From an uncultured bacterium (GTDB taxonomy: Bacteria; Planctomycetota; UBA8108; UBA1146), in contig CAJXMG010000009.1 of assembly GCA_913056395.1 (NCBI GenBank), positions 28,973-92,972 on the forward strand: 64,000 nucleotides of DNA, read 5' to 3'. A program made the translations under genes and the position numbers. Of the stretch, positions 1 through 64,000 are shown in pieces. Under the pieces are notes generated by a model. The model ran no database searches. It was not told the DNA's origin and saw only the letters and a list, made by a program, of their open reading frames with translations. Position 1 is the first letter of the stretch. Each line of letters opens with the position of its first letter.

Positions 1-576
1 CAGGGGCTCGTGAGCAATCAGGAGATTCGCGCCGAGCACGATGGCGGTGAAGTCTACTTCAGCCAGCAGGATCTCGACGCCTACAAGGAAGGTCGCTCCA
101 CCGAGCCTACCGTGGTCCTCTCCGAGGATGGCGGTGGAATGCTCGAGGACGACGGTCTGGAATTGGAAGATTTCTCCACCGACGAGACGGTACTCAACAT
201 CGAGGGCCTCCTCGAGGATGACGGTGGGTCTCTACTGGAGGGCGAATCCGAGCTCGATTTGGGCGGCGTCGGAGATGAAACCGTCATCGACACCGATGAC
301 CTGTCTCTCGACTCCTTTGATTTCGACGATGATGCCGGTGCTGACGCTGGCGGCGATGAAATGCTCTTTTCAGGCAACACCGAGATGCAAATGGTGCGCA
401 AGAAGCCGGCAACTGCAATGACGGTCCTGATGGTCCTGACCCTGCTGTGTCTGCTGATTCCTGCAGCCCTTCTGTTGAATCTGATGAATCCTGGTGGAAC
501 CTTCCCTGACTGGGGAGATCACGGGGCAGTCAACTTCATGAATGGTCTCGTTGAAAGCATTGTCAACAGCCTTTGA
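1..576 (+). CDS. Acidic tail-anchored protein, 5' end outside the window
   Basis: The reading frame is open to the first base of the window, so the gene probably starts upstream; a GTG at position 10 would give 188 residues. The first 30 visible residues (IRAEHDGGEVYFSQQDLDAY) look like the end of an excisionase/MerR-type helix-turn-helix domain, in which a 'R..DGG..F...DLDA' segment closes the fold. Residues 30-120 are very rich in Asp, Glu, Gly and Leu with no Cys. A single hydrophobic helix at about 136-158 follows a basic stretch (VRKK), giving a cytoplasmic acidic region with a C-terminal membrane anchor. The gene ends before a strong terminator. I do not recognise the family; the HTH assignment is inference from a partial domain. 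Confidence 0.6.
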   Translation, partial: QGLVSNQEIRAEHDGGEVYFSQQDLDAYKEGRSTEPTVVLSEDGGGMLEDDGLELEDFSTDETVLNIEGLLEDDGGSLLEGESELDLGGVGDETVIDTDDLSLDSFDFDDDAGADAGGDEMLFSGNTEMQMVRKKPATAMTVLMVLTLLCLLIPAALLLNLMNPGGTFPDWGDHGAVNFMNGLVESIVNSL

Positions 577-595
577 TAAGCCGACTTTATGACAA

Positions 596-637
596 ACCGG
601 GTCCCGGAGGAGCCACCTCCGGGACCCGGTTTTTTTT
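596..637 (+). terminator. Rho-independent terminator after the acidic protein
   Basis: A perfect 15-bp inverted repeat (596-610 with 616-630), mostly G and C, encloses a five-base loop and is followed by seven T. It lies 20 bp after the stop codon of the preceding gene. Confidence 0.93.
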
Positions 638-993
638 GTATCTTGAGAGTTCCTTGGCGAGGCAACCTCATGTGGCTGGAGCAGGGGGGATTCTATGAAA
701 GGGCCCTTTCTCTCGGGGGGAGGGCGTGGCAAACTGACGACTTCAGGGATTGTCGCGCCCTGAATATTGAATGGCTCGCAATGCCAGTCGTGACCGATCA
801 GGGGAAGCAGCGATCTTTGTCGCCCGTGTCACTGCAACTGCGGTGAGATTTTCCTGCAGGAACCTTCTTCATATTTGGTTTTCCTGCTGTGGATATCTGG
901 AGGCATCGATTGTGTGACGGGGGGGGCAACCTGCCTCTCCGCATAGATTCCTTGCCGGTTATTTCCGGGTGCAGCCTGTGAAAGGAAGTTTTT
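638..993. other. Intergenic region before the OmpA-type lipoprotein gene
   Basis: No convincing gene lies in these 356 bp. Short open frames here have no ribosome binding site or recognisable product. The region must hold the promoter of the next gene, but I see no clear -35/-10 pair. AAAGGAAG just before the GTG at 994 is a good ribosome binding site. Confidence 0.5.
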
Positions 994-1761
994 GTGAACC
1001 ACTTCAACCGTCTCGCCAACTCTGGAGCATCTGTTTCCGGGGGACTCCGGTTTTTGAGCCTTTTCATCATCCCGGCTCTGCTCTGTTCCTGTGTCCCTTA
1101 CGTCAAGTACGAGGATGCTGTGAGCAAGTTGCAGCGTGCCAATCGGGTCAACTCGGATATGGAAAAGCGTCTCAAGGATACCCAGATCGCAGGATTTGAT
1201 GGGGCTGCCCAGTTGCAGAGAAGTTCTGCCCGGATTGAAGGTCTTGAGAGAGATCTGAATGCGGTGACCTCCGAGAGAGATGCCCTTTCGAGAGTGAATG
1301 AGGAACTCAAAAAGAGTCTGGCTGAAATTCCCAAAGTAGTGATCTCGACAGAGCAGATTGCTCCTGGTATCAGCACCAATCCTGAGACCGGCGGCATCAT
1401 GCTTCGGGATGACGTTCTTTTTGACAAGGGAAAGAGCACGCTCAAAAAACAAGGCAAGACGATCATCCAGGAATTGGTGAAGAACATTCAGCGCGACTAC
1501 CCCGGCAACATCATCTACATCGATGGGCATACCGACAACACCCCGATCAAGCGTTCAAAGAATGCGGATAACTGGGAGTTGGGCGCAAAGCGTGCTCATG
1601 CGGTCTTCAAGGAGTTTGTTGCTCTGGGATTCAGCAAGAAGAAGTTGAGACTTTCCTCCTCCGGTTGGGCTCAACCAGTTCCAGGAGTCAATCCGGATAC
1701 TGAAGCCGGAAGACGTCAGTGCCGTCGTGTGGAAATCCGTCTCGGGGATCCTGCCGAGTGA
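994..1761 (+). CDS. OmpA/MotB-domain peptidoglycan-binding lipoprotein
   Basis: This 255-residue protein probably tethers the outer membrane or a lipid anchor to peptidoglycan. It has a signal peptide (hydrophobic core at about 19-30) ending in a lipobox-like LCSC with Cys33 as likely lipidation site, then a predicted coiled coil (about 40-112). An OmpA C-terminal domain fills about 130-250, with the meso-diaminopimelate-binding signature DGHTDNTPI (177-185) and a terminal RRVEIRL. It starts at a GTG preceded by AAAGGAAG. A lipoprotein with coiled coil and OmpA domain resembles Pal, but the coiled coil makes it longer, so I do not call it pal. The next gene, ksgA, starts about 50 bp downstream. 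Confidence 0.87.
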   Translation: MNHFNRLANSGASVSGGLRFLSLFIIPALLCSCVPYVKYEDAVSKLQRANRVNSDMEKRLKDTQIAGFDGAAQLQRSSARIEGLERDLNAVTSERDALSRVNEELKKSLAEIPKVVISTEQIAPGISTNPETGGIMLRDDVLFDKGKSTLKKQGKTIIQELVKNIQRDYPGNIIYIDGHTDNTPIKRSKNADNWELGAKRAHAVFKEFVALGFSKKKLRLSSSGWAQPVPGVNPDTEAGRRQCRRVEIRLGDPAE

Positions 1762-1808
1762 CCTCTTCGTCAGGAGATCATTCTCCGGAGTTGCGAGATC
1801 GAGACAAA

Positions 1809-2696
1809 ATGCCTGTGGACGGGAGTTCCTCCGAAGGGGGGCTCCCGTTTTCCATTCGGCGGGCAGAGATTCTCGCGGACCTGAAGATGAGGGGGTTTCG
1901 CTTTGATCCCCGCAAGGGCCAGAATTTCCTCTTTGACGGAAATCTGTTGCGGGCACTGGTTCGCGACTCCGAAATTTCACCTGATTTACCCATCCTTGAA
2001 ATCGGTCCGGGAGCAGGGACTTTGACCCGGGCCCTTCTGGCTGCGGGGTCTCAGGTAACCGCCGTGGAGATCGATCCCCTATTGGCAGGGTACCTGCGTG
2101 AGACTTTTCCCGAGGACTCACTCCGTGTGGTCGAAGCCGACGCTCTGGAGACGAAGAATCGCCTTTCAGAGGAGCTGCTGGCGGCTCTCCCTGAGGGAGA
2201 GTTCCAAATGGTAGCCAACTTGCCTTATTCTATAGCCAGTCCGTTAGTCTGTTTGCTGGTGGAGGCTTGCCCGCGTATGACAGGATTCTCGGTTCTGGTT
2301 CAACAAGAGGTGGCGGATCGCTGGATCGCTGTCCCCGGATCACGGGAATATGGAACCAGCAGTGTTCTCCTCTCCCGATGGGGTCATGGCCGCATCACCC
2401 GCAAGGTACCTCCCCATGCCTTCGTTCCGGCCCCAAGGGTCGATTCCGCCTTCATTCGCTGGCAGCGGGCCCATCCTGCCCCGGATCAGCCCCGGGATTG
2501 GATGAGCCTTGTCCGGACCTGCTTTCAGGGGCGACGGAAGTCGATGTCCCGATTGTTGGGGCAGCAGGGTTATTCTGGTTGGGAGGCCAGCGGAATCGAC
2601 GGCAGGACCCGTCCCGATCAGGTCACTCCTGAGGAATGGGCCCTCCTGGCCCAAGTCCTCCTATCGGAAAACGGTCCCGCCGGAAAAGATGAATGA
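1809..2696 (+). CDS. ksgA: 16S rRNA dimethyladenosine transferase
   Basis: KsgA (RsmA) dimethylates two adjacent adenines near the 3' end of 16S rRNA during 30S maturation. The SAM-binding start GQNFL is followed by EIGPGAGTLT (motif I), an acidic VEID and the catalytic NLPYSIASP. The C-terminal helical region has the usual PRVDSAFI. I chose the ATG at 1809 (295 residues). A GTG at 1758, overlapping the stop of the OmpA gene, is in frame and would add 17 residues by translational coupling. The next 380 bp contain no gene, so it is probably last in its transcript. Confidence 0.92.
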   Translation: MPVDGSSSEGGLPFSIRRAEILADLKMRGFRFDPRKGQNFLFDGNLLRALVRDSEISPDLPILEIGPGAGTLTRALLAAGSQVTAVEIDPLLAGYLRETFPEDSLRVVEADALETKNRLSEELLAALPEGEFQMVANLPYSIASPLVCLLVEACPRMTGFSVLVQQEVADRWIAVPGSREYGTSSVLLSRWGHGRITRKVPPHAFVPAPRVDSAFIRWQRAHPAPDQPRDWMSLVRTCFQGRRKSMSRLLGQQGYSGWEASGIDGRTRPDQVTPEEWALLAQVLLSENGPAGKDE

Positions 2697-2890
2697 CTGG
2701 CAGGGCCTGTTTTGGCGATGTAGATTCTACTCTCAGTCCGGCTCCCCCAGTATCGCCCCGGCACCGTGTGTCTTGAGGGCTCCGGCGGGATTCGCCGCGC
2801 CACTGAATCTGCCGAAGACGGCTTCAATATCTTGATCGAATCTCCCGATTGCTCTGGCTTGCCAAGTCAGTTGTGGTCAGGTCATCGGCG

Positions 2891-2997
2891 GCTCAAACCA
2901 CGATGGCTCAGACCACGATTGCTCAAACCACGATGGCTCAAACCACGATGGGCAGTCAACTCCTGATTCCTTGTTTTGGGTTCTTGCTCAAATCACG
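2891..2997 (+). repeat. 15-bp tandem repeat array upstream of dnaG
   Basis: Four consecutive copies of a 15-bp unit, GCTCAAACCACGATG, occupy 2891-2950. Copies 1, 3 and 4 are identical; copy 2 differs at two bases. A partial diverged copy, GCTCAAATCACG, sits at 2986-2997. The array lies in a 385-bp region (2697-3081) with no recognisable gene. Although 15 bp keeps a frame open, the encoded repeat is part of a short frame with no ribosome binding site. It may be a regulatory protein-binding array or a slippage product. It is not CRISPR: the units are directly abutting with no spacers. Confidence 0.85.
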
Positions 2998-3081
2998 CTT
3001 CTTTGCGAATGTTCGATGCCTTCGCTGGTGAGTTGTGATCCGGGTGAGACCCGTATCGATGAAGCATTTGAAAGGCCGACC

Positions 3082-5148
3082 TTGTCCATTCTGGAAAACC
3101 AAGACCGAGAACGGATCCGTGAAGCCAACCCCATCGAACAGGTGGTAGGCAAATATGTGGATCTGGTCCAACGGGGTCGGGTTTTCAAGGGGCTGTGTCC
3201 CTTTCACGATGACAGTAATCCCTCCATGGACGTCGACCCCGAGCGCGGGACTTTTCGTTGCTGGTCATGCAATGAGAATGGCGATGTCTTCGCCTTCATT
3301 CAGAAACGCTACAACTATGATTTTCTGGAAGCGATGGAGCATTTGGCCCAGGAGGCAGGGATCGAGTTTCGTCGACGCCCGGTAGACCCGGAGGTCGCGG
3401 CGCAAAGAGACAAGGACCTGGAGATGCTTGAGTGGGTGACCGAATGGTTCATCCGCCAACTGGAATCACCGAGTGGAAAGCCCGCCCGTGACAATCTCAA
3501 GAAACGCGGTTTTCGCCCTGACATGATCCGCAAATTTCGTATCGGTTTTGCTCCTCCAGGATTTGATTCCCTGACCAACACCCTCAAGAAAGCGAGAGAT
3601 CCTGAGGACGCGATGAAGCGTGCCTGTGAATTGGGTCTGCTGAAGGAGGGCAGAGAGGGGACATACTACGATGCTTTCCGGGACCGTATCATTTTCCCGA
3701 TCATCCGTCCGGCCAGAGGTCAGGCGCGTGAAACCGGTGAAGTGATCGCCTTCGGGGGGCGTCATCTCGGCTCGGGAGTGGAGAGAGCGGGTCTGACACC
3801 GGCGAAATACATCAACTCGCCTGAGACCCGACTCTACAGCAAGGGAAAGGTTCTCTACGGTTACCAGCAGGGGCTTGACCAGATCCGGCGAAGCCGCAGT
3901 CTGGTGATCTCAGAGGGTTACACCGATGTCATCATGGCACACCAGTACGGATTCACAAACACCGTGGCCGTACTTGGAACAGCTCTGACGGAAGAGGGGG
4001 CTCAACTGATCTCCCGCAAGGTTGATCGGGTTGATCTGCTCTTCGACGGGGATGTGGCTGGAAAAAAGGCCGCTTCCAAATCTTGTGAACTGTTTTTGGG
4101 AACTGAAGTGGAGGTTCGTGTCGTCATCCTCGAGTCAGGAGTCGATCCGTGTGATCTGCTCTCGTCCGAGGGGGGGAAGGAAGCGTATGAGTCCTTTCTC
4201 GCTGCGGGGGTTTCTTCATTGGAGTTTCTGATCAGGGATATTCTGCAACAACACGAGTTTGAACCCGGAGTCAGTTCGATAAGGACGATTTCAAAGGTCC
4301 GCACGGAGCTCTCCCGGCGAGTTCTGGAACCCCTCTCCGATATGGGGCAGATCCCACTGGAAGAAGCGGTTCGCAGGATCTCGGCGGAGACGAACTGGTC
4401 GGAAGCCTCGATTCACCAGGACTTTCTGGCTGATCGGGATCAACGGTCGCCACGCAGAAGGGGTCCTGAAAGAGGGCTATCCGCGAATTTTCCAGAAGGA
4501 CCAGTCTTGATCATCGAGGAGACCCCCCACGAGACCGAGGTCATCCTGGGTGATTACGACTCAGAACCTCATCTTCTAGGGGATCCGCAGTGGGCGAAAT
4601 CCACAGAAGCATCTCCAGAAACCCCCGTAGTGGGCCAAATTCCCGAAGATGAGCACATTATGATGAAAATGGTTCTCCGTGATGAGTCCTATTATCGACC
4701 CCTTTTCCGAATCCACCCGCCGGAACGCTGGAGTTCACCCCTCCATCGGGAGTTGGCTTTGACGGTCCTTGCTCAAAGAGGGGTGCCTGATTTAGAGGAG
4801 GCGTCGAATTCCGGTCTTCAGTCGTTGATTCGCGATATTCAGTCCATCATTTCTATGGAAGATGAGATGATCCCGGATCCGGATGAACGTAACCTCTTGG
4901 TACCACAGTACATGGCAGAGGTTTTGGTCTCCGAACTGGAGAGAAAACGCCACCAGCTTGTCCGTAAAGGCGAAGCCAGAGAACAGATCCAGAGCATCAA
5001 TAATCAGATACAAACATTAACAAGCAGTAAATTTCTTTTTGATAATCCGTCGCAGGTCGACGAAATCATCAATAGGTTTGAATTAGAGTCCCTTGGGTCA
5101 CCTTTGACCCAAAAAAGCGAAGAGCAGGAGAGTACCTTCCATGAGTGA
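3082..5148 (+). CDS. dnaG: DNA primase
   Basis: DnaG makes the RNA primers for leading- and lagging-strand synthesis. The CHC2 zinc-binding domain is intact (Cys39, His42, Cys60, Cys63 from the chosen start), then the catalytic core and a TOPRIM domain with SEGYTD (Glu278) and [12 protein letters not shown]. The C-terminal third, the helicase-interaction region, diverges from textbook DnaG. I chose a TTG at 3082 because GAAAGG lies six bases upstream and the protein then begins just before the conserved [17 protein letters not shown], as in the family. In-frame ATG 3016 or TTG 2971 would add 22-37 unconserved residues. It overlaps rpoD by 8 bp, the classic dnaG-rpoD arrangement. Confidence 0.95.
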
Positions 5149-7033
5149 TTCGATGCTGATCGATGAGGGTGATCAAGACCACACCAGCCACTCCATGAGC
5201 TCCCAAGAAGACCAGTTCCAGGGCGACGATTCCGAGATCGGCATCGCTGAATTGGACGAGGGCGAAGAAGAGGAGCTGGAGAGTGAAGAGGACGACCTGC
5301 CAACTCTGGGCAGCGATGGTCCCGAGCTGGAGCTCGGACCCATCGATGACGATGAAAATCGGATGCCGCTTGAGGAGATCCCGAAGATCGCTTCCGGTCG
5401 CCCCGCATCACGGGATTTCAGCAAGGAAAAGCGCACCATGGAGGAAGGCCTTGAGCGCCTTCTCGAAATAGGAAAAGCCCAGGGGCACATCACCTTTGAG
5501 CAATTCAACCAGTGCTTTCCTGAAGAATGCAATACACCCGAGCGGATCGATGCGGTTTACGACCTGCTCGAGGCCCACGATCTCGAGATCACCGATGATC
5601 CGGTCAAGATCGACGATATTCCGGATGAACCGGATTTCACCGGCGAAAAGATTGACGATCCGGTGCGGATGTACCTCACCCAAATGGGTGAAATCCCACT
5701 GTTGACCCGGGCAGAAGAGCTGCTTCTGGCGAAAACCATCGAAACTTGCAGGGACCGGTACCGAACGGCGATCTACTCCTCGGGATTCTGTCAGAGCCAA
5801 ATGATCCGTTTGTGTCAGGAAGTTCTTTGCGGTGATCAGGCCATCGACAAAGTCATCAAGTTGACGCCTTCATCCGGCGAGCCAAGTCGGGAAGACATGC
5901 TTCAGCGGATGGGTCAGAATCTGGCGACCATCGAACGTCTTTACCAATTGAATTTGGCAGACAAGAAAAAGTTGGATTCCAGCAAGTTAACGGATCGCTA
6001 CAAGGACAAGATTCGTGAGAAGGTTCATGACCGGGCGCACAAGATCGGTCTGTTGCTCGGTGAGTTGGTCTTCAAGCGGGACATTCTCGACAACCTTCGT
6101 GACACGATGCGAGGCCAGTGGAGAAAGATTCGGAAATCCAGAAATCGTATTCAGGAGATCAAGAAACGTCGTGGTCGTCGCAAGACGGACAAGGAAACGA
6201 TGGAGTTGGAAGAATCCAATATCTCCGAGATTGCGGTCATGGTCATGGAGTTGACCGATCCCTTCGGTGAGCGTGTGGTCACAATGAACCGCCAGTTCAA
6301 TCGATATGAGATCGCCAAGCGCAAATTGTCCGCAGGTAACCTCCGATTGGTTGTCTCCATCGCCAAGCGATACCGCAATCGTGGTCTTTCCTTCCTCGAT
6401 CTGATCCAGGAGGGCAACACCGGATTGATGAAAGCGGTAGAGAAGTACGAATACCGCCGTGGATATAAATTCTCGACCTACGCCACATGGTGGATTCGTC
6501 AGGCGATCACCCGTTCGATTGCGGATCAGGCAAGAACTATCCGTATTCCGGTGCACATGATCGAAACGATGAGCAAGGTTCGGAACGCAACGAAGAAACT
6601 GATGCAGAAGCTGGGTTACGAGCCGAGCATGAAGGAGATCGCCACCGAGCTGGAGCTTCCGGAAGAGGAAGTCCGCAAGGTTTTGAAGATCTCCAAGCAT
6701 CCGATCTCGCTGGATCGCCCGATCGGTGACAGTGACGACGGTTTCTTTGGCGACTTCATCGAGGATCAGAATGTGGAATCACCGATTCACACGGCGACCC
6801 ATGAAATGCTCAAGGACCGTCTCAAGGACGTTCTCAAGACCCTGACCTACCGTGAACGGGAAATCATCAAGCTTCGCTATGGTCTGGAAGACGGTTACAC
6901 CTACACGCTCGAAGAGGTCGGCAAGATCTTCAAGGTGACCCGAGAGCGGGTGCGTCAGATTGAAGCGAAGGCGGTGAAGAAGCTTCAGCACCCGATTCGC
7001 TCCCGTCACCTCGAGGGATTCCTCGACGAGTAA
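5141..7033 (+). CDS. rpoD: Primary RNA polymerase sigma factor (sigma-70/RpoD)
   Basis: This is the housekeeping sigma factor. After about 90 strongly acidic residues comes a region 1.1-like part, then region 1.2 ([17 protein letters not shown]), a non-conserved spacer, region 2 with [12 protein letters not shown] and the -10-recognition helix [15 protein letters not shown] (from 442), region 3, and region 4 with the HTH segment [21 protein letters not shown]. Length 630 is usual for a group 1 sigma with a non-conserved region. AGGAGAG precedes the ATG. It is translationally coupled to dnaG and ends at a strong terminator. The acidic N-terminal extension is longer than in most sigma-70 proteins. 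Confidence 0.97.
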
Positions 7034-7052
7034 TCCATCAAGTGGGAGCATC

Positions 7053-7090
7053 AAAAGGCCCGTAGCCGTCTTTGGCTGCGGGCCTTTTTT
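7053..7090 (+). terminator. Rho-independent terminator after rpoD
   Basis: An inverted repeat of about 12 bp with one mismatch (AAGGCCCGTAGCC paired with GGCTGCGGGCCTT) and a short loop ends in a run of T. It lies 20 bp after the rpoD stop. Confidence 0.92.
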
Positions 7091-7199
7091 CTTGATTTGA
7101 AGATCTGTAACCGTGCGATTATGATGATTTCTAGGCGCTGGTTTCAAAGTCGTCAGTGAGAGCGCTTCATTTACCTGATTCGGGAAGCGAGATGGTTCG

Positions 7200-7895
7200 T
7201 TGGAAAAACTCGATCAACTGCGTCAATACCAGGATCTCTTTGCGAAGATCGAACTCTTCCGTTCCGAGATAGACAAAAGGAATCAGAAGGTCTCTGAATT
7301 CGAGGAAAAGGTTGCTCAAATGTTGGCGGAGAGAGCTCCCCACGAAGAGCGCATGGAGCAGGGACGGGGTCTGGCGCGGAAATTTGAGGCAGATATCGCA
7401 GATTTGGACAGCAAGATTGCAAAGACCCAGGATCAGCTTTCCAGTGCCACTCAGGCCAGTGAATATTCAGGGCTCCGTGGGCAGATTGAAAAGTACGAAG
7501 CCGACAAATCCGCTTTGGAAGAGAATCTACTGACCATCTTTTCAAAGATTGAAGAGATCGAAGGTGGATTGACCGATCTCGATCAGAGACTGGGCAATGC
7601 CAGAGACGAATATCAGGAACTCAAATCCCGTGTGACAGAAGAAAACAGTGATTTCGAGAAGGAGATCGGGCAAATGGAGGCTCCACTGAGGGAGGCCCGT
7701 GAAACCGTGGATGAAGAGTTGCTGGAGATCTTTGATCGTTTACAGCCTTCCCTCGGATCGAAGATTCTGGTCTCCGCAGCAGGGGGGACTTGCGGTGGCT
7801 GTCACGTTTCATTGGCACCGCAATTGATGGAGCGTATCCGTCAGCAGAAGGAAGTGATCTGCTGCAACTTTTGCGGCCGGGTGCTCCAATGCTGA
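7200..7895 (+). CDS. Coiled-coil protein with C4-type zinc ribbon (PF02591-like)
   Basis: The first 180 residues are predicted to form one long antiparallel coiled coil rich in Glu, Lys, Gln and Leu. The C-terminal 40 residues carry two CXXC-type knuckles (TCGGCHVSL and CCNFCGRVLQC) spaced as in the C4 zinc-ribbon family PF02591. These proteins are widespread and are thought to bind nucleic acid or other proteins; the exact role is unsettled. It starts at TTG 7200, and no better start lies nearby. Its stop overlaps the ATG of the next gene (ATGCTGA), so the two are translationally coupled. Confidence 0.85.
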   Translation: MEKLDQLRQYQDLFAKIELFRSEIDKRNQKVSEFEEKVAQMLAERAPHEERMEQGRGLARKFEADIADLDSKIAKTQDQLSSATQASEYSGLRGQIEKYEADKSALEENLLTIFSKIEEIEGGLTDLDQRLGNARDEYQELKSRVTEENSDFEKEIGQMEAPLREARETVDEELLEIFDRLQPSLGSKILVSAAGGTCGGCHVSLAPQLMERIRQQKEVICCNFCGRVLQC

Positions 7896-9067
7896 TCATT
7901 CCACGCTGGATGGGAAAAAAAGGTTTCATCGCCCTTTCCATCTCCACTTTGATCATTCTTCTTTTGCTGGTCTTGGTCGCACAAGAGTTCCGCAATCGAA
8001 ATCTGAGAATGATGAAGGAAATCTATCACTCTGTTGGGTTTGAAGATTTCAGTGATTATGCACAGTCCATCATTACAGACCGGGATCCCAGGCTGTTTCC
8101 TCTGAAATCCAGAGAAGAGGTCGATCAGTTCCTGTCGAAGAATTCCGGTCGATTGGATGTCGACCCGGATTCGCCGTGGGACCCTCAATGGGCCCTGGAG
8201 ACGGTCATGGCTTACGATCAGGAATTTCTGGATGTTGTCGAATCCTCGCCGGGTCGGCCGCCGATGAACTCAGAAACTGCACATCTGGATTCATTTAATT
8301 ACATCGGAATACGTTCAAGGTTGGCCTCGCTGTCACGGGCAGTTGGAGACTGCAAACAGGTCACCACCCTGATGGTCGAGGCTATGGAGGCCAACGACAG
8401 TCTGTGTGCCGGGGGCACCATGGTCGAGGAGTTGGTCCGCCAAGCCATATTGGGAGATTTCCTGAAAAATCTCCAGCTGAACCAATTTGTCTGTGGTGAC
8501 TCCGCCGATTCGTTGGGAAATGCGCAGCTCCTTCTGGAAACACTCGAAAGGGTGGAATCGCCGCTGACCTCCATACGGACGGCGTTCCTGACGGAGATTC
8601 TTGGGAGTATCGAACTGGTTCAGGTCAATCGAAGCAGTTTTTTCCCTTCTGGAGTATTGGGGTACATTTACGAACCGGATATTTATTTCTATCTGACTCA
8701 CCTACTGCGGCTCCTCAATGACCTTGAGAGTCTGGATACGCTGACTGAATTTTCGAAGTTGCCTGAGATTCCCTGGTACGCCATCTACACCAAAGTTCTG
8801 ATTCTGGGTGAAGACGCGTGGAACAATGCTCTTGCGAATTCGAGGGGAATGCATGGATTGCTGGAGTTTACCAAAGACTATCTCAGGGCATTGATTCACA
8901 TGAACTCGCCGGGCTCAGGAGGGGGAGACTCCTTGCCCGAGTTCACGAAGTACACCGCATTGGAGGAAGGAGAACCCGGGTCCGGAAAGATGTTTCTGAT
9001 CTATGATGGTCCGGAGATTCCCGACAGGCTGAGTCAAATTGTTCCTCTCCGCGTTCCCCTGCGTTGA
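7889..9067 (+). CDS. Membrane-anchored protein of unknown function
   Basis: I do not recognise this 392-residue protein. A strongly hydrophobic helix at about 13-33, after KK, suggests an uncleaved signal anchor with the rest outside the cytoplasm. The remainder is mostly helical in composition with a few scattered Cys and no metal-binding or catalytic motif that I can see. I chose ATG 7889 because it overlaps the stop of the zinc-ribbon gene; the in-frame extension upstream lies inside that gene. It converges on the HTTM gene with a one-base gap. Confidence 0.65.
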   Translation: MLIIPRWMGKKGFIALSISTLIILLLLVLVAQEFRNRNLRMMKEIYHSVGFEDFSDYAQSIITDRDPRLFPLKSREEVDQFLSKNSGRLDVDPDSPWDPQWALETVMAYDQEFLDVVESSPGRPPMNSETAHLDSFNYIGIRSRLASLSRAVGDCKQVTTLMVEAMEANDSLCAGGTMVEELVRQAILGDFLKNLQLNQFVCGDSADSLGNAQLLLETLERVESPLTSIRTAFLTEILGSIELVQVNRSSFFPSGVLGYIYEPDIYFYLTHLLRLLNDLESLDTLTEFSKLPEIPWYAIYTKVLILGEDAWNNALANSRGMHGLLEFTKDYLRALIHMNSPGSGGGDSLPEFTKYTALEEGEPGSGKMFLIYDGPEIPDRLSQIVPLRVPLR

Positions 9068-9068
9068 A

Positions 9069-10466
9069 TCAATCGCCCGGGTAGGGCAGAAGCCAATCTT
9101 TTTTCGCCAATGACCACTCAACCCGTGAGAGATCCACTGTCGGATCATAAAGCGGTGCGGGAGGTTTGCCGTTAATGCTGAGCTCTACATTGGCGTGTAT
9201 CGGATAGTGCTTGCCCTGCTTCTCTTCCAGCTTTTTGCCAAGGTCTCTCGTGAATTGCAGCAACAGATCCGGCTGTTTGGCGACGATACTTTGCTGCCAG
9301 CGAACGAGAGCATTGGTGTAATTGCGAGTCAGGTCGATGCGGTCGCCGCTGTCGGGATTGAAGGTGAAGATCTCAATCTTCCCAACCTGCTTGTTGACCA
9401 GTTTCATACGCCAGGACCATCGGTGCCCTTCATGGGTCCATGAGGTGTACCCATCGTAGAGATGCTGCCTCAGGGGTAAGAGGAGCTGAACGACGAAGTA
9501 GACAGCGAGTAATCCCACCAGCCATTTTCTTCCCAGAGGAATATCGTCATCTTCCGGAGCAACATGGGTCGGGATGGGTAGCTTTGCTCCGGAAGCAAGA
9601 CCCCAACGGGCAAGCAGGCGTCTGGGCCAATCCGCGTCAAAGAAAAGGGTGCCGGCCAGCAGCATGAACCAGGGGAATATACCGACGCTGACGAGAAAGA
9701 CGCCGTTGGTCAGGTGGAACGCCGCAGCTCCAAAGAACGCCAGGATTCGTGTTCTCTTCCAGAACAGGAAGAACGGAATCGTCAGGTCAAAGAGCATCCC
9801 GGACCACACGAAAAACTCAGTCACTGCTGGCTGGTAGAGAAAATTGAGCATTTCTTGAGAGTGGCCTTCATCTGCGAAGATGACTCGAATCGAGTCTCCA
9901 CTCATCCAGCCCCGGTCCAGTTTGGCAATTCCGGCAAAGAAATAAACGATGGCCAACTGCCCGCGAATCAGCCACAGCATCCAGCGCTGACACCAATCCT
10001 GTTTCAATCCCTTTATACGGCTGCAGTCCATCGAAAAAGCCCGGTGTGCGGGCATGAAGATCAGGAAAAAACAGAGCACGCACAGCAGGTACCAGTGATT
10101 CCGGTAGCCGGCAGCATCCAACAGGAACAGGTAGGTGAATCCCAGAAACTGGAGTGTCGCAGAGAGTCGATACCGGTACCCCAGAGTGACTCCAAGGCTG
10201 GCAGCGATCAGAGTGAGAAAGACACCCTGCATCGCCCAGTCGGCAGGTAACTGCTGGACCCAGGAGAACCCAAAAAATTTGAAGTGGAAGGGGGTGTCGA
10301 TGTAGTAACTCTTGAGCCAGCCTTCGGCCAGATAACGAACCATCTCAAAAAATATCAGGCCACCGGTGATGATTCGAAATGCGACCAGCCAGGCGATGTC
10401 GACAGGTTGGAAGAGTTTCTCCTGAAGGCCCTTCAACCCGGTCGATTCAGATGGATTTGCATTCAC
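9069..10466 (-). CDS. HTTM-domain (vitamin K gamma-carboxylase-like) membrane protein
   Basis: This 465-residue protein has a multi-helix membrane region (about 25-330) starting with PVDIAWLVAFRIITGGLIFF, typical of the HTTM domain related to vitamin K-dependent gamma-glutamyl carboxylase, and a C-terminal soluble part of about 130 residues. Other family features are the HWYLLCVLCFFLIFMPAHRAFS segment near residue 120 and an AKLDRGWMSGDS loop. In eukaryotes the family carboxylates Glu using reduced vitamin K; most bacterial HTTM proteins have no proven substrate. It lies alone downstream of the RNase P RNA gene, so it may be transcribed by read-through. Family assignment is good, activity unknown. 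Confidence 0.82.
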   Translation of the reverse strand: MNANPSESTGLKGLQEKLFQPVDIAWLVAFRIITGGLIFFEMVRYLAEGWLKSYYIDTPFHFKFFGFSWVQQLPADWAMQGVFLTLIAASLGVTLGYRYRLSATLQFLGFTYLFLLDAAGYRNHWYLLCVLCFFLIFMPAHRAFSMDCSRIKGLKQDWCQRWMLWLIRGQLAIVYFFAGIAKLDRGWMSGDSIRVIFADEGHSQEMLNFLYQPAVTEFFVWSGMLFDLTIPFFLFWKRTRILAFFGAAAFHLTNGVFLVSVGIFPWFMLLAGTLFFDADWPRRLLARWGLASGAKLPIPTHVAPEDDDIPLGRKWLVGLLAVYFVVQLLLPLRQHLYDGYTSWTHEGHRWSWRMKLVNKQVGKIEIFTFNPDSGDRIDLTRNYTNALVRWQQSIVAKQPDLLLQFTRDLGKKLEEKQGKHYPIHANVELSINGKPPAPLYDPTVDLSRVEWSLAKKDWLLPYPGD

Positions 10467-10618
10467 GTCGGCAGCCTCCCACAGGTAAATCAGGCTCGAA
10501 GGTTTCCGAATGATGACGATTTGTCAGATTCAGTCAAGTTTGGCGCTCTCCCATGGCGAAGGGGGGGCTCATATACGTCTCCAGGCCATTGAGAATAAAA
10601 GCCTTTGAGAATAAAAAG

Positions 10619-10995
10619 TGTGAGCGAGCGGTAAGCCGAGTCCTGTTCACCACAAAAGTGGTGTGCGGTCATTCCTCTGGGCCCATTGTTGCCAAGGGGC
10701 TCTAACGACCTACCCGGACCTATTCCCGCAAGCGGGAGCGGAGTGGGCACTCCTTCGTCTCTGTTTGGTCTTTCTCCGGGTGGGGTTTACCCTGCCAGGG
10801 ACGTCACCGCCCCCGCGGTGAGCTCTTACCTCACCATTTCACCCTTACCTGCATCCAAAGATACAGGCGGTATCTTTTCTGTGGCACTTTCCCTGGGATT
10901 GCTCCCGGTGGGCGTTACCCACCACCCTGCCCTGTGGAGCTCGGACTTTCCTCGCCCCGAACAAGTTCGAGGCGCGACCGCTACACTCGCTCACG
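10619..10995 (-). ncRNA. rnpB: RNase P RNA, bacterial class A
   Basis: Read on the minus strand this is the catalytic RNA that trims tRNA 5' leaders. The universal GAGGAAAGTCCGAGCTCC lies at 10953-10936, ACAGAAA follows, then GGTAAGGGTGAAA and GGTAAGAGCTCACC, and GGACTCGGCTTACCG is at 10643-10629. The ends pair as helix P1: GTGAGCGAG (10994-10986) with CTCGCTCAC (10628-10620), followed by T-rich DNA. Length of about 377 nt is normal for class A. It follows the small membrane-protein genes of the lepA-lptB operon and precedes the HTTM gene. Confidence 0.97.
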
Positions 10996-11021
10996 AAATC
11001 CATGGTACCGAACAGGGGTGA

Positions 11022-11207
11022 CTACTGGAAGGCCAGTGAGAGGCCCTGGATCACTCCTCCGAGGAGAATGATAAATCCGGTCAGGTAAATGAAATGATTG
11101 GAGATCTCACGCAGGATGGACTTGGGCTTGCGTTGACGAAGTGTCACGAGGACATGAACGGAAGAAAGGCAGGCACACAGTGCCAGAAAGATGAGGGCCT
11201 CGATCAT
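11022..11207 (-). CDS. Small two-helix membrane protein
   Basis: A 61-residue protein made almost entirely of two hydrophobic helices (about 3-22 and 38-58) joined by a basic loop (LRQRKPKSILRE). Its start overlaps the stop of the upstream gene by 4 bp (ATGA), which supports real translation. It is the last protein gene before rnpB. I do not recognise the family. Small size and hydrophobicity fit a subunit or modulator of a membrane complex, which is inference. Confidence 0.62.
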   Translation of the reverse strand: MIEALIFLALCACLSSVHVLVTLRQRKPKSILREISNHFIYLTGFIILLGGVIQGLSLAFQ

Positions 11208-11620
11208 TTTTGGTCTCCGCTACTTTGGGGAGCGATAACCCGATCTGCCACATCGAGCATGGCCAACAGATTCAGCAAGCCGGCAAAACAGGCCATATGA
11301 ACACCGGTGTCGTTGAAACGGGAGACATCCTTGTAGGTATTCACACTGGCGAGGCCGTGCATCACGTTGTCTGCGGCAGGTGAAAAGGTCAGCTCAACGA
11401 TGGGGGTCAATCCGCAGCCGGAACTCAACCAGAACAGGTAGGGATTGAAACTTCTGGAAATCGCTTCGAAATCGGAGAGCAGAACGCCCGCAATCCAGAG
11501 GCCATTGATCAAGATCAGGATCGCCCAGCCTCGCAGTTTTTCTCCCATGAGAACGTGCGCGGAACCTGGAATCACCCATGCCGGCAGCAAAAGTCCCAAG
11601 TGGGGGGAAGAGTTCTTCAT
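11204..11620 (-). CDS. Small integral membrane protein (possibly DUF6677-like)
   Basis: This 138-residue protein has four or so hydrophobic segments and an N-terminal LLLPAWVIPGSAHVLMGEKLRG, a pattern I associate from memory with small envelope proteins annotated DUF6677 in Planctomycetota. A region with VMHGLASVNTYKDV looks extramembrane. I chose ATG 11620; the frame extends to 11752 but that part lies inside lptB. It sits 10 bp after lptB and overlaps the next small gene by 4 bp, suggesting an envelope role linked to the operon. The function is unknown. Confidence 0.68.
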   Translation of the reverse strand: MKNSSPHLGLLLPAWVIPGSAHVLMGEKLRGWAILILINGLWIAGVLLSDFEAISRSFNPYLFWLSSGCGLTPIVELTFSPAADNVMHGLASVNTYKDVSRFNDTGVHMACFAGLLNLLAMLDVADRVIAPQSSGDQK

Positions 11621-11630
11621 CTTCTTTCCC

Positions 11631-12353
11631 TCACATCGAAAACTGTTCGCCGAGGTAATACCTGCGGGCGTCAGCGTTTTTGAGAATTTCTTGCTGGTCG
11701 CCCTGCGCGATGATGCGACCGTCGTAAATGATGTAGGAACGGTCACAGACATTCAGGGTTTCACGGACGTTATGGTCTGTGAGAAGAACGCCGATACCGC
11801 GTTCCTCAGAGAGGTACCGAATCACTTCCTGAAGATCTGCCACGGCGATGGGGTCGACCCCACTGAAGGGTTCATCGAGAAGAATCAGTGAAGGCTCAGA
11901 AACGAGTGCCCGGGCGACTTCCAGTCTTCTTTTCTCACCGCCAGACAAGACTTCGCCACGACTGTCGACCACTCGCTGAAGGCCGAATTCGTCAATCAGT
12001 TCCTCCAGGCGATCGGCCTGCTCCGGCTCACTGAGAGGGCGGGTTTCAAGAATCGCCATCAAATTTTGCCTCACCGTCAACCCTCGGAAAACGGAGGACT
12101 CCTGAGGAAGGTAACCCATACCTTTTCGGGCTCTTTGGTACATCGGCAAGGCAGAAATTTCCTCGCCATTGAAAAACACCTGTCCTTGGTCCGATCGGAT
12201 CATTCCCATCGTCATGCGAAATGTGGTGGTTTTTCCGGCACCATTTTTTCCCAACAGCCCGATCACCGCACCGGGGGGGACGTCAAAGGAGACCCGATCT
12301 GCGACTCTTCGATTGCCGTAGGACTTGCACAGATTTCTGACGGTCAAAATCAT
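11631..12353 (-). CDS. lptB: LPS export ABC transporter ATPase
   Basis: LptB is the cytoplasmic ATPase of LptB2FGC, which extracts lipopolysaccharide from the inner membrane. At 240 residues it has Walker A GKNGAGKTTTFRM, signature VLSGGEKRRLEVARAL, Walker B LILLDEPFSGVDP and the H-loop TDHNVRETL, all with the wording typical of LptB rather than branched-chain amino acid ATPases. Its start overlaps the lepB stop by 4 bp. lptF/G/C are not in the window. With bamA and lpxB it shows an LPS-bearing outer membrane. Confidence 0.94.
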   Translation of the reverse strand: MILTVRNLCKSYGNRRVADRVSFDVPPGAVIGLLGKNGAGKTTTFRMTMGMIRSDQGQVFFNGEEISALPMYQRARKGMGYLPQESSVFRGLTVRQNLMAILETRPLSEPEQADRLEELIDEFGLQRVVDSRGEVLSGGEKRRLEVARALVSEPSLILLDEPFSGVDPIAVADLQEVIRYLSEERGIGVLLTDHNVRETLNVCDRSYIIYDGRIIAQGDQQEILKNADARRYYLGEQFSM

Positions 12354-13834
12354 CGGATAAATCCACTTTCATTTCGCCAGGGCAGAGCCGGCCAAAAGAT
12401 CACAAATCCTCGTCCGAGCAGATTCGATCGGGAGAATGACCCCCAATATCTCGAGTCCAGACTGGAGGGGCTGTTGTCCCCCAATACAAAGTATCTTCCC
12501 TGATCAATCTGGAAGGGTCCAGTCACCGCATGATTCCCGTTTCCTGTCCAGTGGAGATCCCGGAAGACCTGCACTTGATGAACGTAGCCGCCGCAGCGAT
12601 TCATCTGCAGTCGAATCGTTTGGCCTTTTGCGGACTTCAAGCCCGCGGAGAGTTCGGAATCAGGAAGGGGGATCTGAGCGACCAGTTGTTCGTTGGAGAA
12701 GAGGCGCACGTGACGATCGATGACCTCCATCGACAGAGCGGTTTCCCTGTCGGGGACGAGAGCAAAGGAATCAGAAGTCCATAATTTCTTTTCTTCTGTG
12801 GATTCGTTTCCAGTGATCAACAAGCGGCTTTCACCGCTGGTGAAGGGGATCTCCCAGCGATAGGTGGAGGGAGAATTGTCGATCTCAATGGCGATAGAGG
12901 ATTTGCCACTGGAGGTGGGCATCGCTGAAATGCGTGCAAGCACCTTCAAGTCACGAACAGGTGCAGGTTGCTTGCCTCTGTAGGACCCGTTGTATCCATA
13001 GTAATTCCGGATCGGGCGGACGTATCGAAGTTCACCGGAACCGGTGGACAGGTTGACGCCCCAGCCTCCAGCAGTCTTTTCAGGAGTGTTGGCGGTTTCG
13101 TCTGTGTAGCGGGTCCAGCCCTTGTCCTGGCTCCAGGCCGATTTCTCAAGCCCGCCCTCTACGATCAAGCTGTCATGGATGGGAATCCACAGGTGTTTTT
13201 GAACGTCGAAAGGTTTCAGTTCCACCTCGCCGTCGATATGGATATCACCGTTGACGATCTGTACCTGTTCCCCCGGAAGTCCTACCAACCGTTTGATGTA
13301 ATTCCTCTGGGAGTTGAATCGAAAGACAACGACATCCCAGCGGTTGGGTTCGACTACGTCATAGGAAAACTTCTCAACGAGGATCTTGTTGCCGCCGAGT
13401 ATGTCATCCGGTTCGACCAGAGTCTCGTGTTTGTAAGTGCACTCCCGGCATTCGACACGAAGCGACTTTGCAATCGCAGTGCGAATCGTGACTTCACTGA
13501 CCGAGCGCGTTTCCTTGCAACCGGGACAAATAAACTCGTTTCCAGTACCGGCCTGAATCTTGAACGGAGTTCCGTTCTTATTACAAACACCCTCCAGGAT
13601 CCTGTAGCGGTCACCCATCTGAACGCGATTGGTCAGGCTGTCACTGGAGATGCCGACGGGAGTATCTACTCCACAGTTGGGGCAAGAGACTCTGGAATTG
13701 AGACCATGGAGGTAGGGGGCCATCGATCCAGTTGGGATCTCATACGATTCCAGTACGAAATGGCGAATCAGCAGTGCCAGCAGAAGAGCAACGATGATTG
13801 CTTCTGCATTTTCCCTGAAATCGGTCCACTTCAC
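12350..13834 (-). CDS. lepB: Signal peptidase I with a cysteine-knuckle insertion
   Basis: LepB removes signal peptides from exported proteins. One N-terminal membrane helix (about 10-27) leads to the catalytic PTGSMAP (Ser37); the general-base Lys is in NYIKRLVGLPGEQ (Lys181); the C-terminal box is YFVLGDNSPSSLDSRYWG. The usual protein has some 50-100 residues between Ser and Lys, here 144. The insert carries CPNC (51-54), CPGC (103-106) and CREC (129-132), suggesting a zinc ribbon next to the active site. A second long insert (about 200-440) separates the Lys region from the GDN box. Total length 494 is about twice the minimal enzyme. It overlaps lepA and lptB by 4 bp each. Confidence 0.92.
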   Translation of the reverse strand: MKWTDFRENAEAIIVALLLALLIRHFVLESYEIPTGSMAPYLHGLNSRVSCPNCGVDTPVGISSDSLTNRVQMGDRYRILEGVCNKNGTPFKIQAGTGNEFICPGCKETRSVSEVTIRTAIAKSLRVECRECTYKHETLVEPDDILGGNKILVEKFSYDVVEPNRWDVVVFRFNSQRNYIKRLVGLPGEQVQIVNGDIHIDGEVELKPFDVQKHLWIPIHDSLIVEGGLEKSAWSQDKGWTRYTDETANTPEKTAGGWGVNLSTGSGELRYVRPIRNYYGYNGSYRGKQPAPVRDLKVLARISAMPTSSGKSSIAIEIDNSPSTYRWEIPFTSGESRLLITGNESTEEKKLWTSDSFALVPDRETALSMEVIDRHVRLFSNEQLVAQIPLPDSELSAGLKSAKGQTIRLQMNRCGGYVHQVQVFRDLHWTGNGNHAVTGPFQIDQGRYFVLGDNSPSSLDSRYWGSFSRSNLLGRGFVIFWPALPWRNESGFIR

Positions 13835-15648
13835 TTTTTGTCCTCGTCGTCCAGGCGCAGTACTGCCATGAATGCGTCTTGCGGAATTGCCACACTGCCG
13901 ATCTGTTTCAGCCGCTTCTTGCCTTCCTTCTGTTTCTCGAGAAGTTTGCGTTTTCGACTGATATCACCACCATAACATTTGGCGGTCACATTTTTCATCA
14001 GTGCCTTGATCGTTTCGCGGGCAACGATTTTTCCTCCGATGGAGGCCTGAAGCGGAACCTGGAACATGTGGCGCGGGATGACATTTTTCAACTTTTTGAG
14101 AAGCACCCGGCCACGTCTCTCTGCAACTTCCTTGTGGACGATGATGCTCAGCGCGTCGACCGATTCCCCATTGACGAGAATGTTCAGTTTCACCAACTGG
14201 TCCGCACGGTATTCAGCAAACTGATAATCCAGAGTTCCGTATCCACGGGTGTTGGATTTCAGCTTGTCATAGAAATCTGCAATGATTTCTGCCAGCGGAA
14301 CCATGTAGGTCATCTGCACACGCGTTTGTGACAGATAATCGGTCTTGCGCCATTCACCCCGTTTTTCGTCCATCAGTTTCATGACGGCGCCGATGAATTC
14401 CACGGGAATGATGATGTTTGCTTCAACAATCGGTTCCCGCACTTCGTCGATCAACATGACTTCCGGCAATTGACTGGGGCTGTCGATGTGTTTGATTTCT
14501 CCGGAGTTGAGAAGGATTTCATAGGTGACAGTTGGCGCTGTCTGGACAACTTCAATCCCGGATTCCCGCTCGAGTCTTTCCTGAACGATTTCCATGTGCA
14601 AAAGACCGAGGAATCCACAACGGAAACCGAAACCCAATGCGTCAGAAGATTCTGGTTGGAAGGAGAAGGAAGGGTCGTTCAACCACAGCTTTTCCAGTGC
14701 GGTACGCAGGTTTTCGTAATCTCCGCTGTCTGTGGGGTAGGTTCCGCAGAACACCATGGGATTCGGATTCATGAATCCCGGAAGGGATTCGTCAGTACCC
14801 CCGACCCGCGTTGTTACCGTATCGCCGATCTTGACGTCGTGAATCGTTTTGATACTGGCGTAGAAGTAACCCACTTCGCCGGCCTCAAGAGCGTCCACCG
14901 GCTGCATGCCAGGTTTGAAGACTCCCACTTCATCGACGGAGTACCAGCGACCCGTCGACATCAGCAGGATGTCATCGTTCTTGGTCAGTTGACCTTCTTT
15001 CACGCAGACGTAAACGATCACTCCACGATATTCGTCGTAGTGCGAATCGAAGATCAATGCTCTGAGGGGAGTTTCCCTGGGAGCCACAGGTGGGGGAACA
15101 AAGGTGACGATCGCTTCTAAAAGTTCGTCGATTCCTTCTCCGGACTTGGCGGAGCAGCGGATCGTCTCTCCGGGCTTGATTCCGAATGTCTGATCCAGTT
15201 CTTCGTCGATTTCATCCGGTCGGGCAGTCTGCAGATCGATCTTGTTCATCACGGGGATGATTTCAAGACCACCCTCCAACGCCAAGAAGGCATTGGCTAC
15301 CGTTTGTGCTTCTACCCCTTGTGCAGCATCGACAACCAAGAGAGCCCCCTGACATGCGGCAAGACTGCGGGAGACTTCATAGCCAAAGTCGACGTGTCCG
15401 GGGGTGTCGATCAGGTTGAGTTGGTACTTTTCACCATCGTCCGCGGTGTATTCCATGCGGACTGTTTTTGCCTTGATGGTGATGCCACGTTCCTGTTCCA
15501 GCTCCATGTCGTCCAACAGCTGGCTGCGAAATTCCCTTTCGGTGATGGTTCCCGTTTTGAGCAGGAGCCGATCCGCCAGTGTGGATTTTCCGTGGTCGAT
15601 GTGAGCCACGATGGAAAAGTTGCGAATCCTTTCGGGAGGGAAACTCAT
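13831..15648 (-). CDS. lepA: Elongation factor 4 (back-translocating GTPase)
   Basis: LepA/EF4 is a ribosome-associated GTPase that acts in translation stress and initiation. At 605 residues it is full length. GTPase motifs AHIDHGKSTLADRLL, DTPGHVDFGYEVSRSLAACQ and MNKIDL are intact, and the LepA-specific C-terminal domain ends with a basic segment (GDISRKRKLLEKQKEGKKRLKQIG) used for ribosome binding. Its start overlaps the rdgB stop by 4 bp and it overlaps lepB by 4 bp, giving the familiar lepA-lepB pair in one transcript. Confidence 0.97.
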   Translation of the reverse strand: MSFPPERIRNFSIVAHIDHGKSTLADRLLLKTGTITEREFRSQLLDDMELEQERGITIKAKTVRMEYTADDGEKYQLNLIDTPGHVDFGYEVSRSLAACQGALLVVDAAQGVEAQTVANAFLALEGGLEIIPVMNKIDLQTARPDEIDEELDQTFGIKPGETIRCSAKSGEGIDELLEAIVTFVPPPVAPRETPLRALIFDSHYDEYRGVIVYVCVKEGQLTKNDDILLMSTGRWYSVDEVGVFKPGMQPVDALEAGEVGYFYASIKTIHDVKIGDTVTTRVGGTDESLPGFMNPNPMVFCGTYPTDSGDYENLRTALEKLWLNDPSFSFQPESSDALGFGFRCGFLGLLHMEIVQERLERESGIEVVQTAPTVTYEILLNSGEIKHIDSPSQLPEVMLIDEVREPIVEANIIIPVEFIGAVMKLMDEKRGEWRKTDYLSQTRVQMTYMVPLAEIIADFYDKLKSNTRGYGTLDYQFAEYRADQLVKLNILVNGESVDALSIIVHKEVAERRGRVLLKKLKNVIPRHMFQVPLQASIGGKIVARETIKALMKNVTAKCYGGDISRKRKLLEKQKEGKKRLKQIGSVAIPQDAFMAVLRLDDEDKK

Positions 15649-16283
15649 GATTTTTTCCCTTCCGTCATGGCTGCCTCAAAGAGTTGTGAAAACTGGCGTA
15701 CAGCCAAGCCTCTGTGACTGATCTGATTTTTGGCTTCAGGGGACATCTCGCTGAAGGTCTGGGTCTCTCCATCAGGCAGAAACACCGGGTCATAACCGAA
15801 GCCCCCTTCTCCTTTGGGGGATTCAGTGATTTGACCATTGCAGCGACCTTCAACACTCAGAATCACTTCATCTCCATCGCAGAGAACCAGAACACAGGAA
15901 AAGTGAGCCTCTCGGGAAGCACAATCCTGAGCAGTCAGATTCTTCAGGAGTTTGTCGATGTTGTCGGCAAAGGTCGCATTTTCACCGGCATACCGTGCCG
16001 AATACACCCCTGGGTCACCATTCAAGGCGTTGACGAAAAGCCCCGTGTCATCCGCGAGGGCCCACTGGCCACTCCAGTGGGAAAATTCGCGTGCCTTGAT
16101 GATCGCATTCTCAAGGAGAGTTGATCCGGTTTCATCCGGGTCGGGGGCCGGTCCACGGGTTGATTCCAGATCGGCAGGGGTAAGGACCTGTTCGCCTGGA
16201 AGTTTCAGGGCCTGACTGATTTCCCGATGTTTATTGGGATTTCCGGAGGCAATTAAGAGTGGGCGTTCGGCTGATAGGGTCAA
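15645..16283 (-). CDS. rdgB: dITP/XTP pyrophosphatase (HAM1/RdgB family)
   Basis: RdgB hydrolyses dITP, XTP and other deaminated purine triphosphates so they are not built into nucleic acid. The family start IASGNPNKHREI is followed by SARYAG, a central DDTGLFVNAL and the end of the nucleotide pocket SHRGLAVRQF. I chose TTG 16283 with GGAG five bases upstream (212 residues); an in-frame ATG at 16325 would add 14 residues but its ribosome-binding spacing is too short. It heads the lepA-lepB-lptB cluster, 145-190 bp after rph. Confidence 0.93.
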   Translation of the reverse strand: MTLSAERPLLIASGNPNKHREISQALKLPGEQVLTPADLESTRGPAPDPDETGSTLLENAIIKAREFSHWSGQWALADDTGLFVNALNGDPGVYSARYAGENATFADNIDKLLKNLTAQDCASREAHFSCVLVLCDGDEVILSVEGRCNGQITESPKGEGGFGYDPVFLPDGETQTFSEMSPEAKNQISHRGLAVRQFSQLFEAAMTEGKKS

Positions 16284-16470
16284 AAGATCTCCGAAATTCA
16301 GCGAGGAATGACAGTCCGGAAACATGCTCCGAATCTGTAATAGATGTTACGGAACCACCCCTGTTGAAGCAAGGCGACCCGATGGGGAAGAGGCACTTCC
16401 AGCCCTGATTTTGAGCCATTCCAGTGCCAAATAAGATGGTTTTCGGAGGCCCCTGAACACGGGTCTATGA

Positions 16471-17181
16471 TCAGTCTGCAACCGCCCTCAGGTGGGGGGT
16501 CAGCTCGTTGGCCAGGTGCCCCAATCCTTCCCGCGCCGCAGCCAGTACCTCATTCAGGGTGTCCATGGGGATGGCCAAGCCTTCGCAGCCCCCGGCGATC
16601 TCAATCAGATTCCCATTGAGCGTTCCAACCAGATTCAGATCGACATCCGCCTTGCTGTCCTCAGAGTACTCAAGGTCGACGAGAATCTTGCCATCGACGA
16701 TACCTGAGCTGACGGCGAGGACCTGATCCCTTCGAGGATCCGCTGCAAGAACTCCACTGGCCAAATGGGATTCGATCACCATGCCGATGGCGACGGTGGC
16801 CGCATTAATGGAGGCGGTCCGGGTGCCACCGTCCGCATGCAAGACGTCACAATCCACCCGCAGTGTGTAGCCCGGCATCAAGCCCAAATCGAGTCCGCCA
16901 CGAATGGCTCGACTGATCAGACGACGAATTTCCAGTGCTCGACCATCGGCATTTCCCTGTCGCTCAAGACGGGGGGTCACAGAGTAGGGTGCCATTTGGT
17001 ATTCGGCAGTGGCCCAACCACTGGGACCGTTCAGCCAGCGCGGAGTGCCTTCCTCCAATTTTGCGACACAGAGGATGGTGGTCTTGCCGGCATGGTATAA
17101 CACGCTGGATTCGATTCCGGGGATCACGCCCGTCTCGATGCGGATGGAGCGCGGGGTGAGGTCGGATCTGTTCTGCCTCAT
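16471..17181 (-). CDS. rph: Ribonuclease PH
   Basis: RNase PH is a phosphorolytic 3' exoribonuclease that trims tRNA and rRNA precursors. The sequence begins RQNRSDLTPRSIRIETG, has the phosphate-binding NADGRALEIRRLISRAIRG, DVLHADGGTRTASINAA and the acidic AVSSGIVDGKILVDLEYSED. At 236 residues it is complete. The common neighbour rdgB follows in the same direction, as in many bacteria. The divergent galE fusion gene begins 175 bp away, so the gap holds both promoters. Confidence 0.97.
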   Translation of the reverse strand: MRQNRSDLTPRSIRIETGVIPGIESSVLYHAGKTTILCVAKLEEGTPRWLNGPSGWATAEYQMAPYSVTPRLERQGNADGRALEIRRLISRAIRGGLDLGLMPGYTLRVDCDVLHADGGTRTASINAATVAIGMVIESHLASGVLAADPRRDQVLAVSSGIVDGKILVDLEYSEDSKADVDLNLVGTLNGNLIEIAGGCEGLAIPMDTLNEVLAAAREGLGHLANELTPHLRAVAD

Positions 17182-17188
17182 GTTCCTG

Positions 17189-17217
17189 GTGTCCTTTCGG
17201 CAGGTGTCCTTTCGGAC
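17189..17217. repeat. Tandem duplication between rph and the galE fusion gene
   Basis: Two copies of GGTGTCCTTTCGG, separated by two or three bases, lie just upstream of the rph start in the divergent promoter region. The spacing is consistent with a paired binding site or a recent slippage duplication. I see no clear promoter hexamers. Confidence 0.6.
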
Positions 17218-17355
17218 CGAGTCAGCATTCGTCCCGAAATGTCTGAAATCGTCTTCGGGGATTGTTCTGATTTTACATCAACTCCCGTGAGGAGGGCGAC
17301 ATCCCGGGTATTTACCTCTAGAATCGAGGTCGTCATGGGATGGGACGGGAGAATC

Positions 17356-18564
17356 ATGAAACTGCTTATCGTTGGCGGCGCAGGATATATCGGCAGTCAC
17401 TGCGTTCTGGAAAGCTTGAGGGCCGGTCACGAGGTGGTGGTTCTCGACGATCTCAGGACCGGGCACCGGGAAGCAATTGGTGATGTGGAATTGGTGGAGG
17501 GCAGTCTTCACCAACCGAATGTTCTCAGGTCCGTCTTTGAGACTCACTCAATTGACGCGGTTTTCAATCTGGCCGCTTCATGCAGTGTTCCCGAGTCGGT
17601 TCACAATCCTGGCCTCTACTATCACAACAATTTGGCTGGAACCCTCAATTTGGCAGCAGCCATGGTTGAGGCGGGGGTGACCCGACTGGTTCATTCTTCG
17701 ACGGCAGCGGTCTACGGGGACCCCGAAGAGGTTCCGATTCCTGAAGACCATCGCATGCAGCCCGTTAACCCCTACGGGGATTCGAAGCGTCTGGTGGAAT
17801 GCACTTTGACCGAAATGTCGAAAGCCCATGATCTGAAGCATGTGTGTCTGCGCTATTTCAATGCCGCTGGAGCCGACGCGTCGGGGTTGATCGGAGAGGA
17901 TCACGCCGATGAAAGTCACCTGATCCCGATCCTTTTGCAGTGTGCTTTGGGGCATCGGTCCCATTTCACTATTTTTGGATCCGATTGGGAGACGAGGGAT
18001 GGAAGTTGCATTCGTGATTTTGTTCATGTGACTGATATCGCCAGAGCTCACTTGATGGCCCTCGAAAAAATCGATGATTTGGCGGGAGAGTCCATCAATC
18101 TGGGATCTTCCCATGGGGCCAGTGTTCGCGAAGTGGTGGAGATCGCCAAAAGAGTGACCGGTTGTGAGTTCGATGTCCGTGAAGAAGGGCGACGTGATGG
18201 CGATCCCGCTGTTCTGCTCGCTTCCAACGAAAAAGCTTCAAAGATGTTGGGCTGGACGCCTGACAACAGTGACCTTGATTTCATTATGGAGACGGCTTGG
18301 CGCTGGCACAGAACCCATCCGAGCGGCTACGGCAGTGACTTCAGGCAGATCCCTGGACAAAAGGGCCGCTTCGGAGAATTGGCTGTGAAATTGGGCTTTG
18401 TCACAGAACAGGATATCGATCGGGTTTTGATCGAACAGGAAAAGATCCGTTCTGAAGGCAGAGGCCACAAAATGATGGGGCTGTGCATGGTTGAGATGGG
18501 TTTGATTTCAACCACGCAGCTGGTAGAGATTCTTCGTCATTATGATGACGGAGAGGAGTCTTGA
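17356..18564 (+). CDS. galE: UDP-glucose 4-epimerase-like protein fused to an MshEN-like domain
   Basis: Residues 1-320 are an extended short-chain dehydrogenase of the GalE type: NAD-binding GGAGYIGSHC, the catalytic STAAVYG and YGDSK (Tyr-xxx-Lys), and the substrate segment RYFNAAGAD. The family normally ends near residue 330. Here about 65 residues follow: from 338 RFGELAVKLG, then paired hydrophobic positions and a Gln at 361, matching the 24-residue RLGxx..xxG..Q motif of MshEN c-di-GMP receptors. A second, weaker copy runs from 373 (MMGLCMVEMG), lacking the Arg and final Gln. I chose ATG 17356 with GGGAGA upstream. The next gene overlaps the stop. The epimerase call is strong; the substrate is not proven, and c-di-GMP binding is inference. 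Confidence 0.88.
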   Translation: MKLLIVGGAGYIGSHCVLESLRAGHEVVVLDDLRTGHREAIGDVELVEGSLHQPNVLRSVFETHSIDAVFNLAASCSVPESVHNPGLYYHNNLAGTLNLAAAMVEAGVTRLVHSSTAAVYGDPEEVPIPEDHRMQPVNPYGDSKRLVECTLTEMSKAHDLKHVCLRYFNAAGADASGLIGEDHADESHLIPILLQCALGHRSHFTIFGSDWETRDGSCIRDFVHVTDIARAHLMALEKIDDLAGESINLGSSHGASVREVVEIAKRVTGCEFDVREEGRRDGDPAVLLASNEKASKMLGWTPDNSDLDFIMETAWRWHRTHPSGYGSDFRQIPGQKGRFGELAVKLGFVTEQDIDRVLIEQEKIRSEGRGHKMMGLCMVEMGLISTTQLVEILRHYDDGEES

Positions 18565-19547
18565 GTTTGATTCATCTCAAGCATGCCGACGGCAAGTTCA
18601 GGGTCTTGAAGATTCTTCTTCTCTGTGGATTTCTGTGCGTGCCAATGGCTTGTTCCTCTGTCAAGGATGACAAGAGGGCACCGATATCGACGGGCTCTGG
18701 TCAGGTCCTCGCCACAGTGGGGCGTGTTCAGATTACTTCCGATGAACTTCAATCGAGAATTCTGGATCGATATTACGGCCCCCGGGCCTTGAATGGACTG
18801 ATCAGGGAGGCCCTGTTTTCCGCAGAAGCTGAGCGATTGGGCATCAGGGTTCGTTCAGAGGAGGTTCTCCTTGAGGTGGATCAACGTCTCAATGCTCTTT
18901 TGGGAGAAGAGAGTACCGATCGCCGTCAGGCGATCCGCGAGTTGAATCGACGGGGCCTCAGTGAATTGGATCTGCGCAAGGAATTGAGCAGTGAAATCGG
19001 TCAGGCATTGTTGATCCAGAAGGTGGTCTCTGCCCGTCGGGAGATTCTCGAAGAGGAAATCCTGGAACTCTGGCGCCAAACCTGGAAAGAACCCCGTCGA
19101 AAAGTGGAGCATATTGCATTTCCCTTTGGGGATCTCCGCGAAGGGGAACTGGATCGACATGGGGAGTGGGTGGCGAGAGTGGGAGAACGGTGGCGCAAGG
19201 GAGCTGCGATGGCTGAGATCCTTGAAAGGCCGCCAGGATTGAGGCCCTCCTTTGAGCCGCGCATCGGCGAATCATGGTTGCGAGAGAGCGATCTTGCGGG
19301 GAGACCTCTCTTCTACCGCCTCTTCGAAATCGGCAGGGGTGGGATCCTCGGTCCTGTGATGGAAGAAAATTTTGGGTGGCATCTCTTTCGTGTGGTGGAA
19401 GAGAAGGCTCCCCGGCCCTACTCTGAGGTTCGAACCCAGTTGGAGTCAGAGTTGAGGAATTCACCTCCGACAGATACTGAAGTTCTGGCCGTGGAGGAGA
19501 GTCTCCGGTTGAGAATCCCGGTAGATGTCCGGGAAGATGCATTCTAG
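18561..19547 (+). CDS. SurA/PpiC-like peptidyl-prolyl isomerase lipoprotein
   Basis: This 328-residue envelope protein has a signal peptide with lipobox PMAC (Cys about 31). The middle helical part (about 45-165) resembles the SurA N-terminal chaperone domain, and the region from RKVEHIAF to GWHLFRVVEEKAP resembles a parvulin domain (the closing 'G.H...V.....P' motif). The parvulin part is divergent, so catalytic activity is uncertain. It starts at TTG 18561, which overlaps the galE stop (TTGA), with GGAGAGGAG upstream. A role in folding outer-membrane proteins together with BamA is inference. Confidence 0.74.
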   Translation: MSLIHLKHADGKFRVLKILLLCGFLCVPMACSSVKDDKRAPISTGSGQVLATVGRVQITSDELQSRILDRYYGPRALNGLIREALFSAEAERLGIRVRSEEVLLEVDQRLNALLGEESTDRRQAIRELNRRGLSELDLRKELSSEIGQALLIQKVVSARREILEEEILELWRQTWKEPRRKVEHIAFPFGDLREGELDRHGEWVARVGERWRKGAAMAEILERPPGLRPSFEPRIGESWLRESDLAGRPLFYRLFEIGRGGILGPVMEENFGWHLFRVVEEKAPRPYSEVRTQLESELRNSPPTDTEVLAVEESLRLRIPVDVREDAF

Positions 19548-19611
19548 ACCGTTGTAATGATTCACACAGGGGTGAAAGACCCCAACAGGGTGTTGGAACA
19601 GAGGAACCTGA

Positions 19612-20481
19612 ATGATTGCTCGTGAGGAAGATGACACTGCTGCAAAAGATACTTCAGCAACACCGGAAGGGGCTGCGCTCGAGGAGTCTGCAGAAGAATT
19701 GACTCCCCTCGAGGGCGAGCAGTTGCGGAGTACCATCGAGGCGATTCTCTTTGCTTCGCCTGAGCCGGTGAGTCGCAGACGCTTGCAAGCGATGTTGAAA
19801 GAGGCTCCCAAAGGAGCCGTGAAGGAAGCTCTCCTGCAAATGGAGGCGGAGTATCTGACTTCTCCAAGAGGATTCCTGCTCCACGAAGATGGTGCGGGGG
19901 TTCGCCTGCTTTCCAAGCCTGACTTCGCCCCTTATGTCGCTCGACTGAGGGGAGAGGGGCGTCGTATCCGATTGAGTGCGGCGGCCTTTGAGACTTTGGC
20001 GGTGATCGCCTATCGCCAGCCGGTCAAAAGATCCGATCTGGAACAGATTCGAGGTGTCTCCTGCGGCCCTATCCTCAAAAATCTGATGGAGTGGAACCTG
20101 ATCCACATCACCGGCCAGGAGGACAGTATCGGCAGGCCCCTGTTGTACGGGACCACATCTGAATTCCTGGAGTTGTTCGGCCTTCAGGCGTTGGGCGAGT
20201 TGCCCGAGCCCAGCAGGCTGAAAGATCAGGGATCCGACAGGGGGCTCGAGATCCTCGATGAGATTATTCGGGGCAAATCGGAAGAAGAACCGGGTGAGCC
20301 TGAATTCGCAGATATCGAGTCGGTGGTGGAGACTCCGGGCGAAACTGCTGAGGTTACCAACGAAACCGAAATCACGCCTAAAGAGCAATCTGGGGCCGAG
20401 AATGACACCCAGAGGTGGGAAGATGACGATTCAGAGGACCTTCTCGGAGATGATTGGGTCGATGAGGACGGGTCTTCTTGA
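19612..20481 (+). CDS. scpB: Segregation and condensation protein B
   Basis: ScpB is the winged-helix (kite) subunit of the SMC-ScpA-ScpB condensin. The conserved block EAILFASPEPVSRRRL is near residue 42, followed by the family core LSAAAFETLAVIAYRQPV..SDLEQIRG and GRPLLYGTTSEFLELFGL. At 289 residues it is longer than usual: a very acidic C-terminal tail of about 80 residues (Glu/Asp-rich, ending DDDSEDLLGDDWVDEDGSS) is added. No scpA lies next to it in the window. The tRNA-Arg gene starts 35 bp after the stop. Confidence 0.92.
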   Translation: MIAREEDDTAAKDTSATPEGAALEESAEELTPLEGEQLRSTIEAILFASPEPVSRRRLQAMLKEAPKGAVKEALLQMEAEYLTSPRGFLLHEDGAGVRLLSKPDFAPYVARLRGEGRRIRLSAAAFETLAVIAYRQPVKRSDLEQIRGVSCGPILKNLMEWNLIHITGQEDSIGRPLLYGTTSEFLELFGLQALGELPEPSRLKDQGSDRGLEILDEIIRGKSEEEPGEPEFADIESVVETPGETAEVTNETEITPKEQSGAENDTQRWEDDDSEDLLGDDWVDEDGSS

Positions 20482-20516
20482 CACCCTGAACCTCAGGGCT
20501 ACTATGCCCTGCTTGT

Positions 20517-20590
20517 GCGCCGGTAGCTCAACTGGATAGAGCACCTGACTACGGATCAGGAGGTTGGGGGTTCGAATCCTCCCCGGCGTA
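20517..20590 (+). tRNA. tRNA-Arg (anticodon ACG)
   Basis: A complete cloverleaf: 7-bp acceptor stem GCGCCGG with CCGGCGT (ends G-U), D arm GCTC..GAGC, anticodon stem CCTGA/TCAGG with loop CTACGGA giving ACG, and a TTCGAAT T-loop on a 5-bp stem. CCA is not encoded. A run of seven T follows directly and may terminate transcription. The A at position 34 must be deaminated to inosine for it to read all CGN codons it serves; the deaminase gene tadA begins 80 bp downstream. Confidence 0.98.
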
Positions 20591-20670
20591 CTTTTTTTCC
20601 CTCCAAATCTCTCCCGAACTCCCGATCCTGAACCCGGGAAACTGTTGAATCCAGAACAGGAGGTCGTCCC

Positions 20671-21201
20671 ATGGACGACATGACGGGAGTGTCCTGGCTG
20701 CGAGACGAGGATTCGGATCTCCGTTCGATGCTTCAGGCATTGGAGGAGGCCCGCGCCGCTGCAGATCAGGGAGAAGTCCCGGTCGGCGCGATCATCGTGC
20801 ATCCGGAAAAAGGCCTGGTGGCCCGGGCTCGCAATGCCAAGGAGACCCTTCAGGATCCCACGGCTCATGCAGAGATCCTCGCGATTGGTCAAGCTGCGGA
20901 AGCGGTGGGAAGTTGGCGTCTGGAGAACTGTACCCTTTACAGCACTCTGGAGCCGTGCCCCATGTGTGCCGGGGCGATTTTGCAATCGCGGATTGAACGG
21001 GTGGTCTTCGGGGCCAGTGATTCCCGTTGGGGCGCGGTCGACTCGAAAATGAACATCTTTGAACCGGGCCTTTTCAATCATGACGTGGTCTGGCAAGGCG
21101 GGGTTCTCGAGACGGAAGCCGCAGGGTTACTCAAGGATTTCTTTCGGGAGATTCGTGAGGGGCGTCCCCGATATGACGGGAAAGCGGAGGACGGATCTTG
21201 A
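20671..21201 (+). CDS. tadA: tRNA(Arg) adenosine-34 deaminase
   Basis: TadA converts A34 of tRNA-Arg(ACG) to inosine. The zinc-dependent deaminase site is intact: HAE (His66, Glu68) and PCPMC (Cys96, Cys99), with VPVGAIIV upstream and the TadA segment VVFGASDSRWGAVDSK downstream rather than a cytosine- or guanine-deaminase pattern. Its 176 residues fit the family. AGGAGG lies just before ATG 20671. The gene for its substrate tRNA precedes it by 80 bp. Confidence 0.95.
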   Translation: MDDMTGVSWLRDEDSDLRSMLQALEEARAAADQGEVPVGAIIVHPEKGLVARARNAKETLQDPTAHAEILAIGQAAEAVGSWRLENCTLYSTLEPCPMCAGAILQSRIERVVFGASDSRWGAVDSKMNIFEPGLFNHDVVWQGGVLETEAAGLLKDFFREIREGRPRYDGKAEDGS

Positions 21202-21239
21202 TCCGACCTTCCTGAAAGGTGTAGAACGGACAACAGAGC

Positions 21240-21330
<91 letters not shown>

Positions 21331-21516
21331 TTTCGTTCTTTCATCGGTGTGAGCTGCATTCAATTTTGAGGGATCCTGCTGGGTTGTGGCCCTGTTCGGC
21401 TCTGCAATTGAGACCGAATCGAGTCACGATCTGTTGGCAATTTCTGTGGAAACTGGGATACTGAGTTTCCTGCCGGGTCGTCGATCCAGCTGGACTGCTG
21501 ACACAAGTCGCATTTC

Positions 21517-21606
<90 letters not shown>

Positions 21607-21621
21607 CATTTAACTCTGATT

Positions 21622-21714
21622 TCCGGGGTCCGGGTGACCGCCGGCCCGTGAACCTGGTCAGGCCCTGACGGGAGCAGCCATGACGGTGTCCGCTGGTGTG
21701 CTTCGGGCTCCGGT
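21622..21714 (+). ncRNA. ffs: Signal recognition particle RNA (4.5S type)
   Basis: A hairpin of about 93 nt. The tip carries the Ffh-binding domain: GGTCAGGCC with GGAGCAGCC around the conserved GGAGCAGC, preceded by GTGAACC. The two ends pair (CCGGGGTCCGG with CGGGCTCCGG). It lies 15 bp after tRNA-Ser(GGA) and before dnaX, an order seen in other bacteria. There is no Alu domain, so it is the short form. Confidence 0.95.
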
Positions 21715-21733
21715 CTCATCTACTTTCTACTCT

Positions 21734-21775
21734 TTCCTCCTGGTCTTCCCTCCTGGTCTTTCCTCCTGGTCTTCC
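21734..21775 (+). repeat. Pyrimidine-rich tandem repeat before dnaX
   Basis: Three near-identical copies of a 13-14 bp unit, CTCCTGGTCTTCC with slight variation, lie between the SRP RNA gene and dnaX. All purines are on the other strand, so it could form unusual structure. No gene is present between 21715 and 21920. Confidence 0.75.
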
Positions 21776-21920
21776 GTCTCCACCTCATCTTCACCGATTA
21801 TTGGCTGCCGATTTCCGCACCGGAATTCCAGAGCCTGAATCACTCTTCCTTGTCGAATTGGGCTGATTTGAACTGCTTTAGTGCCTTGCCTGAATGGGGG
21901 CCTCGGGTTCTGATGGGGCC

Positions 21921-23717
21921 ATGACGAATTCAACCCCAGAAACCCTGCCAGAGGACTCCGGAGACCAGAACGGCTCTGTGGAGTATCAGGTGATCGCCCG
22001 TCGATTCCGCCCCCGGAATTTCGACGAAGTGGTCGGCCAAGAGGCGGTCGCCGATGCCTTGCGACAGTCGATTCTGCAAAACCGGTTGGCCCACGCCTAT
22101 CTGTTTTGTGGCCCCCGAGGGGTGGGCAAGACTTCGATGGCACGAATTTTTGCTGCGGCATTGCAGTGTCCACACGCAAAAGAAGCGACACCGTGTGGTG
22201 AATGTGAAACCTGCCAACGGATCTTCAGGGGTGAGGATTCAGACGTCACTGAAATGGACGGAGCGTCCAATCGCGGAATCGATGATATTCGCGGTTTGAT
22301 TGAACATGTTCAGTATGCCCCGACTCAGGGTCGTTACCGGGTCTTCATCCTCGACGAGGTTCACATGCTCACCCGGGATGCCTTCAATGCTTTGTTGAAG
22401 ACACTGGAAGAGCCGCCGTCCCATGTAAAGTTTGTTTTTGCGACCACGGAGCCGGAGCGGATTCTGCCGACAGTGCTCAGTCGCTGCCAGCGTTGCGATT
22501 TCTCGTCCATCTCCAATTCGGATATCAGCCGTCGCCTGGAGCAGATCTGCCAGCTGGAGAACGCGCAGCCCGGTGAAGGACTTCTCGAGGAAGTGGCGCT
22601 GCTCGCCCAGGGGGGCATGCGCGATGCACAATCGATGCTGGATCAGATCCTTGCCTTTGCGGGCAAGGAACCGCAACTGGAAGATCTGTTGCGAGTGACG
22701 GGAAGAGTATCCACCGAGAATCTGCTCCAGTTGATTTCAGTGCTCGAGTCCGGTGATCTCGGAGCAGCCATTCAGGAGTTGGGGCCTCTCCTCGATTCTG
22801 GAACAGAGCCTTCCGTATTGACGGACCAGCTGACTGCGGTCTATCGGGACCAGTTACACGAAGGAGTCGCTTCAGGCTGGAGTCCTGAAAAAATCGAATC
22901 CAACCTTTTGGCTCAGGAGATTCTTCAGGAGACGCGCCTGAAGTTACGCCAGCAGGATCGGGGAGATCTGGTTCTTGAGTTGGCCTTGATGAGAATCGGT
23001 ACCCTGTCATCTCTGGTGCGCACCGGATTGTCCTCCACATCTACTCCGATGGGGGCTCCGACGGGGGCGATACCTGCGAAATCTGCTGTTGCTCCTGTGA
23101 ATCAGGATTCGGCTGTCACACCGGCCCCTTCCACTCCAGAGATGAAGGCTCCGGAAAGCCCGCGTACTTCTGTTGAACCGCAGGCTTCCGTGGAAACGCG
23201 GAGTTCTGTGAAAACACAGGGAGAGTCCAGAGCCCACGAGGGTGGAATGAGTCGCGCTCAGGCGGCGCTGGAAGCGCTTCAAAACAAATCGGGAAGTGCT
23301 CCAGTGGCTGCCGGGGGAGCGTCCGTTGCCACTGCGACACTGGAAACCGAAGTTGCGACCACTGTCGGCGATAAATCGGATTCCGCCTGGGAAGAACTCA
23401 AGGAGGAGATCTCCAAAGTTTCCTCTCTGGCTGCCCGGCACCTGACCAATGATGGCACCTTGCAAAAACAGGGCGAAAAACAGGTTTTGATCGTCAGTGA
23501 GTCTCTGGAGAAGGTGCTTGAATCTCCTGAAATCCAATCGGCTTTCAAAAAGTGGGGCAAAACCCATGGGGCCTTGTCTGTTGAACGGGGTGAGCGACCT
23601 GTGACAACGGGGGGCGATTCCGTCATCGCTGGAGAGTCTTCAAATGTTGAAGCACCGCAGGTGATTCGCGATGCTGAAGAGATCTTCAGGGCCAAGGCGC
23701 ATCGAAAACAGAGTTGA
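21921..23717 (+). CDS. dnaX: DNA polymerase III subunit gamma/tau
   Basis: DnaX is the clamp-loader ATPase. The AAA+ module starts at YQVIARRFRPRNFDEVVGQEAV and has Walker A GPRGVGKTS, a zinc-binding CPHAK..CGECETC, Walker B FILDEVHML and sensor 1 FVFATTEPERILPTVLSRCQR. After about residue 370 the protein becomes Pro/Ser/Thr/Ala-rich and low complexity, then a short C-terminal domain. Length about 598. I chose ATG 21921; ATG 21894 is in frame but neither has a strong ribosome binding site. The order dnaX-ybaB-recR is conserved in many bacteria. I see no clear slippery sequence that would make a short gamma form, but I did not scan systematically. Confidence 0.96.
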   Translation: MTNSTPETLPEDSGDQNGSVEYQVIARRFRPRNFDEVVGQEAVADALRQSILQNRLAHAYLFCGPRGVGKTSMARIFAAALQCPHAKEATPCGECETCQRIFRGEDSDVTEMDGASNRGIDDIRGLIEHVQYAPTQGRYRVFILDEVHMLTRDAFNALLKTLEEPPSHVKFVFATTEPERILPTVLSRCQRCDFSSISNSDISRRLEQICQLENAQPGEGLLEEVALLAQGGMRDAQSMLDQILAFAGKEPQLEDLLRVTGRVSTENLLQLISVLESGDLGAAIQELGPLLDSGTEPSVLTDQLTAVYRDQLHEGVASGWSPEKIESNLLAQEILQETRLKLRQQDRGDLVLELALMRIGTLSSLVRTGLSSTSTPMGAPTGAIPAKSAVAPVNQDSAVTPAPSTPEMKAPESPRTSVEPQASVETRSSVKTQGESRAHEGGMSRAQAALEALQNKSGSAPVAAGGASVATATLETEVATTVGDKSDSAWEELKEEISKVSSLAARHLTNDGTLQKQGEKQVLIVSESLEKVLESPEIQSAFKKWGKTHGALSVERGERPVTTGGDSVIAGESSNVEAPQVIRDAEEIFRAKAHRKQS

Positions 23718-23766
23718 TCGAATAATTTGAACCATCCCGCAACAAGTCATTTACGAAGGAGTCTCG

Positions 23767-24084
23767 ATGGTCGGTGGTGATCTGGGCGGTCTTTTTCAAC
23801 AAGCCCAAAAAATGCAAAAAGAACTGAAAGCAGTTCAGGAAGACCTCAAGCAGAGAACGGTGTCCGGCGAATCTGGGAGTGGTCTTGTCAAAGTCTATGC
23901 CAGTGGAGCACAAGAGGTCATGAAGATTGAAATCGACCCATCCGCGGTCGATCCGGAAGATACGGAGATGCTTGAGGACCTTGTTCTGGTCGCTGTCCAA
24001 CAGGCGTTGGAAAAAGCCAAGGAGTTGGCCGACTCCGAAACCTCCCGCGTCACCGGCGGCATGAACCTTCCGGGGATGATGTAA
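23767..24084 (+). CDS. ybaB: YbaB/EbfC family nucleoid-associated protein
   Basis: A small dimeric DNA-binding protein that coats or organises the nucleoid. Its 105 residues include GLFQQAQKMQKELKAVQEDL at the N-terminus, a GLVKVYASG..EVMKIEIDP core and a C-terminal helix with the glycine/methionine end GGMNLPGMM seen in the family. It sits between dnaX and recR, its normal place, and is 4 bp from recR. AAGGAG precedes the start. Confidence 0.93.
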   Translation: MVGGDLGGLFQQAQKMQKELKAVQEDLKQRTVSGESGSGLVKVYASGAQEVMKIEIDPSAVDPEDTEMLEDLVLVAVQQALEKAKELADSETSRVTGGMNLPGMM

Positions 24085-24088
24085 AACC

Positions 24089-24706
24089 ATGGCAGAAGAC
24101 GTGATACTGGGTGAGCTGATCAGCGCTTTTTCCAGGCTCCCGGGGATTGGGGCAAAGAGCGCAGAGCGTCTTGCTTACCATATTCTCAAGGTCTCACGGT
24201 CCGAGGCGATGGATCTGGCTGAAGCGATTCGAAAGGTCAAGGACGACCTGCGTCGTTGCTCCGAATGCCTGAATATCTGCGAGCGCGAACTCTGCGAAAT
24301 CTGTGAAGATGATTCCCGTGATCCGAACACGATACTGGTTGTCGAGCAGCCGAAGGATTTGCGGGCGATTGAAGCCAGTGGAGCCTATCGCGGAAAATAC
24401 CATGTCCTGGGAGCAACCTTTTCCCCGATGGATGAGAGAGGACCTGAGCACCTCTCTCTGGACCGCCTGCTCGAGCGGTGTAGTCAGGATTCTGTGAGTG
24501 AAGTGATTTTGGCTCTCAACCCGGATTTTGAGGGAGACGGGACCAATTTGTTGATTACGGAAAGTCTGGCGGATCATTCGGTCAAAGTGACGCGTTTGGC
24601 CAGGGGGCTACCCAGTGGCGGGCAGATCGAATACATGAATCAGAGCATTTTGCGGGATGCTGTCGAAGGGCGCGGGCAGTTCGGGCAAATCGAACCTACT
24701 GCATGA
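24089..24706 (+). CDS. recR: Recombination mediator RecR
   Basis: RecR works with RecF/RecO to load RecA at single-strand gaps. The helix-hairpin-helix LPGIGAKSAERLAYH is at the N-terminus, followed by a four-cysteine zinc finger (CSECLNICERELCEIC) and a TOPRIM domain starting at TILVVEQPKDLRAIE. The 205 residues match the family. The C-terminal LARGLPSGGQIEYMNQSIL is also family-typical. The next operon starts 35 bp downstream in the same direction. Confidence 0.96.
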   Translation: MAEDVILGELISAFSRLPGIGAKSAERLAYHILKVSRSEAMDLAEAIRKVKDDLRRCSECLNICERELCEICEDDSRDPNTILVVEQPKDLRAIEASGAYRGKYHVLGATFSPMDERGPEHLSLDRLLERCSQDSVSEVILALNPDFEGDGTNLLITESLADHSVKVTRLARGLPSGGQIEYMNQSILRDAVEGRGQFGQIEPTA

Positions 24707-24740
24707 TTCTTGGCGGGATGACAGGCTGTTTTCCTGCTTG

Positions 24741-26429
24741 ATGAGGGTTTCATACGGAGGATTTTTGCGAAGATACATAATTTTTTGCCTACTGATTTCT
24801 GGAATAACCATTCCCGGGAAATCAGATGGGCAGGTCAATAACACGTCTTTCGACCTTCGAGTTCCGGAATCTCGAAATACCATCGAGATTCGTGCTGAAG
24901 GAATCAACTGTTCGAGTAATGACTGGAATATTCTCCGAGACAGTCTCACCTGTTACCCGCTGATTGTATCCCTCAGCAATCCACTGAATCGGGAAGCAAC
25001 GATCGATCTATCCTTTTCAGAAGTAACTTACAGAAATAGAAGATGGTCGGGAAACGTGAGTTTTCAGACCGCGATCAATGTTCCCGCGAAATCGACTACA
25101 TCTCGACTGATCGGCATCCCCCTGTCGATGATTCCCGTTTTCAAAGCCCGGGGACGAAATGAAGGGCGACTGAATTCTGAACGACTTGCGATCAACGCTG
25201 TCACTTCCATCGGTGGTAGAGAGATCCAAGGTGGAACCTCTCTGGATTTCAATATTCCAAACTATTGGGGAGGCAGTAGCTACAACTGGGACAAGGTTGT
25301 CAATAATGCTGAAGGGGTTCGAACCCTGGTCGTCAGTCCCGTTAATTTCGCAGCCAAAAAGGAAATGCGGGAACTGAAGGATAAATTCAAAGTCATCAAA
25401 TCCTGGTCTGTGGAGATTTTACCCCAAACCTCAAGACCTCTGGCCGCCCTTCAGAGACTGGTTTTGTTTGGTGTCGACCCAAAAGACCTCAGCAAGGGTC
25501 AAAGGGATGCCATCGATCACGCTGTCAGTGGTGGGCTTGACGTCTATCTGATCTCCGCCTCGAGTGGAGAGGGGGCCGATTGGACCCGGGAGTGGTCCGA
25601 AGCTTCTCAGGGGGTGGTCCCGAGGGTCGAAAAACAGGGTTTTGGTACCTGGGTTGCATATAGCGCTGGTGATGAAGTTTCCACGATTTACCCCCCTGAT
25701 CAAATGACGACCCGGTATGCAAGTCGCAGGAATCTCGCAAAACTGGGAGTGAGTTATCTGGACAAGGTCTTGCGGCCCGGAGATCCCAGCGATCTGACAT
25801 TGTTTCTCATGGCTGGGTATGTCCTCTTGCTGATTCCTGGTGTCTTTTTCACTCTCAAAAAGCGCAAAAAATCCAATGCATTGCTTTGGCTAATCCCCGC
25901 ATTTTTTGTGGGATCAGTCGTGCTCGTCACCATGATTGGTTTTTTCCATTATGGAGTGATGGAAAAAACCAGCGTGATTGCAGGGGTCGTTCAGGCCAGT
26001 GGTGGTGATCAGACCCGCGGGTTGCAATTGATTGAAGGCCGATTTGACCCTCATGGTTCAAAATGGGAAAGAACATTGGCGGCCAATGAAGATCTGATTC
26101 TGGATTTGAATGTCATCCAGAGTTTCGCTTCGATCAGGCTGATCGAAAATCCTGACGGTACCATGAACGAAATATGTGCTACCTACCCACGAAGTTTGAA
26201 TTTCCGTGTGCGCAGTCTGCCCATCGATCAAGAAATACAGTTGGCAAAACCCGAGTTGGTATGGCCAGCGAACAGTTTGCGGTTGCCGATCCGCTCGCTA
26301 AGCGTTGCCCCTTTTGAACCGTCCGATTATGCAGTGAATAATAGAATCGCTGACATCACAGACATCGAAGTTCTGGATCGATTTGGAATCGAGCCTGGTC
26401 TTCAATTTATCGGATTGCAGGAGGAATAA
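24741..26429 (+). CDS. Periplasmic/membrane partner of an ABC exporter (GldG-like)
   Basis: This 562-residue protein has an N-terminal signal or anchor (about 8-25), an extracytoplasmic region of some 320 residues, and two membrane helices (about 355-380 and 388-410), then about 150 residues. The segment LVLFGVDPKDLSKGQRDAIDHAVSGG resembles the Rossmann/amidotransferase-like fold of ABC auxiliary proteins such as GldG, where a 'L...Q..A...V..GG' helix follows a strand; the active site is absent. I chose ATG 24741; the frame opens further upstream inside recR. It is followed 2 bp later by the ATPase. The specific function is unknown. Confidence 0.68.
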   Translation: MRVSYGGFLRRYIIFCLLISGITIPGKSDGQVNNTSFDLRVPESRNTIEIRAEGINCSSNDWNILRDSLTCYPLIVSLSNPLNREATIDLSFSEVTYRNRRWSGNVSFQTAINVPAKSTTSRLIGIPLSMIPVFKARGRNEGRLNSERLAINAVTSIGGREIQGGTSLDFNIPNYWGGSSYNWDKVVNNAEGVRTLVVSPVNFAAKKEMRELKDKFKVIKSWSVEILPQTSRPLAALQRLVLFGVDPKDLSKGQRDAIDHAVSGGLDVYLISASSGEGADWTREWSEASQGVVPRVEKQGFGTWVAYSAGDEVSTIYPPDQMTTRYASRRNLAKLGVSYLDKVLRPGDPSDLTLFLMAGYVLLLIPGVFFTLKKRKKSNALLWLIPAFFVGSVVLVTMIGFFHYGVMEKTSVIAGVVQASGGDQTRGLQLIEGRFDPHGSKWERTLAANEDLILDLNVIQSFASIRLIENPDGTMNEICATYPRSLNFRVRSLPIDQEIQLAKPELVWPANSLRLPIRSLSVAPFEPSDYAVNNRIADITDIEVLDRFGIEPGLQFIGLQEE

Positions 26430-26431
26430 GA

Positions 26432-27382
26432 ATGTCTCTCTCCAGTGCAATCCTTCAGGTTCGCAATCTTTCGGTCAGCTTCGGAAAGATCAAAGCCGTC
26501 AATAACGTCAATTTTGATGTTGAGCGCGGTGTGATCCACGGCTTCATAGGCCCGAATGGTGCTGGCAAAACCACGACGATTCGTGTGATTTCTACTTTGC
26601 AAGTTCCCGATGAAGGCGGAGTTTGGGTGAATGGTCAAAATGTTCTGACCCAACCCGATTCAATACGGATGAATCTGGGCTATATGCCCGATCACGTGGG
26701 AGTGTATGCAGGATTGAGTGTGATGGAGTACCTCGATTTCTTCGCCATGACCCGTCGAATCTATGGGCCCAAGAAATCTTCGGTGATTTCCGACGTTGTT
26801 GAACTGACAGATCTCGGTGATCTGCTGGATCGGGAAGTCGAATCTCTTTCAAAGGGTATGCGGCAGCGAATGTGCCTTGCACAGACTTTGCTTCATGAGC
26901 CTGATCTTTTGATTCTGGATGAACCTGCAAGTGGTTTGGATCCGCGGGCGCGCATCGAATTCCGGGATTTGATTCTGGAGCTTCGCCGTTTGGGGAAAAC
27001 GGTCTTCCTGTCGAGTCACATTTTGTCTGAGTTATCTCCGATCTGTGACTCCGTGAGCATTATCGAAAAGGGTCGAGTTGTGGCCCATGGTTCGATTGAC
27101 GAAATTCAGACTCTCATGAGTCAGGGGAAAACGTCCTTTGACGTCACTCTCCTCAAAGAGCCAGGTAAAGAACTGGAGCCCCTGCTTAGCCAGCTTCCAG
27201 GTTTCATGCTGATCATGCTGCAGGGGAAAAAGTTTCGGTTTGAGTGGACCGGCGAGATTGAAGATGTTTCCAAAGTTTGGGAGCTACTCTCAACCAATGG
27301 ATTTGTCATTTCCGGAATCAGTAAAAAAGAAGACAATTTGGAGAATATCTTCATGTCACTGACGACTGGAGAAGTCCAATGA
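26432..27382 (+). CDS. ABC exporter ATPase (GldA-like)
   Basis: A 316-residue cytoplasmic ATPase of the ABC-2 exporter class. Walker A GPNGAGKTTTIRV, Q-loop region GYMPDHVGVYAGLS, signature LSKGMRQRMCLAQTL, Walker B LLILDEPASGLDP and the H-loop SSH are intact. The C-terminal 85 residues form the extra regulatory domain usual in GldA/CcmA-like ATPases. 'GLDPRARIEFRDLI' also fits that group. It overlaps the permease gene by 4 bp. The substrate is unknown. Confidence 0.9.
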   Translation: MSLSSAILQVRNLSVSFGKIKAVNNVNFDVERGVIHGFIGPNGAGKTTTIRVISTLQVPDEGGVWVNGQNVLTQPDSIRMNLGYMPDHVGVYAGLSVMEYLDFFAMTRRIYGPKKSSVISDVVELTDLGDLLDREVESLSKGMRQRMCLAQTLLHEPDLLILDEPASGLDPRARIEFRDLILELRRLGKTVFLSSHILSELSPICDSVSIIEKGRVVAHGSIDEIQTLMSQGKTSFDVTLLKEPGKELEPLLSQLPGFMLIMLQGKKFRFEWTGEIEDVSKVWELLSTNGFVISGISKKEDNLENIFMSLTTGEVQ

Positions 27383-29070
27383 ACCGTTCACTGCTCTTCA
27401 AATTTTTAGGTTTGCCCATGATCCAGAAGGATCTTTTTCTGGCGATGAAAAAGACTTCTTGGATGGTGATTCAGATCATTTATCTGGTTGTCGTTGGATT
27501 TGTACTGTCCTTGAATATCCTCAACTGGAAAGGGACCAATTCCAGCCCCGACTCATTGTGGAGCACTGTCAGTACAACGGAGCTGGTTTTTGTCTACCTG
27601 TTCATGCAAATGATGGCTCTTTGTGTGATTTTTCCATTTTTGGCTGGAAGTACCATCTCCAGGGAAAGATCTGAAAAAACCTGGGCTCTCTTGAGAACAA
27701 CCTCGATGACACCCGGAGAATTGATCCGGGGCAAATTTTTCGCCTTGTTGAGTCAGGGGGTCTTCATCCTTCTGATCAGTGCTCCGCTGCTCGTGATGAT
27801 GACACTGTTGGGTGGAGTTGCGCTTGAAAATCTCCTAATGGAGTACCTGATTCATGTTGTTTTGATCGCCTGGATCAGTTCGGTGGGAGTCCTGAGTTCT
27901 GCGATTACTCGCAAAGGGGCTGCTTCCTACATTTCGACCCCTCTCTTCTTTTTCTTCCCCATGCTTGCAGCTCTGAATGGTGCTGGATTTACATATCTGC
28001 GCGAGAAGCAAACGATCACGAGCAAACTGGTTGCTTTTCATGCATTTGATCCCGAGGCGTTTTTTCTGACGATCTCTGTCGTCTTCATCACTGGTCTCGG
28101 TTCACTGTTGGGGGCAATTCACCTGACGTCACCGAAGAATTCGGTACGCAGTCTGCCGACCCGAATCGGTATTTTTGTGTTGTATGGTTACGCCGCGATT
28201 TGGTTCTTTGTTTACGCCCCTACTTTGTTGAAAGTGCCAGCCCGGGAATTCCTTATGCTGACGTTTTTGTCAGGAATATTGTTGGTACCTCTTTTAAGAA
28301 TTGCCGGAGCGGGTCCCGAAGTTCCTCTGGGTATTCGACAGTTGGGCAGAGATAAACCGATTGCCTCCAGATTATTGGTGCTGTTTACGCCAGGAGGGAT
28401 TCGTAACCTGTTGTTTTGCGTGTTGATCATTCTGCTCTTCATACCAGCGGGACTGGTTGGGGGTGAGGGTGTTCTCAGTGACCCAAATGTAGACGTCGTT
28501 ACTGCAACGGCGGGCCTTGATTTTCTTCGAGACCTCTACTTCTCGGTGCTTTTTTGGATTGCTTCCTTGATGGCTTTGGCCTGGTTTTTGGGGCAGTGTG
28601 GTTGCGGCAGTATCCTGAGTGCTTCTCTGGCATTTACGGCTCACTTGATAGCAGTCCTTGTATTGACCGTTCTCACTGTACGATCGGGAATCCCCGGTTG
28701 GCCTGCCTATGAGCCAGGCTTGGGGATGATTTCGACACCCTACAATCTGATTCAAATAGCCGGCACTAATAGTGCATACAACTTTCAACGGGGATTCCCG
28801 TCCTATTTCGATCCCGGGGCTGTGCGCATGGACACGATTTTTAACATCGTCACATTCTTGCTTTTTTCGGTCCTCGGCATTGTTGTTTCGGTTGTCAAAA
28901 AGAGGCCCCTTTTCTCAGTGTACTCAGGGAATGATGGAAAGCTGCTGCTGGATCTTCCCGATTCTGCTTCAGTTTCAAATGATCAGCAAAATGTAACTGA
29001 TTCAATCAGTGTTGTAGATCCTGACTTCAATTCTGATAGTCAAAACGTAAAGACCAAGGACGAGTCATGA
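27379..29070 (+). CDS. ABC-2 type exporter permease
   Basis: This 563-residue polytopic protein has about twelve hydrophobic segments. The N-terminal PMIQKDLFLAMKKTSWMVIQI and the FLAGSTISRERSEKTWALLRTTSMTPGELIRGKF segment are typical of ABC-2 permeases; the latter is the coupling-helix region with the conserved E-R..T...L..T pattern. The second half adds more helices and a polar C-terminal tail. It overlaps both the ATPase gene (4 bp) and the downstream secreted-protein gene (4 bp), so all four genes form one translationally coupled operon. Confidence 0.87.
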   Translation: MNRSLLFKFLGLPMIQKDLFLAMKKTSWMVIQIIYLVVVGFVLSLNILNWKGTNSSPDSLWSTVSTTELVFVYLFMQMMALCVIFPFLAGSTISRERSEKTWALLRTTSMTPGELIRGKFFALLSQGVFILLISAPLLVMMTLLGGVALENLLMEYLIHVVLIAWISSVGVLSSAITRKGAASYISTPLFFFFPMLAALNGAGFTYLREKQTITSKLVAFHAFDPEAFFLTISVVFITGLGSLLGAIHLTSPKNSVRSLPTRIGIFVLYGYAAIWFFVYAPTLLKVPAREFLMLTFLSGILLVPLLRIAGAGPEVPLGIRQLGRDKPIASRLLVLFTPGGIRNLLFCVLIILLFIPAGLVGGEGVLSDPNVDVVTATAGLDFLRDLYFSVLFWIASLMALAWFLGQCGCGSILSASLAFTAHLIAVLVLTVLTVRSGIPGWPAYEPGLGMISTPYNLIQIAGTNSAYNFQRGFPSYFDPGAVRMDTIFNIVTFLLFSVLGIVVSVVKKRPLFSVYSGNDGKLLLDLPDSASVSNDQQNVTDSISVVDPDFNSDSQNVKTKDES

Positions 29071-29984
29071 GGAAAAAAATCTGCTTGGGCTTCTTGTGCA
29101 GCTTCTTTTTGATCAGTTTTTTGGTCTCAGGGGCTGTCTTTGCTGCGGATGTCATCATTCTCAAGAGTGGCCGTACGATTACGGGAAAGATTCTCAGCCG
29201 ATCTGACAAAACTTTGGAAGTGGAAATGACAGTGGGGAAATCCACTGCAACGATCACCATTCAGGTTTCAGATATCGACAGAATCGAAAAGGGTGAGAAC
29301 AAGGATGTTGAGTTTCGAAAGCGTTGGAGTGCGCTCAAGTCCAATGATCTCCCCGGTCATGAAGCGCTTCTGAAGTGGTGTGAGGACAACAGCCTTTCCA
29401 TACAGGCTGCCCAAGTCCGTAAGAAGATCGATTCTGTTAAATTGGTTCTACTGAAGGAAAAGTACCCAGATCTGTGGTGCAGGCCATGTGAAGCCAGCGG
29501 CAAACTTTCGTGTCAGGGCTGTGAGGGGAAGGGGGTCAAGGTTGACCCCTGTCAACGCTGCGCGGGTAGTGGCGAAATCGGTTGTCGAGCCTGTTCGCGG
29601 AAGAAGCAGGGGAGTCTGGATTGTCGACGCTGCGGTGGGGCCGGGGTTTATGAGCGATTCGACCCCGCCAAGGGGCGGAAGGTGAAAACCCGGTGCAGCA
29701 CCTGTAGCGGTAAGGGGAAAATCGAATGTCCGACCTGTTCAGGAAAACAGAAGTCCAAGTGCGAAGACTGTAAAGGTGAGGGCGGAAATAAGGTGTCGTG
29801 TGTGACTTGTGACGGGGCGCGACACAGTTACTGCAAACTCTGCGAAGGTTCCGGGGTAAAAGGCAATCCGGAGAAGAAACCGGTACCGAAACCGGGTGAG
29901 ACCAGAGGTAAATCCGGCGAGGAAGACAAGGCTGGCGAGAAGCCGAAAAAGAAACCCGTCATCAAGAAGAACCCATTCGGATAA
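29067..29984 (+). CDS. Secreted protein with ten CXXC (CXXCXGXG-like) motifs
   Basis: The 305-residue product has a signal peptide (cleavage after AVFA, residue 26) and a first domain VIILKSGRTITGKILSRSDK, a small beta-rich module seen in planctomycete secreted proteins. From about 137 to 265 it has ten CXXC pairs, several in CXXCXGXG form as in the DnaJ zinc-finger domain, which normally has four. The last 40 residues are Lys/Pro-rich. DnaJ itself is cytoplasmic, so a periplasmic version is unusual: the thiols could bind metal or redox-cycle. It overlaps the ABC permease gene by 4 bp, so it is probably part of the exporter's function. Confidence 0.82.
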   Translation: MRKKICLGFLCSFFLISFLVSGAVFAADVIILKSGRTITGKILSRSDKTLEVEMTVGKSTATITIQVSDIDRIEKGENKDVEFRKRWSALKSNDLPGHEALLKWCEDNSLSIQAAQVRKKIDSVKLVLLKEKYPDLWCRPCEASGKLSCQGCEGKGVKVDPCQRCAGSGEIGCRACSRKKQGSLDCRRCGGAGVYERFDPAKGRKVKTRCSTCSGKGKIECPTCSGKQKSKCEDCKGEGGNKVSCVTCDGARHSYCKLCEGSGVKGNPEKKPVPKPGETRGKSGEEDKAGEKPKKKPVIKKNPFG

Positions 29985-30016
29985 TCAAGGCTTCCTGCCG
30001 GCAATACAGTGTGGAT

Positions 30017-30547
30017 TCAGTCTTCCTTTTGGATCTGAACAAGGAGTGAACCGGCAGCAACGGTTTCTCCTGCTGCGACCTTCACCAGCGAAATGACCCC
30101 AGAATCCGGGGCTGCAATCTCATTTTCCATTTTCATGGCTTCAAGAAGCAGGAGTGGCTGTCCTGTTTCCACGGTATCACCCTCAGCGACGAGCACTTTT
30201 CGGACGATTCCAGGCATGACGCTCTCAACAGAGATCAAACCGCTTCCTGCACCTGAGCCAGAAACCTCCCGTGTAATCAGATCCACAGGGTCGAGTACAC
30301 CCAACTCCATCGGTTCGTGATCGAGCAGGAACCTCAATGGAGATCCGATCTGGTTTCCTGGCAGCAGGGTGATGGTTCGGGTTTCTCCATGGGAAATCAT
30401 TCGGAGAACGGTTCCTTCTTCGATGACGTCCACTCTTGCCTTGAGCTCTGAACCGTCGGGTAGAGCAAAGGTCCATTCCCTGCCGGTAGGATCGCAATGC
30501 GCCTCCAGGTTTGCCTGCTGATCAGCCCATTCGATTTGGTACTTCAT
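30017..30547 (-). CDS. Biotin carboxyl carrier protein of an acyl-CoA carboxylase
   Basis: The C-terminal 75 residues form a biotinyl domain with the biotinylated lysine in LLLEAMKMENEI (Lys in MKM). The N-terminal 100 residues resemble the BT domain that joins carrier and carboxyltransferase in propionyl-CoA carboxylase. At 176 residues it is a stand-alone carrier. It overlaps the biotin carboxylase gene by 4 bp and belongs to the propionyl-CoA operon; BirA at the operon head is the likely enzyme that attaches biotin. Confidence 0.9.
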   Translation of the reverse strand: MKYQIEWADQQANLEAHCDPTGREWTFALPDGSELKARVDVIEEGTVLRMISHGETRTITLLPGNQIGSPLRFLLDHEPMELGVLDPVDLITREVSGSGAGSGLISVESVMPGIVRKVLVAEGDTVETGQPLLLLEAMKMENEIAAPDSGVISLVKVAAGETVAAGSLLVQIQKED

Positions 30548-32070
30548 CGGTTTGTGTTTCCTGTTCCTTCTCTTCTGGCTGCTGCTCCCCAGGCTCCACC
30601 GGAATGGTCGACAGGGGTGGACTGACTGAAAGAAGAGGCCAGTGCGTGTCGGGCAATGATGGCGGCGACCATTTGAATCGCATCCGGGTCAGCGGCCTCG
30701 TCACGCTTCTTCTGAAGCCAGGTCTCAAGAGTCGTGGTGTCGAATTCTCCGTTGAGGAACCAATCCTGATCGCAGAGTTCGATACCTAGGGGGACATTGG
30801 TGTGTATTCCCCCGATTCGAAGTCTTGAAAGTAGTGAAGACAGCCTTTGCGAGGCCATGTCTCTGGACTCTGCCCAGACGATGGCCTTGGCCAACATCGG
30901 ATCGTAGAAGGGGGTGACATCGAGTCCTTCACGCAATGCCCCATCGATTCTGCAGAATGGAGCATGAGGGATTCTCAAGCCGAGAATCTGCCCTGTGGAT
31001 GGAATGAAATCCCGGTAGGGATCTTCTGCGCAGACCCTGAATTCCAGCGACCAGCCACGCATCGGAATATCGGGGTCATGATCCAGTTTTCTTCCTGCAG
31101 CAACGTCCAGCTGCATGCCGACGAGGTCGATTCCGGTGACCATTTCTGTCACCGGATGTTCCACTTGCAGGCGGGTATTCATTTCAAGGAAGTAAAACTC
31201 TCCCCGGGCTTCTTCATAGAGGAACTCCATGGTTCCGGCACCACGGTAATTCAGGGCCGCAGCACCCGAAACGGCTGCTGCACGAAACTTCTTGCGCATC
31301 TCTTCGTCGATGGCGGGGGAAGGGCTTTCCTCTAGAATCTTCTGGTGATTCCGCTGAAGGGAGCATTCCCTCTCCCCAAGGAACCAGACCGATCCATGGC
31401 CATCGCCCACGACCTGTGCCTCGATATGTTTGGCATTTTGTACCAAGCGTTCGATGTAAACACGGTCGTCGCCAAAAGAAGCTTTCGCCTCAGAGCGGGT
31501 TCGCTCCCAGAAAGGAATCAGATCTGCATCTGAATCGACCCGGCGAATCCCCTTGCCACCGCCGCCTCCTGCCGCCTTCAAAAGAAGGGGGTAGCCGATT
31601 TCAGCGGCAGCAGCTTTGAGGTCCTTTTCGTTGTCGATGGGGTTTTCGGTTCCGGGGATCACGGGAACCGCTGCGGCTTTCATCAGTTCTCGCGCCCGGA
31701 CTTTGTCGCCCATCGATTCAATTTGTTCAGGGGTTGGCCCAATGAAGGTTAATCCAGCGGCTTCAACTGCTCTGGCAAAATCTGCGTTTTCAGCCAGGAA
31801 ACCATAGCCTGGGTGAATCGCATCGGCTCCGGTATGACGTGCGGCTTCCAGCAACCGATCTACACGGAGGTAGGACTCGGTGGGGGCTGCGGGGCCGAGG
31901 AGGAAGGATTCGTCCGCTGCAAAGCGATGGGGAGCGGTTCTGTCCGCCTCTGAGTGGACAGCCACCGTTTCGATCCCGCGCTCTCTACAGCCTTGAAAAA
32001 CCCGGATGGCGATTTCGCCGCGATTGGCGACGAGGACCTTTTTGATAGGGCGTGGAGATTCTGTGTTCAC
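30544..32070 (-). CDS. Acyl-CoA carboxylase biotin carboxylase subunit
   Basis: An ATP-grasp enzyme that carboxylates biotin on the carrier protein. It starts [21 protein letters not shown], has [14 protein letters not shown], the glycine-rich ATP lid [13 protein letters not shown] and the metal/bicarbonate site [18 protein letters not shown]. At 508 residues it is full length without a fused carrier domain. It overlaps the carboxyltransferase gene by 4 bp. It could be called PccA/AccC-like; its place with mutase and epimerase favours propionyl-CoA. Confidence 0.94.
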
Positions 32071-33614
32071 AGCGGCTCATTCCCGTGTTTTTTGGGAGGA
32101 TTGCTGTCCCGTTTTCCTGCCAGAAGTCGCAAGCCTTCAATCAGTCGGTGACGGGTTTCCGGCTCCTCGATCACTGCGTCAACATATCCACGTTCAGCAG
32201 CCGTAAATGGATTGGCGAAGAGATCTTCGTATTCCTGGGTCCGATCCTCTGCAACCTGAGTGGGGTTGTCGGATGCTGAAATCTCTTTACGGAATAAAAT
32301 CTCTACAGCGCCCTTGGCACCCATCACCGCGATTTCAGCGGAAGGCCAGGCAAAGTTCAGGTCTCCACGAATATGTTTGGAAGACATGACGTCGTATGCG
32401 CCACCATAGGCTTTACGGGTGATGACCGTCAGTTTCGGGACAGTTGCTTCACAGTATGCGTAAAGCAGCTTGGCACCATGAGTGATGATGCCATTCCACT
32501 CCTGATCGGTTCCCGGCATGAATCCGGGAACATCGACAAAGGTGAGGATCGGAATATTGAAACAATCGAGGAAGCGAACAAATCTGGCGGCCTTGACACT
32601 TGCCTGAATATCGAGGCAACCAGCAAGGACTGAAGGCTGGTTGGCGACAATGCCGACAGTCTGCCCATCCATTCTTGCGAACGCGGTAATAATGTTTCGT
32701 GCATACTCGGGCTGAACTTCAAAGAGGGAGTCCCTGTCGACCACCTTTCGAAGGATTTCGTGCATGTCATAGGGCTTTTCCCGATTGTCAGGAATGATGT
32801 CGCTGAGAGCAGGATCTGCACGATCGATGGGGTCGCTATTTTCGACGACCGGAGCGGATTCCAGATTGTTTGCAGGCAGATAGGAAAGCAGTTTGCGGAT
32901 TTCCTCAAGGGTATGACGGTCATCGCGGCAGCGGAAATGGGCGACACCACTTTTCGCCGCATGGGTCTGGGCTCCACCCAGTTCTTCCTGTGAAACTTCT
33001 TCATGGGTCACGGTTTTGACCACATTGGGGCCGGTCACAAACATGTACGAGGTTCCATCGGCCATGAAGATGAAATCGGTAAGAGCGGGTGAATAGACCG
33101 CGCCACCTGCACAGGGGCCGAGAATCGCACTGATTTGGGGAACCACACCTGAAGCCATCGTGTTTCTCAGGAAGATATCGGCGTATCCACCCAGGCTGGC
33201 AACGCCTTCCTGAATCCGGGCTCCTCCCGAATCGTTGAGACCGATCAGGGGGGCTCCGGCCTTGATCGCCATCTCCATGATCTTGCAGATCTTGGCAGCA
33301 TTGGTGGCAGAGAGACTGCCGCCTTCGACGGTGAAGTCCTGGCTGTAGAGGAAGACCCTGCGACCATTGACCTCTCCCCAGCCCGTGACGACTCCGTCGC
33401 CCGGAGTTTTGCGATCCTGCATTCCAAAGTCGGTGCAACGGTGGGTCACCATGGCATCCAGTTCCTGGAAAGTACCGGAGTCGAGGAAGACCTCGATTCT
33501 TTCACGCGCGGTCAACTTTCCGGAATTATGCTGTTTTTCGATTCGGGCCTCGCCGCCTCCATTTCGGGAAGCTTCCAGTCTGTTGCGAGTTTCGATCCGG
33601 TTCTTCTCCTTCAT
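32067..33614 (-). CDS. Propionyl-CoA carboxylase carboxyltransferase (beta) subunit
   Basis: It transfers CO2 from biotin to propionyl-CoA, making (S)-methylmalonyl-CoA. The crotonase-fold segments are intact: [50 protein letters not shown] and [14 protein letters not shown]. In [14 protein letters not shown] the Asp after GGAY is the residue that in characterised enzymes favours propionyl-CoA over acetyl-CoA. Its 515 residues match PccB. It overlaps the epimerase gene by 1 bp and the biotin carboxylase gene by 4 bp. Confidence 0.95.
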
Positions 33615-34039
33615 CAGGAGAGCTCCTCTCGTGTGGGATACTCCACGAGTTCAATGAGCACACCGCCGGCACTGCCGGGGTGAACGAAGTTGATTTGGGT
33701 ACCATGGCTTCCCGGTTGGGGGGTGTCATAAATCAGTCTTGCCCCATTTTTTTTCAACCGTGCCATCGTGTCCTCAAGGTGGGGGGTGCGATAGGCAATG
33801 TGGTGAATTCCCTCCCCCTTTTTCTCGATGAATTTGGCGATGGGAGAGTCTGCTTCAGTGGGTTCGAGCAGTTCTGTTTTGCCCTCTCCGGTCTCCAGAA
33901 AGGCCACAGTGACCTTTTGTGATTTGACCAACTCTCTGTGGCCAGTTTTTGCACCCAGTCCGTTATTCCAGAGCAGGAGTGCCTTCTCGATCGATTTGAC
34001 TGCAATTCCCACATGATCAATGACGAGGCCTTCAAGCAT
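33614..34039 (-). CDS. mce: Methylmalonyl-CoA epimerase
   Basis: It interconverts (S)- and (R)-methylmalonyl-CoA, linking carboxylase and mutase. A vicinal-oxygen-chelate protein of 141 residues with metal ligands in [15 protein letters not shown] and LIELVEYP. I chose ATG 34039, with GGGAG six bases upstream and 8-bp overlap with the small mutase gene; an ATG six bases earlier is possible. A longer open frame to 34276 lies entirely inside the mutase small-subunit gene and is not coding. Confidence 0.93.
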
Positions 34040-34457
34040 TGTCATTCTCCCTTTCACCCGGCCTGAGCTGTTGGCGGAGATCGGCGACGATCTGCTCGAG
34101 GGGGGTCCCTGGTGGATAAAGATGGTCAAACCCTGCTTTTTGAAGTGATTCAATATCCTGCTGCGGAATGATGCCTCCACCAAAGAGCAAAATATCTTCT
34201 GCATCCTCTTCCTTGAGGATCCTGGAGACTTCGACGAAGTGTGTCTCATGCGCACCAGAGAGACTGGACAATCCAATTGCCTCGACGTCTTCCTCGATGG
34301 CAGCTTTGACGATCTGTTCCGCAGTCGTTCGCAAGCCGGTATAGATCACTTCCATTCCCGCATCACGGAGCGCGCGAAGAACCAGGCGGATTCCACGGTC
34401 GTGTCCATCGAGACCCGGTTTGGCCAACAGGATGCGAATCGGTCCACTTCTAGCCAT
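34032..34457 (-). CDS. Methylmalonyl-CoA mutase, B12-binding subunit
   Basis: This 141-residue protein is the cobalamin-binding domain made as a separate chain. The cobalt-coordinating His is in LAKPGLDGHDRGI (DxHxxG), followed by SLSGAHETHFVEV and GGGIIPQQD, which hold the nucleotide tail. I chose ATG 34457, which overlaps the large-subunit stop by 8 bp, with GGGGAG about ten bases upstream. The split layout (large catalytic chain plus B12 chain) is known from archaea and some bacteria. Confidence 0.92.
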   Translation of the reverse strand: MARSGPIRILLAKPGLDGHDRGIRLVLRALRDAGMEVIYTGLRTTAEQIVKAAIEEDVEAIGLSSLSGAHETHFVEVSRILKEEDAEDILLFGGGIIPQQDIESLQKAGFDHLYPPGTPLEQIVADLRQQLRPGERENDNA

Positions 34458-36072
34458 GGTCCTGAAACTCCCCAAAAACCCTGCTGAGGGTGGTGCAAAT
34501 TTCTCCCAGAGTGCAACCGGCTTCCAGAGCGTCCACCATGACAGGGATCAAGTTGGAGTCACCGGAAGCGGCGGCCTCGATGTGATTCAAATGACTCTCG
34601 ATTTCAGCCTGGTCCCTCTTTGCCCGATGGGTTGAGAGAGCTTCCTTGCGCTGTGCTTCCACTGCAGGATCGACACTGAAGGGCGCTTCAGGAATCTCTC
34701 CATCACGGGTCACGCCAATGGGCGTGGTTTTTCCCGAATCCTGATCGAGTTGAGATTTGTAAGCGCTGTCTTCGATGGCTCTTCTGACATAGCCATCCCG
34801 TATCGCCTTGAGCATTCCGCCGCGTTCATCAATTTCGTGGATCAGGCTCAGGGCTTCTTGCTCGATGGAGTCGGTCATATTCTCGATGAATGGGGCGCCT
34901 CCGAGTGGGTCGACACAATCTGCGACACCGGATTCGCTGGCGATGATTTGTTGGGTTCGAAGTGCCAACCTCGCTGCTTCCTCACTGGGAAGTGACAACG
35001 CCTCGTCCCAGCCATTGGTGTGGAGGGATTGTGTACCTCCCAAAACCGCAGCAAGCGCCTGAATGGTGACTCGGACAACGTTGTTGGAGGGTTCCATCGC
35101 TTGCAAAGTCGATCCACCGGTTTGGCTGTGAAATCTCAACTGGCAGGCCCGATCGTCATCCAGACCGAATCGGTCTCGACAAATTCTGGCCCACATTCTC
35201 CGAGCGGCCCTGAACTTTGCGACCTCTTCAAAGAGTTGGTTGTGCGAGTTGAAGAAGAAGGAAAGCCTGCGACCCACGGAAACCAGATCGAGACCCCGAT
35301 CGCGGCACGCTTCCATGTAGGCTATTCCGTCAGCCAGAGTGAAGGCGATCTCCTGTGCTGCTGTGGAGCCCGCCTCCCGGATGTGATAGCCGCTGATGCT
35401 GATGGGATAAAAGGCCGGGACTTCCTTCTGACAGTATTCGATGACGTCGACGACCAGTCTCATGGATGGTTCGACCGGGAATCTTTGAGTTCCCCTGGCG
35501 ATGAATTCCTTGAGAATGTCGTTCTGAAAGGTCCCTCGCAGTTTTGAAGCGGGAACGCCACGGCGTCTGGCGAGAGCCACGAGGAGTGAAAGCAGAATGG
35601 AGGACGTGGAGTTGATCGTCATCGAGATACTGACGCTGTCGATGGGGATCTCAGCCAGAAGGGCATCGAGATCGTCGACGGTGTTGATCGGGACGCCGAC
35701 TCGACCGACTTCGCCCATCGCTTCTGCCGCATCGCTGTCGTAACCGATCTGGGTCGGCAGATCGAAAGCAACGGAAAGGCCGGTCTGACCCTTTTCCAGT
35801 AGGTAACGGAAGCGGGCATTGGTTTCCGCAGGGGACGAATAACCGGCGTATTGGCGCATCGTCCACAAGCGACCGCGGTACATGCTGGGGTGGATTCCCC
35901 GGGTGAAGGGGTATTCCCCGGCACCTTCCGAGGCTGGATCGGCGGAATACATCGGCTCGACCGGAATTCCTCCGGAAGTCAGAAATTCCTGGGCCCGTTC
36001 CGGGTGCCCCTCGACGAAAGGACGCCAGGTACGATCCTTCCATTCCGATGGGGGCGGGCTCTCGGCACTCAT
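34450..36072 (-). CDS. Methylmalonyl-CoA mutase, large catalytic subunit
   Basis: It rearranges (R)-methylmalonyl-CoA to succinyl-CoA. The TIM-barrel chain of 540 residues has RLWTMRQYAGYSSPAETNAR (the Tyr in RQYAG is the methylmalonyl-CoA-type residue; isobutyryl-CoA mutases have Phe there), GQTGLSVAFDLPTQIGYDSD, the PSMRL arginine and GGTQSLHTNGWDEAL. No C-terminal B12 domain is fused. AGGAG lies seven bases before ATG 36072. It follows birA, whose end it almost touches. A related acyl-CoA mutase remains possible, but epimerase and carboxylase next door favour methylmalonyl-CoA. Confidence 0.92.
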   Translation of the reverse strand: MSAESPPPSEWKDRTWRPFVEGHPERAQEFLTSGGIPVEPMYSADPASEGAGEYPFTRGIHPSMYRGRLWTMRQYAGYSSPAETNARFRYLLEKGQTGLSVAFDLPTQIGYDSDAAEAMGEVGRVGVPINTVDDLDALLAEIPIDSVSISMTINSTSSILLSLLVALARRRGVPASKLRGTFQNDILKEFIARGTQRFPVEPSMRLVVDVIEYCQKEVPAFYPISISGYHIREAGSTAAQEIAFTLADGIAYMEACRDRGLDLVSVGRRLSFFFNSHNQLFEEVAKFRAARRMWARICRDRFGLDDDRACQLRFHSQTGGSTLQAMEPSNNVVRVTIQALAAVLGGTQSLHTNGWDEALSLPSEEAARLALRTQQIIASESGVADCVDPLGGAPFIENMTDSIEQEALSLIHEIDERGGMLKAIRDGYVRRAIEDSAYKSQLDQDSGKTTPIGVTRDGEIPEAPFSVDPAVEAQRKEALSTHRAKRDQAEIESHLNHIEAAASGDSNLIPVMVDALEAGCTLGEICTTLSRVFGEFQDHG

Positions 36073-36098
36073 TTCTTCACTCCTCTGCAAAATCATCC

Positions 36099-36866
36099 TC
36101 ACTTCGGGGTATCCCGGATGTGATGAATTTCAGCAGACCTCAGTTCAATCCGGTTGTTTTCGGCTGCTGAGCCGGTTTCGACGACCAATGCACCATCCTC
36201 GGTCAGGGAGACTGCTTCTCCCTGTCGCGAATGTCCCTCGAGGTCAAACCAGGAGATTCTGCGACCGATGGTATCGAGAATTGACGCAACCCTGAGTTGA
36301 CTGTGGGATCTCCCTCCGGGAGTACAATCCTCCTCAATCGCTTGATCGAACTCGATCAGGATACTTTCCAGGGCTTCTTCTGGGGAGGGACTCTGGTCAA
36401 ATTCTGCCAGGATCGACGTGGCATTTTGTGGAATTTGGGCGTGTTTCTGCAGTTCTTCCGGGGAAATCTGCAGATTGAGGCCAACACCCATCAGGACCTC
36501 TGGCCCCGCGGAGGTCAAAATGACTTCGGACAGGATCCCACCCCACTTTTTGTCGTGGATCATCAAGTCATTGGGCCACTTCAATGAGATCGCCGGAGCC
36601 GGGGGAAGGTGTCGACTGATTCCCTTTTGGACAGCAAGCCCCATGAGGAGATTCAGGAACGGATCGGGTGTCGAAGTGATGGGGTAGGTCAAGGTACACC
36701 ACAACCCACCGACTGGACTTTCCCAGCAGTTTCCCCTGCGTCCCCGTCCGGCAATCTGTCGTTCTGCGATGAAGACCCTTCTGTGTCCGGGATCCATTTC
36801 GACAGTTCTGCGGGCTTCCTCCTGGGTACTGGATGTTTTGGTCAGGCGAACCCATTGCCAATTCAT
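36099..36866 (-). CDS. birA: Biotin-protein ligase (class I, no DNA-binding domain)
   Basis: BirA activates biotin with ATP and attaches it to the carrier lysine. The biotin/ATP loop is GRGRRGNCW, with ISLKWPNDLMI and GGILSEVIL as the catalytic core, and a C-terminal SH3-like cap. At 255 residues it lacks the N-terminal helix-turn-helix of repressor-type BirA, so it is probably not a regulator. AGGAGG precedes ATG 36866. It is the first gene of the propionyl-CoA operon and supplies the modification needed by the carboxylase carrier downstream. Confidence 0.93.
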   Translation of the reverse strand: MNWQWVRLTKTSSTQEEARRTVEMDPGHRRVFIAERQIAGRGRRGNCWESPVGGLWCTLTYPITSTPDPFLNLLMGLAVQKGISRHLPPAPAISLKWPNDLMIHDKKWGGILSEVILTSAGPEVLMGVGLNLQISPEELQKHAQIPQNATSILAEFDQSPSPEEALESILIEFDQAIEEDCTPGGRSHSQLRVASILDTIGRRISWFDLEGHSRQGEAVSLTEDGALVVETGSAAENNRIELRSAEIHHIRDTPK

Positions 36867-36935
36867 GTGATAATTCCTCCTGAAGCCATTCTAGCCCACG
36901 TTTCATGGGATGGGAGTCCGTGATAATCTGAAGTC

Positions 36936-37229
36936 ATGAGTAATGAGCCCAAAAAACTCAAGCCCAAGGACCTGATGGAGCTGACGGGGATCTCCCGGCA
37001 ACTCCTTCAGACTCTGGTGACGATGCGTTTGCTCGAGCCGGCTGAAGTGACAGATTCAGGTCGATATCTCTATGACGATTCGAGTGTCACCGTGGTCAAG
37101 GCTTACCTGCGCTGGCGCGATCTCGGATATCCCAAGGCAGAGATCCGACGTATGTTTCAGCATCGTTTTCGTCGAAGAAGCGGACAGCAGTCCTCTGTGA
37201 CTGATCCGACTTCGGGGAGTGAAGAATGA
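36936..37229 (+). CDS. MerR-like transcriptional regulator (short)
   Basis: A 97-residue protein with a winged helix-turn-helix of MerR type: DLMELTGISRQLLQTLVTMRLLEP, then RYLYDDSSVTVVKAYLRWRDLGYPKAEIRRMF. No effector domain follows, only a short basic tail, so the mode of sensing is not visible. It is divergent from birA with a 69-bp gap and overlaps the thioesterase gene by 4 bp. It could control the propionyl-CoA operon, its own operon, or both. Confidence 0.8.
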   Translation: MSNEPKKLKPKDLMELTGISRQLLQTLVTMRLLEPAEVTDSGRYLYDDSSVTVVKAYLRWRDLGYPKAEIRRMFQHRFRRRSGQQSSVTDPTSGSEE

Positions 37230-37669
37230 GTGCTGGAGAATCTCACGAAGCTGTGGGAGTCACCCGGTTGCGCCCCCGATATGAGGAAACCGATCAGGGT
37301 GGAATCATTCATCATTCGAGATATGTGGTCTGGTTTGAAACAGCCCGAACTGAATGGTTGCGGGATCAGGGGCTTCCGTATCGGTCTCTGGAAAAGCGAG
37401 GAATTCGGCTTCTGGTTTCGGAAGTCCAGACCCGATACCTCCGTCCCGCCTATTACGATGACCTGATCACGATTGAGACCCGTGTAAAGTCATGCGAGGG
37501 AGCCCGGATTCGTCTTCAATACCGGGTTCTCGGCCCTGATTCTGATTTGCTGTGCACGGGGGAGACGGTTCTCGCCTGTGTCGATATTGAGCGAGGTCGG
37601 CCGACCCGACTCCCTGAAGAGTTGGTTCGTCTGTCGTCGACCAACCCGGCTGCACCGGAGCAGTCATGA
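37226..37669 (+). CDS. YbgC/4-hydroxybenzoyl-CoA-type acyl-CoA thioesterase
   Basis: A hot-dog fold thioesterase of 147 residues. The active-site segment YEETDQGGIIHHSRYVVWFE matches the family pattern (Asp in 'TD..GI.HH..Y'), and it ends with a strand-rich core. Such enzymes hydrolyse short or aromatic acyl-CoA; in Tol-Pal operons YbgC is linked to the envelope, but no tol genes are here. It overlaps the FHA gene by 4 bp. Confidence 0.87.
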   Translation: MSAGESHEAVGVTRLRPRYEETDQGGIIHHSRYVVWFETARTEWLRDQGLPYRSLEKRGIRLLVSEVQTRYLRPAYYDDLITIETRVKSCEGARIRLQYRVLGPDSDLLCTGETVLACVDIERGRPTRLPEELVRLSSTNPAAPEQS

Positions 37670-38280
37670 AGCTGGGAATTTCGACACCGACAGATCTGCT
37701 TTGGATCGACCTCGACCAGGGAACGTTGATCCTTGGCAGATCCGGGTCCTGTTCTGTGACTCTTTCAGACCCTGTCCTCAGTCGGCAGCATTGTGCCATT
37801 ACCCGAGATGCCAACCGGGTCACCTGTTCCGATCTTGGAAGTTCCAATGGGACTTACCATGGGGGGGAGCTGATTGAGAGGGTCGATCTGCAGCACGGAT
37901 CGATCGTTGAATTCGGCGAATCAGCACTGCTTTTGATCACTGAAAATGGGGAACCCGGGGAAGAAGAAACATCGTTTCGATTTCCGGAGCGGGTGACCGC
38001 ACTCCGAGCTTCGATCCCCGCAATAGAAGACGATTCTGGCAGGACGACTGCCCATCTCTTCGACCTCGGGTCGCCAGGGGCACACCTGTTGGATGAAGTT
38101 CTGGTAGATCACGTCATCGGCGAGCTGTTGAAGATGTTGACCCATACCGATGAGCATTTTCGATCCCGATTGACCAGCACGATCGATCGCGCCCTCAGTG
38201 AAAACCTGTTGAATACATCGACTGACCTGAACCAACTGAGATCCAGAATCCTCGAGATTCTTGAAGAGGATCGACCATGA
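37666..38280 (+). CDS. FHA-domain protein
   Basis: Residues about 10-90 are a forkhead-associated phosphothreonine-binding domain with LILGRSGSCSVTLSDPVLSRQHC and SDLGSSNGTYHGGELI, the Gly-Arg, Ser-Arg-x-His and Asn-Gly-Thr of the family. The remaining 110 residues are helical and not recognised. At 204 residues it has no kinase or phosphatase part. It overlaps the thioesterase and the VWA gene by 4 bp each. A Ser/Thr kinase partner is not in the window. Confidence 0.87.
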   Translation: MKLGISTPTDLLWIDLDQGTLILGRSGSCSVTLSDPVLSRQHCAITRDANRVTCSDLGSSNGTYHGGELIERVDLQHGSIVEFGESALLLITENGEPGEEETSFRFPERVTALRASIPAIEDDSGRTTAHLFDLGSPGAHLLDEVLVDHVIGELLKMLTHTDEHFRSRLTSTIDRALSENLLNTSTDLNQLRSRILEILEEDRP

Positions 38281-39494
38281 CCCTGATATGCGTATGGTTG
38301 TTGCAATTCCACATGACTACCCTGATCTCTCTGGATGACAGCGCCAAGGCTGCCAGTGATTTTTTGGGTGCCCTCAAGAAAAACGACGAATCACTGATCT
38401 GCGATGCCATGGAGCGCCTGGGGGAGCACGATAACGGTACTGTTGCAGGGTTATTGATTGAGAAGGGCATGACTCATCCGTCCTTGATGGTTCATGAGGA
38501 AGCCTTGAGATTGGTCAGAGGGCTGAAAAGCGAAGACGCCAAAGACCGGATTGTTCAAATCGTGCGTCGTTCCCGAAGGTTTGAATCTCGAATGGATGCG
38601 ATGCGGGTTCTCAAATCATGGCCCCACAACGATTCCAGGCCGGAGTTCATCGGTCGTTTACAGGACAAGACGGATTGGGTCGTTTCGCTGGCGATTCAAT
38701 TTCTGCGCGACCACCCTCATCCGGAGACGATTTCTGCACTGATTGACAAGCTGTCCAAAACCAACGGCAGGCAGTCAGAAGAAATCGTCGAATTGCTCAA
38801 ATCGATGACCGGTGAAAATTATCCTGCCGATACGGGCGGTTGGAGAATCTGGTGGGAACAAAACAGTGAGGGTTGGTCCCCCGTGGAGAATTCATCGAAA
38901 GAGGGAAACAGCGAAAAGAAAGATGTTTCTACCGCCGTTCGCGATGGTCTTTATGGAGAGATCGCCAGTGAGCGTGTGGTTTTCCTTCTGGATGTGTCAG
39001 GGAGCATGCTCGCGAGTACTGCAGTGGATGATTCCCGGATTGAGATTGCAAAAAATCAGCTGAAGCGTGTTCTTCAAGGTGGATTGACCACCAAGAGCAA
39101 GTTCACCATCGTGGCCTTTTCCGACGAGTTGACGGTTCTTTCTCCCAAATTGGTCAAGGCCAAGGGGGGCAGCCTGAGGAAAGCCATCGACTTTGTCGAT
39201 CGCCTGGAGGCGGGGGGGGAAACCAACAGTTATGGAGCTCTCCAGAAAGCATTTGCGGACCGGGAAGTGGATACCATCTATCTGCTCTCCGATGGATCTC
39301 CGACCGCGGGTGAGGAAACGTCTCTCAAAATGATTGCGGATGCGGTTTCCCAGTGGAACAGGTACCGGGGGGTCAGGATTCATTGCATCGGTTTCTTTGC
39401 CGGGACGGCCCCAAATCAGGATGAGGCCAGCGCGAGTGAGTTTTTGAAGACCCTTTCCAGGCTGAATTTCGGCAAATATGTGGAGATTCGCTGA
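38277..39494 (+). CDS. HEAT-repeat and von Willebrand A-domain protein
   Basis: The first part (about 30-180) has helical repeats typical of HEAT/PBS-like repeats (SLAIQFLRDHPHPETISALI). From about 220 to 400 is a VWA domain with an intact MIDAS metal site: FLLDVSGSML, then GGETNSYGAL and LLSDGSPT. The very N-terminus is mildly hydrophobic, but a signal peptide is not clear. Length 405. It is translationally coupled to the FHA gene. It probably assembles or measures a complex; the ligand is unknown. Confidence 0.85.
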   Translation: MTLICVWLLQFHMTTLISLDDSAKAASDFLGALKKNDESLICDAMERLGEHDNGTVAGLLIEKGMTHPSLMVHEEALRLVRGLKSEDAKDRIVQIVRRSRRFESRMDAMRVLKSWPHNDSRPEFIGRLQDKTDWVVSLAIQFLRDHPHPETISALIDKLSKTNGRQSEEIVELLKSMTGENYPADTGGWRIWWEQNSEGWSPVENSSKEGNSEKKDVSTAVRDGLYGEIASERVVFLLDVSGSMLASTAVDDSRIEIAKNQLKRVLQGGLTTKSKFTIVAFSDELTVLSPKLVKAKGGSLRKAIDFVDRLEAGGETNSYGALQKAFADREVDTIYLLSDGSPTAGEETSLKMIADAVSQWNRYRGVRIHCIGFFAGTAPNQDEASASEFLKTLSRLNFGKYVEIR

Positions 39495-39562
39495 AGCCGT
39501 GAGTGCTTGACCCCTGCGACATGTCAGGGTTTCATCCAAGTGATCCAGATATAAGGAGAGTT

Positions 39563-41050
39563 TTGGCAACTGATCCCCAAGATCCGAACATCGGCGACCT
39601 TATCGGCCATGCGGGAGGCTCCGACAGAGTGGGCCCGACGGGTGAGGAGTCAGCGGATCTCTCGAGCGAACAGTTGATTCAGAATATTCTCAACAAGCTA
39701 CCCGATGAACAACGGCGAGAAGCGCAACAGGAACTGACCCGTTCGATCCCGGATCGCGGCCCCGGAATCCTGGTGATTGCCGGAGCCGAGGACTCCTATA
39801 AATTGACGGGCCAGTTTGGCCATTTGGCCACCCTGGTTCCCAAGGATCACCTGGACGATCCCTATTGTGATTCGATGGAAGAATATGCAGGGGTCATTCT
39901 CGTGGATAACGGAATGCTCCCGGGTGCGGCTGATTTGCTGAACAGGGCTTTGGGGAAACCGGTGGCACTGCTCAGTCCTGAGGGTAAGGGTCTGAGTCAT
40001 GCCGGACTATGGTGCATGAATCTTCCACTGGATTCCGAGCATAATCGCGAAGTGGTCCAGAAATTGGCCGCTGGAGAACATCCTCCCGCCGAGGATTTCG
40101 TGGATTCAGAAAACTCGAAGAGCAAACTACGTTCAGAAGAATGGCCATCCCCTCGTGAACGGCTGGATCCGGAAGAATTGGACGTCTTGACACAACCCTA
40201 TGAACCCTCGGTCGATGCAGAGATGACCTCAGCACCGGAGATGACTGAAACTGGCATGAAAGTCGATCCGCTCAATTTGATTCGCCTTCTTCTCGAGGCA
40301 CGCAGTACGGGGGAATCCTCTGCCGAAACCATTAAGAAATGGGTTGAGAGTGAATCGGTTTTGCAGGGTTGGGTGGAAGTGACTCCCGGTACCGGAGAGA
40401 CACCCTTGATCAGGGCCGGAGGACGATCTCCCGGAGATGTCTATCGGGAATTGGGTAGCGTCATCGATCAACGGACGCCGATTCCCGCTGCTGCCGGTGA
40501 GTGGGGGCCCTTTATCGGATTCCGTGTTGAGAATCACTGGATGGGGATTTTACCTGGCAAGTCCGCGGAGTCGCGCCGTGCTTTCTGGGACATTCTGGAT
40601 ATGATTCCCGGAATCGAAAATCTGGTACCGATTCATGAGGCGGATGGAACTCCACGAGTGGAGGATCCTGAGAGCCGATTCGAAAGATTGCTTCACTCCA
40701 GAATTCGCTCTTCGGAAAGAAGGGGATTGCTGCCTGGTGTGTTGCTGCTGGAGTTCCCTGGAAATGCCAAAAGAGAGCTCTCAAAGCTTCAAAGGGTGAT
40801 CCGGGCAACCGATTGGTGTGAAGTTTCCGATAACCGTATTTGGGTCCTGGTTGATCAACCGGACTACGGAGCCGCACAGCGACTCTCTTCAAGAATACTG
40901 GAAGAGCTTCCCGGAGTCAGGGGAGGGGGTACGATCGGGGCATGCACCGGGTACGTTGCCCGACAGTGCATGGATCGCGTTGTCGAGTTGTTGAGAAACA
41001 GCAACCAGGAAACGCTGAACATTGAGGAAGAGATCTCCCGGGATCGGTGA
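39563..41050 (+). CDS. Protein with degenerate GGDEF domain retaining an RxxD I-site
   Basis: I do not recognise the N-terminal part (about 40-180), which has alternating strands and helices like a Rossmann or receiver fold. Residues about 370-490 align with diguanylate cyclases: FERLLHSRIRSSERRGLLPG, LLLEF, then RATD (414-417), five residues, and DNRIW where GGDEF should be. Catalysis is therefore unlikely, but RxxD exactly five residues ahead is the allosteric c-di-GMP site of active cyclases. I chose TTG 39563, with AAGGAG four bases upstream; ATG 39521 and GTG 39503 are in frame. It ends in mutS2's upstream region. Receptor function is inference. Confidence 0.7.
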   Translation: MATDPQDPNIGDLIGHAGGSDRVGPTGEESADLSSEQLIQNILNKLPDEQRREAQQELTRSIPDRGPGILVIAGAEDSYKLTGQFGHLATLVPKDHLDDPYCDSMEEYAGVILVDNGMLPGAADLLNRALGKPVALLSPEGKGLSHAGLWCMNLPLDSEHNREVVQKLAAGEHPPAEDFVDSENSKSKLRSEEWPSPRERLDPEELDVLTQPYEPSVDAEMTSAPEMTETGMKVDPLNLIRLLLEARSTGESSAETIKKWVESESVLQGWVEVTPGTGETPLIRAGGRSPGDVYRELGSVIDQRTPIPAAAGEWGPFIGFRVENHWMGILPGKSAESRRAFWDILDMIPGIENLVPIHEADGTPRVEDPESRFERLLHSRIRSSERRGLLPGVLLLEFPGNAKRELSKLQRVIRATDWCEVSDNRIWVLVDQPDYGAAQRLSSRILEELPGVRGGGTIGACTGYVARQCMDRVVELLRNSNQETLNIEEEISRDR

Positions 41051-41102
41051 TCTCTTTCCGGGCCTCCCGCCCGATCGAGTCCGAAAGACCTGCGGTACGA
41101 AG

Positions 41103-43334
41103 ATGAACGAATCCAGAGGATCCAAAGGTCAACGGTCAGGTCGCAAGAGAACCCCCAAACGAAATCCCTTGCGAGAGGGTAGCAAGCAGTCCGTCCTCAA
41201 CGCAGCCATGCGCAGGCTGGAGTTGGATCAAGTACTCCAACTGTTGTCTCTTCACGCTACCACCAGTGCAGGCCGTCAAAGGCTCCAGTCTCTTTCTCCT
41301 CAGAACTCTGCAGAACAGATGCGTCGCGGCCTCACGGTCGTAGAAGAGATCGGTACCCTCATCGGTAATGGTTTTGATCCCGGTTTGCGTGGAATCGGAA
41401 ATCTCGGATCCACCCTACAGCGATCGGGAGAAGGGTCGTCGCTTCTCGATGCCCCCCAGTTGGCCAATGTTTTTAAAGTATTAGACCGGTCCAGAGCCCT
41501 GCGTGGAACGTTGGCGGAGTGCGACCTGCCACATTTGCTGGAAATTTCACAACGTTTGACGGACCTTCCTGCCCTGCGAGAAAAGTTGGAGAGGGCTGTG
41601 GATTTCTCGGGAGAGATTCTGGACGAAGCCTCCGAGGCCCTTCTCGACCTGAGAATGCAAGCCGGGGAATTGGAGCGGGAGATCCGCGAATGGATGGAGT
41701 CTCACAGGGAGCTGAGCCCCTGGAAAAAATTTCTGCAGGGATCTGTGATCACTCCCCGGAATGGTCGCCTTTGTTGGGCTGTCAGAGTGGAGTGTCGACA
41801 TCAGGTCAGAGGGGTGGTCCATGGGGAATCTGCCTCAGGGCAGACCCTGTTTGTGGAACCGGAGCCTGTCGTTCGCAAGGGGCATCAGTTGCAGAGGGTT
41901 CAGGATCGAATCCTGCAGGAGAAGCGAAGGATTATTGCCGATTTATCCCGGGAAGTTTGGCTTAAATCGACTCAGGTTATTCAACTCTGGGAACAACTGA
42001 TCGAGTTGGACATGATTCAGGCGAAGGCACGGTTCTCCAAAAATCTGAACTGCAGAATTCCTGAGATCAGCGAAGATCGGGTTCTGAGGCTTGTTCAGGC
42101 CCGGCATCCGCTGCTGATTTGGCGTCAACTTCAGCAACAGGGAAATCCTGTCTCGCTTCCCGAGGCTGTTCCATCAGAAAATCTGAAAACTGCAATCGAT
42201 GAAATCGTACCTCTCGATCTCCAGTTGAATGGGGGGCAGTTTCAACTGGTGGTGACAGGACCCAATACGGGAGGCAAGACAGTGGTCTTGAAAACCGCAG
42301 GTTTGTTATCGCTCATGGCCTCCTGCTCCATCCCTGTTCCTGTGGAGGAGGGGACCACAATCCCCTGTTTTGATGCGGTCCATGTCGATATCGGAGATGA
42401 GCAAAGTTTACAGCAGGATCTTTCGACCTTCTCTTCCCACATTGCCATCATCTCTGAAATCCTCGAGTTTTCGACGAGTAAAAGCCTCGTACTGATCGAT
42501 GAGTTGGGTTCCGGTACGGATCCCCTTGAAGGGGCAGCCCTTGCAGAATCGGTGCTGGACCGCCTCTATGAGAGAGGCACTTTTACGGTTGTCACCACTC
42601 ATATCGGTCGGTTGAAGGAGTACGCCTACCGGCGGAAGAAATGCGGAAATGCAGCGATGGAGTTTGATCCGGAAAAGCTGGCTCCCACCTATCGACTGAA
42701 AATCGGCCTACCCGGCAAATCGAATGCTTTGGTCATCGCTGAAAAACTGGGAATGCCTGAAGAGGTCATCAGCAGGGCGCGAGAACTGAGTGAAAAGGAA
42801 GCAGGTATCGACCCCGAAGTTCTAGAGGGGCTGCGTCGCTCACAGAGTGATTTGGAAAGAAAGGTACAGGAAGCGGAAGCACAGGGTGAAAAAGCCCGGC
42901 TCATGGCTGAGGAAGTTGCGGCAACCGGTCAAGAACAGCAAAGGATGAAAGCGGCTCTGGAGTATGAGCTGGAACGCATCGAGGAGATCCGTGTCCGTGA
43001 AGTGATTGATCTGGTTCAGGCGCAACTGACTCAGTTGGGTGACATTCAGGGAGAGAGAGGCGAAGTGGTCAGGGCGCTGAAGCAGCAACTGGAGCGCTCA
43101 AAGGCTGATACCCGTTTGCAACAAAGGCGGTTGGAAACGGCACGCAGTCTTCGAAAGGGGGATGCGGTCTTTGTCCCCAGATTGCAAAAAGTGTGTGAGA
43201 TCAAAAAGATCAACAAGGAAAAGCAGAAACTGATTGTCGTTTTGAATGGTATCGATACCGAAGTGCAGTTTCAGGAGATTTCCTGGGTTCTTCCGCCACC
43301 AGGTTTCGATCTGTGGTGGTACTGCGACGAATAA
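41103..43334 (+). CDS. mutS2: MutS2-family ATPase lacking the Smr domain
   Basis: MutS2 acts on recombination intermediates or collided ribosomes. The family begins LELDQVLQLLS near residue 38. The ATPase has Walker A TGPNTGGKTVVL (386-393), Walker B LVLIDELGSGTDPLEGAAL and the TTHIGRLKEYAY switch, then a long coiled coil (about 570-670) and a KOW-like segment GDAVFVPRLQKVCEIKKIN. The usual C-terminal Smr nuclease domain (with HGKGTG) is missing: the chain ends 25 residues later at WWYCDE. I chose ATG 41103 (743 residues). I see no downstream remnant to suggest a frameshift; the convergent bamA gene ends 15 bp away. Confidence 0.9.
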   Translation: MNESRGSKGQRSGRKRTPKRNPLREGSKQSVLNAAMRRLELDQVLQLLSLHATTSAGRQRLQSLSPQNSAEQMRRGLTVVEEIGTLIGNGFDPGLRGIGNLGSTLQRSGEGSSLLDAPQLANVFKVLDRSRALRGTLAECDLPHLLEISQRLTDLPALREKLERAVDFSGEILDEASEALLDLRMQAGELEREIREWMESHRELSPWKKFLQGSVITPRNGRLCWAVRVECRHQVRGVVHGESASGQTLFVEPEPVVRKGHQLQRVQDRILQEKRRIIADLSREVWLKSTQVIQLWEQLIELDMIQAKARFSKNLNCRIPEISEDRVLRLVQARHPLLIWRQLQQQGNPVSLPEAVPSENLKTAIDEIVPLDLQLNGGQFQLVVTGPNTGGKTVVLKTAGLLSLMASCSIPVPVEEGTTIPCFDAVHVDIGDEQSLQQDLSTFSSHIAIISEILEFSTSKSLVLIDELGSGTDPLEGAALAESVLDRLYERGTFTVVTTHIGRLKEYAYRRKKCGNAAMEFDPEKLAPTYRLKIGLPGKSNALVIAEKLGMPEEVISRARELSEKEAGIDPEVLEGLRRSQSDLERKVQEAEAQGEKARLMAEEVAATGQEQQRMKAALEYELERIEEIRVREVIDLVQAQLTQLGDIQGERGEVVRALKQQLERSKADTRLQQRRLETARSLRKGDAVFVPRLQKVCEIKKINKEKQKLIVVLNGIDTEVQFQEISWVLPPPGFDLWWYCDE

Positions 43335-43348
43335 ATCGACGATTCCGT

Positions 43349-45877
43349 CTATCTCAGTATGTACCCGAGATCAAACGAGAACTCTCGCGTTCTGTCTCCC
43401 GGTTCTTTCAGCAATGCTTCTGTCCAGGTCACAGCGACCGGCATTCTTTGTCCGAAGAGCGGGATGTAGAGAATGATTCCACCACCCACACCTACCCGGT
43501 AGTCATCGAGGCTGAAGTTGTCGATGTCGTCCGCAAGATTACCGAAGTCAGCAAACAAGGTTCCCCGAATATTACTGTCCACCAAGGGCCAACTGTACTC
43601 AAGAGTACCGAAGTGTCGAACAGCTCCACCGGTTTCAAATCCGTTTTCGGTAGGGCCGGCCCCTCGGTAATCAAATCCCCGCAGACTGCGTGGGCCACCC
43701 AGGTAGTAACGTTCGAAGATAGGAATGAAAGAACTGTCCCCATAAGAATCGACGACACCAAAGTTGTTTTTGAAAGCTAGGACGTGGCGGAGATTGTCAG
43801 TTTCCTCGAAAATGGTCTCGAAGAGACCAAAGCTGAATTCAACTTTGTTGAGATCCAAGTCTCCACCCAAGGCTCCTCCCATGCGGGTATAGGTGGCCTC
43901 GGTATTCCAGCCATCAACTGCACCCACATCCGGACGGAAGACTCTCTGGTCCCAGTCGAAGCGAAAGTCCAGAGCGTTGAGAGGCGTTTTTCCTTCGCTG
44001 TCAAAGATCACAGCGGGTGCACCAGCGGAAATGTTTTCGATCGTCACGGCATCACTTCGGAATCCCACTTCACCACGGATCTTCAACTCTCGGTCAAAAA
44101 GGCGTCCGAGGGTTAATCCCGCACTGTTTCGATCCTCTGTGTAGTTTTGTCGCAGAAGAACGGAACGGAAAGCTGAGACCCGCAGAGAGTTGGAAGTTCC
44201 CCTCAGATATGGTTCAAAGAACTGCAGACGGTAGCGTGAATACTCAGAGCCCGGTTGGGCTTCCAGAATCAGTTTTTGCCCTGCACCGGTGAATGAGCCT
44301 GGGAAATCCGTCAGAGAGGACGGCCAATCGGTAATGTCAAAATTGCGCTTCTCGATGGCGATATTGCCGAGGATTCCAGTACTGGTCGAGTAGCCAAATC
44401 CGAAGAGAGCCCGACCGGTGGACCCTTCTGCTATTTCGAACACCACAGGGCGATCTCCTGCGGCTTCGCTTGAATCAAAGTAGGGACGGATGCTGTTGAA
44501 GTATTGAAGTCTGTAAAGGTTGCTCAGGCTGTCCTGAATTTGGGAGGGGCTAAACTCCTCTCCTGGATAAACTTCCAGTTGACGGCGAATCACTTCGTCT
44601 TTGGTGGAGCGATTTCCCCGAATCTGGATTTCCCCAACCTGGGCTTTGGTTCCCTGTGTAATCAGATATTTAAGTGTGACGTCTTCACCTTCGAGCGGAT
44701 AGATCACTGTCGGGTCGATGGAAGCATCGATGAAGGCCTGATCGTTGAACAGCTTCCTCATCGCTTCTGCATCCTGCTTGATCAGGGTGCCGTTCCATTC
44801 ACTGCCCTCCTGAATGGTACATACGTCCCTGAGATCTGAACCTGTCAGGGTATGTTCACCGGTAAACTCAAATTCGACCTTGCCAACCTTGTAGCGCGGG
44901 CCTTCGTCGATGTCGATGACGAGTCGAAGATGCTGAAGTCCTTCGGTGTACTCCTGGCGGTTCAGCGAAACCTGGGCATCAAAATAGCCATTCAGGAAGT
45001 AATACTCGCGAATCTGATTGAGGTCTCCTTCGAGGAGTCGAGGGTCAAACTTTCCAGATTTCCCAATTCCCAAAAAGGTTCGGGGATTCAACTGCATGAT
45101 CTTGAGAATCTCCTCCGAAGAGATATTCCCTGCTCCGACAAATCCAACGGATTGAATCAAGACTTGAGGGCCTTCATCGATCTCGAAGACCACGGTCAAA
45201 TTGTTAAGGTCTCCCTCAAGGCGGTTGCCGACATTTGCGAAGGGGTAACCATCCTTGAGCAAGAGGCCACGGATCACATCGGAGTCCTCGCGTATGATCA
45301 GGGGATCATAGAGTTCATCTTCTTTAGTCTGGATCTCTCTCAGCATGACTTTATCGGAGAGGGCATCGTTTCCCTCAAAGACGACGGAGCGAACCGGTTT
45401 TCGCTCTTCCAGGCTGATCGTGATGATCACGCCCTCGGGGACACTCTGGATGACCGGTGGGGCGATGGAGACAAAATCCCCACTTCCCCAAAGACGCCGA
45501 TACTCTTCGTCGAGGGCAGCAGCGGTATAGGTCGAGCCGACCCGAAGTTTCATTCGGGTGAGCACCTCGGCTGCACCCAGACGATCCAGACCCAAAATGC
45601 GAAGTTCGGCGATACGGGAATCTTCGAGACTCTCACCAGAATCAGCCGGTTGGGCTATCACGAGCCCTTGCGAGGGGGAGAGAAGTGGTGTCAGGCAGCA
45701 CAGCGTGAGGAGGAGGAGCCTTGAAAGGAATTGGCAGGAGCGCAGAGCCGCGGGGGCCTGTCGGTTGATCTCGAGGCTGCGCGAACGCACTCCACTTTCG
45801 ATGAACACAGGATTCTCCAATTCGGGTGGGGAATCGGTCATCAAAGCGGGTTGAATACCGGAATACTCGCTGAACAT
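43349..45877 (-). CDS. bamA: Outer membrane protein assembly factor (Omp85)
   Basis: BamA folds beta-barrel proteins into the outer membrane. After a signal peptide (hydrophobic core about 50-68) come five POTRA domains (about 85-450), the last with GNRSTKDEVIRRQLEVYPGEEF, then the barrel. The conserved barrel loop motif is GGPRSLRGFDYRG (VRGF-type). At 842 residues it is the usual size. It ends in Leu-Arg, not the common aromatic residue. ATG 45877 has AGGGGAA upstream, though this gives an unusually long 47-residue leader; ATG 45841 is an alternative. Confidence 0.94.
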   Translation of the reverse strand: MFSEYSGIQPALMTDSPPELENPVFIESGVRSRSLEINRQAPAALRSCQFLSRLLLLTLCCLTPLLSPSQGLVIAQPADSGESLEDSRIAELRILGLDRLGAAEVLTRMKLRVGSTYTAAALDEEYRRLWGSGDFVSIAPPVIQSVPEGVIITISLEERKPVRSVVFEGNDALSDKVMLREIQTKEDELYDPLIIREDSDVIRGLLLKDGYPFANVGNRLEGDLNNLTVVFEIDEGPQVLIQSVGFVGAGNISSEEILKIMQLNPRTFLGIGKSGKFDPRLLEGDLNQIREYYFLNGYFDAQVSLNRQEYTEGLQHLRLVIDIDEGPRYKVGKVEFEFTGEHTLTGSDLRDVCTIQEGSEWNGTLIKQDAEAMRKLFNDQAFIDASIDPTVIYPLEGEDVTLKYLITQGTKAQVGEIQIRGNRSTKDEVIRRQLEVYPGEEFSPSQIQDSLSNLYRLQYFNSIRPYFDSSEAAGDRPVVFEIAEGSTGRALFGFGYSTSTGILGNIAIEKRNFDITDWPSSLTDFPGSFTGAGQKLILEAQPGSEYSRYRLQFFEPYLRGTSNSLRVSAFRSVLLRQNYTEDRNSAGLTLGRLFDRELKIRGEVGFRSDAVTIENISAGAPAVIFDSEGKTPLNALDFRFDWDQRVFRPDVGAVDGWNTEATYTRMGGALGGDLDLNKVEFSFGLFETIFEETDNLRHVLAFKNNFGVVDSYGDSSFIPIFERYYLGGPRSLRGFDYRGAGPTENGFETGGAVRHFGTLEYSWPLVDSNIRGTLFADFGNLADDIDNFSLDDYRVGVGGGIILYIPLFGQRMPVAVTWTEALLKEPGDRTREFSFDLGYILR

Positions 45878-46076
45878 TTCCCCTGTGATTGGTTATCGAG
45901 GGCACAGGAGGGCCTGTCAACCTGTGAGAGCGTCCAATCCGTGGACAGATCGTGTTCCACAAGGTCCCAAATCGGAACACATGTCGTCAAGACCCCCGAA
46001 ATGGGGCGATTGTGGACGGGCACAGCCTTTGCCAATGTTCTCCCGAATCGAACCCGTTTTAGTTGGGAGATCCGAC

Positions 46077-46550
46077 ATGAGACCCGTCAGTAACACCCAA
46101 AATCAGAGCCGTTTGGTGACCATCGATGAGGCCAACAAGATGTTGCCCCTGATTCAGAATGTGGTGGAAGACATCGTCCGAATTTGGGATTGCATCATTC
46201 AAAAACGGACCGAATTGGAATGTCTCGAGAAGAACGCGACCCGCGAGGAGGTGTCCGTACTTCAGTTGACCGCCCAGGATCTCAAGCAGGAACTGAACGG
46301 ATTCATCGATCGAATCAATGGGTACATTCGTGAGATCGAGGAGTTGGGCTGTTTCGTACAGGAGTTCAAGAGGGGGGTGATCAACTTCCCGACACTGTAC
46401 GTGGGAAGAAAAGTCTTTCTTTGCTGGCGCCCCGGTGACGAAGAGGTGAGGTACTGGCACGAGCTGGACGAGTCTTTCACCGAGCGTACGCCGATCCGTG
46501 ACTTCAGGGATTTCTTCTTCCAGAGAGTCGACGACTCTCTGGGTGATTAG
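46077..46550 (+). CDS. DUF2203-family protein
   Basis: This 157-residue protein begins RLVTIDEANKMLPLIQNVV, has a helical middle that could form a coiled coil, and ends with the family signature FLCWRPGDEEVRYWHELDESFTERTPI. DUF2203 proteins are widespread in Gram-positive and other bacteria and have no established function. I chose ATG 46077 with GGGAG upstream; the frame continues back into the divergent promoter region of bamA but without family similarity. It converges on yebC. Confidence 0.85.
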   Translation: MRPVSNTQNQSRLVTIDEANKMLPLIQNVVEDIVRIWDCIIQKRTELECLEKNATREEVSVLQLTAQDLKQELNGFIDRINGYIREIEELGCFVQEFKRGVINFPTLYVGRKVFLCWRPGDEEVRYWHELDESFTERTPIRDFRDFFFQRVDDSLGD

Positions 46551-46552
46551 AA

Positions 46553-47305
46553 CTAACCGGAGAGCTTTTCGAGCATCTCCGGTGAGATGTCCAAATTGGT
46601 GTGTACATTTTGAACGTCATCGTTGTCCTCAACTTCCGCAATGAAGTTGAGGACTTTGGTGGCGGTTTTTTCATCCTCGATGGTGACCGTGCTGGTAGGG
46701 ATTCGGGTCACTTCTGCGTAACTCGGTTCCAGATTTGCACCGGCGATGGCCTGTCGTACCGCAGTGAACTGGGCAGGAGTGGTCAACACCTGAAGATGAC
46801 CCTCCTCGACTTTCACATCGTCTGCTCCCGCATCCAGAGCCAATTCCAGCAGATCATCCTCGGAGATGGAATCGGTGGGTAGTTCGATCACGCCCCGGGT
46901 TTCAAACATCCAGGAGACGGAGCCGGGGCTTCCCAGCTGCCCGCCTTTTTTATCAAAGATTTTACGAAGCTCACTTGCCGTACGGTTTTTGTTGTCGGTG
47001 AGAATGTCGATCATCAGTGCCACCTGGCCTGGTGAGTATCCTTCGTAGACCAATTCCGAGATGGCGTCCGATGCCAATTCGCCGGTTCCCTTTTTGATAG
47101 CACGGTCGATATTGTCATTGGGCATATTGGCGGCTTTGGCTTTGTCGACCACCAACTTCAGGTGAGGGTTCCCATTCACATCCCCGCCGCCGTCCCGGGC
47201 CGCAACCGTGATCAACTTGGCAAGTTTGCTGAAAATCTTGCCGCGCTTGGCGTCATTGGCGGCTTTCTTGTGCTTGATCCCAGCCCATTTGGAATGTCCT
47301 GCCAC
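46553..47305 (-). CDS. yebC: YebC/PmpR family transcription or translation factor
   Basis: YebC proteins bind DNA or the ribosome; recent work links some to relieving stalls at proline-rich sequences. At 250 residues it has the family start AGHSKWAGIKHKKAANDAKRGKIF, then GNPHLKLVVDKAKAANMPNDNIDRAIKK and YEGYSPGQVALMIDILTDNKNRT. All three domains are present. It converges on the DUF2203 gene, with a 2-bp gap, and is preceded by the H1-tail gene. Confidence 0.96.
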   Translation of the reverse strand: MAGHSKWAGIKHKKAANDAKRGKIFSKLAKLITVAARDGGGDVNGNPHLKLVVDKAKAANMPNDNIDRAIKKGTGELASDAISELVYEGYSPGQVALMIDILTDNKNRTASELRKIFDKKGGQLGSPGSVSWMFETRGVIELPTDSISEDDLLELALDAGADDVKVEEGHLQVLTTPAQFTAVRQAIAGANLEPSYAEVTRIPTSTVTIEDEKTATKVLNFIAEVEDNDDVQNVHTNLDISPEMLEKLSG

Positions 47306-47363
47306 GATCGAATCCCTTCTTCACCAGGGGAGGATTGCGTCTGTTTCCTGAGCGCAATTCTGA

Positions 47364-48518
47364 CTAGCGAGTTTTCTTCTTGCTGGTCTTTTTCTTCGCT
47401 ACTTTTTTGGCGGCCTTCTTGGCTACTTTTTTCGTTGCCTTTTTCTTGGTGGTCTTTTTAACCGCTTTTTTAGCAACCTTTTTCTTGGTGGTCTTTTTGA
47501 CCGCTTTTTTAGCAACCTTTTTCTTGGTCACTTTCTTTTTGGCGGTTGTCTTTTTCTTTGCAGCAGCGGCCTTCTTCTTGGCGGCTGCCTTTTTCTTATC
47601 AGCAGCGGCTTTCTTCTTTGCGGCGGCGGCCTTCTTCTTGTCGTCTGCGGCCTTTTTCTTCGCTGCAGCAGCTTTCTTTTTGGCTACCTCAGCGGCTTTC
47701 TTTGCAGCAGCAGCCTTCTTTTCTGCAGCAGCTTTCTTCTTCGCTTCGGCAGCGGCTTTTTTCTCCGCAGCTGCGATCTTTGCTGCTTCCTTACGAGCTG
47801 CTTCAGCCGCCTTTTTAGCGGCCAGTTTTTCCGCTTCCAGTTTCTTCTTTTTTGCCAACTCGATGGCCGGGTCAGGATGGCGGAAAGCCTCGTCATGCAG
47901 TGCCATCACCGCGTGGACCAGAGGGACCTCTCCCAACTCTTCGTAAAGATCTTTCTGTCTTTGCGTCGAAGTTTTCGATTCAGAAAGCAATCCAGCCCGA
48001 ATCAATCCACCCTGAGCCCAGTTCTCCATGGGAATGACCGGTTGCTCCTTGATTGCTGCCAGAACAAGAAGTTTGCAAAGGTCTGGCAGTTCAGGTGAGC
48101 GTTTGAAAAACTCACGAGTTTCGGGAAGCGTGTTTTCGCGAATAAACTCGAGGCTGACCTGATGGCGACGTTCATAGAGGGTGGAAAGCATTTCCTTGAT
48201 CTGTACCGCAAGCTCCAGTGGGTCTTCCGCTTTGGGAAAGTTTTCAGCGACCTCTGAGGCGGAGGAGATCCGGATCTCGTTCCAGTCGACAAACTGGGTT
48301 CTGAGAAGGTCCCAGGATTTGAGGACTTCCTTGAGGGGCATTTTTGAGGTCAGGGCACCCAGCATCAGGGTGTCGAGGGCATCCAGATCCTGAATCTCCT
48401 TCAGAGTTGGATTCTTGGAATAGGCCTCTTTGACGATGGAGGCGAGGGAGATCTTCCCTTTACCGGAACCTTTGGAAGAGGCGTTCTTTTTGTTGGTGGC
48501 TGCGGTTTTGGCCGCCAT
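47364..48518 (-). CDS. HhH-GPD-like domain protein with a histone H1-like lysine/alanine tail
   Basis: A 384-residue protein in two parts. Residues about 25-215 look helical and resemble the endonuclease III (HhH-GPD) fold: FVDWNEIRISSASEVA, LYERRHQVSLEFIREN, then ELPDLCKLLVLAAIKEQPVIPM, where the catalytic Lys/Asp hairpin and the Fe-S Cys cluster are missing. Residues about 220-384 are almost all Lys and Ala, with KKKVAKKAVKKTT repeated, like eukaryotic linker histone or bacterial H1-like proteins, ending KKTR. It probably binds DNA non-specifically through the tail. The glycosylase-like fold is inference from pattern. Confidence 0.75.
   Translation of the reverse strand: MAAKTAATNKKNASSKGSGKGKISLASIVKEAYSKNPTLKEIQDLDALDTLMLGALTSKMPLKEVLKSWDLLRTQFVDWNEIRISSASEVAENFPKAEDPLELAVQIKEMLSTLYERRHQVSLEFIRENTLPETREFFKRSPELPDLCKLLVLAAIKEQPVIPMENWAQGGLIRAGLLSESKTSTQRQKDLYEELGEVPLVHAVMALHDEAFRHPDPAIELAKKKKLEAEKLAAKKAAEAARKEAAKIAAAEKKAAAEAKKKAAAEKKAAAAKKAAEVAKKKAAAAKKKAADDKKKAAAAKKKAAADKKKAAAKKKAAAAKKKTTAKKKVTKKKVAKKAVKKTTKKKVAKKAVKKTTKKKATKKVAKKAAKKVAKKKTSKKKTR
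47441..47528 (-). repeat. 39-bp tandem repeat inside the H1-like tail gene
   Basis: Two nearly identical direct copies of a 39-bp unit encode KKKVAKKAVKKTT twice. Only one or two bases differ. The whole tail-coding region (about 47365-47860) is low complexity, so its length may vary between strains. The reading frame on the other strand here is an artefact of AAA/AAG codons. Confidence 0.8.
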
Positions 48519-48664
48519 CGGCTTTCCTTCCTCTTGGGAGGGTTTTACAGCGCTTGTCAGCGATTCTGAAGGGCCCTAAGCGTGTCTGCCTGAGCCAAAA
48601 TCGCCCAGGAAGCCCTTCCGTCAGGATTCTAAGGGGGCCAATGCTTCCGGGCAATGGACGCTGA

Positions 48665-49495
48665 TCATTCGACCTGCTGGGAGTCCAAGTTTTTTTGCTT
48701 TTCGGCCCTCTTGGCAGACTCTCCCAGGAAACCCCTGTGATGGGCGATCAACTCTGCAGAGATGGATATGGCGATCTCTTCAGGAGATCTCGATCCGATG
48801 GGGAGCCCCACAGGAGAGCGTACTCTGGAGAGATCTTCTTCGGGGATGCCCTGCTCTCTCAGGTGCTTGAGGATCGCTCCCGCCTTGCCACGACTACCGA
48901 TGAGGCCGACGTAACCGGCGGGGGTGGCGAGTGCACGGGAGAGCGCAAGTTCGTCGTGCTGGTGACCCCGTGTGACGACGACAACCGCACAATTGGCACT
49001 GATCTCGAAATCATCGAGACATTTCTCGAAGGGGGAGCAGTGTACTTCGGTCGTGGGTGCGAAGTATTGGGGAGCCGCAAAGTCTTCACGGTCGTCGATG
49101 ACAGTGATGCGCCACTGAAGAGTCTGAAGCACGTTTTCAAGTGCTCTGGAAACGTGTCCTGCTCCGAGAATGAGGACCCAGGGAGTCCCGACAGGTTCGA
49201 TGTACACTTCGAATTCTCCTCCACAAAGCAGACCGGTTTCAGCGACGGTCGCTGCGGTCAGGCGATGTTTTTCACGGCGGGGTGTCCCGGTAGCCATCAC
49301 TTCCATGGCACTTCGCCAAACATCGGACTCGCTACAGCCTCCACCGACGGTACCCACGGTGCTGCCATCGTCACGAATCAGCATTCTTGCCCCATCTTTG
49401 CCAGGGGTTGAGCCCACGGTCGAAATAATGGTGGCCAACGCTCCACGGCGCCCCGTCTCCAGCAGTCTGATCGTCTCCTGAAATACGTCCAGCAC
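48665..49495 (-). CDS. XdhC/CoxI family protein
   Basis: A maturation or cofactor-delivery factor for molybdenum hydroxylases: XdhC-type proteins hold sulfurated molybdenum cofactor. The N-terminal domain has ATIISTVGSTPGKDGARMLI and TVGGGCSESDVW; the C-terminal Rossmann domain has VLILGAGHVSRAL, VVVTRGHQHDELAL and GLIGSRGKAG with SPVGLPIGSRSPEEIAISI. I chose GTG 49495, with AAAGGTGA seven bases upstream, giving the usual length of 276; the frame extends to 49801 but the extra part is unlike the family. No hydroxylase subunit gene is in the window. It is divergent from the diguanylate cyclase. Confidence 0.9.
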   Translation of the reverse strand: MLDVFQETIRLLETGRRGALATIISTVGSTPGKDGARMLIRDDGSTVGTVGGGCSESDVWRSAMEVMATGTPRREKHRLTAATVAETGLLCGGEFEVYIEPVGTPWVLILGAGHVSRALENVLQTLQWRITVIDDREDFAAPQYFAPTTEVHCSPFEKCLDDFEISANCAVVVVTRGHQHDELALSRALATPAGYVGLIGSRGKAGAILKHLREQGIPEEDLSRVRSPVGLPIGSRSPEEIAISISAELIAHHRGFLGESAKRAEKQKNLDSQQVE

Positions 49496-49649
49496 CGTTA
49501 AATCACCTTTCTCGACCTTTAGATCACCCTCCGAAAATAGCAGTGGAGTGGCCGCAGTGCCACCTGAGCGGCCCAAATTGGGATTCCGTGATATCTTTAT
49601 CTGCGGGTGATGTGGCCCGTTGGACCTGTATTTGGAAAGACGGAGGCCG

Positions 49650-51056
49650 ATGTCCCGTTCAGCGACTCCCAGTCGATTCAGCGAGTGGCCATTACCACCT
49701 GATCCTGGCGAATCACGATTGTTGCTGGATCTTTTTCCTGATCCTCTGATTGTTGCGAGAGGCCCTGCACGAAAACTGTTGTCCGTCAATCGAGCCTTCA
49801 TGGAATTGGTCGGTGTCGATGATCACGGCGATTTGCGGGACGTTCCGCTGACTCACTGGATTCACGAAGACGATCGCCATCGACTGTTGTCGTTGGGCGG
49901 GGATGGAGAATCAGATCCGGTCCCCATCATGGTTCAATTGCGTGACGGCGATTCATGGCAGTCGGTGGCACTGATGGGCGGTAGAAGGCTGAGCCCCCGT
50001 GGTGAAGAGCGGTGGGTGTACCGTCTCAAGATTCTTGAGGAGAGTGGAATAGGCCTTGAGAAGCAAATGCGAGAACAACGCAAAAGGGCTTCAGAGGCTG
50101 TGCGAACTTCTTTGCGCATCTTTCATCTGACAGAAAAAATTCGAATGGCTCCACGTCTCTCGGCGATGCTAATCGGCGTCAAGGACGAAGCCGAGTTCTA
50201 TGAAAGAGCGGGGCGATTGCTCAGCTCTGAAGGGCTCGGTTATCGGGGGGTCAGCTTTTGGCAAATGGCTGGTGATCAGAAGGAACTGATCTGGTCTGAA
50301 AATGATTCGTGTGAGATCGACTTGGAAGCGGGTGAATCGACGAGATCCCTTCCCCTGGTTACGGGGAGCGGTCGTGTGGATCGTGTTTTGGAGCTGCAAA
50401 TTGATAATCGGGAGCTCCAATTGTTGCGCGAGGCTCCGCTATTGATGGAGTGGCATGAGGAAGTTCTTGGCACGATTGCTGAGGTGCTTGCCCTGACACT
50501 TGAAAACCTCAAGTTGCATGCTCAACTGGAAGCCCAGGCTCTGCTGGATCCCCTGACTGGGGTTTCCAACCGACTTTATCTGACAGGACAATTGGAAAAG
50601 GAAGTGGTGCGCTCGCGCCGTGATCAACAGCCTTTGGGTCTGCTCTTTACCGATCTGGATGGCTTCAAGCAGGTCAATGATGTCCTCGGTCACATGAAAG
50701 GGGACGAGTTGCTGATTGAGGTCAGCCAGTTCCTCCAGAACCATTTCCGCGAAAGTGATCATTTGTGTCGCTACGGTGGTGACGAGTTCGTCGTGATCAT
50801 GCCAGGTTCCGCCCTCGAAGACATCCGGGCAAAGGCAGAAGACCTGTTGTCAGCATTTCGAGATCACTCATTCTTGAATGGAGAGACGAGTCAGGCGGGG
50901 AAAGTGTCCCTCTCCCTGGGTATCACCCAACTGCGAGATGGAATGAATGGAGCAGAGCTGTTGGATGAAGCAGACAAGGCTCTCTACGAGGCGAAACGCA
51001 AGGGCAAGGACCAGCTGGTGGTCGTCAAACCTCAAGGGTCAAACTCAGAGGATTAG
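49650..51056 (+). CDS. PAS-GAF-GGDEF diguanylate cyclase
   Basis: It makes c-di-GMP from two GTP. Residues about 25-130 look like a PAS sensor (FPDPLIVARGPARKLLSVNRAF), about 150-285 like a GAF domain, then a coiled linker and a GGDEF domain starting DPLTGVSNRLYLTGQLEKEV. The catalytic motif YGGDEFVV is intact (Gly376-Phe380), and RESD (367-370) five residues ahead gives an inhibitory I-site. No membrane helix is seen, so it is a soluble sensor. I chose ATG 49650 with GGAGG upstream; an in-frame ATG at 49620 is possible. The ligand of PAS or GAF is unknown. Confidence 0.9.
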   Translation: MSRSATPSRFSEWPLPPDPGESRLLLDLFPDPLIVARGPARKLLSVNRAFMELVGVDDHGDLRDVPLTHWIHEDDRHRLLSLGGDGESDPVPIMVQLRDGDSWQSVALMGGRRLSPRGEERWVYRLKILEESGIGLEKQMREQRKRASEAVRTSLRIFHLTEKIRMAPRLSAMLIGVKDEAEFYERAGRLLSSEGLGYRGVSFWQMAGDQKELIWSENDSCEIDLEAGESTRSLPLVTGSGRVDRVLELQIDNRELQLLREAPLLMEWHEEVLGTIAEVLALTLENLKLHAQLEAQALLDPLTGVSNRLYLTGQLEKEVVRSRRDQQPLGLLFTDLDGFKQVNDVLGHMKGDELLIEVSQFLQNHFRESDHLCRYGGDEFVVIMPGSALEDIRAKAEDLLSAFRDHSFLNGETSQAGKVSLSLGITQLRDGMNGAELLDEADKALYEAKRKGKDQLVVVKPQGSNSED

Positions 51057-51074
51057 GCACCACGGGATTTGAGG

Positions 51075-51488
51075 TCAGGCCTGATCTTCCGAATCTGCAG
51101 ATTCTGCCTGGTCCCGTGATTCCCTTTCACGGGCCGCCTCTTCGTCCGCTTCACGGGCGAGGCGAATCTTTTCTTCGATATCCTGGGTTTTCTGAAAACT
51201 GTCATCGAGGATGAATCTCAGAATGGGAGTTTCACGCAGGCGTACCCTGTTGCGCAGGAGAGATTGAATCTTCCCGCGTGCGGCTTCCAGACCTCTCAGG
51301 GAAGTGCGCTGTTCACCTTCGCTTCCAAGGATGGAAACAAAGACTTTGCACTCCTTCAGATCCTCCGTCGGTTCCGCGCCCAGGACAGAAACGAAACCGA
51401 TCCGGGGGTCCTTGAGCTCTCCCTGAAGAATCAGGGAGATCTCTTCCTTGATGAGGCTGGCCAGTCTTGCCTTGCGGATCGGTCTCAT
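51075..51488 (-). CDS. rbfA: Ribosome-binding factor A
   Basis: RbfA is a KH-fold factor for late 30S maturation. Its 137 residues include SLIKEEISLILQGELKDPRIGFVSV and the segment TEDLKECKVFVSILGSEGE, then RLRETPILRFILDDSFQ near the C-terminus, followed by a Glu/Arg-rich tail. It lies 3 bp after infB, the standard nusA-infB-rbfA order. It converges on the diguanylate cyclase. Confidence 0.94.
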   Translation of the reverse strand: MRPIRKARLASLIKEEISLILQGELKDPRIGFVSVLGAEPTEDLKECKVFVSILGSEGEQRTSLRGLEAARGKIQSLLRNRVRLRETPILRFILDDSFQKTQDIEEKIRLAREADEEAARERESRDQAESADSEDQA

Positions 51489-51491
51489 CGC

Positions 51492-54356
51492 TTATCCTGA
51501 ACTCTTATTGGTCTCTCCCAGTTTTCGTGAAGTCTCGATGACCTTGTAACTCTCGATGAAGTCACCGACTTTGATGTCGTTGTAGCCTTTGACAACCAGA
51601 CCACACTCGAAACCTTCACGCACTTCTTTGGCATCGTCCTTGACCCTCTTCAGGGAGGCCAACTTGCCTTCGTGAACCATGACCCCATCTCGAATCAGGC
51701 GGATTTTGTCATCCCGTGTGATGATTCCATTGCGAACCATACAACCTGCGATGTTTCCAAGTTTGGAAGACTTGAACAGATGAAGAATCTCTGCGGATCC
51801 TTGCAGCTCTTCAGAAATATCGGGGCTGAGCATGCCTTCGAGGGCCTGCTTCATATCCTCGAGGATTTCGTAGATTACCGTGTAGGTGCGGATTTCAACG
51901 CCGTGACTATCGGCTTCCGATCGCGCCTTGTCCGAGGCTGAAACATGGAAACCGATGACGATGGCATTGGAAGCGTCTGCGAGAAGGATATCGGATTCGG
52001 AGATCTCACCGACTCCGCCCCGCAACACGCGGACGGCAACCTCATCCGTTTGCATTCCCGACAGTTCGCTTTTGAGAACGTCGAGGGTTCCTTTGACATC
52101 GGTTTTGACGATGACGTTGATTTCCTTTGTTTTGGCCTTGTCGATGGTGTCGAAGAGGCCTTCGAGTGTCACCTTTTGACGCTCGGCACGATCCGCCTTC
52201 GCTTTTGCTTCTTGACGCTCTTCCGCAATCTGTCTTGCCTTGGAAGCTGAATCGAGTGCGTAGAGTTTGTCGCCAGCCTCCGGCAAATCGTTGAGACCCG
52301 TGATCTCTACAGGAGTTGCCGGCGGAGCAGTTTCAAGAAGATGTCCGCTGGTAGACTTGAGGGTTCGGATCTTGCCGTGAGCAGGTCCACAGACAACGTT
52401 GTCACCCTGGTGAAGAGTGCCGTCCTGAACGAGGACAGTGATGACATTTCCTTCACCAGTGGAGGCTCTTGAATCGAGAACGGTGCCGATGGCTTTCTTT
52501 TCAGGGTTGGCTTTCAACTCGAGGATTTCCGACTCGAGGGAAAGGTGCTCGAGCAAGCCATCGACCCCTTCGCCAGTCATGGCGGAGACGGGAATCATCT
52601 CGGTTTCGCCACCCCAGTCACTGGGGGTCAGTCCCAGCTCAGCCAACTTGGCCTTGACCATGTCAATGTTGGCTCCCGGGCGATCCATCTTGTTGATGGC
52701 GACCACGATGGGAACCTCGGCGGCCTTGGCATGTTCGATGGCCTCTTCTGTCTGCGGCATGGGGCCGTCGTCGGCAGCCACGACCAGAACCACGACGTCG
52801 GTGACATTGGCACCGCGGGCACGCATGCTGGTGAAGGCTCGGTGACCGGGAGTATCGACAAAGACGACGTGGGCGTTGCCCTTGTCGACACGGTAAGCAC
52901 TCAAGTGCTGAGTGATTCCGCCCGATTCGGACTTGGTGATGGAACTCTCCCTAATCTTGTCGAGGAGAGTGGTCTTACCATGGTCGACGTGGCCCATCAT
53001 GGTGACCACGGGGGCACGCAAGATCAGATCGGATTCGGCGTCTTCGAAGCTCTCGATCTCATCGAGAGTCGTTTCGAAGGCCTTCGGCTCTTCGAGAATG
53101 ATCTCGCAATTGATCTCAACGGAAAGCGTGTCGACGATCTCCTGAGAAAGGGGAGAGTTGACGTTCGCAAGCATTCCGTGATTCATCAACTTTTTCAACA
53201 GTGCCGTCTGTTTGACTCCGAGGGCCAGGCTCAGATCCTTGATGCTGGCCGGTTCCTCGAGGGTGATCTGATCTGGAAGGTCTTCCGGAATCAGGTCCTG
53301 CTGAAGTCTGCGACGGGTGAAGTCTGATTCCTGATTGCGTGTGCGACCCTGCTGGCGTCCGCGACCTTTGCCTCCAGGTCCGCCACGACCCGGTCCGCCT
53401 CCACGCTTGGCTCCCGGTGGGCCTGCTGGATCGGCACCCGGGAACACCATGACTTTCTTTGCACCATGTGCCGAAGAAGGAGCGGCTGGACGGCTGGTAC
53501 CACCGGTGCGCGGGCCTCCTCGTCCCGGTCCGCCACCGGGTCGGTCTCTTCTCGGACCAGAGTCGGTTCTGCCCGCGGGGCGGGCAGGGGCCTTTGAACG
53601 AATGATCAGCGGCCGCCCCTTGCTCTTGCGGGGAGTGGGGGCCTTCGGATCAAGCGGTCTGGCAACGGGCATGACCGGAGTTTTTTGATCTCCGCTATTA
53701 CCACCGAAGCCAGGAGCCATGACGATTTTTCGTGGTTTCTTTTTGGGAGGCTCTGGCGCAACTTCAACTGCCGGTTCGATCGGAGATTCGGCGACAGTCT
53801 CTGCCTGAGATTCCGGTGTTTCGACCGACTCAGCTTCATCAGGAGTAGCAGGGTCTGAAACGGACTCTGCGACAGCCTCTGGCGCGGGTTCATCCGCAAC
53901 AGCAGGTTCTTCCCCAGGAGCGGATTCGACAGCAGGTTCCTCGACGGGTTCCTCTTCTGCCACCGGAGGCTCTTCGGCGATTCCGGCAACTTCTTCGACC
54001 GGTGCCTCTTCCTCCTGAGTTGCTTCGACGACGGGTTCAGCTTCGACAACTTCAGCCTGGGGCTCAAGAGTCTCTTCCGACTTCTCAATTGCTGGAGCTT
54101 CTTCCGGAGCTGCGACCGTCTCTTCTTCAACGGCAGTGGATTCCTCCACCGTCTCTTCCTGCGGTTCTGGTTCCGGTTCGGGTTCCGGTTCTGGCTCAGG
54201 TTCTGGAGCGAGGAAGATTCTGACGAGTTCGGCTTCGTCCTCCTTGATGGAAGACATGTGGCCTTTGACACGAACTCCCCGTCCTTCGAGGAATTCCATC
54301 ACCATCTTGCTCTCAAGACCAAGTTCCTTGGCCAGTGCGTGGATTCTCACGCCCAA
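51492..54356 (-). CDS. infB: Translation initiation factor IF-2
   Basis: IF-2 brings initiator tRNA to the 30S subunit. The N-terminal IF2-N domain (about 1-50) is followed by a very long variable region (about 50-370): first Glu/Pro/Ala-rich with runs of EP, then Gly/Arg/Pro-rich basic (about 240-370). A second IF2-N copy ([20 protein letters not shown]) precedes the GTPase with [25 protein letters not shown] and NKMDRPGAN; domains II-IV follow. At 954 residues it is long. It stands between nusA and rbfA; no ylxR gene separates it from nusA. Confidence 0.96.
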
Positions 54357-54414
54357 CTTGGCGCCTCCCGGTTCTGTAGGTCAGACGAGTCTGACCCGAG
54401 CTGCCTAAGGGTAT

Positions 54415-55740
54415 CTACTCCTCCTCGGAGTCGACACTTTCCATGATTTCCTGGATCTTTTCGATGATCAAACGTGCTGACAGTTCATCGAGTCCCTCGA
54501 TGGCTGACAAACCTTCCACCCCTGCCTCCAAGAGTGCTTCGGTGGAATCAATCTCTGCTTCAATCAATCGATCTGCGATCTCCTCGGTCACACCGGGAAG
54601 ATCCTCAAGACCCATCACCACCGTGCCCTCTTCGTATTCTTCAACCTCGGCGACTTCTGCCACAGGTTGTTCGAAGAGTTGGTCGAGGGGATTCTCAGAA
54701 GCCGCGCTTCCGGACTCTCCTTCAGACACTTTGGCAAGGCGGTCACCAAACATTTCGTCTGCGCGCTGATCGGCACCCTGTTCACGAAGAGTCTGCAGTT
54801 CCTCGTTGGTGATCGGGCATATGTTGAGCTCCCAGCCGGTCAACTTCGAGGCCAGGCGAACATTTTGTCCCCGTCGGCCAATGGCCAAGGATTGCTGGTC
54901 TTCTGTGACGTAGACATTGGCGGTCATCTCATCGTAGTCGAGTTCGAGTGAGGCGATCTCTGCAGGTTTCAACGCCTCCTGTATCAGCACGTCGATGGAT
55001 TCGTTCCAACGAACCACGTCGATTTTTTCGCCATTGAGTTCGTCGGTCACGTTTCGGATCCGCGAACCTTTGATGCCGATGCAGGCACCGACACAATCGA
55101 CATTGGCATCTAGTGTTGCCACCGCGATTTTGGTGCGGTTTCCGGCCTCTCTGGCCACCGCCTTGATTTCGACCACGAAATCGGAGACTTCCGGGATTTC
55201 CTGTTCGAAGAGGCGTCGGACGAGTGCTTCGTCCCCACGGCTCACAAGGAGCTGTACGCGAGTGGCCTGAAGATTGACCTCTTTGAGGACAACTTTGATG
55301 CGATCACCTTCATTCCAGTTTTCGAGGCTGGATTGCTCACTGCGGGGCATGAACCCTTCTGCACGGGTTCCGAGGGTGATGATCATTCCGCCGCCTTTGC
55401 GACTGGCGACGGTTCCATTGAAGATTTCTCCAACACGGTCGATGTACTCGCGGTAGATCACTTCGCGTTCCGCTTCGCGGATTTTCTGGAACAGGACCTG
55501 CTTTCCGGTACCCGCTGCAATACGGCCCAGAGCTTCGCGGGGATCGAAATCGACACCATCCTTGTGAGCCCGGATTCCACCGGACTCGCGGTCGATGATG
55601 ACCTCGATGCCCTCTTCCTGATCGAATCTTTTCTGGGCAGCCGAGACGAGTGCCATCTCGATTCCCGTGAAGATCACTTCCTTGTCGACTTGTCGATCAC
55701 GATGAATCGTGTCAACAAAGCGCAGGATCTCTTCGCTCAC
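54415..55740 (-). CDS. nusA: Transcription termination/antitermination factor NusA
   Basis: NusA binds RNA polymerase and nascent RNA. From the chosen GTG (441 residues) it has the N-terminal polymerase-binding domain, an S1 domain with FNGTVASRKGGGMIITLG, and two KH domains including CIGIKGSRIRNVTDELNGEKIDVVRW and LAIGRRGQNVRLASKLTGW. The end is an acidic linker and a helix-hairpin-helix LEDLPGVTEEIADRLIEAEI. The GTG at 55740 has GGGAG six bases upstream, better than the open frame to 55809. rimP, its common upstream partner, is absent here. Confidence 0.95.
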   Translation of the reverse strand: MSEEILRFVDTIHRDRQVDKEVIFTGIEMALVSAAQKRFDQEEGIEVIIDRESGGIRAHKDGVDFDPREALGRIAAGTGKQVLFQKIREAEREVIYREYIDRVGEIFNGTVASRKGGGMIITLGTRAEGFMPRSEQSSLENWNEGDRIKVVLKEVNLQATRVQLLVSRGDEALVRRLFEQEIPEVSDFVVEIKAVAREAGNRTKIAVATLDANVDCVGACIGIKGSRIRNVTDELNGEKIDVVRWNESIDVLIQEALKPAEIASLELDYDEMTANVYVTEDQQSLAIGRRGQNVRLASKLTGWELNICPITNEELQTLREQGADQRADEMFGDRLAKVSEGESGSAASENPLDQLFEQPVAEVAEVEEYEEGTVVMGLEDLPGVTEEIADRLIEAEIDSTEALLEAGVEGLSAIEGLDELSARLIIEKIQEIMESVDSEEE

Positions 55741-56278
55741 GTTCGTCTCCCATTCTTGCGGGGTGACTGTGTCAAACCCGCATTGCCGGATTGACCGGCT
55801 TGCGTTCAAACAAACTTGCGTTCAAACAAAAGTGAGCGGTGAAGCCAGTCCAGACCCTTTCTCACCGCTGTAACACAGCTCCGAAGCACCAACCTGTCGG
55901 GGAGGGGGATCGGTGGGCAGATCATCAGGTCTGGAACCTGATTTCCTGCAGGGGGGCCAGAAGCCCTCCGCGATCCCCGTCCGGCCAGGATAGGCCGTAT
56001 GAACCGGAATCAATTCCGATCCTGAACCGTTGGACCCACGGTTCCGGAGACGTCATCCTTGCCCTGGTCTCCGTATCCAGATGACGGCGATGGCCCAAGG
56101 ACATCCAGCCAGTGGCATCCAGCCAGGGCCTCCCGTCAAAGAAAACGGTGTGCGATCAGGAAAGCACGACTCCCTGCCCCGTTTCCGGAGCAGAAGTCTG
56201 AATCGTAGGACAGTCGATGGGTGCTGTCAATGAAACCGGACCCCGCTAAAAGCACAGAAACGAGGCCATAAGTTCAAT
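55741..56278. other. Structured intergenic region upstream of nusA
   Basis: No convincing gene lies in these 538 bp. A 15-16 bp tandem duplication (two copies of TTGCGTTCAAACAAA) runs from about 55801 to 55830. Hairpins are visible at 55836-55868 (GCGGTGA with TCACCGC), 56005-56018 (CGGAAT/ATTCCG, a near palindrome) and 56024-56044 (GAACCGT with ACGGTTC, seven-base loop). A second duplication, CATCCAGCCAG twice, is at about 56098-56125. The region must hold the divergent promoters of nusA and the TIGR04282 gene; it could also encode a small RNA. Confidence 0.6.
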
Positions 56279-57133
56279 ATGGGAAAGTCTTTGGACCCTG
56301 CGATCGCACTCTTCGCCAAATTGCCGATCCCGGGAGGGGTCAAAACCCGTCTTCAACCTTTCGTGGGCAAGGCGGGAGCGGCCCGTCTTGCGGCTTCGAT
56401 GATCGTCGATCGTCTGAAAATGATCGACGAACTGAAGGATGACGCCGGGCATCAGAAACTTCTCTGTGGAGATCAGCCGGAGGTTAATCCCTTCCTTCCC
56501 TATCTCGCCCAGGCATTGGGAAAGTCAAATTGGAGAGGGCGTATCAAATCCAGACAGGGCGATCTGGGGGCGCGTGGTTGGAATTATCGGAATCAGGGAG
56601 CTGGGGGGTTGGGGCAGCGGATTTTTCGTGTTCTTCAGGCTTATCGTCATGGAGGCTGCATCGTCCTCGGCACCGATTCGGTGGCCCAGAATCTCGAAGC
56701 CCTGAAAATTGCCCTGAAAATTGTGGGGGAGGGTCGGTCGGTGATTCAACCCGCAAAGGATGGGGGCTTCACGCTATTGGGACTGCCCGCTGGCGATCCT
56801 GCGAAGGGTTGGAATCCTCTCGAAGCGGTTCTGAGTGCTGACGGGACCGGAGGTTTGTCTTCGTCGGCGATCTTCTGGGATGCTGTCTCAGAGGCCCTGA
56901 CAAAATCGGGCTGGCCACCGCAGGTTCTCGAAGAGGAGGTCGACGTCGATGAGTGGTCTGATGTCGAATCTCTCATCGAAAGTTTCGCTGAATCGCCGGG
57001 CAGAGTGGCCTTCATGAGCCAATTCTTGCAAGAACTGTCATTTATCCCCAAAGATGTCTGGAGAGTTTCAGGCGATTTGCCGATATTGACAGCAGGGGAG
57101 GCTGCGCCCACAGTCCCCGCCGAAAAGGAGTGA
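56279..57133 (+). CDS. TIGR04282/DUF2064-family glycosyltransferase-like protein
   Basis: The 284 residues have the nucleotide-sugar transferase pattern of this family: LFAKLPIPGGVKTRLQP at the start, a central GDLGARGWNYRNQGAGGLGQR, then VLGTDSVAQ where family members have GTD.P, and AKDGGFTLLGL. It is a GT-A type fold whose members often act in envelope glycan or secondary-metabolite pathways; the substrate is unknown. It ends 9 bp before mcsA, so it may be co-transcribed with the mcsA-mcsB cassette by chance or choice. Confidence 0.82.
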   Translation: MGKSLDPAIALFAKLPIPGGVKTRLQPFVGKAGAARLAASMIVDRLKMIDELKDDAGHQKLLCGDQPEVNPFLPYLAQALGKSNWRGRIKSRQGDLGARGWNYRNQGAGGLGQRIFRVLQAYRHGGCIVLGTDSVAQNLEALKIALKIVGEGRSVIQPAKDGGFTLLGLPAGDPAKGWNPLEAVLSADGTGGLSSSAIFWDAVSEALTKSGWPPQVLEEEVDVDEWSDVESLIESFAESPGRVAFMSQFLQELSFIPKDVWRVSGDLPILTAGEAAPTVPAEKE

Positions 57134-57142
57134 GACAGCACC

Positions 57143-57649
57143 ATGTTGTGCGAGAAGTGCCAGCAAAATGAGGTCACTGTCCACCTCACCGATATCGTCA
57201 ATAACACCAAACGTGAATATCACCTCTGCAGGGATTGTGCTCGTTCCCATGGAGTTTCCATCAAGGCGACCCTGGAGAACTTCAAAAATTTGACGATTCC
57301 CGAGTTCTATTCCCCTCCGGAAGCAGCAGAAGAACAGTCGACCGTTTCCGCTACCTCGCAGGATTGCCCCGATTGTGGAATGACCTACGCCCGCTTTCGC
57401 AAGGAGGGCAAGTTCGGTTGCTCCAGAGATTACGATCTTTTTTCCGACTCCCTGGATGACCTGTTTGGAAAGATCCAGCCCTCTTGCCAACACAAGGGAA
57501 GGGTTCCTGCCCGTTTTCATGGTGCCATGGCCCAGACTCTCGAGATCGAGCGGCTTCGCCAGGAGATGGAACAGGCTGCCATCGATGAAGATTACGAAAA
57601 GGCTGCGGCCCTCAAAAGCCAGCTCAAGTCTCTGGAGCAGGGCTCATGA
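57143..57649 (+). CDS. mcsA: McsA-like zinc-finger/UVR-domain activator
   Basis: In Firmicutes McsA activates the arginine kinase McsB. At 168 residues this protein has an N-terminal zinc knuckle CEKCQQNEVTVHL..YHLCRDC, a second CxxC pair (CPDCGMTYARFRKEG, with a later CSRDY), and a C-terminal UVR motif (EIERLRQEMEQAAIDEDYEK). The domain order is that of McsA, and mcsB overlaps its stop by 4 bp. AAAAGGAG precedes the start. Confidence 0.9.
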   Translation: MLCEKCQQNEVTVHLTDIVNNTKREYHLCRDCARSHGVSIKATLENFKNLTIPEFYSPPEAAEEQSTVSATSQDCPDCGMTYARFRKEGKFGCSRDYDLFSDSLDDLFGKIQPSCQHKGRVPARFHGAMAQTLEIERLRQEMEQAAIDEDYEKAAALKSQLKSLEQGS

Positions 57650-58704
57650 TCTTTGAAGGTTTCAAAAGTGAAGTGGGAGAGTGGCTTCAGGGGACAGGCC
57701 CCGACTCGGACCTGGTGATCTCGAGCAGGGTTCGCCTGGCCCGAAATCTCGCCAACTCACCCTTCACCTCCGTTGCAGATGAAGACCAGTCGCGCAAGGT
57801 TGCCGATCGTATTGCCGTTGCTCTGGATCGACTGGGAAGTGGTTTGCCGTTGCAGGTACACCCGTTGGAAAACCGGCCGGTCGTCGAGCGGCAGGTTCTG
57901 GTTGAACGTCATCTGGTCAGTCATGAGTTGGCCACTGGCGAAGGGCCAAGGCTTGTCGGCTTTGACGAAACCGAATCATTTTCTGTCATGGGTAATGAAG
58001 AGGACCACCTGCGCTTGCAGGTGATGAAATCGGGCAACCAGCTGGACCAGGCATGGGAGCAGATGTGCCCGCTCGAGCGAGCCCTGGAGGAGGAGCTCCA
58101 GTTTGCCTTCCACAGTAAGTATGGCTATCTGACCGCTTGCCCGACCAATGTGGGAACCGGGTTGCGAGCGTCTGTCATGTTGCACCTTCCTGCCTTGGTG
58201 ATCACCGGCCAGATCGAACAGGTCACCAGTGCGGCGACCAAGATACATCTGGCAGTCAGAGGTCTCTTTGGAGAAGGTACTGAAGCCCAGGGAGATTTCT
58301 TTCAGATTTCAAACCAGAGGACTCTCGGCCTGACTGAAGAACAGATCCTCGACAACATCGCTTCTGTCTTGCCCAGAATTATTGAGTACGAGCGCAAGCT
58401 TCGGGAAGAGTTGCTCGAGCGCAGGCGCGAACGGATCGAGGATCGCATCGGCAGGGCTTATGGAATCCTGTCACACGCCCATGTGATGACGAGCAAGGAG
58501 GCTCTCGAGCATCTTTCCCTTGTTCGCCTCGGGGTGACCATGGGGCTTCTCGACGAAGTCAGTATGACTCAGGTCAATCGCATGTTCCTGCACAGTCAAC
58601 CTGGGCACCTTCAGTGCCTGCAGGGTGAACCTCTGTCTTCGGACGACAGGGATCGCAAACGGGCGGATCTCCTGCGTGGTATTCTGGGCGATTCCGCCGG
58701 ATAA
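57646..58704 (+). CDS. mcsB: Protein arginine kinase
   Basis: McsB phosphorylates arginine in proteins, marking them for ClpC-ClpP. It is a phosphagen-kinase fold of 352 residues: VISSRVRLARNLANSPF, then CPTNVGTGLRASVMLHLPAL (substrate and catalytic Cys region) and IEYERKLREEL near the C-terminus. It is coupled to mcsA and 291 bp upstream of clpC. ctsR, the Firmicutes repressor of this operon, is not in the window. An intact McsB in a cell with LPS is uncommon but known in a few phyla. Confidence 0.93.
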   Translation: MIFEGFKSEVGEWLQGTGPDSDLVISSRVRLARNLANSPFTSVADEDQSRKVADRIAVALDRLGSGLPLQVHPLENRPVVERQVLVERHLVSHELATGEGPRLVGFDETESFSVMGNEEDHLRLQVMKSGNQLDQAWEQMCPLERALEEELQFAFHSKYGYLTACPTNVGTGLRASVMLHLPALVITGQIEQVTSAATKIHLAVRGLFGEGTEAQGDFFQISNQRTLGLTEEQILDNIASVLPRIIEYERKLREELLERRRERIEDRIGRAYGILSHAHVMTSKEALEHLSLVRLGVTMGLLDEVSMTQVNRMFLHSQPGHLQCLQGEPLSSDDRDRKRADLLRGILGDSAG

Positions 58705-58790
58705 GGATTCTCGTCTTCTTCAACATTTTGCCGATTCTTCGGTTATCATGACTCGGGGATGGTATTCCATGGGGGAAGGGTGACGAATCG

Positions 58791-58809
58791 ATCGGTTATG
58801 GGAACCGAT
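58791..58809. promoter_or_regulatory. Perfect 7-bp inverted repeat upstream of clpC
   Basis: ATCGGTT and AACCGAT flank ATGGG. The site is in the 291-bp gap between mcsB and clpC, roughly 200 bp before the clpC start. It is neither a CIRCE nor a CtsR-type site by sequence. It could be an operator or a small hairpin; I see no good sigma-70 promoter nearby. The rest of the gap (58705-58995) has no gene. Confidence 0.45.
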
Positions 58810-58995
58810 TGGCCCTCATGATCGTCATCCCTCAGGACAATTCACAACAGGAAACTTCACCCAAGAGCAACCTGACGTGGATTCATGACTTTGTCAGTTT
58901 TTCGCGGCTGAAGCGTAAAGACGGATGAGGCTTGCTACCTGATTGGCCGGATTCCCTCCGGGGAAACCGAACTCCGAAACGGTGAGGAAAGAAAC

Positions 58996-61494
58996 ATGTT
59001 TGACCGATTTACTGATCGTGCCCGGAAAGTGATGGCTCTGGCCCGCAAAGAGGCCCAAAGGTTCAGCCACGACTTCATCGGCACTGAACACATCCTTCTG
59101 GGGCTAGTGCAGGAAGGCAGCGGAGTCGCCGCAAATGTCTTCAAAAACCTGGACGTGGACTCCGGCAAAATCCGTGCAGAGATTGAGCGTCAGGTTCAGA
59201 CCGGCCATGCCATGGTGCAAATGGGACAATTGCCTTTCACTCCCAGAGCCAAGCGGGTTCTTGAGCTTTGTCAGGAGGCCGCGAAGGAATTGCGTCACAA
59301 CTACATCGGAACCGAACACCTGCTTCTTGGATTGATCCGCGAAGAACAGGGCGTTGCTGCGACAGTGCTCAAGGATCTGGGTCTGGTTCTGGAAGACGTC
59401 AGGGCGGAAGTTCTCGAGATTCTGGGGGCGGACGTCAACGACGGCGACATGGAAGATATCGAGCCCGAATCCAAACCGATCGGACAGAAGTCGAGAAACT
59501 CCAAGACTCCTGCCCTCGACTCCTTTGGTCGGGACTTGACCGAAATGGCACGATCTTCTTCCCTCGACCCGGTGATTGGCCGCGCCGATGAGATTGAGCG
59601 GGTGATGCAGGTTCTCGCTCGCAGAACCAAAAACAATCCGGTGCTTCTGGGTGAACCCGGCGTCGGAAAAAGTGCCATCGTCGAGGGGCTGGCCCAGGAA
59701 ATCATCTCCGGGGACGTGCCAGAGATTTTACGCAGTCGCAGAATCGTGGTTCTTGATCTGGCCCTCATGGTGGCCGGCACCAAGTACCGCGGTCAGTTTG
59801 AGGAACGCATCAAGGCAGTGATGACGGAAGTCAGTCGCGTCAAGAATGTGATCCTTTTCATCGACGAGTTGCACACGCTGGTCGGTGCCGGTGGTGCGGA
59901 GGGGGCGATCGATGCCTCCAATGTACTCAAGCCTGCGCTCTCCCGTGGGGAGATCCAGTGCATCGGCGCGACGACCCTCGACGAATACCGCAAGCACATC
60001 GAAAAGGATGGTGCTCTGGAGCGAAGATTCCAGAGTGTCATCGTCAATCCTCCAACCCGGGATGAGTCTGTTGAGATTCTCAAGGGGTTGAGAGACAAGT
60101 ACGAAGCCCATCACCGGGTGGAGTACACCGATGAAGCTTTGGAATCTGCAGTCGACATGGCGGTTCGCTATATCAATGGTCGCTTCCTTCCCGACAAGGC
60201 CATCGATGTCATCGACGAAGCCGGATCCAGGGTTCGACTCAAGCAGTCGACGCGTCCACCCGATCTGAAGGAACTGGAAGAAGAGATCAGGGAGTTGGAT
60301 CGAGAGAAAGAAGCCGCTGTCGCTCAACAGGATTTCGAGCGTGCCGCCAATCTCCGGGACAAGGCCAGTCGACTGAAAAAACAAAAGGAAGAAGAACTCG
60401 CCAGCTGGAAGCAGAAGGCGGATGAAACTTGTGGAATCGTTGACGATGACGTCATCGCCGATACCGTCGCCAAAATGACCGGGATTCCCCTGACCCGCAT
60501 CGACAGTGGTGAGGCCACACGATTGCTGCAAATGGAAGACGAGCTTCACGACTCGGTGATCTCCCAGCATGCTGCCATCGAACGCATCAGTCGTGCTGTG
60601 CGTCGTAGCCGCAGTGGTTTGAAGGATCCCCGCAGGCCAGTGGGTTCATTCCTCTTCCTGGGGCCGACCGGGGTCGGAAAAACGCTGTTGGCCAAGAGTC
60701 TGGCCAAGTTCCTTTTCGGTGAAGAGGACGCCCTGATTCAGGTCGACATGTCCGAGTTCATGGAGAAGCACAATGTCTCCCGGTTGGTGGGAGCACCTCC
60801 TGGTTACGTCGGCTACGAAGAGGGTGGACAGTTGACGGAGAAGATTCGCCGCCGCCCTTACTCGGTGGTTCTCCTCGACGAGGTCGAGAAAGCCCACTCG
60901 GATGTCTTCAACATGCTGTTGCAGGTGATGGAAGAAGGCCATGTCACGGACTCATTCGGTCGTGTGATCGATTTCCGAAATGTGGTACTGATCATGACCT
61001 CAAACATCGGTGCGGATCTGATCAAGAACCAGAGTTCCCTCGGTTTCCGCAACACTGAGGGTGGTCGCAACGCTGAGCAGATGAGCAAGGAAGTGATGGG
61101 GGAAGTTGAAAAGTTCTTCCGCCCGGAGTTCCTGAACCGCCTCGACGATACCGTCTTCTTCGAGCCGCTGACGCGGGATGATCTCGACGAGATCATCGAT
61201 ATCGAAATGAAGCAGGTGAAAGAGCGACTTCGTGAACAGGGAATCGAATTGCACCTTCCTGAGGCAGCAAAAGATTTCCTGATCGATGAAGGCTACAACC
61301 CCGATTTCGGGGCTCGACCGTTGCGTCGTTCGATTCAGAAGTACGTCGAGGATCCTCTCTCTGAAGAGTTGTTGAGAGGCGAAGTCAAGCAGGGCACGGT
61401 GCTCGAAGCGGAGGTGTTTGAAAGCATGCTTCGATTCAAGGCTGTACCCTCTGACACTCCCCGGGAAGCGGACGCTCCGACCGCCGCTCCCTGA
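58996..61494 (+). CDS. clpC: ATP-dependent Clp protease ATPase subunit ClpC
   Basis: ClpC unfolds substrates, including arginine-phosphorylated ones, for ClpP. Two N-terminal Clp-N repeats (about 1-150), AAA-1 with [16 protein letters not shown] and [17 protein letters not shown], a middle domain with UVR motif ([17 protein letters not shown]), and AAA-2 with [17 protein letters not shown] and the sensor [19 protein letters not shown] are all intact. 832 residues is usual. GGTGAGGAAAG precedes ATG 58996. It belongs with mcsA-mcsB functionally; the gap suggests its own promoter. It converges on folC. Confidence 0.96.
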
Positions 61495-61500
61495 AGAGCA

Positions 61501-62823
61501 TCAGGCTTGTGAGGCCGGCAACCACGCTTGTCGAACCATGCCTGCAAGATACATCGATCCAGTGGCCGCAATCGGTTCGCCGATTGCGGCCATTTTTCTG
61601 AGCCAATCGAATCCTTCTTCCGGGGAACCGGCGACCACTGGTGTGATCCCCGACGCGGCGGTGACGGGAACCAGAGCTTCCGCGATGGCTTCTCCATCCA
61701 TTCCTCGGGGAACCGGAATCCCCAAAGTGCAAATATGTGGCAGGGGGTTCAGTCGTTTCAGCTCGCTGAGAGTCTCTTCCGGTTTTTTATCCCGGAGCAT
61801 CCCCAGTAACAGTGCCCCGGATTTAAGGTTGGAACCGGTATATCCCTGCTGACGGTTAAAGCGATCTCGATACCGGGAAAACTCATCGACAAATGCTCTG
61901 ATCGAAGCGGGAGTGTGGGCTCCATCGAGGAGCAGCTCCGGTGGTCCCGGAACTACTTCAAGGCGCCCCTGGAGTTCCAGTTGATTCCAGGCGAGTTCTG
62001 TTTCTTCGGAAGTGAGAGGAGACTCGGGACAGAGGTGATCGAGAGCACGAAGCGCAAGGGATGCATTGGTCGACTGGATCGCGGAGACCTCTTCCGGAAT
62101 TCGAGGGTCCCTTTCACAGATCACGGGAATGGCTCCTCTGGAAGTGGCAACTTCAGAGGAGACGGCGGAGGTTTCGCCCGAAGCGATGATCAGGGGTTTG
62201 CCATCGCGGGCGATCTTTGATTTCTCGGCAGCGATCTCTTCGCAGGTATCGCCGAGGAGAGCGGTATGTTCGAGATCGATGGTGGTCAAAATTCCCACGT
62301 CATGGGGGATGGCAGTGGTCGAATCGAGGGGACCTCCGAGGCCGACTTCCAGAAGGAGATACGGAATCTTCTCTGAGAGAGCGATTTCGATGAAGAGAGC
62401 GGTCCAGAGATCGAAAAAGGTCGGCAGGGGATCTCCGGCAGCCTGGCCAGCCAGCAATGCGGGATAGAGCCGATGGAGACCGGGCAGCAGTTTCTCAAAG
62501 GGGACCGGGTTTCTGCAAATTCGGATACGCTCCTCGAGAGAGATCAGGTGCGGGGAGGTCAGTGCCGCTGTTTCGCATCCCCTTATAGACAGCAGGGCTT
62601 CGAGCCAGAGAACGGTTGAGCCCTTGCCCTTCGATCCCGCGACCTGAATGACCTTGCAGGAGTCAGTCGAGAGCCCAGCCCAGTCCAGCAATTTCCTGCA
62701 ACGAAGAGGACCCCATTCTCTTCGTCCCCGATCGAGAGGAAGCTGTTTTTCCCAATTGGTGAAGGAGGCCAGCCAGTCGGGGAGACCTGCAGGAAAATCG
62801 GGGGGAGGAGAAATATTGACCAT
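61501..62823 (-). CDS. folC: Folylpolyglutamate/dihydrofolate synthase
   Basis: FolC adds glutamate to folates and often also makes dihydrofolate. The Mur-ligase ATP site is VAGSKGKGSTVLWLEALL, followed by TSPHLISLEERIR, the metal/folate loop LLEVGLGGPLDSTTAI and the C-terminal LLDGAHTPASIRAFVDEF. I chose ATG 62823 (440 residues) with AAAGG nine bases upstream; the in-frame ATG 62865 adds 14 residues. It is divergent from the C26 peptidase gene. Confidence 0.92.
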   Translation of the reverse strand: MVNISPPPDFPAGLPDWLASFTNWEKQLPLDRGRREWGPLRCRKLLDWAGLSTDSCKVIQVAGSKGKGSTVLWLEALLSIRGCETAALTSPHLISLEERIRICRNPVPFEKLLPGLHRLYPALLAGQAAGDPLPTFFDLWTALFIEIALSEKIPYLLLEVGLGGPLDSTTAIPHDVGILTTIDLEHTALLGDTCEEIAAEKSKIARDGKPLIIASGETSAVSSEVATSRGAIPVICERDPRIPEEVSAIQSTNASLALRALDHLCPESPLTSEETELAWNQLELQGRLEVVPGPPELLLDGAHTPASIRAFVDEFSRYRDRFNRQQGYTGSNLKSGALLLGMLRDKKPEETLSELKRLNPLPHICTLGIPVPRGMDGEAIAEALVPVTAASGITPVVAGSPEEGFDWLRKMAAIGEPIAATGSMYLAGMVRQAWLPASQA

Positions 62824-62928
62824 GGCGGTGATCCTTTCTTCCCACAGGAGATCCCCGAAGCTCATTGACCTTTGTCTGACGATGACACAGCATCACCTGA
62901 GAGCGAACCGAACCCAAGGAGCTGTCCA

Positions 62929-63699
62929 GTGTCAGAGGCCAATTATTCAGTACCATCTTCTGAATCCGTGGTCACGGACCAGGGAAAGCCGATGATCGGT
63001 CTCAATGTGGATGTGGCAGTGGAAGAATCAGGCCGCATCGTCACCCGAATGAACATTCGCTATTCAGACCTGATGATTCAGCATGGCGCCTTGCCAGTGA
63101 TCTTCCCCCCGGGAGTCATGCCCGAAGAGGTGGGAGCAGACCTCGATGGGTTTCTGCTGATCGGGGGAGATGATTACCGTTGTGGCATGAAAAAGCCGGA
63201 CTCACCTCCACCCCGATTTGTAGGAGTGCTCCCACGCAGGGAAGAAGCGGATCTGGCATGGGCTCATTGGCTTCTCCAGTCGGATTTACCTGTGCTTGGA
63301 ATCTGTGGGGGGCTTCAGGCGCTGGTGCTCGCCGCCGGGGGAGATCTGGTTGAGGATATTGAAAGTGAACTGGACTCGGATGTGGACCACCGGGTGATCG
63401 AGACGGGAACGATCCCCCGTCATGATGTTCAATGGAGTGGGCAACTTTCAGATTGTCCTGACCAGGGGGTTTTCACCATCAATTCCAGTCATCATCAGGC
63501 GGTTGGCAGGATTCCCGAAAACTGGCAAGTGCTGGCACAATCAGCGGATGGTGTCATCGAAGCCTGTTCAGATGAGAGCGGTCGTTGCGTCGGGGTGCAG
63601 TGGCATCCGGAGCTGATGCCCGAAGATCAGCTGGGTCATTCGATAGTGGAGCGCCTCGTGGAAGCGGCCCGGGTTCGAAGGGGGATCCGCCTTGCCTAG
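62929..63699 (+). CDS. Gamma-glutamyl hydrolase-like class I amidotransferase (peptidase C26/PuuD-like)
   Basis: This 256-residue protein has a class I glutamine amidotransferase fold. The nucleophile is in LGICGGLQALVLAAGG (Cys126), and the His-Glu pair in GVQWHPELM. It opens PMIGLNVDVAVEESG.. and has LLIGGDDY, as in the PuuD/YvdE family that cleaves gamma-glutamyl bonds. I chose GTG 62929 with AAGGAG seven bases upstream; TTG 62872 is in frame. Its stop overlaps the TTG start of lpxB. The substrate is unknown. Confidence 0.87.
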   Translation: MSEANYSVPSSESVVTDQGKPMIGLNVDVAVEESGRIVTRMNIRYSDLMIQHGALPVIFPPGVMPEEVGADLDGFLLIGGDDYRCGMKKPDSPPPRFVGVLPRREEADLAWAHWLLQSDLPVLGICGGLQALVLAAGGDLVEDIESELDSDVDHRVIETGTIPRHDVQWSGQLSDCPDQGVFTINSSHHQAVGRIPENWQVLAQSADGVIEACSDESGRCVGVQWHPELMPEDQLGHSIVERLVEAARVRRGIRLA

Positions 63700-64000
63700 A
63701 TTGATGGTCTGTGCAGGAGAACCCTCCGGAGACTTGCATGGTGCGAGGTTGGTGAAGGAATGCCTTCAGCTTTGCCCAGATCTGGAAGTTGACGCCATCG
63801 GCGGTTCCCACCTGGCCCAATCAGGTGCCCGACTGAGGGCTGATCGTACCGACAAGGCTGTGATGGGTTGGCTGCCAGTGTTGGCACAGTTGGGTTCCAT
63901 TATCGATCACTCGGCGTCTTTCGTCGAAGAGATGATGGAATCTCCTCCCGATCATCTCGTCGTCATCGATTATCCCGGTTTGCACAGCAATCTGGCTTCG
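63692..64000 (+). CDS. lpxB: Lipid-A-disaccharide synthase, 3' end outside the window
   Basis: The visible 103 residues start at TTG 63692, overlapping the upstream stop, with GGGGGATCC upstream. They read MVCAGEPSGDLHGARLV (family CAGEASGDLHGA), IGGSHLAQSGARL, MGWLPVLAQLGS and LVVIDYPGLHSNLAS, all in family order. LpxB joins UDP-2,3-diacylglucosamine and lipid X to give the lipid A disaccharide. The gene runs off the window. It fits with lptB and bamA as evidence for LPS. Confidence 0.9.
   Translation, partial: MPRLMVCAGEPSGDLHGARLVKECLQLCPDLEVDAIGGSHLAQSGARLRADRTDKAVMGWLPVLAQLGSIIDHSASFVEEMMESPPDHLVVIDYPGLHSNLAS

Follow-up and report, generated by a model that had tools for sequence, protein, structure and literature searches.

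Sequence and structure comparisons support the view that one gene in the window, as we call the whole 64,000-nucleotide stretch of DNA analysed here, encodes an inactive repair fold joined to a histone-H1-like tail. Its product probably binds nucleic acids in a new role and no longer acts in repair. The open reading frame (positions 47364–48518, minus strand) starts with ATG, has orthologues, and specifies 384 amino acids, which make up a putative endonuclease III-like pseudo-glycosylase core and a Lys/Ala tail. Position, strand, length and start codon are exactly those given in an earlier note on this DNA. That note, however, treated the protein as a single oddity, whereas it belongs to a family distributed across the phylum Planctomycetota. 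The kinds of component involved, namely an HhH-GPD fold, an H1-like tail and a translation operon, are already known; new are their combination, the phylum-wide conservation and the loss of catalysis, which do not amount to a categorically new system. Comparison of the core with three close relatives yielded dN/dS values of 0.02–0.03, indicative of strong purifying selection and therefore of a maintained, not a decaying, gene. Because these values go together with orthologues across the phylum, the features of the reading frame are not a product of chance.

Fold, ancestry and active-site residues of the core

AlphaFold2, supplied with a 56-row alignment of the family, predicted an all-alpha structure for residues 17–222 with a mean pLDDT of 95.6. 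The top Foldseek matches were all HhH-GPD glycosylases (Deinococcus radiodurans EndoIII-1 and EndoIII-3, plant ROS1, MagIII and Nth), with E-values from 1.7e-5, a probability of 1.00 and TM scores of 0.5–0.6. The rmsd values were high, suggesting that the two domains of the modelled core may be positioned differently relative to each other. The model of a distant family member (L151) also had a pLDDT of 95.6; it matched EndoIII-1 at 1.6e-7 in Foldseek and gave TM scores of 0.66/0.71 against the Nth-DNA complex 1orn.

At the sequence level, a Pfam search with the target protein alone came back empty even with the threshold relaxed to E ≤ 10, so a single-sequence search was insufficient and NCBIfam and profile searches were needed. 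Against NCBIfam, the same single sequence gave a weak match to the DR2438 family NF053634 (E = 3.5e-4; 20 of 400 bits, far under the cut-off). The 56-row family profile, searched against PDB chains, found D. radiodurans EndoIII-1 at E = 5.6e-30. NF053634, the DR2438 glycosylase model, matched 49 of the 56 family members and TIGR01083 (nth) matched 22 of them, the distant members matching the DR2438, Nth and MutY models. The earlier note had proposed, from sequence patterns, that the N-terminal part has the HhH-GPD fold and derives from a repair enzyme; it had called for structure prediction and fold comparison, with an unrelated fold as the outcome that would speak against it. No unrelated fold was seen. 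The confident model, the glycosylase matches and the profile hit bear out the fold, and sequence homology together with the predicted fold bears out the derivation of the core from an endonuclease III-type repair glycosylase. Thus, the membership of the core (residues ~21–216; 47871–48458, minus strand), whose assignment rests on AlphaFold2, Foldseek, the profile search against PDB and a check of individual residues, in the HhH-GPD/endonuclease III superfamily is well supported by fold and ancestry.

For the residue check, we used the Nth protein of the same genome as the reference and inspected 84 family members. The catalytic Lys was missing in all 84, and the LPGVGxKTA hairpin sequence was lost; in the target, SPELPDLCKLL takes the place of the LPGVGHKTA hairpin of Nth, and the Asp of VDTH corresponds to the Glu of PMENW. 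The residue at this Asp position was Asp in just 16 of the 84 members, scattered over the family, and Glu throughout the close clade of the target. The wedge Gln was retained in a single member. The C-x6-C-x2-C-x5-C loop of the [4Fe-4S] cluster was not found in the target protein or its close clade; it was present in 41 of the 84 members, and the tree implies at least 8 changes. In the family profile, conservation peaked at FVDWNExR, and the equivalents of the HhH hairpin and of the two intercalating loops were no better conserved than average. The statements of the earlier note that the Lys/Asp hairpin and the Fe-S cysteines are absent from this protein therefore stand. Taken together, these comparisons support a core without a recognisable active site, that is, a predicted pseudo-enzyme.

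The genome also encodes a canonical nth gene (above the cut-off), a MutY-type gene and two canonical HU proteins. Its canonical Nth (L141) keeps LPGVGHKTA and VDTH, and the last Fe-S cysteine is apparently missing from it (C-x8-C-x2-C followed by SWAATA). Fe-S loss is thus not unique to the target.

The basic tail

Residues 217–384 and the stop codon (47364–47870, minus strand) form the basic tail, which measured 168 residues, close to the 165 of the earlier note. The segment contains 71 Lys, 58 Ala, 10 Thr and 8 Val, with a pI of 10.7 and a net charge of about +61, and by composition it is a Lys/Ala-rich, low-complexity, polycationic domain of the H1-like type. Such a composition is clearly not due to chance. 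The internal tandem repeat mentioned in that note was also detected: Tandem Repeats Finder reported 2.3 copies of a 39-nt unit, VAKKAVKKTTKKK, at 47438–47528 (minus strand) with a 98% match, adjoined by weaker repeats. The core has an acidic composition, with a net charge of -8 to -9 (about -8 for residues 21–216). A search of the genome detected no second Lys/Ala tail of this kind. An antisense reading frame overlapping the tail (47380–47946, plus strand) was discarded as an artefact of composition. A scan for promoters and terminators was uninformative, returning 1 and 5, respectively, against 0.8 and 5.2 expected.

A family in the translation operons of Planctomycetota

Homologues were found in 44 of the 59 relatives searched, and scanning 84,980 species genomes with a sequence pattern yielded 123 confirmed loci, of which 80 were kept. 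The genomes carrying the kept loci have planctomycete titles with few exceptions, among them two MAGs titled Bacillota and Proteobacteria, which fall inside the family tree. A profile search matched 284 of 294 genomes of the phylum; since true Nth/DR2438-like paralogues are matched too, this sets an upper limit. The presence among its matches of intact glycosylases (L139 and L150) and of fusion proteins (L162 and L163) led us to rely on motif and synteny instead. On the tree, the family occupies one side of a branch that separates it from five glycosylases (SH-aLRT 98). Its signature, FVDWNEIR in the target (residues 76–83; 48270–48293, minus strand), is the most conserved segment of the core. 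Members picked by HMM have F/Y-x-D-[W/L/Y]-N-[E/D]-x-R, with one D-to-N exception; the apparent absolute invariance of FVDWNE in loci L031–L110 is partly by construction, as the scan used this pattern. We found no published description of the family in the literature searched, which included few subscription papers.

The paralogues are of two sorts. L150 (G237) and L139 (G302) are true DR2438-like glycosylases with Lys, Asp and Fe-S loop intact, occurring in planctomycetes beside the inactive family; by synteny, L150 lies outside the translation operon. L162 (G131:C5, near 320 kb) and L163 (G311:C72, near 30 kb), from other planctomycetes, are fusions in which a ROS1/DR2438-like HhH-GPD glycosylase is followed, in one frame, by a DNA C5-cytosine methyltransferase; their glycosylase part carries the VDFH/VDTH Asp and the Fe-S loop.

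Basic extensions of variable length were present in 37 of the 59 members on the tree and absent or short in 22, with at least 11 changes. They are mostly C-terminal and in some members N-terminal (L041, L069, L088 and L095). The net charge of the core is not conserved, ranging from -12 to +16 across the family, so no shared nucleic-acid surface can be demonstrated. A possible offsetting of acidic cores by basic tails was set aside as weak (Spearman -0.25, p = 0.03, uncorrected for relatedness), and independent pairs on the tree gave no support for an association of Fe-S loss with tail gain.

In the window, yebC, a conserved neighbour encoding a translation factor of the TACO1/YebC family, lies 58 bp downstream of the target (46553–47305). 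The conserved upstream neighbours are rbfA (51075–51488), infB, encoding IF-2 (51492–54356), and nusA (54415–55809), and all four genes are on the minus strand. Between the target and rbfA stand xdhC, on the same strand, and an opposing GGDEF gene, the latter between xdhC and rbfA. About 18 loci of the class to which the window belongs (L031–L049) show this insertion (48665–51056). The arrangement typical of the family is nusA-infB-rbfA-X-(hisG)-yebC, where X is the target gene, and another lineage has ffh/rpsP. Both infB and rbfA are upstream of the target in 41 of 81 loci, and in each of these 41 no other conserved gene stands between rbfA and the target, once the xdhC/GGDEF insertion of the window's class is disregarded. 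A separate 21 loci have ffh/rpsP neighbours, and yebC or hisG is present in 44. Altogether, 77 of the 81 loci have some conserved neighbour and 4 have none of these. The nusA-infB-rbfA-X arrangement was found for 17 of 17 HMM-picked members, as against none of the three glycosylase paralogues sampled; synteny and signature jointly separate the family from repair glycosylases.

In several lineages the target is followed immediately by hisG, an unexpected gene in a translation operon, which encodes ATP phosphoribosyltransferase (L053, L055, L057, L058, L061, L063–L067, L074, L082, L087, L099, L108, L110, L160 and L164). YebC is reported to bind RNA and to assist ribosomes in translating proline-rich stretches (PMC12234827).

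Relation to known proteins and possible roles

The closest sequence family is that of D. radiodurans endonuclease III-1 (DR2438; NF053634, monofunctional DNA glycosylase), which shares with the target the fold and a DW motif at the signature position. Unlike DR2438, the target has no catalytic Lys, conserved Asp or HhH GxG hairpin, its clade has lost the Fe-S loop, and it has acquired a Lys/Ala tail and a translation-operon context. Schizosaccharomyces pombe Mag2 is reportedly an HhH-GPD protein in which glycosylase activity of the expected type is not detectable. To our knowledge, neither Mag2 nor D. radiodurans endonuclease III-3 (DR0928) has a Lys/Ala tail. The latter is, like the target, of HhH-GPD type, and the expected glycosylase activity is not detectable in it, but both the Fe-S cluster and the catalytic cleft are preserved in it (PMC10523315).

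As for the tail, chlamydial HctB/Hc2 and Pseudomonas AlgP similarly have low-complexity Lys/Ala tails of short repeats. Neither, as far as we know, has a folded core derived from a glycosylase, as the target does. The length of the Hc2 repeat tail varies between strains (PMC2848022). The target family differs from HctB and AlgP in that its basic tail is a late addition, gained or lost repeatedly. The HU proteins with lysine-rich tails of mycobacteria and deinococci resemble the target in combining a folded nucleic-acid-binding core with a basic tail. Their core fold is unrelated, and the target's genome has its two ordinary HU proteins as well.

We regard the target as a non-catalytic, exapted HhH-GPD protein that most likely works on RNA, on the ribosome or at the interface of transcription and translation, a reading whose probability we place slightly below even. 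This site comes out as the likeliest because the gene is found in two independent kinds of translation operon, a context that modestly favours such an association. The core would no longer flip and excise bases and would instead offer its nearly invariant DxNExR surface to a partner, either a protein or a structured nucleic acid, while the flexible Lys/Ala tail would provide sequence-independent electrostatic binding to nucleic acid. The protein might then serve ribosome maturation or support translation, as do its neighbours RbfA, IF-2 and YebC, with DNA packaging as the runner-up. Several considerations count against this reading. Operon membership is not function, and genes for repair and nucleoid proteins also occur in housekeeping operons. 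All characterised HhH-GPD relatives that we know of act on DNA, and Lys/Ala tails are best known from the DNA-binding proteins H1, HctB and AlgP. The unconserved charge of the core speaks against it as well.

The alternative that comes nearest, possible but distinctly less probable, is a nucleoid-associated architectural protein, in which an H1/HctB-like tail would neutralise and compact DNA and the glycosylase-derived core would bend or clamp it; the target could possibly be one factor behind the condensed nucleoid of planctomycetes. HhH-GPD is a DNA-binding fold, most members carry polycationic Lys/Ala tails of variable length at one terminus or the other, and the tail of the target is the sole one of its kind found in its genome. 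Planctomycete nucleoids are condensed, and no histones were found in G. obscuriglobus beyond two divergent HU proteins (PMC3440768). Against this, 22 of 59 members show no clear basic extension, the core encoded in the window is acidic (net -9), the DNA-contact positions of glycosylases are not conserved in the family, and the genome already has two canonical HU proteins. The conserved placement in translation operons also weighs against it, pointing to a link with RNA or the ribosome no less strongly than to the nucleoid.

It is unlikely that the protein is a non-catalytic sensor of lesions or AP sites, which, by analogy with Mag2 or DrEndoIII3, would bind damaged DNA without excision and recruit repair factors. 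Fold and ancestry are compatible with such a sensor, as are the appearance of Mag2 on damaged DNA (4hsb) among the fold matches, the retention of the Fe-S loop in about half of the members and the DNA binding of DrEndoIII3 despite its undetectable EndoIII activity (PMC10523315). However, conservation is lacking at the hairpin, wedge and intercalation positions, the Fe-S loop has been lost repeatedly, and the main operon arrangement shows no linkage to repair genes. Less likely still is an active glycosylase with a re-invented active site, using for example the D/E of DWNE or the Glu at the Asp position: D78, N80, E81 and R83 are nearly invariant and polar, as expected of catalytic residues, and that Glu is constant in the close clade of the target, but in the alignment the signature falls in the stretch flanked by the two intercalating loops, off the active-site positions, and the Asp position is free to vary in the family as a whole.

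Returning to the exapted protein of translation operons, we consider it plausible, if rather short of even, that the family is phylum-defining: a glycosylase fold that would have shed its catalytic function, entered the core translation operons and acquired histone-like tails, to act as a factor dedicated to binding RNA/ribosomes or the chromosome. If true, this would be a clear functional repurposing of a base-excision-repair fold, retained by most of a phylum whose cell biology is unusual. The proteins that make planctomycete nucleoids so unusually compact have yet to be named (PMC3440768), and 108 essential proteins of unknown function in P. limnophila are phylum-specific (PMC10632474). The gene directly 3′ of rbfA is a specific candidate for both questions, and signature and synteny make it easy to locate in any planctomycete genome. 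Such a factor might possibly couple the condensed nucleoid of planctomycetes to transcription and translation.
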